From positions 1 through 34,331 of the forward strand of contig SHVV01000009.1 of assembly GCA_009694095.1 (NCBI GenBank): 34,331 nucleotides of DNA. Reading direction: 5' to 3'. Shown one piece after another: positions 1 to 34,331 of the stretch. This DNA is from Alphaproteobacteria bacterium. Its GTDB lineage: Bacteria; Pseudomonadota; Alphaproteobacteria; SHVV01. The translations under genes were made by a program, and so were the position numbers. Position 1 is the stretch's first letter. Every line of letters begins with the position of its first letter. Under the pieces are notes generated by a model. It had not been told where the DNA came from. It did not search any database and worked only from the letters and a program-made list of their open reading frames with translations.

Positions 1-2
1 TC

Positions 3-167
3 AAGGCGGTTGCCGCGGCTACCCCGGGAGCAGAAGGCGAGGAGGTCGCCGCCGAAGACGACGAAGAGGAAGAATTTCTTGAAGACGCTTCCGAACTCGC
101 CGAAGAAGACGTGGCGCTCGAAATCGACGGCAAAATCGCTGAGGCCAAAAAAACCGGCGAACCGTAA
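3..167 (+). CDS. C-terminal fragment of an acidic TIGR02300/FYDLN_acid-like protein (5' end outside window)
   Basis: Open frame from the window edge: KAVAAATPGAEGEEVAAEDDEEEEFLEDASELAEEDVALEIDGKIAEAKKTGEP*. Acidic tail directly upstream of a tRNA-Ala, a context known for TIGR02300 proteins in alphaproteobacteria. Confidence 0.6.
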   Translation, partial: KAVAAATPGAEGEEVAAEDDEEEEFLEDASELAEEDVALEIDGKIAEAKKTGEP

Positions 168-257
168 GCGGTTTAGTCCGTGGCCGGCTTGATTTGCCGC
201 GAGGCGCGCCCTAGGGTGCCGGCCGTCGCGTCATATAGTTTCAGCCCGCGCGGGCGA

Positions 258-333
258 GGGGCCATAGCTCAGCTGGGAGAGCGCGTGAATGGCATTCACG
301 AGGTCAGCGGTTCGATCCCGCTTGGCTCCACCA
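258..333 (+). tRNA. tRNA-Ala (anticodon GGC), CCA encoded
   Basis: Acceptor stem GGGGCCA/TGGCTCC, D-arm TAGCTCAGCTGGGAGAGC, anticodon stem CGTGA-ATGGCAT-TCACG with GGC anticodon, T-loop GGTTCGATCCC, 3' ACCA. Confidence 0.95.
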
Positions 334-528
334 ATTTATGGGAATCCAGGCACGTTCGTGCCAACCCGCATAAGGCCGTAGCTGCCAAGTCGCTAGCCGC
401 AGAGCCGAACCCGTTTCGGCCATTCAAACGAGCGAATGTAGCTACCGCGTTTCAAGAGTCCTTAAGTCAAGTTTTCTCGCCGGTCGGCCGCCCAGCAGGT
501 CCGGCGTGGCCGTGTGCGTAGCCTCGGG

Positions 529-1303
529 TCAGAACGACTTAATTCTGGGAAAGAGCAGGTGGGTGAACTCCGGGTACAACGCGCGATAGGGGTCGTTGTA
601 TGTGACGATTCGATCGGCACCGTCGAACAAGACGAAACCGTCGGGGATGCTATTGATCGCTTGCGCGAGTTTGAGTCGCGATTGTTCGAGTTAGGCCGCG
701 AGAGCCGTCGCCTGATGTCGACTGCGCGTGGCCTCGACAAACCCGCAGTGTCCGGAGCGGGCTAAGACATAGAGTGCCACCGTAAAGGTGCCGAGCATGG
801 CGGCTTGCGAAAGGTCGATCTCCTGGCCGCCGAGCCCCAAACGTACGGAGATCGGTATCATTGACGGAGCGATATAGCCGATCCAAATCGACAGGATCGA
901 GGACAAGGCGGCCGTTGCGCCGGCCGCCATCCCGCCCAGAACAAACACCAGCAAGACTTGGTGACGAACTCAGTCAGGATCATAAAATAGTATGACCGCC
1001 GTGCCCCCAAAGAGCGCCCGCGACCCATGTCGAGCGCGTTATCCGTTTCATGAAATCGGGTTTGACCAAGTCGATCACCTTGCGCCGGCGGCGCCAAGTG
1101 ATGAGACTTCGCGAGCCGAATAGCCAAACGGCGGCAAGCCAAACCCAAGTCACCCAACCCGGCGAAACGCGGCTATAGAAGAGCGCCGCAACGACCGCCG
1201 AGTTGACGAGGTGAGCGGCGGCCAACAGCGGCAACTGGAGGTAAAACGTTCAGACTAGTTCGAGTTCGATCGCCGCCGCGTCACTAATCGCAGACACTGC
1301 CAT
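529..1303 (-). pseudogene. Degenerate membrane-anchored PAS-domain sensor, truncated
   Basis: Reading across frames gives MAVSAISDAAAIELELV*TFYLQLPLLAAAHLVNSAVVAALFY...RRITRSTWVAGALWG, a frameshift, then D*VRHQVLLVFVLGGMAAGATAALS...ALAA*LEQSRLKLAQAINSIPDGFVLFDGADRIVTYNDPYRALYPEF. In-frame stops at 1250-1252, 970-972 and 691-693, plus one frameshift. No output domain follows. Confidence 0.75.
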
Positions 1304-1440
1304 CGGTGTCACGGCCGCCTGAGCGCTTGGTGCGACACTCATCGTCGCGACTCTCGTTCTAGCCGCCCGAGCGCACCTATAATCTCGCCTTCTGTCTCAA
1401 TAGAGAGACGCGGAGCTCGCTGCAGGGGCGCAACGTACGT

Positions 1441-2607
1441 TCACGACAGTGCCGGCGCCAACCGTTCCATCGCTTCGGACAACGTTTCGAGCGTCGCGGC
1501 GAAACAGAGGCGCAGATGCCCCTCTCCGCGCGGCCCGAACGCGCTTCCGGGCGCTAACCCGACCCTGCTCTTGCCGAGGAGATTTTTCGCGAACTCGAGG
1601 CTGTTGTTCATACCTTCGACCCCGAAGAATACATAAAAAGCCGCGTCAGGACGGGCGATCGTAACCCGCGGCATCGCCGCGAGGCGCTGAAAGACGAGGT
1701 CGCGCGCTTGTTCGTATCGCGCGACAGTTTCGCTGATGAACGGTTCCCCGTCGCGAAGCGCGACGATACCGGCGTACTGCGCCATGCTGGCGGCGTTCGC
1801 GATATTGAACTCGCTCATTTTTTCGAGAATCGGCCCGAACGCCGGCGGGGCGGCAATCCAGCCGAGCCGCCATCCCGTCATGCACCACGACTTGGAAAAG
1901 CTGTTGAGCCTGAGCACGAGGTCGTCTCGTTCGGCGATATCGAGGAACGAAGGCGCGCAGCGGCGTGAATAAACGATCCGATCGTAGACTTCATCGGCGA
2001 CGATCCAAATTCCTCGCCGGCGTGCAAAATCGAGCACTGCTCGCTGATCGTCCGTCGACATCATCCACCCCGTCGGATTGTTGGGCGAATTGACGAACAG
2101 GAATCGCGTGCGGTGGTCCACGGCGGCGAACAAACGATCAAGATCGAGCGACCAGCGCCCCTCGTGCTCGTCGAGCGCAACTTGCCGCGGCTCGCCCCCC
2201 ATCACCTGCACGCACGAGGCGATGTTGGGCCATAGCGGCGCCGTCAGGACCGCATTGTCGCCGACGTCGATCAGGCTCTGCGCTACGATCATAATCGCGT
2301 TCATGGCTGACGCCGTAACCGTCACACGCTCAAAATCGATCGGGCGCTCGTGCAGTCCCGTCATGTAGTCAGCCAGCGCTTGACGGAGTTCCGGGATGCC
2401 GCGGTTCAAGGTGTAGAACGTCTTGCCATCGTTGAGCGCCTGCGTCGCGGCCTGATTGATGAAGGCGGGCGTCGGCACGTTCGGCTCGCCGAACCACAAC
2501 GGAATGATCCCGCCCATTTCCATTCCGAGAGTCGCAACTTCGCGTATCTGCGAGCTTGCAACGTCGGCAATGGCCGGTCGAACCGGAAACGGATATTTCG
2601 TTGGCAT
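1441..2607 (-). CDS. Class I/II pyridoxal-phosphate aminotransferase
   Basis: 388 aa; WFGEPNVPTP, FVNSPNNPTGW, DEVYDRIVY, NSFSKSWCMTGWRLGW (PLP lysine region), HLRLCFA. Confidence 0.93.
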   Translation of the reverse strand: MPTKYPFPVRPAIADVASSQIREVATLGMEMGGIIPLWFGEPNVPTPAFINQAATQALNDGKTFYTLNRGIPELRQALADYMTGLHERPIDFERVTVTASAMNAIMIVAQSLIDVGDNAVLTAPLWPNIASCVQVMGGEPRQVALDEHEGRWSLDLDRLFAAVDHRTRFLFVNSPNNPTGWMMSTDDQRAVLDFARRRGIWIVADEVYDRIVYSRRCAPSFLDIAERDDLVLRLNSFSKSWCMTGWRLGWIAAPPAFGPILEKMSEFNIANAASMAQYAGIVALRDGEPFISETVARYEQARDLVFQRLAAMPRVTIARPDAAFYVFFGVEGMNNSLEFAKNLLGKSRVGLAPGSAFGPRGEGHLRLCFAATLETLSEAMERLAPALS

Positions 2608-2765
2608 ACGCTACCTATAGAACTGAACTTCGTGAGTCGGCGGCAAGAACAGGCCGCCAATTGCTCATCAACCATGAGCCTTCGGATCAAACCATCGGGG
2701 TTGAATTCATGCAAACCGACGCCGAGGCCGCCCTGGTTCGGGCTGTCGGCGCCCCGCGCGAAGTT

Positions 2766-3164
2766 CTATTTCTTCGCTTCCTTGAGTTCAATCGGAGCCC
2801 CAGATTCCTTCCATGTTGTGAAGCCACCGCCGATGTGGGCGACCGGGTTTAGTCCCATACGCTGCACGCTCTGTGTTGCGAGCGCAGAACGCCAGCCCGC
2901 GGCACAAAAAAACACAAATTTCTTACCCGATCCGAAAACGTCGCGGTAATAAGGACTTTCCGGATCGACCCAGAACTCCAGCATGCCGCGCGGACAATGA
3001 AACGCACCCGGAATGATCCCTTCGCGCGCCAACTCTCGCACATCCCGGACGTCGACGAACTGAACGCGGGGATCACTAAGTAGCTGGCGCGCTTCGGCAA
3101 CGGTTAACGTCTCCACCTCGGCTTCGGCTTCGGAGACGAGTTCCTTGTAGCCCTTGGTAATCAT
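2766..3164 (-). CDS. Rhodanese-like domain protein
   Basis: MITKGYKELVSEAEAEVETLTVAEARQLL..VQFVDVRDVRELAREGIIPGAFHCPRGMLEFW..KKFVFFCAAGWRSALATQSVQRMG. Catalytic-loop Cys in FFCAAGWRS. Start at 3164 chosen by the GGAG upstream; the ORF-track N-terminal extension overlaps the MIP pseudogene. Confidence 0.88.
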   Translation of the reverse strand: MITKGYKELVSEAEAEVETLTVAEARQLLSDPRVQFVDVRDVRELAREGIIPGAFHCPRGMLEFWVDPESPYYRDVFGSGKKFVFFCAAGWRSALATQSVQRMGLNPVAHIGGGFTTWKESGAPIELKEAKK

Positions 3165-3238
3165 TGAGTTTCGCTCCATGATCAATCCGGACGGCGCATA
3201 TCCACGCCGCCAGCGAACGCCACTATGATAGACGACGA

Positions 3239-4062
3239 TCATGGTTTTTTCGCCATCAGTTCGGCGAAGTGGCAGCAAAAATGACAGGTTCCGGTGGCGG
3301 GATGGCTGATCTTGGCGCAATAGGTCGCGTCGTTCCCGCTCAAGCGACGACGGGCAGCGGCCGCAGCCAGCGTTCCAAGCGGCGGGGCCAAGAGATAAAT
3401 CCAAAGGTGCTGCCATAGTCCCGAGGGAATCGCTATCGCCAGCCCGCGCGCCGGATTGAAGCTCCCGCCCGAATAAGGCGCGGCAATCAGCACGAAGACC
3501 GCGAGCAAGAGTCCAGACGCGATCCCGGTGAAGCGAGTGAATTTGGCATCGTTGGCAAGCACGAGGACGATCGTCATGGCGAGGAAGCCGACGACCGCCT
3601 CGGCCAGGAATGCGATCAAGATTCCCGCCGTCGGAACCGGGGCGATGTAGTTGACGGCAGGATCGGCCAGCCAATCGCCGATCACCGCAACCCCTAGGCC
3701 GACACCGACGATACCGCCGAGAATTTGCGCGATCACATACCCGGCGGCGTCCCACGGATCAATGCGCACGAGGTGGAAAAATGCCAGCGTGACGGCCGGA
3801 TTGCGGTGGGCCCCAGAACGCTGACCGAACCGTGAGTAGATAAATCCGACGATGAATAGCGCCGTCAAGAAGGGGCCGATCGCTCCGTCGGATCGAGGCC
3901 CAAGGCGACGAGCGGCGATGCCGGATGGGCAAACACGACGCCGATCGCTCACATCCAAGCGAGAAGTATGGCTGTTCCGGCGGCTTCGATCGCGTATTCG
4001 CGCCAATGGCAGCAAAGAACATGAGTTGTCGCCTTGGGTTCTGTCGGTACCGGATTGGACAT
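3239..4062 (-). pseudogene. Aquaporin/MIP-family channel, disrupted in the N-terminal third
   Basis: MSNPVPTEPKATTHVLCCHWREYAIEAAGTAILLAWM*AIGVVFAHPASPLVALGLDPTERSAPS* in one frame (stop TGA at 3949-3951). It continues in another frame as GAIGPFLTALFIVGFIYSRFGQRSGAHRNPAVTLAFF...SGGSFNPARGLAIAIPSGLWQHLWIYLLAPPLGTLAA. Two NPA motifs; Cys-rich tail YCAKISHPATGTCHFCCHF. Confidence 0.78.
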
Positions 4063-4181
4063 CCTGGGACAGTTGGCATTTCGGCAACCAAAGTGAAATG
4101 CCCGTTTGCTTCCGTTTCGATAGCTAGAGCGTCACGGGTGGGCGCCGACTTGGCGCGGCCGCGGCACGATCGGATCCGGTC

Positions 4182-5117
4182 CTACGCCGCGATTTTTCTC
4201 CTCCGGTTCGCGATTGCGACGCCGGCGAAGACCAGGACCGTGCCGCCCCAATGAAATGCCTTGAACGATTCGTCCAGAACGAGGACGGCAAGCGCGACGG
4301 TAAAGACCGGGATTAAATAGAGAAAGCTCGCCGCCCGCGACGGCCCGAGGCGCAGGTTGCCTTCGCTCCACGCTGCCATGCCAATGACCGTACCGAAAAA
4401 TCCGACGTAGGCGACAATCGCGGCCGATTCCCAGTTATACGCCATGAATCGGCCACCGAACTGCATCTCAGCAAGCCACATCGGGAAAAACATGACCAGC
4501 GCCGGGATGCAGGTTGACCACAACAGCACGAATGGGTTTAGCGCCAACGCTGCGCGCTTGAGCAACGAGCCATAGAACGACCACGCCAACAGCGCGACTT
4601 GCATCAGGAGATCGCCCACCACGAAACCGAGCGTCAAAATCGTGGCGAGATCGCCCCGTAGCACGATGACGGCAACGCCTAAAAGCGCGAGAAGGATTCC
4701 AATGAGTTGTAGCGCAGAGATCCGCTCGCGAATGACAATCCAGGCGACGGCGATCGACATCGCCGGCTGGGTCGCGTTGAGAAGACCGGCGTTTACCGCC
4801 GTCGTGGTCTGCAACGCGAGATACATGAACGCCTGTCCGATCACGAACTGCAGAAGTGCGAACAGGCAGATCAATTTCCAGTGGCCGAGAACGATCGCCC
4901 TCTGCTCGGCGAGCTTCTTCCAGATGAAAGGCGAGAGAACGACGATCGTCAGCAAACAGCGCCAGAACGAAATCGCAAACGGCGGCGCGAATTCGTGCAC
5001 CGCGCGGACAACGATGGTATTGCCCGACCACGCCAAGGCGGCGATCACCAAAAATACGACGGCGGCTGTCCCGGTTTCGCCGAAAAGCCGCGAGCGTGCG
5101 GTCGAAAAAGACATCAC
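4182..5117 (-). CDS. DMT-superfamily (EamA) transporter
   Basis: 311 aa, repeated hydrophobic segments; VFLVIAALAWSGNTIVVRAVHEFAPPFAISFWRC and VGFFGTVIGMAAWSEGNLRLGPSRAASFLYLIPVFTVALAVLVLDE are typical EamA repeats. Confidence 0.92.
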   Translation of the reverse strand: MMSFSTARSRLFGETGTAAVVFLVIAALAWSGNTIVVRAVHEFAPPFAISFWRCLLTIVVLSPFIWKKLAEQRAIVLGHWKLICLFALLQFVIGQAFMYLALQTTTAVNAGLLNATQPAMSIAVAWIVIRERISALQLIGILLALLGVAVIVLRGDLATILTLGFVVGDLLMQVALLAWSFYGSLLKRAALALNPFVLLWSTCIPALVMFFPMWLAEMQFGGRFMAYNWESAAIVAYVGFFGTVIGMAAWSEGNLRLGPSRAASFLYLIPVFTVALAVLVLDESFKAFHWGGTVLVFAGVAIANRRRKIAA

Positions 5118-5272
5118 GATGACGATGAATTCGAATGCGGAATACTATTTTACGCCTTTTCCTCCCCGGTTGTCCGCAGCGTCGAGCCGGGGTAGATTGA
5201 GCCCCAGGGCCCATCTTGATCGCGGCGCAATGAGCGTCGCGCGCGCGGGTCCTTCCCTCAAGGACCACTTCG

Positions 5273-6358
5273 ATGGCTAAGCACACGCCGCAATTCATGC
5301 CGAACACGAAGCAGATCGAGCCACTTCGGATTCTCGACGAGAACGGCAAACTTCTGCGCGGCGAAACGCCGCCGATGTCGGACGACCTGGCGATTTATGC
5401 GGTCAAAACGATGATGATGGGCCGCGGCTTCGATGAAAAATCGTTCAGCCTCCAGCGGCAGGGACGTTTGGGCACGTTCGCACCAGTGATCGGGCAAGAG
5501 GCATCGACGCTCGGCCCGGCGCTGGCGCTCGATCCGAAACGTGATTGGATCGCGCCGCAATATCGTGAACTTCCGGCTCTTTTGCATATGGGCCTCCCAT
5601 TCGAAAGCATCGCGCTCTATCGCTTGGGCCGCCAGGCTGGCGCGTGCATTCCGGAGGGCGTTCACGTGTTGCCGCACCAGATTTCGCTGGCAGCGCAAAT
5701 CCCACACGCGGTCGGGCTCGGTTGGGGCCTCAAGCTTCAGGGCAAGGACGGCGTTTCGATGGCTTTCTTCGGCGACGGCGCGTCTTCCGAAGGCGATTTC
5801 CATGAATCTTGCAATCTCGCGGGCGTCATGAAGGCGCCAGTGATTTTTCTCCTCCAAGACAACGGATGGGCGATCTCGACCCCGCGCGCGATCCAAACCG
5901 CAACGACCGATTTCGCTGCACGAGCGTTGGGCTATGGGTTTCCCGGATTCGCGGTCGATGGCAACGATCTCTTCGCGCTTTACGCCGCAACGACCGAAGC
6001 GGTCGCGCGGGCGCGCGCCGGCGAAGGGCCAACGCTCATCGAATCACGTACGTTCCGAATGTGGGCGCACACGACGGCGGACGACCCAACTCGCTATGTC
6101 GACCCAAAGGTACTCGAACAGTGGAAGAAAAAAGACCCGATCGAGCGCGTGCAAAAATACCTTGCCGCCAAGGGCAAATGGAACGATGCGATGACCGCTC
6201 AGTTCAAAGAGGAAGTCGCCGCCAAGGTCGAGAAAGCCTACGAGTACGGTTTCAACTACCCGCCGTCCAAGGTGGAGGAGATTTTCGAAAACGTATTTGC
6301 GACGATCACCCCCCAGCTCGAACGCCAACGCGCGCGCCATATCGCGTTGCGGTCATAG
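5273..6358 (+). CDS. Thiamine-PP-dependent 2-oxo acid dehydrogenase E1 component, alpha subunit (pyruvate or branched-chain type)
   Basis: 361 aa; GQEASTLGPALAL, YRELPALLHMG, HVLPHQISLAAQIPHAVGLGWGLKL, TPP motif FFGDGASSEGDFHESCNLAGVMKAPVIFLLQDNGWAIS. Confidence 0.94.
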   Translation: MAKHTPQFMPNTKQIEPLRILDENGKLLRGETPPMSDDLAIYAVKTMMMGRGFDEKSFSLQRQGRLGTFAPVIGQEASTLGPALALDPKRDWIAPQYRELPALLHMGLPFESIALYRLGRQAGACIPEGVHVLPHQISLAAQIPHAVGLGWGLKLQGKDGVSMAFFGDGASSEGDFHESCNLAGVMKAPVIFLLQDNGWAISTPRAIQTATTDFAARALGYGFPGFAVDGNDLFALYAATTEAVARARAGEGPTLIESRTFRMWAHTTADDPTRYVDPKVLEQWKKKDPIERVQKYLAAKGKWNDAMTAQFKEEVAAKVEKAYEYGFNYPPSKVEEIFENVFATITPQLERQRARHIALRS

Positions 6359-6382
6359 ATCGAACCCTCGAGGAGACGCGCT

Positions 6383-7360
6383 ATGCCGCAAATGAACATG
6401 GTCGAAGCGATCCGCGATGCGCTTAAGCTGGAAATGTTGCGCGACGAGAGAGTCGTTCTTCTTGGTCAAGACGTCGGCCATCTCGGCGGCGTCTTTCGTG
6501 TAACCGACGGACTGCAGCAGTTCTTCGGACCGAAGCGGGTGTTCGACACCCCGCTCGCCGAAGCCGTGATCTGCGGATCGGCGCTCGGACTCGCGTTTTC
6601 CGGCCTCGTTCCTGTCGCCGAAATTCAGTTCCTCGGCTTCACCCATCAAGCCTTCCACCAGATCTGCCATCAGATCGCTCGAACTCGATTTCGCTCGCGC
6701 GGTTCGCACCCGGCTCAAGTCACGATCCGCGCCCCGTTCGGTGGCGGCGTCAAGACGCCGGAGCTGCACTCGGACGCAATTGAGGCTCAGTTCGTCCAAG
6801 CTCCCGGCATCAAAATCGCGCTGCCGTCAAATCCGTACGACGCCAAGGGATTGCTGCTCCAAGCGATCCGCGATCCCGACCCGGTCCTTTTCCTCGAGCC
6901 GCTGCGCGGTTACCGGTTGGTGACCGGCGAAGTGCCGGAGGGTGACTACACGATTCCATTCGGCAAGTTGCGCGTTGTGCGCGAAGGAACCGACGTGACG
7001 CTCATCGCGTGGAGCGTCGCGGTCGGCCTCTGCGAACGGGCAGCCGAAAAGCTTGCCGAAAAAGGCATCAGCGCCCACGTCATCGATCTGCGCACGATCG
7101 TGCCGCTCGACGTCGAAGGACTGGTGGCCGCGGTCGAGAAAACCGGACGAGCCGTCGTCGTCCAAGAGGCGCCGCGCAGCGCGAGCTTTGGATCAGAAGT
7201 GATCGCGACGATTCAGGAAGAGTGTTTCTATTCGCTCGAAGCGCCGGTCAAACGCGTATCGCCCCCCGACACGCCCTACCCGCTGCACGGGCTCGAAGAC
7301 CACTATGTTCCGACTGTCGACATGATCTTAAAAGTCGTCGTGGAGTCTCTCAACGCATGA
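6383..7360 (+). CDS. 2-oxo acid dehydrogenase E1 component, beta subunit
   Basis: 325 aa; MNMVEAIRDALKLEMLRDERVVLLGQDVGHLGGVFRVTDGL, FDTPLAEAVICGSALGLAFSGLVPVAEIQF, HSDAIEAQFVQAPGIKIALPSNPYDAKGLL. Confidence 0.95.
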   Translation: MPQMNMVEAIRDALKLEMLRDERVVLLGQDVGHLGGVFRVTDGLQQFFGPKRVFDTPLAEAVICGSALGLAFSGLVPVAEIQFLGFTHQAFHQICHQIARTRFRSRGSHPAQVTIRAPFGGGVKTPELHSDAIEAQFVQAPGIKIALPSNPYDAKGLLLQAIRDPDPVLFLEPLRGYRLVTGEVPEGDYTIPFGKLRVVREGTDVTLIAWSVAVGLCERAAEKLAEKGISAHVIDLRTIVPLDVEGLVAAVEKTGRAVVVQEAPRSASFGSEVIATIQEECFYSLEAPVKRVSPPDTPYPLHGLEDHYVPTVDMILKVVVESLNA

Positions 7361-8655
7361 CCGAGTTCAACTTCAAACTTCCCGATGTCGGCGAAGGCCT
7401 TAGCGAGGGCGAGATCGTTCGCTGGTTGGTCAAACCAGGCGACCGAGTCAAACCCGATCAGATTCTGGCCGAAGTCGAGACCGACAAAGCCGTTGTCGAG
7501 ATCCCGTCACCGGTGCCGGGTACGATCAAGAGCCTGGGCGGCAAACCAGGGGATGTGCTCAAGATCGGCGCCGCGTTCGCGGTGATCGAGGTTGATGCCA
7601 GTGTCAAATTGCCGCAGCAAAAAGATCATGGCCATGCACCGGCCGCCACGCCCCAACCGGCGCCGGCCAAAGCGGCGGCCCCGGATGCCCCGGCGAAGGC
7701 GGCGCCAACATTGGTCTCGGCTCCAACGGCTTCAGCGCCCACCGGACGCGTTCAAGCGGCACCGGCGACGCGAAAGCGCGCGACCGAACTCGGCGTCGAT
7801 TTAGCGACCGTCCGGGGCAGCGGCCCTGGCGGACGTGTGACCACCGAGGACGTCGAGCGGGCTGCCGCTGGTGGCGCACCGACCGCGCCGTCTGCCGCCC
7901 ACGCTGCTGCGGCGAGCGCTCGTCTAGCGACCCGACTCGTCGTTCCGCCAGCTGGTCGTTCGGACGAAGTAATCCCACTGCGTGGGATACGCCGGCGTAT
8001 CGCTCAGGCGATGAATGAAAGCCTCACCGTTCCGCACATTTGGGATTGGTACACGCTTGATGCGACCAAACTCGTCGAGGCACGCGCGAGCTTGAAGGAC
8101 GAGTTTGCGAAGGAGGGCGTCAAACTCACCTACCTCCCATTCTTTATCAAGGCGATCGTCGGAGCGCTCAAGAAATTTCCATCGTTCAACGCGACGCTCG
8201 ACATGACTAAGGAAGAGATCGTCTATCGCAAGCGCTACAACATCGGTCTTGCGATGGCGACCGATGATGGGCTGATCGTGCCGGTCGTGCACGATGCCGA
8301 TATGAAGTCTATTTTCGACCTTGCGATCGAGATCAGCGAACTGGCCGAACTCACGCGGTCTCGGAAGATTTCGCCCGATCGACTCGCCGATGGCACCTTC
8401 AACGTCACGAATTTTGGCAGCTACGGCGCGCGCATGGGAACGCCGATCATCAAGCCGCCGCAGGTGGCAATCAGCGGCTTCGGCGCGATCCACGATGATG
8501 TGATCGCCGTCGGCGGCCAGGCGCTCGTGCGTCCGGTGTTGCCGATCATCACCTCGACCGACCATCGCGTGAATGACGGCGAGCATCTCGGCACCTTCGT
8601 CCTCACACTAGCGAGCTTCTTGAGCGATCCCGTCAAGCTGCTCGGTCGGATGTAG
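7357..8655 (+). CDS. Dihydrolipoamide acyltransferase (E2)
   Basis: MTEFNFKLPDVGEGLSEGEIVRWLVKPGDRV..VETDKAVVEIPSPVPG lipoyl domain; Pro/Ala linker; peripheral-subunit-binding domain TRKRATELGVDLATVRGSGPGGRVTTEDV; catalytic TDHRVNDGEHLGTF. ATG overlaps the E1 beta stop (ATGA). Confidence 0.95.
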   Translation: MTEFNFKLPDVGEGLSEGEIVRWLVKPGDRVKPDQILAEVETDKAVVEIPSPVPGTIKSLGGKPGDVLKIGAAFAVIEVDASVKLPQQKDHGHAPAATPQPAPAKAAAPDAPAKAAPTLVSAPTASAPTGRVQAAPATRKRATELGVDLATVRGSGPGGRVTTEDVERAAAGGAPTAPSAAHAAAASARLATRLVVPPAGRSDEVIPLRGIRRRIAQAMNESLTVPHIWDWYTLDATKLVEARASLKDEFAKEGVKLTYLPFFIKAIVGALKKFPSFNATLDMTKEEIVYRKRYNIGLAMATDDGLIVPVVHDADMKSIFDLAIEISELAELTRSRKISPDRLADGTFNVTNFGSYGARMGTPIIKPPQVAISGFGAIHDDVIAVGGQALVRPVLPIITSTDHRVNDGEHLGTFVLTLASFLSDPVKLLGRM

Positions 8656-8663
8656 GCCGCATC

Positions 8664-10085
8664 ATGGTTATCGGACAGATCGCCGAACAGGCCGATCTCG
8701 TCGTTGCCGGCAGCGGCCCGGGCGGGTACATCGCCGCCATTCGCGCGGCCCAGCTCGGACGCAAGGTCACGCTGATTGAGCGCGCCGGCGAGGATGGCAT
8801 CGGTGGCGTTTGCCTCAACGTCGGCTGCATCCCGTCGAAAGCCTTGATCGAGGCGGCCGACCAGGCTCATCGCATCGGTGAGGCTTCGGCGATGGGGATC
8901 AAGGCCACCTATCAGGGCATCGACATGGTCGCGCTGCAAAGTTGGAAGCGCGAGATTGTCAAGAGCCTAACCAACGGTGTGCGCGGACTGCTCAAGCAAG
9001 CCGGCGTCCGCGTGATGAAAGGCGAGTTCCGTTTCACCCGGCCCGATGAAGGGGCGGTCGCCATCACCGGTATGCCGGCCAATTTCGTCAAGTTCAACGA
9101 CTTCATCATTGCGACCGGATCGCGTCCGGTGACTCTGCCCGGTTTCCTGGTCGATCAGAAAATGATTCTCGATTCAACCGGGGCGCTCGACCTCGAGGAA
9201 GTGCCGAAGTCGGTAGCGATCATCGGCGGTGGCTATATCGGGCTTGAGATCGGGATTGCGCTAGCCAAACTCGGCAGCCGGGTTTCTATTGTCGAGGCGC
9301 TCGACGGCATACTGCCGACCATGGATCGCCGGTTGGTCAAGCCGGTCGAAAAGCGGTTGGCCGCGCTCAGGGTCGAGGTGTTTGCCAACGCCAAGGCGAA
9401 GTCCTTCGACAAGGGGACGTTATTGATCTCAACTTCGAGCGGCGACAAGACCGTGGCGGCCGAGAAAGTGATTGTCGCCGTCGGACGGCGTCCGAATACC
9501 GACGATTTGAGCCTCGAACGAACCGGTTTCAAACCCGACGGTCGTGGCTTGATGGCGGTTCAACCCGACCGCCGCATCGGGCCCCATATCGCCGCTATCG
9601 GCGACATCACCCCAGGACCCGCGCTCGCGCACAAGGCGATGGCCGAAGGTGTCGTCGCCGCCGAAGCTCTTTCGGGCAAGAAGGTCGCGTTTCAGCCGCA
9701 AGCTATTCCGGCGGTGATTTTTTCCGACCCGGAAATCGCGACCGCCGGAATGACGATGGATGAGGCCAAAGCGGCCGGGATCGAAACCGAGCTTGCGAGT
9801 TTTCCGATGGCTGCGTCGGGGCGCGCGAAGACGCTCAACGCCCACGATGGATTCATTCAGATCGTCGCCGACCGCGATCGCAAGTCCGTGGTTGGCGTCC
9901 AGGTGGTTGGGCCGCATGCCTCCGACCTGATTGCCGAGGGCGTGCTCGCGATCGAAATGGGCGCGTCGCTCGACGACATCGCTCTTACCATTCACGCCCA
10001 CCCCACCCTCTCGGAACTCTACCTCGAAGCCGCCCACGTCGGGATCGGTCACCCGATCCATATCGGCGCGCGGGTCAAGAAATAA
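8664..10085 (+). CDS. lpdA: Dihydrolipoyl dehydrogenase (E3)
   Basis: 473 aa; VVAGSGPGGYIAAIRAAQLG FAD motif, redox-active GGVCLNVGCIPSKAL, VAIIGGGYIGLEIG NAD motif, C-terminal HAHPTLSELYLEAA. Confidence 0.95.
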   Translation: MVIGQIAEQADLVVAGSGPGGYIAAIRAAQLGRKVTLIERAGEDGIGGVCLNVGCIPSKALIEAADQAHRIGEASAMGIKATYQGIDMVALQSWKREIVKSLTNGVRGLLKQAGVRVMKGEFRFTRPDEGAVAITGMPANFVKFNDFIIATGSRPVTLPGFLVDQKMILDSTGALDLEEVPKSVAIIGGGYIGLEIGIALAKLGSRVSIVEALDGILPTMDRRLVKPVEKRLAALRVEVFANAKAKSFDKGTLLISTSSGDKTVAAEKVIVAVGRRPNTDDLSLERTGFKPDGRGLMAVQPDRRIGPHIAAIGDITPGPALAHKAMAEGVVAAEALSGKKVAFQPQAIPAVIFSDPEIATAGMTMDEAKAAGIETELASFPMAASGRAKTLNAHDGFIQIVADRDRKSVVGVQVVGPHASDLIAEGVLAIEMGASLDDIALTIHAHPTLSELYLEAAHVGIGHPIHIGARVKK

Positions 10086-10106
10086 GGGTAGTCGGCGGCG
10101 CGCTCG

Positions 10107-10712
10107 CTAGACGATCTTTCGCTTGAGTTTCTTGGCGAGATCGTTGGGCTGCTGTCCGGGCCTGAAAATATCGACGAAGGCACCTTCAGGACTCATCAGG
10201 TAGATGAATCCGGCGTGTTCGATCATGAACATGCCGTCTCGGTTGGCTGGTCCTTTGAGAGCATAGGCGCGGTACACCTTGGTGATCGCGGCGACCTGCG
10301 CCGACGACCCGGTGAGGCCGACAAAACGCGGATGAAACGCGCCGAGGTACTCCTTGATTGCCGCCGGCGTATCGCGCTCGTCATCGACCGTCACGAACAG
10401 CGGCTGCACTCGCTCGAGCGTCGCCGGCGGGAACAGGTCAAGCGCGGCCGAGATGGTCTGCAACTCGGTCGGACAGATATCGGGGCAGTTGGTGAACCCG
10501 AAAAACACCAGCATGTATTTGCCGCGGTAGTCGGCGTCGGTCACTGCCTTGCCAGTGTGGTCGATCATCGCGAACGGCCCGCCGACCTTGGTCGACGTTA
10601 CGTCGTCGATGATACGAAACCCGCGCTCCGGTCCGTAGACACCGACAATGATCGCAGCGCCGGCGACAAGCACGATGAGCCCGTAGAGGACGGCGCGGAT
10701 CCAAACCAGCAT
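10107..10712 (-). CDS. SCO1/SenC family copper chaperone/thiol protein
   Basis: 201 aa; N-terminal TM, FGFTNCPDICPTELQTIS (CxxxC), FVTVDDERDTPAAIKEYLGAFHPRFVGLTG, IEHAGFIYLMSPEG. Confidence 0.93.
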   Translation of the reverse strand: MLVWIRAVLYGLIVLVAGAAIIVGVYGPERGFRIIDDVTSTKVGGPFAMIDHTGKAVTDADYRGKYMLVFFGFTNCPDICPTELQTISAALDLFPPATLERVQPLFVTVDDERDTPAAIKEYLGAFHPRFVGLTGSSAQVAAITKVYRAYALKGPANRDGMFMIEHAGFIYLMSPEGAFVDIFRPGQQPNDLAKKLKRKIV

Positions 10713-10786
10713 TCTTGGTTCCTTTCCCCAACCACCATAGGAAGTGGCGCGTTGAAATAAAAGCGTGAACGACCTAGATTCGTTTC

Positions 10787-10948
10787 ATGCGAGCAACCCG
10801 CCTGGCGGAGGAAGTGGATCGCGTTAGCCAATCGGGAGCATACGTCTTTGTCGCGTTTATGATCGCGGCTGCGCTTGCCTTCCCCTTCGTCCGCGACTTG
10901 GCCCTGTTCGAGCAGGTTTACACCTTGATCTGCGCTCCTTTCTTTTGA
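10787..10948 (+). CDS. Small putative single-TM protein (53 aa)
   Basis: ATG..TGA below the ORF-track length cut-off: MRATRLAEEVDRVSQSGAYVFVAFMIAAALAFPFVRDLALFEQVYTLICAPFF. Hydrophobic core; lies between SCO1 (divergent) and acyl-CoA dehydrogenase. Confidence 0.4.
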   Translation: MRATRLAEEVDRVSQSGAYVFVAFMIAAALAFPFVRDLALFEQVYTLICAPFF

Positions 10949-11035
10949 GTCCAGCAAGGCCCTTTTTTACCTCGACGTGCGCCGCTAAAGTTCGGTCCTC
11001 GCTCACCGACGCGACATCCAACAGAGAGAATCAAG

Positions 11036-12220
11036 ATGGCCGCCAGCAACCGCGGAACCAGCGAGGCTTCGCGCGAGACGTTTCCCGACATCCGCGATGC
11101 CGTGCGCCGTCTTTGCGCCGACTTTCCGGGTGAGTATTGGCGCAAAGCCGATCGAGATCGCCGTTACCCGGCGGAGTTCGTCGCCGCGCTCACCGAATCA
11201 GGCTTCCTCGCGGCGCTCATCCCCGAGACCTTCGGCGGCAGCGGGCTTGGAGTGCAGCAAGCGTCCGCGATCATGGAGGAAATCCACCGAAGCGGCTGCA
11301 ACGGCGGCGCGTGCCACGCGCAGATGTACACGATGGGTACGATCCTTCGGCACGGCAACGACTCGCAGAAGCAGGCATACCTGCCGAAGATCGCCACCGG
11401 CGAGCTGCGCTTGCAAGCATTTGGGGTGACCGAGCCGACCAGTGGTACCGACACGCTGAGCCTGCGGACGACGGCTATTCGTGCAGGCGATCACTATGTC
11501 GTCAACGGCCAGAAGGTGTGGACCTCGCGCGCCGAGTACTCGGATCTCATGCTGCTGCTCGCTCGCACCACGCCGAAGGACCAAGTCAAGAAGCGGACCG
11601 AAGGACTCTCGGTTTTCATCGTTGACATGCGCGCAGCGATCGGGCGCGGGCTCACGATCAAACCGATCCGGGCGATGATCAATCACGCGACGACGGAGGT
11701 TTTTTTTGACAATCTCCGCGTACCGGTCGAGAACCTTGTCGGCGAAGAGAACAAGGGTCTCCACTACATTCTCGACGGCATGAACGTCGAACGCATTCTG
11801 ATCGCCTCCGAATGTATCGGCGATGCGCGCTGGTTCATCGCCAAGGCCACCGCCTATGCGAAGGAACGAGTAGTGTTCGGCCGGCCGATCGGACAGAACC
11901 AAGGCATCCAGTTTCCGATCGCCAAGGCTTACGCCGCGACCGAGGCAGCGGCCCTCATGGTCGATCGCGCGGCCAAGCGGTTCGACGCTGGCGAGCCGTG
12001 CGGTGCCGAAGCCAACATGGCCAAGCTGCTGGCCGCCGACGCCTCTTGGCAAGCAGCCGACATGTGCCTCCAAACCCACGGCGGATTCGGGTTTGCCGAG
12101 GAATACGATATCGAGCGTAAATTCCGCGAAACGCGGCTCTATCAAATCGCTCCGATCTCGACCAACCTGATCCTATCCTTCGTGGCCGAGCACGTTTTGG
12201 GTCTACCGCGATCGTATTGA
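11036..12220 (+). CDS. Acyl-CoA dehydrogenase family protein
   Basis: 394 aa; LQAFGVTEPTSGTDTLSLRTTAIRAGDHYVVNGQKVWTSRAEYSDLML, ERILIASECIG, QTHGGFGFAEEYDIERKFRETRLYQIAPISTNLILSFVAEHVLGLPRSY. Confidence 0.94.
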   Translation: MAASNRGTSEASRETFPDIRDAVRRLCADFPGEYWRKADRDRRYPAEFVAALTESGFLAALIPETFGGSGLGVQQASAIMEEIHRSGCNGGACHAQMYTMGTILRHGNDSQKQAYLPKIATGELRLQAFGVTEPTSGTDTLSLRTTAIRAGDHYVVNGQKVWTSRAEYSDLMLLLARTTPKDQVKKRTEGLSVFIVDMRAAIGRGLTIKPIRAMINHATTEVFFDNLRVPVENLVGEENKGLHYILDGMNVERILIASECIGDARWFIAKATAYAKERVVFGRPIGQNQGIQFPIAKAYAATEAAALMVDRAAKRFDAGEPCGAEANMAKLLAADASWQAADMCLQTHGGFGFAEEYDIERKFRETRLYQIAPISTNLILSFVAEHVLGLPRSY

Positions 12221-12280
12221 CGGCGGACCTGCTCGCCGCCGCACACCGCGAGCCACTCTATTGATGTCAATGAGGTTGTC

Positions 12281-13399
12281 ATGCCCGGAGCCCTCGACGG
12301 GGTCCTCGTCCTAGCGCTCGAACAGGCTGTTGCGGCGCCGTTTTGCACCGCGAAGATCGCCGACGCTGGCGCACGCGTTATCAAGATCGAGCGCGCCGAA
12401 GGCGATTTCGCTCGTCAATACGACAAACTTGCGGCAGGGATGTGTTCATTCTTCGTCTGGCTTAATCGCGGCAAAGAGTCGCTGGTACTCGATATCAAGG
12501 ACCGAGGCGACGCCGCCCTGCTGCGCCGGATCGCGCAGCGGGCGGATATTTTCATCCAGAATCTACTCCCCGGCGCTGCGACGCGCGCCGGCGTCGGCTC
12601 CGCTCAGCTTCGCGCCCTCAAGCCGAGCCTGATTACCTGCGACATAACTGGTTACGGCGACGAAGGCCCTTACCACGAAATGAAAGCCTACGATTTGCTG
12701 GTTCAGGCCGAATCTGGCATCGCCTCGATCAGCGGCGGACCAGAAGCGCCGGGTCGTACCGGCGTCTCGGTCTGCGACCTCACGACCGGCGCCAATGCCT
12801 ATGCAGCCATCCTCGAGGCCGTGATTCGTCGCGACCGGACCGGTGAGGGCAGCGCGCTGTCGCTCTCGCTGTTCGATTCGATGGTCGATCTCATGACGCC
12901 GCAACTGCTGCAAACCGAAGCAGGCAAGGAACCTCCGCGCATCGGGTTCAGCCACACCTCGATCGCGCCCTATGGGGCCTACCAGACGAGCGATGGCCCG
13001 ATCGTAATCGCGGTCCAGAATTCGCGCGAGTGGGCGGCGTTCTGCGCGACCGTACTGAGGCGGGCCGAAATTGAGAAAGATCCGCGTCTCGCCTCGAACG
13101 TTCTTCGCTGCGAGAATCGCGCGGCGCTAAACGAGGTAATCGACGGTGTGTTCGCGACCTTGACCCGCGCCGAAGTGGCGCGTCGTTTGAACGACGCTGG
13201 GATTGCGTTCGGCAATCTCAATAGCTGCCGTGATGTGTTGAATCACCCGCAGTGGCGGCGGCTGCCGGTCAACACGCCCGGCGGCGAGGTCAGAGTGTCG
13301 GCGCCGCCGCACCGGATCGCCGGCCGGGCTCATACGCTGGGCGATGTCCCGGCGATTGGCGCCCACTCGGCGTCGATCCGCCGCGAGTTTTCCGCCTGA
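12281..13399 (+). CDS. CaiB/BaiF family (class III) CoA-transferase
   Basis: 372 aa; LDGVLVLALEQAVAAPFCTAKIADAGARVIKIERAEGDFAR, LNRGKESLVLDIKD, DIFIQNLLPGAATRAGVG, YAAILEAVIRRDRTGEGSALSLSLFDSMVDLM. Confidence 0.94.
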   Translation: MPGALDGVLVLALEQAVAAPFCTAKIADAGARVIKIERAEGDFARQYDKLAAGMCSFFVWLNRGKESLVLDIKDRGDAALLRRIAQRADIFIQNLLPGAATRAGVGSAQLRALKPSLITCDITGYGDEGPYHEMKAYDLLVQAESGIASISGGPEAPGRTGVSVCDLTTGANAYAAILEAVIRRDRTGEGSALSLSLFDSMVDLMTPQLLQTEAGKEPPRIGFSHTSIAPYGAYQTSDGPIVIAVQNSREWAAFCATVLRRAEIEKDPRLASNVLRCENRAALNEVIDGVFATLTRAEVARRLNDAGIAFGNLNSCRDVLNHPQWRRLPVNTPGGEVRVSAPPHRIAGRAHTLGDVPAIGAHSASIRREFSA

Positions 13400-13414
13400 G
13401 CGCAACCGCGCCGA

Positions 13415-15025
13415 CTAGTCGCCGACTCGAGCGAGCGACCAATTCAGCGTTGTGAGGGCCGTGCTGGCGCCGGTAACGACGATCTGGCTCGTGCGCCTCG
13501 GCCGCCCAGTGCCGAGATAGATGCTCTCTTCGAGCGCGATATTGCTGGCCTCGGACTCGAAGAGCCAGCCGGACCCGCGGGCCAACCTGAGAATGACGGC
13601 GCGTCGATCTTGCTGCAACGATGCGCGGACATCCGGGTGCAGGTGAAAACGGACAGCGAACGGCACGGCCGTATGCTTCTGGGCGCCGCTTGGGACGAGT
13701 CGGTCCTCGCCGGCTAGGCGGTCACCGCTCCGATGCAGCGTCAAGCGGCGGTGATGGTCGATACCGAACATGCCGGCGTAGCCGTCGTGCCGCGCATCGA
13801 GCGCTTGAGTGCCGTCATCGGCGTCGCGGCGTCCGGCGGCGATCGCGTGCGGACGCCGCCGCAGTCCCCCGGGGCGAATATCGAGCGCGTTGGTGTCGGC
13901 GATGACAACCGTCGAATGCGCCGCAGTTGCGCGGAGCGGCTCATGCCAGATCGACTCGACTGCCGGCGTCGCGCCGCAGTTCACGATCAGTCGGTCGCTT
14001 CCGACGCTCATTTCGAAACTCAAGCATCCGGCATGAATACGGGCATCGAACGGCGCTGCCGGTGGCCCGCCGACATCGACGACGACGATGGTGCGACCGG
14101 CGGCTAGGCGCTCGAATCCGCTCGCATGGGCCGACGCGGGCGGGCGGCTGCGCACATCGGCACGAGCAAGCGTCGCATCGACGTGACCGGCCGATTCTTC
14201 GGTGCCACCATTGAAGAGCGCCAGCGCGCCGTCACCATGACGGAACAAGCGCAGCATAGGCGTCATGCGATCGATCGCAGCGACGAGCGCCGGCGGCGGA
14301 TCGAGTCGAGCCTCGACCAGCGCCAACCGAAAACCGACAAAATCCCGCAGCACATGAAAATGCGCAGCCGGGTTGCGCTCGATGTGGCCGCCGTCGGCCA
14401 GTATCTGATGGGCGATTTCTTGTTCCAGCGTTTTCTGAACCTGAGCGCGCCAGCGTTCAGCGCCGCCCAGGGCAATCGCGGCTATGTTTAGTCCGATGAG
14501 CGGGGCGATTCGGTCGTAGCCGGCCGGCCCCGAGTGGGCGACGCGGCGAAGATGGGCGACCTGGCGCCCAAGGCTCACGCGGAACGTTTCCGCCAGGTCC
14601 GGACGTGCTCCGTTGAGAATGAAATCGCTGTGATGGATCCAGGCGGCTAAGCGTCGACCAAGGATGTCGGGGCGCCAGGCCAACGGCGACCAGCGCCGAT
14701 TGGCGGTCAGCCAGGACTGTACAAGTTCGCGCGCGCGCTGACGCGCTACCGTACCGCCGACAGCACGAAAATCGCGCAGCCAAACGAAGCTATGAAAATA
14801 GGCGTGCCAGCTCGGACCTGCTTCGAGCGCCCACGGCGCTTGATTGGGGCTCACAATCTCTTGTCCGGCCGCGACGTAGCGGCCTTGAAACATGGCGTTG
14901 GCGCGAAGCGGCTCGCCAAGCCAGGCGTCGACCGGAACGCGCTCAAGCTGCGCCGGCTTTTTCCCAAGTGCAAGGTCGTAGAGCCCGCTGCCGAAGTATG
15001 CGTTTTTAAGAACGTTGTCGGTCAC
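13415..15025 (-). CDS. Heparinase II/III family protein
   Basis: 536 aa; WLTANRRWSPLAWRPDILGRRLAAWIHH, DGGHIERNPAAHFHVLRDF, LALFNGG, SFEMSVGSDRLIVNCGA, THST-like AAHSTVVIADTNALDI. Confidence 0.9.
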   Translation of the reverse strand: MTDNVLKNAYFGSGLYDLALGKKPAQLERVPVDAWLGEPLRANAMFQGRYVAAGQEIVSPNQAPWALEAGPSWHAYFHSFVWLRDFRAVGGTVARQRARELVQSWLTANRRWSPLAWRPDILGRRLAAWIHHSDFILNGARPDLAETFRVSLGRQVAHLRRVAHSGPAGYDRIAPLIGLNIAAIALGGAERWRAQVQKTLEQEIAHQILADGGHIERNPAAHFHVLRDFVGFRLALVEARLDPPPALVAAIDRMTPMLRLFRHGDGALALFNGGTEESAGHVDATLARADVRSRPPASAHASGFERLAAGRTIVVVDVGGPPAAPFDARIHAGCLSFEMSVGSDRLIVNCGATPAVESIWHEPLRATAAHSTVVIADTNALDIRPGGLRRRPHAIAAGRRDADDGTQALDARHDGYAGMFGIDHHRRLTLHRSGDRLAGEDRLVPSGAQKHTAVPFAVRFHLHPDVRASLQQDRRAVILRLARGSGWLFESEASNIALEESIYLGTGRPRRTSQIVVTGASTALTTLNWSLARVGD

Positions 15026-15714
15026 GCGAGGGCGGCGGCGCGAAGCCGTCCGATGTTAGCTGCATATTGACCGCGTCCGCCGTTAAACGTTGCTGTACCC
15101 GCGACCAGGACGTCGGCACCGGCAGCGATCAACCGACCGGCGTTCTCGGCGGTGACGCCGCCGTCGACCTCGAGATCAACTGAACGGCCCGAGGCGTCGA
15201 TCAGGCCGCGGATGGTTTTCACTTTCTCGATTTGACTCTCGATGAACTGTTGACCACCGAACCCGGGATTGACGCTCATGACGAGAACCAGGTCGACTTC
15301 GGCGATCACGGCCGCGATCGCATCGGCGCTAGTCGCCGGATTGAGCGAGACTCCGGCTTTGATCTTGTGCGAGCGCACGAGCTGAAGCGTTCGATGGAGG
15401 TGTGGGCCTGCTTCGGAGTGAACGGTAAGAATATCGGCGCCAGCATCGACGAAAGCGCTAACAAAAGGGTCGACAGGCGCGATCATGAGATGGACGTCGA
15501 ACGGTAGGCGGGTGTGTTTTCGCAGCGCCTTGATCACGCCGGGGCCGATCGTGATGTTGGGCACGAAATGGCCGTCCATGACGTCGAAATGAACGTAATC
15601 GGCGCCCGCTGCTTCGATCGCCTGGACCTCTTCGGCCAAACGAGCGAAGTCGGCGGAGAGGATCGAGGGCGCAATACGAACGCGGCGCGTGGGGCGCGAC
15701 GGCTCAAGGTTCAT
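15022..15714 (-). CDS. rpe: Ribulose-phosphate 3-epimerase
   Basis: 230 aa; IAPSILSADFARLAEEVQAIEAAGADYVHFDVMDGHFVPNITIGPGVI, VLVMSVNPGFGGQQFIE, LEVDGGVTAENAGRLIAAGADVLVAGTATF. Confidence 0.96.
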   Translation of the reverse strand: MNLEPSRPTRRVRIAPSILSADFARLAEEVQAIEAAGADYVHFDVMDGHFVPNITIGPGVIKALRKHTRLPFDVHLMIAPVDPFVSAFVDAGADILTVHSEAGPHLHRTLQLVRSHKIKAGVSLNPATSADAIAAVIAEVDLVLVMSVNPGFGGQQFIESQIEKVKTIRGLIDASGRSVDLEVDGGVTAENAGRLIAAGADVLVAGTATFNGGRGQYAANIGRLRAAALA

Positions 15715-15759
15715 TGGCGCTTCTCGTACCAGCTTGGATTGGGCGCAGCAAGTCGCGCC

Positions 15760-17130
15760 CTACGCACGCCGGGTCAGGCGGGCGGCGAAGAATCCGTCGA
15801 TGCCACCACGTGCCGACCAATGACACGGCAGAGTGCGAAGGTCGCCCTCCGTCGTCAGCGCCTCGGCTAGTCCACCGACCTCATCGGCCGAAATCGGCCG
15901 GCGCTCGTAGTCGGCATGCCCGGCGAGAAACGCCGAGATTCGCTCAGGGCCCTCTTCCGGCTCAAGCGAACAGCTCGCATAGATGAGAGTGCCGCCCGGT
16001 TTTAGCAACTTCGCCGCGTTCGCGAGTAGAACGTCCTGGAGTTGGGCTAACCGCTCGACATCGCTGGCTTTTTTATGGATCGCGATATCCGGATGACGTC
16101 GAATCGTCCCCGTCGCGGTGCAAGGAGCATCGAGCATCACGGCGTCCGCGGCGCCGAACCCAGCCGACTCGGCGGACCATGTGCCAGCGTCGGCCTCGAT
16201 CAGCACCGCGCGTAGTCCGAGACGATCGAGATTCGTGCGCACTCTGTCGAGGCGACGCCGCGAAATATCGATCGCGACGACACGTGCGCCTGCAGCGGCG
16301 AGTTGCGCCGTCTTACCGCCCGGCGCGGCGCAGAGATCGACCACGGCCTTGCCCGGTAGGGCGCCCAATAGGCGCGCCGGTATCGCCGCGGCGGCGTCCT
16401 GCACCCACCAAGCACCCTCGTCATAACCTGCTATCCCGGTAATGGGCCCGCTCTCCCGGAGGCGGAGGTTTCCGGTGGAAAGAACTTCGGCCCCGAGCCG
16501 CTCGGCCCACGCGGCGACGGTAGTCGGGTCCTTGATGGAAAGATCGAGCGGAGGCTCGACGAGATGGGCTTCTGCGATTGCATGCGCCGTTACCTCGCCG
16601 TAAGCGACCGACCAACGCTGCCAAAGCCAAGCCGGGGTTATTTGCCGTGCGGCGTCGCCAGCGCTTATCCCAGGGTCTTCTCGAGCCGTACGGCGGAGCA
16701 CCGCGTTCACGAATCCGCGTTGATGGTCGTCATCCACTAGCGACACAGTCGCCGACACCGCTGCGTGCGCCGGTGTTCGCATAAACAGCACCTGGGTCAA
16801 ACCGAGGCGCAGGATGTTGCGAGTAACGTGCGACCGGATGCCGCGATCGGCAAGGCGGCCCAGCACGGCGTCAATTTGTCCCAATCGGCGGACGGTCGTC
16901 GTGACGAGGTGGCGAATAAACCCACGGTCGCGCCCGTCGAGCGGCACAAGCGATCCTTGCGGCGACAGCGCGTGGTCGAAAACTTCGTCAAGAGCACTAC
17001 CCGCCTCGACGATCTCGGTCAACAGCGCCAGCGCCAGTCGGCGCGTGTCGGGGGATGGTCCCGCGCCGTCGCGCTTGGCGTTTCTAGCCGCGTTGGGCAC
17101 CCGACGGCGGTCGGGCTTGTTCAACCCCAC
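15760..17130 (-). CDS. rsmB: 16S rRNA (cytosine-5) methyltransferase, RsmB/NOP2 family
   Basis: 456 aa; NusB-like N-terminus, [62 protein letters not shown]. Confidence 0.93.
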
Positions 17131-17993
17131 GGGCCAGCGCTTCCAGCCAGTTCGCGCAACCGACGAATACGATTTTCCGCGGACGGGTGTGTTGAAAATA
17201 AACCATCAACGGCATGGGCATGAAGCGGATTAACGATGAAGAGGTGGGCCGTCGCTGGGTTGGCTTCGGCGGTGTGGTTCTCGATCTGCCCTGAAGCGGC
17301 GTGAAGCTTCCGGAGCGCGGACGCGAGCCAGAGCGGCTTGCCCGAGATGGCGGCACCGACGCGATCGGCCTCGTATTCACGGCTGCGGCTGATCGCCATC
17401 TGCACCAGCATCGCGGCAAGCGGGGCGAGGATCGCGACAAGAATCATACCGACAATGCCGAGCGGACTGCCGCTCCGCTCGTCGTTGCCGCGGGCCGCGC
17501 CGAAAAACATCGTAAAGTTCGCCAGCATGCCGAGCGCCCCGGCGATCGTCGCTGCGATCGTCATGATGAGCGTGTCGCGGTTCCGAACGTGCGCCAGTTC
17601 GTGCGCCATGACGCCGGCGATCTCCTCAGCGGTGAGACTGCGCAGAAGCCCCGTCGTCGCGGCGACGGCGGCGTGGTCGGGATTGCGCCCAGTAGCGAAC
17701 GCGTTCGGCTGATCGCTATCGACGACGTAAAGACGTGGCATTGGCAGCCCGGCGCGGCTCGCGAGCTGTTCGACGATGCCATAGAATGCCGGCTCGGTCC
17801 GATGATCGACTTCGCGTGCGCCGTACATGGAGAGGACCATCTTGTCCGAGTTCCAGTACGCGAATAGGTTGAGCGCCAGCGCGAGAGCAAATGCGATCAA
17901 CGTCCCGCCCTCCCCGCCGATCATGAATCCGGCGCAGAGGAAGAGCGCGGTCAGCGCGGCGAGAAAAAGGGCGGTGCGAGTATAACCGGTCAT
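17121..17993 (-). CDS. htpX: Zinc metalloprotease HtpX
   Basis: 290 aa; [103 protein letters not shown]. Confidence 0.96.
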
Positions 17994-18096
17994 GGTTGAA
18001 GCGAAACGAGTCGCGAAGATCCTAGTGCTGAGCTTAGAATGCGCCAGGGAATGTAGTGGAAAAAAACGCCGTTTCCAGTCTCAGAATGAGGATGCC

Positions 18097-18315
18097 GTGA
18101 CCGACCCGAGAGCGCCCATGGATTCAAAGTCTACTGCCGCATATCTAGCTCCGGCGGTACCGATCGACGGCGCTAAGAGCGGCGATTCGACGGTGCCGAC
18201 CGCAGCGGCGCCGGCAGAATACCCCGATCCCGCCACTGAAATTGGCGGCCCCACCGGGCCCGAGCCAACCCGTTACGGCGATTGGGAGCGAAAAGGCATC
18301 GCCGTCGATTTCTGA
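18097..18315 (+). CDS. DUF1674 / succinate dehydrogenase assembly factor 4-like protein
   Basis: C-terminus PDPATEIGGPTGPEPTRYGDWERKGIAVDF matches the DUF1674 signature. Start uncertain: GTG 18097 or ATG 18118; the track ORF starts at 17992. Confidence 0.85.
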   Translation: MTDPRAPMDSKSTAAYLAPAVPIDGAKSGDSTVPTAAAPAEYPDPATEIGGPTGPEPTRYGDWERKGIAVDF

Positions 18316-18349
18316 ACTTGGCGGTTCGCCTCATCGCGGCCCGGCCGCC

Positions 18350-19084
18350 TCAAGCGAGCAGCGTTCCGACTCCGACCAACAGCAAAAACACGAGAACGAC
18401 CCGGCGATAGGTAGCCTCGCTCGATTTGTCGAACAAATTGGCCCCGATCCAAGCCGCAACGAGAAAGATCGGCCCGATGATTGCCGCCCGCCACCACGTT
18501 TCAGCGGTATAGATACCGCTGACGGCATAGGCGCCGATCATGTAGACGCTCACGATGGCGAAAAAGGTGATCAGGTTGGCTCGGTTGCTCTCGGACCGCG
18601 CTGGTGTCGAAAGCAAGTAAATAACGACCGGTGGACCGCCGAGACCGGTTGCGCCCATCAGCGCGCCCGACGCAGCGCCTATGCCGATCGTTGCCGCGCT
18701 CGATATTCGTCCCCCATAACGAACGCCGGCGAGCATGAAGACAGCCCAGAGCAGAACGACAAGTCCGATGAAACGGCGGATTAGGTCGGCATCGACCGTG
18801 AGCAGCGCCCAGACCCCGAGCGGTGCCGCGACCGCCGCTGCTCCGGTCAATCGCCCGATCATCGGCCAATCGGTGCTCCGCGCCGCGCGCGGCAGCAACT
18901 GAAACGAAACCGCGACTTCGAGAACCATGAGCGTGGCGATCGCTTGGGCCGGTTCAATCGCGAGCGCCCATAGCGGCAACACGGCCATCGCCGAACCGAA
19001 GCCGGTGTAGCCGCGAATGACTCCGCCGATCGTCGCGACCAGCATGAGATAGGCAAACCCGAGTGAAAGAACTTCGATCGGCAC
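18350..19084 (-). CDS. TSUP (TauE/SafE) family permease, paralog A
   Basis: 244 aa; GGVIRGYTGFGSAMAVLPLWAL, FQLLPRAARSTDW, GALMGATGLGGPPVVIYLLSTPARSESNRANL. Confidence 0.92.
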   Translation of the reverse strand: MPIEVLSLGFAYLMLVATIGGVIRGYTGFGSAMAVLPLWALAIEPAQAIATLMVLEVAVSFQLLPRAARSTDWPMIGRLTGAAAVAAPLGVWALLTVDADLIRRFIGLVVLLWAVFMLAGVRYGGRISSAATIGIGAASGALMGATGLGGPPVVIYLLSTPARSESNRANLITFFAIVSVYMIGAYAVSGIYTAETWWRAAIIGPIFLVAAWIGANLFDKSSEATYRRVVLVFLLLVGVGTLLA

Positions 19085-19089
19085 CAGGC

Positions 19090-19836
19090 TCAGACGATGA
19101 AAGCGGCGAATGCGGTCGCGACGATCGCGGCCAGCGCATAGCGCCGAAAAACGACATCGCTAACGCGCCCAAACAGCTTAGCGCCGAGCACCGTTGCAAG
19201 GATTACGATCGGCGCGAGGGCGAAACCACGTAGAATCGGCGCGCTCGACATCTCTCCGTTCGCGACAAGCGCGATGGTTGCCGCCGACACCATGAAAAAT
19301 GACAACATGACGATGTTGGCGCGCAGGTGCTCTGCCGCCGAACGGCTTGCTAAGACGTAGAGAATGAGGAGCGGGTTGCCCATTCCCGTCGCGCCGGTGA
19401 TCACGCCGCTGCTGATGCCAATGCCGATGCTCGCCGGCAGCGTCTGCCGGCCGCGGTAACGGGCGCCAAGCAGCATAATCAGAGCGAAGATGAGCGCGGT
19501 CGCGGCGATCGAGCGGCGGACCAGCAATGCATCGGACGACACCAGGAGAAAAGAGCCGAGCGGAACTGTGAGCCAGCTCGAGAGGGCAAGCGGGGTGACC
19601 ACGCGCCACTCGGTGCGCTTGACGGCGCGTGGCACCAGTTGCGCCGCGGTGATGAGTTCAAGCACAAGGATGGTCGCGATGCCCTCGACCGGCGAATAGA
19701 GGACGGCCAGAACGGGCGCGCCGACCATGGCAACGCCAAATCCGGCGAAGCCTTTGACAATGCCGGATACGCCGATCGCTAGAGCCGCCACGGCAAAGGT
19801 CAATGTGCCGAGTTCGGCGAACAGAGCGTCGATCAT
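19090..19836 (-). CDS. TSUP (TauE/SafE) family permease, paralog B
   Basis: 248 aa; SGIVKGFAGFGVAMVGAPVLAVLYSPVEGIATILVLELITAAQLVPRAVKRTEW, GVITGATGMGNPLLILYVLASRSAAEHLRANIVM. Its ATG overlaps the stop of paralog C. Confidence 0.92.
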   Translation of the reverse strand: MIDALFAELGTLTFAVAALAIGVSGIVKGFAGFGVAMVGAPVLAVLYSPVEGIATILVLELITAAQLVPRAVKRTEWRVVTPLALSSWLTVPLGSFLLVSSDALLVRRSIAATALIFALIMLLGARYRGRQTLPASIGIGISSGVITGATGMGNPLLILYVLASRSAAEHLRANIVMLSFFMVSAATIALVANGEMSSAPILRGFALAPIVILATVLGAKLFGRVSDVVFRRYALAAIVATAFAAFIV

Positions 19837-20564
19837 TTGATCAGCGCGACGAGTCCAGAAGCGGCAATCACCGCGAAAGCGACGCCACGGAACAGCCGGT
19901 CGCTCGAGCGATCAAAAAAACGAGTGCCGACCCAAGCGCCAACGAGAACGATCGGCGTCAACAGGACCGAACGCCACAGTGCCGACATCATAAGCGCGTC
20001 GTGAAAGGCGAGCACCGCAAGCAGATACACGATGATGACGGCGGCAAACACCAAGTTACTGCCGCGGATTCGAGTCACGGGGGCCGGCGAAGACAACATA
20101 TAGAGGCCGGTGATGGTTCCGCCCATGGCCGCGCTTCCGGCGGCAAATCCGGCGAGCAAACCGGTTATAAAAGACGCCAACTTGTTGAATGGTCCCGGGT
20201 AGCGCCAGCCGACGTACATTAAGACCGTAAAAACAACGACGGTGATTCCTATCCCGCGTTGAATGATCTTCGGATCGGCGGCGACCAAAACCGCAGCGCC
20301 AAGCGGAATGGTCAGCAGGAGGCCGGCCAAAATCGGCAGCGACATCGACCAGTTGGTCTCGCGGAGCGCTCGCGGCAGCAACTGGAATGTCGTCGGCACT
20401 TCGAGCAGCAGCACCATCACGACCGCCTCGATCGGCCCAAACAGCACAGTGAGCAACGGCATCATGAAGATGCCGCCGCCGAAACCGGCGAACCCTTTGA
20501 TGATACCGCCGGCGACCGCGATCGCCGCGGCCAGAGCGAGTTCGGGCACGAACACCGTGTCCAC
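19833..20564 (-). CDS. TSUP (TauE/SafE) family permease, paralog C
   Basis: VDTVFVPELALAAAIAVAGGIIKGFAGFGGGIFMMPLLTVLFGPIEAVVMVLLLEVPTTFQLLPRALRETNW...GFAAGSAAMGGTITGLYML. Start not certain (GTG near 20564); the track extension to 20810 overlaps paralog D and is unlikely. Confidence 0.88.
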   Translation of the reverse strand: MDTVFVPELALAAAIAVAGGIIKGFAGFGGGIFMMPLLTVLFGPIEAVVMVLLLEVPTTFQLLPRALRETNWSMSLPILAGLLLTIPLGAAVLVAADPKIIQRGIGITVVVFTVLMYVGWRYPGPFNKLASFITGLLAGFAAGSAAMGGTITGLYMLSSPAPVTRIRGSNLVFAAVIIVYLLAVLAFHDALMMSALWRSVLLTPIVLVGAWVGTRFFDRSSDRLFRGVAFAVIAASGLVALIK

Positions 20565-20635
20565 GGCTAACACCCGACTGTCATTGCCGGCCGCACCGTG
20601 AATTCGAACGAGGTCGAAATATGGGAAACATTTGG

Positions 20636-21367
20636 CTATCCGATGAGGGCTGCAGCGCCCGCGAGCACTAGAAGCGACAGTGCTACACGGTGGTACAACA
20701 CGTCGCTTGCGGCGCCGTAGAGCCGCCCGCCGGTCCAAGTCACGACCCAGTAAACCGGCGCTAGAATCGCGGCTCGCCACACCATCGCCGCGCTGATCGC
20801 GTCTTGCCACAGCAATACGAGCAGAAGGACCGTCACGGTGATGGCGAAAAACATGATGATTCCGGCCCTGGTGCGGTCGGCATTCTCGGTGCGCGAAAGT
20901 ACGTACAGCAGAACCGGCGGGCCGCCGAGTCCGGTTCCACCCATCATCAGTCCGGCGAGCGCGCCGACCCCGAAGGTAATGGCCGGCCGCTTCGGACCAC
21001 GGTAGCGCCAGCCGCTCAAGGTGATAAGCGCGAACGAAAGAACCAGTACCCCGATGACGCGACGCATGAGGTTAGGGTCCGCCGCGACCAAGGCCCAAAC
21101 GCCGATGGGTGTAAAAAGCCCGCACAGCAAGCTGAGCGGACCAATCAGAGTCCAGTCGGTCCGCGGTAGCGCTCGCGGCAGAAGTTGGTACGAGGCGAGC
21201 GCCTCGAGCAGCGTCGTGATCGCGATCGCCTCGATCGGGCTGTAGATGAGCGCTAGTGGCGGCGTCATTATCATGCCGCCGCCGAAGCCGGCAAAACCCT
21301 TGGTAAGACCGGCGACCACAGCCACCAACGCAGCGAGCACAAGGTCAGAGTTGAGAATATCCGGCAT
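20636..21367 (-). CDS. TSUP (TauE/SafE) family permease, paralog D
   Basis: MPDILNSDLVLAALVAVVAGLTKGFAGFGGGMIMTPPLALIYSPIEAIAITTLLEALASYQLLPRALPRTDW...GLMMGGTGLGGPPVLLYVLSRTENADRTRAGIIMF. The track extension to 21955 is antisense/overlap noise. Confidence 0.92.
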   Translation of the reverse strand: MPDILNSDLVLAALVAVVAGLTKGFAGFGGGMIMTPPLALIYSPIEAIAITTLLEALASYQLLPRALPRTDWTLIGPLSLLCGLFTPIGVWALVAADPNLMRRVIGVLVLSFALITLSGWRYRGPKRPAITFGVGALAGLMMGGTGLGGPPVLLYVLSRTENADRTRAGIIMFFAITVTVLLLVLLWQDAISAAMVWRAAILAPVYWVVTWTGGRLYGAASDVLYHRVALSLLVLAGAAALIG

Positions 21368-21375
21368 GAGCGCTG

Positions 21376-22113
21376 TTAGCGCATGATTGCGGTGGCGCCG
21401 GAGAGCATCATCAACGCGTAGGCGATGCGGCGGAACGTGCCCTCGCTTGCCAACGGGTAGAGCCTCGATCCGAGCCACAACGATCCCAGGAAAAGCGGCA
21501 AGACGAACGCGGTCCGCCACAGCCCCATCACCGTCACAGCGCCATTCCAGGCAAAGGCAATGACGATGAAACTCACCAGCACCAGAAAATAGCTGGTGAT
21601 ATTGGCGCGAAAGCTCTCGGCCGATTTCGATGTCGCGAGAAAATACGCGATGACCGGCGGGCCGCCCATGCCGGTGCCGCCAGCCAGGATACCCGCTAGT
21701 CCGCCGACCGCGAGGGATATCGGCATGTTGATGGGACCTCGATAGCGCCAGCCAGTCATCAGGAACGCCGTGAACGCGATGACCAACGCGCCGATGAAGC
21801 GGCGCATGAAGTCCTGATCGAGGTTGATGAGAAGCGCCGTACCGACAGGGATTAGCACGGCGCTGCCGATGACGAGATAACTCACCTTGCGCCACTCGGT
21901 CCGCGGCAAGGCCCACGGAAACATTTGCACCGATCCGAACGCGTCGAGCAGGCATGTGATAACGACGGCTTCAGGCGGCCCGAACAACACGCTGAAAAGC
22001 GGCAGCATGATGAAGCCGGAGCCCATCCCGGCGAACCCGCGCGTCAACCCGGCGAGAACCGCGATGCCAGTTGCGAGCGCGAGGTCAACGGCGAGAAGAC
22101 CGTCCGGAATCAT
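21376..22113 (-). CDS. TSUP (TauE/SafE) family permease, paralog E
   Basis: 245 aa; AGLTRGFAGMGSGFIMLPLFSVLFGPPEAVVITCLLDAFGSVQMFPWALPRTEW, GILAGGTGMGGPPVIAYFLATSKSAESFRANITS. Confidence 0.92.
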   Translation of the reverse strand: MIPDGLLAVDLALATGIAVLAGLTRGFAGMGSGFIMLPLFSVLFGPPEAVVITCLLDAFGSVQMFPWALPRTEWRKVSYLVIGSAVLIPVGTALLINLDQDFMRRFIGALVIAFTAFLMTGWRYRGPINMPISLAVGGLAGILAGGTGMGGPPVIAYFLATSKSAESFRANITSYFLVLVSFIVIAFAWNGAVTVMGLWRTAFVLPLFLGSLWLGSRLYPLASEGTFRRIAYALMMLSGATAIMR

Positions 22114-22243
22114 GGAAGCAAACGATCCGGTCGCGCGCGCTCGCAGCCGACATCAATGAATGCGTTCGACAATCGACGTTCCTTCCCGGTCTTCCGACGA
22201 TGTCCGTGCGGGAGCTTGAATCGCGGTTTCGGCGGTGCCTCCT

Positions 22244-24199
22244 CTATCCAATGTTGGCACGGTTTTTGACGAGGTCCTCGACCACAGCGGGATCGGCCAG
22301 TGTGGTGATATCGCCCAAGTCCTTGTGCTCGTTGGCGGCGATCTTGCGCAGAATCCGGCGCATGATCTTACCCGAGCGCGTCTTCGGCAGACCGGGCGCC
22401 CATTGGATAAGGTCGGGGGTTGCGATCGGCCCGATTTCTTTGCGCACCCACTGGACGAGCTCTTTTCTCAAGTCTTCGTCGGCCGTGACGCCGCGTTTGA
22501 GCGTGACGTAGGCGTAGATGCCCTGACCCTTGATGTCATGCGGATAGCCGACCACGGCAGCTTCGGCGACCTTGGAATGGCCGACGAGGGCGCTTTCGAT
22601 CTCGGCGGTGCCGAGTCGGTGCCCCGCCACGTTGATGACGTCATCAACTCGTCCGGTGATCCAGTAGTATCCGTCCGCGTCGCGCCGGCACCCATCGCCA
22701 GTGAAATAGCGGCCAGGGAACGTCTTGAAGTAGGTGTCGATAAAGCGCTGGTGATCGCCATACAAGGTACGCATTTGGCCTGGCCACGAATCGGCAATGC
22801 ACAAGTTCCCGGTCGTCGCGCCAGCGAGTTCCTTGCCCTCGCCATCGACGATCACCGGCTTGATGCCGAAAAACGGCCGCGTCGCTGAGCCTGGTTTTAG
22901 ATCGGTAGCGCCGGGAAGCGGCGTGATCAGAATGCCGCCGGTTTCGGTTTGCCACCACGTATCGACAATCGGGCAACGCCGATCGCCGATCACGCGGTGA
23001 TACCACTCCCACGCTTCGGGATTGATTGGCTCGCCGACCGAGCCGAGCAGACGAAGTGACGCGCGTGACGCCTTGATGACCCAGGCATCGCCTTCGCGCA
23101 TTAGCGCGCGTATCGCCGTCGGCGCCGTGTAGAAGATGTTGACCTTGTGCTTGTCGACGACCTGCCAAAAACGGCCCGGATCGGGATAATTCGGCACGCC
23201 CTCGAACATGACGGTGGTGGCGCCGTTCGAGAGCGGCCCGTAAATAATGTAGCTGTGGCCGGTCACCCAACCGATATCGGCGGTGCACCAGTAGATGTCG
23301 CCGTCGTGGTAGTCGAAGACATATCGGTGGGTTATCGAGGCGTAGACCGCGTAGCCGCCGGTCGTGTGCAGCACGCCTTTGGGCTTTCCGGTCGAACCCG
23401 AGGTGTAAAGGATGAACAGCGGATCCTCGGCATTCATAGGCTCGGGCGCACAGTCGGTCGAGGCTTTGGCAGCGAGGTCGTGATACCAGTGGTCGCGTCC
23501 GGCGACCCAGTTCACTTTTCCCCCGGTGCGTTTGACGACGATCACGGTGTCGACCTTCGGGCACTTCTTGAGTGCTTCATCGGTGTTGGCCTTGAGCGGA
23601 ATCGGACGACTGCCGCGCAGACCTTCGTCGGAGGTCACGATGATCCGACAGTCGGCGTCGAGGACTCGACCGGCGATCGATTCAGGAGAAAATCCGCCGA
23701 AGATGATTGAATGGACAGCCCCGATTCGGGCGCACGCCAGCATCGCGTAGGCGAGTTCGGGGATCATCGGCAGATAAATCGTAACCCGTTCGCCCTTCTT
23801 GACTCCACGAGCCTTGAGGACATTCGCGAACCGGCTAACCTCGGCGTGAAGCTCGCGATAGGTGATGTGCTTCGAGACGTTGGGGTCGTCGCCCTCCCAG
23901 ATGATCGCGGTCTGATCCGCCCGCTTGGCGAGGTGGCGATCGACGCAGTTCGCGGAAATATTGAGGACGCCGTCGTAGTACCAGCGAATCCCGACATCGC
24001 CCGAAAAGGTCACGTCCTTGATTTTGGTCGGCGGCTTGATCCAGTCGATGTGCTTCGCCTGTTCGGCCCAAAACGCGTCCGGGTCCTCGACCGACCGTTT
24101 GTAGAGCGCGAGGTACTGTTCGTGCGTGCACCATGTCCGCTTTTTCCACTGATCGGGGACGCGATGAATTACGTCAGCGCACATCGGCTGGCTCCTCAC
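22244..24199 (-). CDS. acs: Acetyl-CoA synthetase (AMP-forming acetate-CoA ligase)
   Basis: 651 aa; [127 protein letters not shown]. Confidence 0.97.
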
Positions 24200-24281
24200 G
24201 GCGCCGCTCGATGCGGCGCGTTAGCTTGGTTTCGCTGCTCGGAGTATGGCGAAGAATAGCCGGAAGCCACAAGGGCGCGAA

Positions 24282-25490
24282 TCACCGACCTTCGACTCGC
24301 TTCGGTGAACCGACGAGAAAAATCTGCGACGCGAGCCCGACGAGGCCCGCGAAGGCGATCGCCCCGGCCATCGGCAGTGCGCGGCCATCGAATACCGTGC
24401 CGACCAGGGCACCCAGGATCGCGCCCAACGCATAGTGCATCGTCCCCATCAGGGCCGATGCCGTACCAGCCATATGAGGGAAATCTGCGAGTGCACCGGC
24501 CGTGCCGTTCGAAGCAGTCACTGCAATCGTCATCAGGTAGCAGAAAAGCGGAATGACGATCGCCAGTAGGCCGCCCAAGCCAACGAGGGCGAATACCGCC
24601 ATCACGCTTGCGGCAAAAGCCGCCCAAGCGGTCGAGAGAACCAACATGCGATCGACGCCGAACCGCGTCACGAACCGGCTGTTCAGGCTGGCACATACCA
24701 TCATTCCGGCGACGTTGGTGGAGAAGATCAGAAAGAAGTATTGCGGCGGGATGCCGAAGGTGTCGATGAATACGAACGGCGACCACGAAATGTAAACAAA
24801 CATACCGGCGAGGATGAATCCGCTCGAGAAGGCATAGCCGAGGTAACGCCGGTGAATCAGGAGCTCACCGTATGACTTCACCATGGCCGCGGCATTGTGG
24901 CGGGTGCGTCGCTCACCCGACAGCGTTTCCGGCAGTAAAAAAATGACCATGGCGATGCAGATGACGCCGAATCCCATCAGAATCCAAAACACGCCGCGCC
25001 AACCCATGAAGGTGAGGACTTGGCCGCCGAGCGCTGGCGCCAACAATGGCGCCGCCGCCATGATCAGGAACAGGATCGAGAGCATTCGCGCTGCCTCATT
25101 TTTCTCGAATAGGTCGCGAACGACGGCGCGCGCCAGCACCGGGCCGACCGCGCCGCCAAATCCTTGGATGAAACGCATCGCGATCATCGTCTCGACGTTG
25201 GTTGCGAGCGCGCATCCCAAACTAGCGATCACATAGAGGGCGATCCCGACGATGAGCGGCAAGCGCCGGCCAAAGCGGTCCGAGATCGGGCCGTAGAACA
25301 ATTGCGCCAAGGCAAAGCCGACGAGAAGTGCCGACAAAGTCAGCTGCACGCTCGCTTCATCGGTCGCAAATTCGCGCGTGATGGTCGGCAGACTAGGCAG
25401 ATACATGTCGATCGACATCGGCCCGAACGCCGAAAGAGCGCCGAGCGTGAGGACCAGCCCGCGATTCTTAGCCTGGTTCGTGATCGTCAT
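24282..25490 (-). CDS. MFS transporter, Bcr/CflA-type multidrug efflux
   Basis: 402 aa; LGALSAFGPMSIDMYLPSLPTITREFATDEASVQLTLSALLVGFALAQLFYGPISDRFGRRLPLIVG is the characteristic Bcr/CflA N-terminus. Confidence 0.93.
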   Translation of the reverse strand: MTITNQAKNRGLVLTLGALSAFGPMSIDMYLPSLPTITREFATDEASVQLTLSALLVGFALAQLFYGPISDRFGRRLPLIVGIALYVIASLGCALATNVETMIAMRFIQGFGGAVGPVLARAVVRDLFEKNEAARMLSILFLIMAAAPLLAPALGGQVLTFMGWRGVFWILMGFGVICIAMVIFLLPETLSGERRTRHNAAAMVKSYGELLIHRRYLGYAFSSGFILAGMFVYISWSPFVFIDTFGIPPQYFFLIFSTNVAGMMVCASLNSRFVTRFGVDRMLVLSTAWAAFAASVMAVFALVGLGGLLAIVIPLFCYLMTIAVTASNGTAGALADFPHMAGTASALMGTMHYALGAILGALVGTVFDGRALPMAGAIAFAGLVGLASQIFLVGSPKRVEGR

Positions 25491-25909
25491 CGCGCCCGAT
25501 TGGGTGGTGAGTGATCGCGCGGATCGGCGGGTGGACGCGCAGGCGCGTCGGGCCAGCGACCCATGACGACGTCTTCACCGCGAACTTCGACATTGAACCC
25601 AAGCAGGCGCCGGCCGCCGCAAGGGCCGGCGACGCAGACGCCGTCGTTCAAGCGGAATACGGCGCCGTGCTGCATGCAATACAGGTACTCGCCGTCATCG
25701 GTCAGGAACTCTCCCATGTAACCATCGAGCGGCAGAAACTGATGCGGGCAGACATTGACGTAAGCGATCAACTCGGCGCCCTTGCGGGCGACGACCACCG
25801 GGAAGATGGCGCGCGCCGCACCGTAAAGGTGCGACCAGGTGCCGCCATCGGGTATGTCGGCGAGCGCGCAGAGCTTCTCGCCGGCTCGCGGCGCGACTGG
25901 CGGAAACAC
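25487..25909 (-). CDS. Rieske [2Fe-2S] domain protein (1)
   Basis: 140 aa; CPHQFLPLDGYMGEFLTDDGEYLYCMQHGAVFRLNDGVCVAGPCGG. Overlaps the MFS start by 4 nt. Confidence 0.9.
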   Translation of the reverse strand: MFPPVAPRAGEKLCALADIPDGGTWSHLYGAARAIFPVVVARKGAELIAYVNVCPHQFLPLDGYMGEFLTDDGEYLYCMQHGAVFRLNDGVCVAGPCGGRRLLGFNVEVRGEDVVMGRWPDAPARPPADPRDHSPPNRAR

Positions 25910-25921
25910 GACTAGCCGCCG

Positions 25922-26320
25922 CTATTTATCGGTGACGACAACAGTGCCGTCGACGACCTTGACCGGCACTGCGGACAAATAATGCCCGTGGCAGGGTCCG
26001 GCGACGCAGCGACCATCGTCGATGCGAAAGATCGCGCCGTGCATAGCACAGATGATGAATTGGTCGTCTTCGGTCAGGAATTCACCCGGCTTCCAGTCGA
26101 GCGGGCCGTGAACGTGGGGGCAGTCGTTGGCGTAAGAAAACAACTCCGCGCCGCGCCGCAATATAAACATGCGGTACTGCTCGAAACCCTTGCCGAAGTG
26201 GAATGTTTTAGTCCCGCCGTCGGCGATATCGTCGATGCGACACAATATGTGGCCGGGCTGCGGTCGGTTGACTTCGCGCGCCTGCAGAGGATTGAGCGCC
26301 ACCGGTTCCTCGTCGCTCAT
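25922..26320 (-). CDS. Rieske [2Fe-2S] domain protein (2)
   Basis: 132 aa; CPHVHGPLDWKPGEFLTEDDQFIICAMHGAIFRIDDGRCVAGPCHGHYL. Confidence 0.9.
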   Translation of the reverse strand: MSDEEPVALNPLQAREVNRPQPGHILCRIDDIADGGTKTFHFGKGFEQYRMFILRRGAELFSYANDCPHVHGPLDWKPGEFLTEDDQFIICAMHGAIFRIDDGRCVAGPCHGHYLSAVPVKVVDGTVVVTDK

Positions 26321-26321
26321 A

Positions 26322-26738
26322 TCAGTCTCCGCCCATTTTGCAGATCAGCTCCCACGCCGCGTCATCGATCGGCATCACCGATAGTCGCGACTGCCGCACG
26401 AGCGCCAGGTGATTCAGTTTCGCCTCGGCCTTGATCGAGGCGAGCGACACCGGCTTTTTCATCAGCTTGAGCGTCTTGACGTCGACCATGCCGAAGCGGC
26501 CGCTCGCATCGCTCGGGTCCGGATAATAGGCTCGTGCAACACTGACGATGCCGACGATTTTTCGGTCTTCACCCGAGTGGTAGAAAAAACACCGATCGCC
26601 GATCGCCATCTTCTTCATGTTGGCGGCCGCCTGGAAATTGCGCACGCCATTCCAAGGTTCGACGCCCTTTTTGACTTGATCGTCCCAAGAGTAGGTCGAC
26701 GGCTCGGTTTTCATCAGCCAGTACACGATCGAACCCAC
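26322..26738 (-). CDS. EVE domain-containing protein
   Basis: 138 aa; YWLMKTEPSTYSWDDQVKKGVEPWNGVRNFQAAANMKKMAIGDRCFFYHSGEDRKIVGIVSVARAYYPDP, the canonical EVE fold signature. Confidence 0.95.
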   Translation of the reverse strand: MGSIVYWLMKTEPSTYSWDDQVKKGVEPWNGVRNFQAAANMKKMAIGDRCFFYHSGEDRKIVGIVSVARAYYPDPSDASGRFGMVDVKTLKLMKKPVSLASIKAEAKLNHLALVRQSRLSVMPIDDAAWELICKMGGD

Positions 26739-26792
26739 TCCGGTGTTTCGCCGGGCGCACTGTAAACTACGGCCTCGGCCGATTCCAAGCGT

Positions 26793-27833
26793 TCAGCACA
26801 AGCGCTCGACGAGCCGATCGGTCCCTTCGTGCTTCAGCGGCCGCGCGAGCAGGGCGGCGATTGCCTCATCGATCGAGGCATCGCGGTCGACCACCGCATG
26901 AACAGCCTCGACGATCGGCATATCGACGCCGAGCACGGCGGCTCGTTGGATGACGGCGCGCGCGGTGGCGACACCCTCGGCCACTGATTTTTTGCCGCGC
27001 GTGAAATCCGCTGCGCTCTGGCCACGCCCGAGGGCGACGCCGAGCGAATAGTTGCGCGACATTGGGCCAGTGCAGGTCAGCACGAGATCTCCCAAACCGG
27101 AGAGCCCCATGAGCGTTGCTTCTTCGGCGCCGAGAGCGCGGCCAAAACGCAGCATCTCAGCCAATCCACGCGTGATGAGCGCCGCGCGCGCATTGTCGCC
27201 GAGCTCGCGCCCGGCGACGATGCCGCAGGCGATCGCCAGCACGTTCTTGACGGCACCGCCGACTTGGGTACCGATGAGGTCGCGGCCGAGGTAGGGTCGG
27301 AAAGTTCGCGTGCTCAATAGCTCGATCAGCACCGCGCCGGCCGCCTCGTCGGCACAGGCGAGCGTCGCTGCGGTCGGTTTTCCGGCCGCGACTTCGGTGG
27401 CAAATGTGGGCCCGGACAAGACCGCCGGAACGGCGTCCGGCAAACACGCGGCGACGATCTCCGACATTAGCGCACCGGTAGACGCCTCGACCCCTTTGGC
27501 GCAAATCGCGATCCGCGTTCCGGGCGCCAAGCGACCGGCGAGAGCGCCGACAGTGGCGCGCAAATACTGGGCCGGTGTCGTGAGAAAAATAGTGGTATTC
27601 GTCGCGACGTCGGCGATCCGGTCGGTTGCCGCAAGGGACGGCGCCAACGCCACGCCGGGGAGAAAATCCGGATTCTGGTGGGTCCGGTTGATGGCGTCGA
27701 CGACGTCGGCTTCGCGCGCCCACAGAAAAACGTCGTGGCCGTTCATGGCGACCAATTGGGCGATCGCGGTACCCCAGGCGCCGCCACCGATCACGCCGAC
27801 CGCGGTCACGCGAGCGCCCCCGTCGGACGACAC
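26793..27833 (-). CDS. gpsA: NAD(P)-dependent glycerol-3-phosphate dehydrogenase
   Basis: 346 aa; GVIGGGAWGTAIAQLVAMNGHDVFLWARE, ICAKGVEASTGALMSEI, VLSGPTFATEVAAGKPTA, GTQVGGAVKNVLAIACGIV, GLSGLGDLVLTCTGPMSRNYSLG. Confidence 0.96.
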   Translation of the reverse strand: MSSDGGARVTAVGVIGGGAWGTAIAQLVAMNGHDVFLWAREADVVDAINRTHQNPDFLPGVALAPSLAATDRIADVATNTTIFLTTPAQYLRATVGALAGRLAPGTRIAICAKGVEASTGALMSEIVAACLPDAVPAVLSGPTFATEVAAGKPTAATLACADEAAGAVLIELLSTRTFRPYLGRDLIGTQVGGAVKNVLAIACGIVAGRELGDNARAALITRGLAEMLRFGRALGAEEATLMGLSGLGDLVLTCTGPMSRNYSLGVALGRGQSAADFTRGKKSVAEGVATARAVIQRAAVLGVDMPIVEAVHAVVDRDASIDEAIAALLARPLKHEGTDRLVERLC

Positions 27834-27858
27834 TTCGCGAAGCGCCTGCGAAGACTCG

Positions 27859-28173
27859 TCATTTGGTCCGGTCGGCCAAGGAGTAATCGCGGACCACTTC
27901 AGTGACCCGGATGCGGAAGTCGGCGAAAATCTCGGACTTGCCGCGCGACTGCGCGGCCCGGTGCGCGGTCTGATCGCGCCATGCCTTGACGGCGGCTTCG
28001 TCCCGCCAGGTCGAAATCGATAGGTATTTGTTTGGGGTCGCGAGGCTTTGAAAGCGTTCGACGCTGATAAAACCCGGAATGTGATCGAGCTCGCTTTTCA
28101 ACGCGCCCGCCAGCGCGAAGTAATCGTCCGACTTTCCAGGTTTCATCTCGACTTCAAATATAACGACCATCAT
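27859..28173 (-). CDS. Antibiotic biosynthesis monooxygenase (ABM)-like protein
   Basis: 104 aa; VIFEVEMKPGKSDDYFALAGALKSELDHIPGFISVERFQSLATPNKYLSISTWRDEAAVKAWRDQTAHRAAQSRGKSEIFADFRIRV. Confidence 0.9.
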   Translation of the reverse strand: MMVVIFEVEMKPGKSDDYFALAGALKSELDHIPGFISVERFQSLATPNKYLSISTWRDEAAVKAWRDQTAHRAAQSRGKSEIFADFRIRVTEVVRDYSLADRTK

Positions 28174-28199
28174 GACCCACCCCGCGACGACCGATGCTA

Positions 28200-29240
28200 T
28201 CAGGCTTTAGCGCCGGGAGCCGCCGCCGGATCGAGCGGCCAGCGCGCGCGCGCCGGCGCCGCCAAGGTATCGAGCCGATTGTCCTTGATCCGTTCGATGC
28301 CAGCCCATGCAACCATCGTCGCATTGTCGGTGCAAAGCCTGGGTGGCGGGATCGCGAGCCGGACGCCGGCTTCCGCAGCGAGCCGTTCGATCCGCGTCCG
28401 CAGGTATTGATTGGCGGCGACGCCGCCAGCAACCACCAACGTCGGCGTCGCGGGTCCCCAATCGCGGTAAAGAGCGAGCGCCTGGCGGGTTCGATCGCAA
28501 AGAACATCGCCGACCGCCTTTTGGAACGAGGCGGCAAGGTCGCGGATCTCATCAGGCACCAATCGCCCCTTGGCACGGACCAGATGCATCACCGCCGTCT
28601 TAAGGCCGGCGAACGAAAAATCACAGCCGGCGCGCCCGATCAACGGGCGCGGCAACGAGAATCGTCTCGCATCGCCGCCAACGGCTGCTGCTTCCAGCGC
28701 CGGTCCCCCCGGGTAACCCAGGCCCAACATTTTTGCCACCTTGTCGAACGCCTCACCGACGGCGTCGTCGATCGTCGTTCCGAGGCGACGGTAACGTCCG
28801 ACCCCTTCGACCACCAGGAGTTGGCAATGACCACCCGAAATGAGGAGCACAAGATAGGGGAACGCAACCTCGCCGAGTAAGCGCGGCGAAAGTGCATGCG
28901 CTTCGAGATGGTTGACGGCGGCGAACCGGCAGGCGTGAACCGCGGCAATCGCCTTGGCGGTCATCAGCCCGACAATCACGCCGCCGATCAAGCCCGGCCC
29001 GGCGGTTGCGGCGACCCCGCCGAGATCGGCGAAGCCGATGCTCGCTTCTTGCATAACGCGCTCGATGAGGTGGTCGAGGTGATCGATATGGCTGCGCGCG
29101 GCAAGCTCGGGGACGACACCGCCGAAGGGGCGGTGATCGTCGATCTGCGACAACACGGCCTCGGCGAGAACGCGGCGGTCGTCGGTGACGAGCGCCGCGG
29201 CGGTTTCATCGCAACTCGTTTCAATTCCCAAGACGATCAT
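28200..29240 (-). CDS. tsaD: tRNA N6-adenosine threonylcarbamoyltransferase
   Basis: Start at MIVLGIETSCDETAAALV (29240); VVPELAARSHIDHL, NHLEAHALSPRL, LVLLISGGHCQLL, GLGYPGGPALE, CDFSFAGLKTAV, VAGGVAANQYLR. The track's longer N-terminus crosses the tsaD-hemC intergenic region and hemC antisense. Confidence 0.96.
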   Translation of the reverse strand: MIVLGIETSCDETAAALVTDDRRVLAEAVLSQIDDHRPFGGVVPELAARSHIDHLDHLIERVMQEASIGFADLGGVAATAGPGLIGGVIVGLMTAKAIAAVHACRFAAVNHLEAHALSPRLLGEVAFPYLVLLISGGHCQLLVVEGVGRYRRLGTTIDDAVGEAFDKVAKMLGLGYPGGPALEAAAVGGDARRFSLPRPLIGRAGCDFSFAGLKTAVMHLVRAKGRLVPDEIRDLAASFQKAVGDVLCDRTRQALALYRDWGPATPTLVVAGGVAANQYLRTRIERLAAEAGVRLAIPPPRLCTDNATMVAWAGIERIKDNRLDTLAAPARARWPLDPAAAPGAKA

Positions 29241-29327
29241 TCGGGTGGCATGCTTTCGGTCGACGGCGGACGCCCGAGGCTCTAGCATCGGCCCCGGCGT
29301 CTGACAACAAACCCGCGCGGGTTCGCA

Positions 29328-30251
29328 ATGGTTCGACGGTTTCGCATCGGAACGCGCGGCAGTCCGCTTGCGTTGATTCAGACCGAGCTCGTGAAGAAAG
29401 CGCTGTTGGCGCAACGGCCCGACCTCGCCGATCGGCTCGAAATCGTCATCGTCAAGACTAGCGGCGATCTCATTCAGGATCGGCCGCTTGCCGAAGTTGG
29501 CGGCAAAGGTCTGTTCGCTAAGGAAATCGAAGAAGGGCTCGCGGCCGAATCGCTCGATTTCGCGGTCCACTCGGTCAAGGACATGGAGACCAAGCTCCCG
29601 GCGGGTCTTGTGCTCGCGGCGACGCTGCCGCGCGAGGACGCGCGCGATGTCCTGATCGCGCCGGGTGTCGACTCGATCGCCGCGCTCGCCCTGCATGCAA
29701 CCATTGGAACCTCCTCGCTTCGCCGCCAGGCGCAGCTTTTGGCGCTCCGACCGGACCTGCGCATCGTCATGCTGCGTGGCAACGTCGAGACGCGGCTGCG
29801 TAAGATCGTCGATGGCGCTGCTTCAGCGACGTTGCTGGCGTTAGCTGGATTGCGTCGCCTTGGCCGGCTCGAGCCAAGCGCTACTCCCTTGACGCACGAG
29901 GAAATGCTGCCGGCCGTTGGCCAAGGCGCGGTCGGAATCGAGTGCCGCAGCGATGACGACGACGTGCTGAGACTACTGCAGCTCATCGATGACCGGGCGA
30001 CGAGCGCCGCTATCGCAGCCGAGCGCGCGATGCTGGCGGCGCTCGACGGTTCATGCCGGACGCCGATTGCCGGCTATGCGTCGCTTGTCGGCGAACAGCT
30101 CATCCTCACCGGCCTTATCGCCCGCGCCGACGGCACTGGGCTCGTTCGCGCGCGACGCGAAGGACCGGCGAACGCTTCGATCGATATCGGCCGCGCGCTC
30201 GGCGATGAGCTTCGCGGGCGGGCGGTGCCCGGCGTGCTCGCCGGCGGATGA
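29328..30251 (+). CDS. hemC: Hydroxymethylbilane synthase (porphobilinogen deaminase)
   Basis: 307 aa; RIGTRGSPLALIQTELVKKAL, GLFAKEIEEGLAAESLDFAVHSVKDMETKLP, TSSLRRQAQLLALRPDLRIVMLRGNVETRLRKI, LDGSCRTPIAGYA. Confidence 0.97.
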   Translation: MVRRFRIGTRGSPLALIQTELVKKALLAQRPDLADRLEIVIVKTSGDLIQDRPLAEVGGKGLFAKEIEEGLAAESLDFAVHSVKDMETKLPAGLVLAATLPREDARDVLIAPGVDSIAALALHATIGTSSLRRQAQLLALRPDLRIVMLRGNVETRLRKIVDGAASATLLALAGLRRLGRLEPSATPLTHEEMLPAVGQGAVGIECRSDDDDVLRLLQLIDDRATSAAIAAERAMLAALDGSCRTPIAGYASLVGEQLILTGLIARADGTGLVRARREGPANASIDIGRALGDELRGRAVPGVLAGG

Positions 30252-30970
30252 TGCGCATTCTCCTCACCCGACCGCGCGCCGACGCTGTCGAGCTGGCGGC
30301 CGAGCTTGCCCGGCGTGGCCACGAAACGTTGCTGCAGCCGCTGATGGAGATCGAGCCACGTACTGGCGTGACAATTGACTTTTCCGACGCTCAAGCGGTG
30401 CTGGCAACCAGTGCGAATGGGGTGCGGGCGATCGCCGCCGCGACCTCGGCGCGCGAAATCGCGCTTTACGCCGTCGGTGATGCAACGGCGCGTGCGGCGC
30501 GAGCCGTTGGTTTCACCCGCGTCGTGAGCGCGGCCGGCGACGTCAATGCTCTCGCCCGGCGCGTAACGGACGACCTCGATCCGACTGCCGGGCGGCTTAT
30601 CCATGTCGCCGCGAGCGAAATCGCGGGCGAGCTACAAGCCGACTTGGGACGCCAAGGCTTTACCGTCGAGCGAGTCACTCTCTACACCGCCAAGCCCGCG
30701 ACAACGCTGGCGGGCGAGGTCAAGACGGCGCTAAGGAACAACGAGATCGACGCGGCGCTCTTTTTCTCTCCGCGTACGGCGCGAACGTTTGCTAAGCTCA
30801 CGACCGAGGCGGGGTTGGTGTCATCGTGCCGCTTGATCGTCGCCGTTTGCCTGAGCGCGGCGGTCGCAGGCGCGCTGCAAGCAGTCCCGTGGCGCTTGAT
30901 CGCAGTTGCCGTAAGACCTGATCAGGCGGCGCTTTTGACGGCGCTCGACGTGTTTCAAGAACGAAGGTGA
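30248..30970 (+). CDS. hemD: Uroporphyrinogen-III synthase
   Basis: 240 aa; MRILLTRPRADAVELAAELARRGHETLLQPLMEI, LATSANGVRAIAA, YAVGDATARAARAVGFT, DAALFFSPRTARTFAKL; 4-nt overlap with hemC. Confidence 0.93.
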   Translation: MMRILLTRPRADAVELAAELARRGHETLLQPLMEIEPRTGVTIDFSDAQAVLATSANGVRAIAAATSAREIALYAVGDATARAARAVGFTRVVSAAGDVNALARRVTDDLDPTAGRLIHVAASEIAGELQADLGRQGFTVERVTLYTAKPATTLAGEVKTALRNNEIDAALFFSPRTARTFAKLTTEAGLVSSCRLIVAVCLSAAVAGALQAVPWRLIAVAVRPDQAALLTALDVFQERR

Positions 30971-30976
30971 GATCGG

Positions 30977-32041
30977 TTGCCGGACAACGATTCCGTCATT
31001 GACGCGTCCATCGTGGACGAAACACCCGAGCCGAGCCGGAAAAAAGGCGAGCCGCGCTCAACTCGGCGCATCGCGTGGGCGTTCCTCCTCGTCATCTTAG
31101 CCGTTGTTTTCGTCGCCGGATTTTTTGTCGCCGAGACCTACCGCTCGAGATCGAACCGATCGGTCGGCGGCGACGACGCGCGCACGACTGCTCTCGATTC
31201 GAAGTCCGAAAAATCCGAGCCGGCGGCTCCCGGCGTTGCGCCCACGCCCCGCGAACAACCGGCCGCGCCCGCAGCGACCAAACCTATCGTCAATTCGGTC
31301 GCACTCACCGACGGCAACGAGGCGGCCATGTCGGAAGAGCTTCGCGCCCGACTCGACCAGCTCGATACCCGCCTGGCGGCGGCCAAGCGTCTGGGTTCGG
31401 CCGAGAAATTGGCGGCGCTCGGTGATGAAATTCGCCGCACCGATGATCGTTTGAGCGCGCTAGAGCAGCAGGTGTTGATTCTCGTCCGCGACCTAGCGCG
31501 GAGCGAACCAGGCCGGATCGCGCTTTTGCTCGCAGCGAGCGATTTACGCGTCGCCGTCAAAGCCGGTCTTTACGCAACCGAGCTTGCGGCCGTGGCGACG
31601 CTGGTCGAAAGGAGCGTGCTGCGCGACGATGCGAACGTCCGCGAAGCGCTGGCAACACTTGCCCAACGTCGCGAACTCGGCCTCGCGACACCGGCGCAGC
31701 TTCGCGCCCGATTTGGCCAACTCGCTGGAGCGATCGCCACCGCGCGTAACGCGGAAGGCTCTTGGATCGATCGTGCGTGGCAGCGCGCCGCCACGATCGT
31801 CACCGTCCGGCGCACCGGCGACGCCGCGGTCAAGGACAGCGAGGTGCGAGTCGCCCTCGCCGAACGCCGGCTTGACGCCGGCGATGTTTCCGGCGCGCAT
31901 GCCGAGCTCGCCGGGTTAGCCCCCGCAGCGCGGGCGATCGCCCAACCCTGGCTCGACGAAGCAGCGGCGCGCGTAATGGCGGAACGGGCAAGCGCCGGCC
32001 TTTACGCTCGTCTCGTGCGCTATGCCGCCGGGGAAACTTAA
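30977..32041 (+). CDS. Mitofilin-like (COG4223) inner-membrane protein
   Basis: TTG start, 354 aa; single N-terminal TM (RRIAWAFLLVILAVVFVAGFFVAETYRS), coiled-coil middle, C-terminal mitofilin-like helical region; located between hemD and hemY. Confidence 0.8.
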   Translation: MPDNDSVIDASIVDETPEPSRKKGEPRSTRRIAWAFLLVILAVVFVAGFFVAETYRSRSNRSVGGDDARTTALDSKSEKSEPAAPGVAPTPREQPAAPAATKPIVNSVALTDGNEAAMSEELRARLDQLDTRLAAAKRLGSAEKLAALGDEIRRTDDRLSALEQQVLILVRDLARSEPGRIALLLAASDLRVAVKAGLYATELAAVATLVERSVLRDDANVREALATLAQRRELGLATPAQLRARFGQLAGAIATARNAEGSWIDRAWQRAATIVTVRRTGDAAVKDSEVRVALAERRLDAGDVSGAHAELAGLAPAARAIAQPWLDEAAARVMAERASAGLYARLVRYAAGET

Positions 32042-32043
32042 GC

Positions 32044-33480
32044 GTGATCCGTTTTGCCTTCGGATTCTTGATCGTCGCCGCCATCGCTGGCTTCATCGCG
32101 TGGCTGGCCGGCATCTCGGGGACCGTTTCGATCGACATTGGCGACTATCGAATGGAGTCATCGCTCCTCGCCGCATTCGCAGCACTTGCGATCGTAGCCG
32201 CTGTCAGCGGCTCCCTGGCTCGGCTGTATGGTTGGTTTCGAACCGGACCGCGGCGGTTCCTCGCGGCCCGCGCCGCTGAGCGCCATCGGCGCGGTCTGCG
32301 GGCGTTGACCCAGGGCTTTACCGCCGTCGGGGCCGGCAATGCTGCGATCGCAAAGAAGATGGCACGTCGCGCTGAAGCCCTGCTCGACGAGCCGGCGCTG
32401 ACGCTGCTGCTGTCGGCGCAAGCGGCGCAGCTGGCAAACGATGACGTTGCGGCGCAACGGCAGTTTCAGGCCATGCTCGAGCGGCCGGAAACCGAGTTTC
32501 TCGGCGTCCGCGGACTTCTCGCCCAAGCCGAGCGCGCCGGCGACTCCGAGCGAGCTCTCGCACTAGCCCGGCGCGCGTTCAAGACCGCGCCGAATTCACC
32601 GTTCGCAGTGACGACCTTGGTCGCGCTCGAGGCCAAGACCGGCCATTGGGCGAACGTCGACTCGCTGCTGCGCGCGCGTGCCGTTTCATCGGCCTACGAG
32701 CCGGAGGAAGCGCGCAAGCTGGCGACGGTCGCCAAGTATGAGCGCGCGATCGAGGCCGAAGACAAAGGGCTTTCCGAGGCCGCGTTGGCGCTCGCGCGCG
32801 AAGCTCACACGCTGAGCCCTTCGTTCATTCCGGGCGCCGTCGCTTACGCGCGAGTGGTGGCTGCGCTCGGCCGCGAGCGAGCGGCACGCGCGGCGATTCG
32901 TGTTACCTGGCGGCGCAACCCGCACCCCTCGCTCGTGCCGGCGTTACGCGCCGTCGCTCCTTCCGAACCGCCGGATGCTTTTCTCCGCCGGGTGGACAAG
33001 CTGGTCGAGTTCAACGTCGATCACCTTGAGAGCCGCATCGCGGTCGCAGAGGCCGCCGCCGCCGCTGGCGCCGCCGATCGGGCTCGTCGGGCGCTGGCAC
33101 CACTGGCCGAGGACCCGTCCGCCAGCGCGATCGACGCGCGCGTCTGCACCATGATGACTTCGCTTGAGGAAGCGGCCGGCGCACCGGCGGCGGCAGCGGC
33201 CTGGCGGACGCGCCTGCACGCGGCGGCGGCCCGGATCGGATTTACGTGCGGATCTTGCGATGCGCCCCAAGACACCTATCGCTCGATCTGCGCCACCTGC
33301 GGCGCGGTGGCTTCGCTCGATGCTTTTGCCGGGAGCGAAACCGTCGAGCGCCGAGGCCTGCTGCCCGGATTCCTGGCCCGCTTGTTCGCACCGTCCGCGA
33401 CGGCACCGGCCGCAACCGAATCCGGTCGATCGGCCGGAGTTCAGGGCCGAAGAGTCAACACACCGTCCCGAACTTCATAA
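32044..33480 (+). CDS. hemY: HemY-family TPR membrane protein with C-terminal Cys4 zinc-ribbon-like motif
   Basis: GTG start; MIRFAFGFLIVAAIAGFIAWLAGISGTVSIDIGDYRMESSLLAAFAALAIVAAV HemY_N; TPR-like body; CGSCDAPQDTYRSICATCGAVASL near the C-terminus. Confidence 0.88.
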   Translation: MIRFAFGFLIVAAIAGFIAWLAGISGTVSIDIGDYRMESSLLAAFAALAIVAAVSGSLARLYGWFRTGPRRFLAARAAERHRRGLRALTQGFTAVGAGNAAIAKKMARRAEALLDEPALTLLLSAQAAQLANDDVAAQRQFQAMLERPETEFLGVRGLLAQAERAGDSERALALARRAFKTAPNSPFAVTTLVALEAKTGHWANVDSLLRARAVSSAYEPEEARKLATVAKYERAIEAEDKGLSEAALALAREAHTLSPSFIPGAVAYARVVAALGRERAARAAIRVTWRRNPHPSLVPALRAVAPSEPPDAFLRRVDKLVEFNVDHLESRIAVAEAAAAAGAADRARRALAPLAEDPSASAIDARVCTMMTSLEEAAGAPAAAAAWRTRLHAAAARIGFTCGSCDAPQDTYRSICATCGAVASLDAFAGSETVERRGLLPGFLARLFAPSATAPAATESGRSAGVQGRRVNTPSRTS

Positions 33481-34208
33481 CCGCGCAACTGGTCGAGCGC
33501 GCTCATGCCAAGGAGCGAGCCCGACAATCCACCGTCGCTCACGTTCGCGCGAATGCCGCGCAGTTGAATCGGACCGATATCGATGACGATCGGCGGCAGC
33601 GGCGCCGACCACCGATCGCCGCCCGCAGTGCTGACGCGAAGGTTGAATCGGAGTTGGTCCGGATCGAAGCCGAGGCGCTTTGCATCGGCCCGTGTCAGCA
33701 CGACACTGCTGGATCCGGTATCGATCAGAAAACGGATCGGCCGGCCGTTAACCTTGGTATCGATGTAGTAGTGCCCGGCGTTCGCGGCGCGGACTTCGAC
33801 GCCGCCGCCCGGACCAACGCGAGGAGAAGTCGGCAGCAGCGCGACGCTGATACGCCCGGCGATGCCGCCAAGTTCGCTCTTGAAGGCGTAGAGCGCGACC
33901 AGACCTAAAGCCACCGCAAGCCACAGTGCCGCCGCGCGAATCGTGGCCCGCCCGACGCTGCGCCAGTGGGCGAGCAGACTGCCCCCGAGCGCGACGAGAA
34001 CGATCAAATTATAGATGAGGTCCATTTGGGCGGCTTCGGTCTCGATCGCGTTTGGAAACAGGTGATCCAGAATCAACACAGTCGCGATCAACGCCACGGC
34101 GGTGATTAACCAAGGCATGGCCATTCGCCAACGCGGCGGGCGGGACGACCCCCATGGTGGTCGATTGCCTTGCACTGAGTCGCCGCCTCCTTGCGGGTGT
34201 GCTACCAA
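33441..34208 (-). CDS. Retropepsin-like (clan AA, TIGR02281-type) aspartic protease with N-terminal TM segments
   Basis: 255 aa; HYYIDTKVNGRPIRFLIDTGSSSVVLTRADAKRLGFDPDQL, DIGPIQLRGIRANVSDGGLSGSLLGMSALDQLRGYEVRDGVLTLRP. Confidence 0.92.
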   Translation of the reverse strand: MVAHPQGGGDSVQGNRPPWGSSRPPRWRMAMPWLITAVALIATVLILDHLFPNAIETEAAQMDLIYNLIVLVALGGSLLAHWRSVGRATIRAAALWLAVALGLVALYAFKSELGGIAGRISVALLPTSPRVGPGGGVEVRAANAGHYYIDTKVNGRPIRFLIDTGSSSVVLTRADAKRLGFDPDQLRFNLRVSTAGGDRWSAPLPPIVIDIGPIQLRGIRANVSDGGLSGSLLGMSALDQLRGYEVRDGVLTLRP

Positions 34209-34274
34209 ACCTCGAGCAAAGTCTAACCCCGGGCGCCAGCGCCCGCCCAGTCGAGCAACCTCGCGAGGACACCG

Positions 34275-34331
34275 ATGATCGATCTCTACACCGCCGCCAC
34301 CAGCAACGGTCTGCGCGCCTCCGTCATTCTG
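34275..34331 (+). CDS. N-terminus of a probable glutathione S-transferase family protein, truncated by the window end
   Basis: MIDLYTAATSNGLRASVIL resembles GST N-terminal thioredoxin-fold starts (MIDLYT..t.NG.k..I.L); GAGGA upstream of the ATG. Confidence 0.5.
   Translation, partial: MIDLYTAATSNGLRASVIL

Follow-up and report, generated by a model that had tools for sequence, protein, structure and literature searches.

A conserved array of five diverged TSUP permease genes next to acs in a poorly known aquatic lineage

Introduction

The TSUP family (TauE/SafE, PF01925, formerly DUF81) is a very widespread family of transporters of which few substrates have been tested, and for which sequence search finds no solved structure. 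Two TSUP or TauE-like proteins have been linked to small organic acids: KbuT from Neisseria meningitidis, with a mutant phenotype involving alpha-ketobutyrate (PMC12671195), and SO_1333 from Shewanella oneidensis, with a mutant phenotype involving growth on acetate (PMC3219624). Here we describe a locus with five TSUP genes, T1 to T5, in a window of 34,331 nucleotides, by which we mean the whole stretch of DNA analysed. The likeness of T1-T5 to KbuT and SO_1333 is one of family assignment; no five-gene array is described for either protein and, in contrast to T1-T5, KbuT is encoded among methylcitrate-cycle genes (PMC12671195).

Judged by its sequence, the array is a real, conserved and unusually large tandem expansion of a known family, with an old and maintained divergence among its members. 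It marks a poorly known aquatic lineage as one that invests unusually in a single transporter family, and five diverged members kept intact in one putative operon would offer a natural series for linking residues with substrate choice.

Results and Discussion

Layout and identity of the array

The five genes are consecutive on the minus strand and are flanked by acs and by a gene that is convergent with T5:

22244..24199, minus strand: acs, acetate--CoA ligase (TIGR02188, 1043 bits against a cut-off of 725), upstream of the array, co-oriented with it and adjoining it in all three genomes compared
22114..22243, minus strand: acs-T1 spacer of 130 nt, with the block TCGATTGnCGAnCGC kept in the three genomes
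21376..22113, minus strand: T1, TSUP permease of 245 aa heading the array (PF01925, 84.8 bits)
20636..21367, minus strand: T2, TSUP permease of 243 aa (PF01925, 81.1 bits)
19833..20564, minus strand: T3, TSUP permease of 243 aa with a GTG start (PF01925, 93.9 bits)
19090..19836, minus strand: T4, TSUP permease of 248 aa (PF01925, 78.9 bits)
18350..19084, minus strand: T5, TSUP permease of 244 aa with a GTG start, ending the array (PF01925, 99.6 bits)
17992..18315, plus strand: DUF1674 gene (PF07896), the far border of the slot that holds the array

In a Pfam profile search all five proteins matched PF01925 (TauE) with E values from 6e-22 to 3e-28, and the matches extend from profile positions 1-3 to position 235 of 237, that is, over the full length. 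Since the scores lie far above the curated gathering cut-off of 32.6 bits, the matches are not due to chance; score and length, together with the helices predicted for T2, mark the proteins as full-length members of the family. A named NCBIfam family was found for none of them. The junctions from T1 to T5 measure 8, 71, -4 and 5 nt, the negative value being a 4-nt overlap of T4 with T3 (AATGA) that is the same in the three genomes.

A sequence-only reading of this DNA had described five consecutive minus-strand TSUP genes with this spacing, and the open reading frame coordinates, profile scores and gaps bear it out. The three motifs that it quoted are present, their key residues being invariant across the 15 genes of the three genomes (G24, G27, G29, Q61, P64, A66, W72, G139, G143 and G148 in T2 numbering), and its description of the copies as clearly non-identical agrees with pairwise identities of 34-42%. 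It also proposed one apparent operon, which is upheld by the common strand and by short or overlapping junctions that are kept across genomes. Internal promoters and terminator-like sites are no more frequent in the array than in shuffled sequences, so that nothing splits it, and T1-T5 would be co-transcribed as a single operon.

Conservation within the genus

The comparison within this order covers three genomes (n = 3; G000, G001 and G002), all of one genus. The draft genome of the window is 63% complete at 1.88 Mb; it encodes seven TSUP genes above the cut-off, and T1-T5 are five of these. Both relatives that carry the array, VGEO01000009.1 and CAMDOQ010000017.1 (isolate TH-11nov19-65), are metagenome-assembled; the isolate name of the former, K_Offshore_80m, fits the naming used in a Lake Tanganyika study (PMC8245535). 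The array is intact in all three genomes, with its order and its place between acs and DUF1674-htpX-rsmB unchanged, and the conserved clustering that had been named beforehand as a check was thereby found. In both relatives the junctions from T1 to T5 are 10, 3, -4 and -1 nt, and T4 and T5 overlap as TGATG. The T2-T3 junction (20565-20635 in the window) is 71 nt long in the genome of the window versus 3 nt in both relatives; about 68 nt would have been either gained in the former or lost in the latter.

Orthologues in G001 and G002 share with the window 75% identity for T1, 63-65% for T2, 74-75% for T3, 70-71% for T4 and 72% for T5, which makes T2 the most rapidly changing gene of the array. 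Between the two closer genomes the dN/dS ratio is 0.07-0.16 for every gene; these values indicate that each gene of the array is under purifying selection and that none of the copies is decaying.

Occurrence of TSUP arrays in other genomes

In order to see how common such arrays are, a profile of T1-T5 was run under strict thresholds against 385 genomes from the class and 399 from the phylum, two overlapping sets that total about 740. No array of more than three TSUP genes was found elsewhere among the best six or seven candidates scored per genome, a design that arrays of more distant TSUPs would escape. The other adjacent sets are three genes in one genome (G054; L070, 734-2974), pairs in family f135 (L087-L089) and pairs in two further genomes (G654 and G678). 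They resemble T1-T5 in that TSUP genes adjoin in one direction, but they contain fewer genes and have different surroundings; those of the three-gene array, which belongs to the same wider clade as T1-T5, are mobA, fdhD and moaA. Another 21 genomes from the class were searched for all PF01925 genes; 18 of them gave matches, from one to eight in each, with no two separate TSUP genes adjacent. T2 had no match on plasmids, and our literature search found no account of such a TSUP array. Within the genomes searched the array is uncommon, although its uniqueness is not proved.

Descent of the five genes

A tree of 75 TSUPs resolves each of T1-T5 as an orthologue trio of its own across the three genomes with 100% bootstrap, so all five genes predate the split of these genomes. 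The copies had been proposed to be old, and the five trios, kept under purifying selection, confirm this. Their age and divergence bear on the possibility that the genes are redundant copies of one carrier that raise its expression. The tandem layout would suit such a dosage effect, but the copies share only 34-42% identity, carry residues fixed specifically within each trio and have been retained as five distinct lineages since before the genomes split, making this explanation highly improbable.

T1 and T2 are sisters (support 98/94), and at least one tandem duplication in the history of the array is thus well supported by the phylogeny. The wider clade that contains T1-T5 (95/95) also includes the three-gene array of G054 and single TSUPs from other families. 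T5 clusters with single TSUPs from f80, f67, f82 and other families (93/93), and the placement of T4 lacks support, so that the five genes are not one clade in the best tree. Constraining them to one clade costs 13 lnL units and is not rejected (AU p = 0.125). The proposal of an old duplication in place therefore stands for T1 and T2, and is left in doubt for the array as a whole by the separate position of T5.

These results leave room for an array that was partly recruited, in which T1 and T2, perhaps with T3 and T4, arose by duplication at the locus, while T5, and perhaps T4, would derive from different TSUP lineages and have been brought in through selection for co-expression. The grouping of T5 with single TSUPs and the poor resolution of T4 speak for such an origin, as does a slot between acs and DUF1674 that in another family (f148) contains a TSUP from an unrelated branch; on the other side, a single clade of the five is not rejected and adjacent tandem copies of the same kind favour local duplication. 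We regard recruitment as possible, with a probability well below even. It would be compatible with specialised carriers.

The acs-DUF1674 slot

The acs neighbour, the convergent DUF1674 gene and the older gene block around the array were absent from the sequence-only reading. Upstream of the array there is also, co-oriented like acs, a gene for a Bcr/CflA-type efflux protein. Downstream, DUF1674 on the opposite strand is followed by htpX, rsmB, rpe and a heparinase-like gene on the strand of the array; the annotated start of DUF1674 lies 2 nt inside the start of htpX, and its actual start may lie deeper within the reading frame.

The order acs, DUF1674, htpX or rsmB, heparinase is also found in other families, where the gap between acs and DUF1674 is empty or holds other genes (L099, L106, L107). 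In family f148 (L074, L077) the same position, between acs and DUF1674-rsmB, is occupied by a single TSUP gene, which in L074 lies behind a TetR gene. The array occupies the variable slot of an older block, acs-[slot]-DUF1674-htpX-rsmB, at a site that seems to accept insertions. The single TSUP of f148 differs from the array in being one gene, in the regulator beside it (L074) and in branching outside the T1-T5 clade, and its candidacy as the direct ancestor of the array is unsupported given that position in the tree.

The distance between acs and T1 varies from 105 to 222 nt across the three genomes, and TCGATTGnCGAnCGC is retained before T1 in all of them. Because this block is kept despite the varying distance, it may be part of a promoter or leader, a hint of a promoter that belongs to the array itself. 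The longest spacer, 222 nt in G002 (L061, about 10155-10376), contains palindromic stretches, CCTCATGGTGAGC...GAACCATGAGG and CCTCGTCCTTCGACGAGCTCAGGACGAGG, that are missing from the other two genomes and look like a dispersed palindromic repeat.

Predicted structure and the motif change in T3 and T4

T2, the one protein modelled, gave an AlphaFold model with a pLDDT of 92.5 and a pTM of 0.89, in which eight long and two short helices are predicted. Breaks at residues 27-29 and 146-148, where the two glycine motifs are located, precede the starts of the short helices. Helix breaks in secondary carriers are often substrate sites. The two halves expected from the internal TSUP repeat align with a P value of 0.011, but with a probability of only 3.9%. 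A profile of T1-T5 matched no solved structure among PDB sequences, and a fold search of the PDB with the T2 model returned only weak matches, the best being the undecaprenyl-pyrophosphate phosphatase BacA/UppP (5oon; TM 0.46, probability 0.99, E 0.04). A distant relation between the TSUP and BacA folds is possible on this weak match, which was set aside as a guide to function.

The second helix break is followed by PP in 67 of the 75 TSUPs, and of the eight that deviate, six are the T3 and T4 proteins from the three genomes, which sets these two apart from the common form of the family. In T3 the motif reads SAAMGGTI or AAAMGGTI (PP replaced by TI), and in T4 it is ATGMGNPL (GGPP replaced by GNPL). 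Altogether 46 alignment positions are fixed inside each trio and different between trios, and these include the second helix break of T3 and T4. The motif change marks candidate residues for substrate choice.

An alternative use of the altered motif would be a multi-subunit TSUP system, in which T3 and T4 would accompany T1, T2 and T5 in a non-transporting or regulatory role. All five genes are kept together in the three genomes with a geometry suggestive of translational coupling, and in each genome T3 and T4 deviate at the PP motif. Elsewhere TSUP genes are mostly solitary, which indicates that single proteins suffice for function in this family, and we consider a hetero-oligomer very unlikely; if it existed, a family of mostly solitary genes would have given rise to a multi-subunit carrier.

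Substrates and function of the array

The family takes its name from TauE and SafE, and by analogy with them the array might export sulfite, sulfoacetate or related sulfur anions, of a kind that the sequence-only reading had named among TSUP substrates. These founding members are established (cited in PMC12671195 and PMC3219624), but the Pfam name spans the whole family and says nothing on substrate. For Xsc, the route searched, no protein over the cut-off was found in G000, G001 or G002, incomplete drafts among them, where the best score was 273 bits against 676, and no sulfonate enzyme was present among the identified neighbours of the array. Sulfur anions are possible substrates that found no support here, and their export by the array appears unlikely.

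No homologue of ActP was detected in the three genomes at E 0.001; two of them are incomplete drafts, in which absence is weak evidence. Isocitrate lyase over the cut-off was likewise lacking from these three genomes (two incomplete drafts), which means that acetate could support growth only by a different route. The gene contexts of related single TSUPs were considered as a guide to substrates and rejected, being mixed and pointing to no common substrate. The linkage to acs was similarly rejected as proof of acetate transport, given that the order acs-DUF1674-htpX-rsmB exists without a TSUP, and as a sign of a functional link this neighbour is weak. By analogy with KbuT and SO_1333, small carboxylates would be guessed first, at roughly even chances, for some or all of the five proteins.

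With somewhat better than even confidence, we propose that T1-T5 are one operon of diversified TSUP secondary carriers for small organic anions, partly tandem-duplicated, each protein acting as its own carrier. Tandem duplication would account for at least part of the array, which fills the slot flanked by acs and DUF1674-htpX-rsmB, and would predate the divergence of the genus's three known genomes. Each protein, with eight membrane helices and two broken helices, most likely functions on its own, and the carriers would have diverged in binding; in T3 and T4 the second break has itself been altered. If all are produced at once, an aquatic heterotroph may possess a set of carriers whose specificities for small organic anions differ or overlap. 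These anions would most likely be carboxylates or keto acids, some of which perhaps feed the neighbouring acetyl-CoA synthetase. This proposal is favoured by full-length PF01925 proteins, by an array order kept in all three genomes, two of which have no junction longer than 10 nt, and by the adjoining acs in genomes where ActP was not found. Against it, the best tree splits the five genes, and the linkage to acs may be a chance of place in a block that also occurs without TSUP genes.

Other genes of the window

Farther along the window, a 354-aa open reading frame without a Pfam match at E 0.001 (30977-32041) lies between hemD and a HemY_N gene. Two small Rieske-domain proteins are encoded adjacently (25487-25909 and 25922-26320; together 25487-26320) and are followed by an EVE-domain gene.
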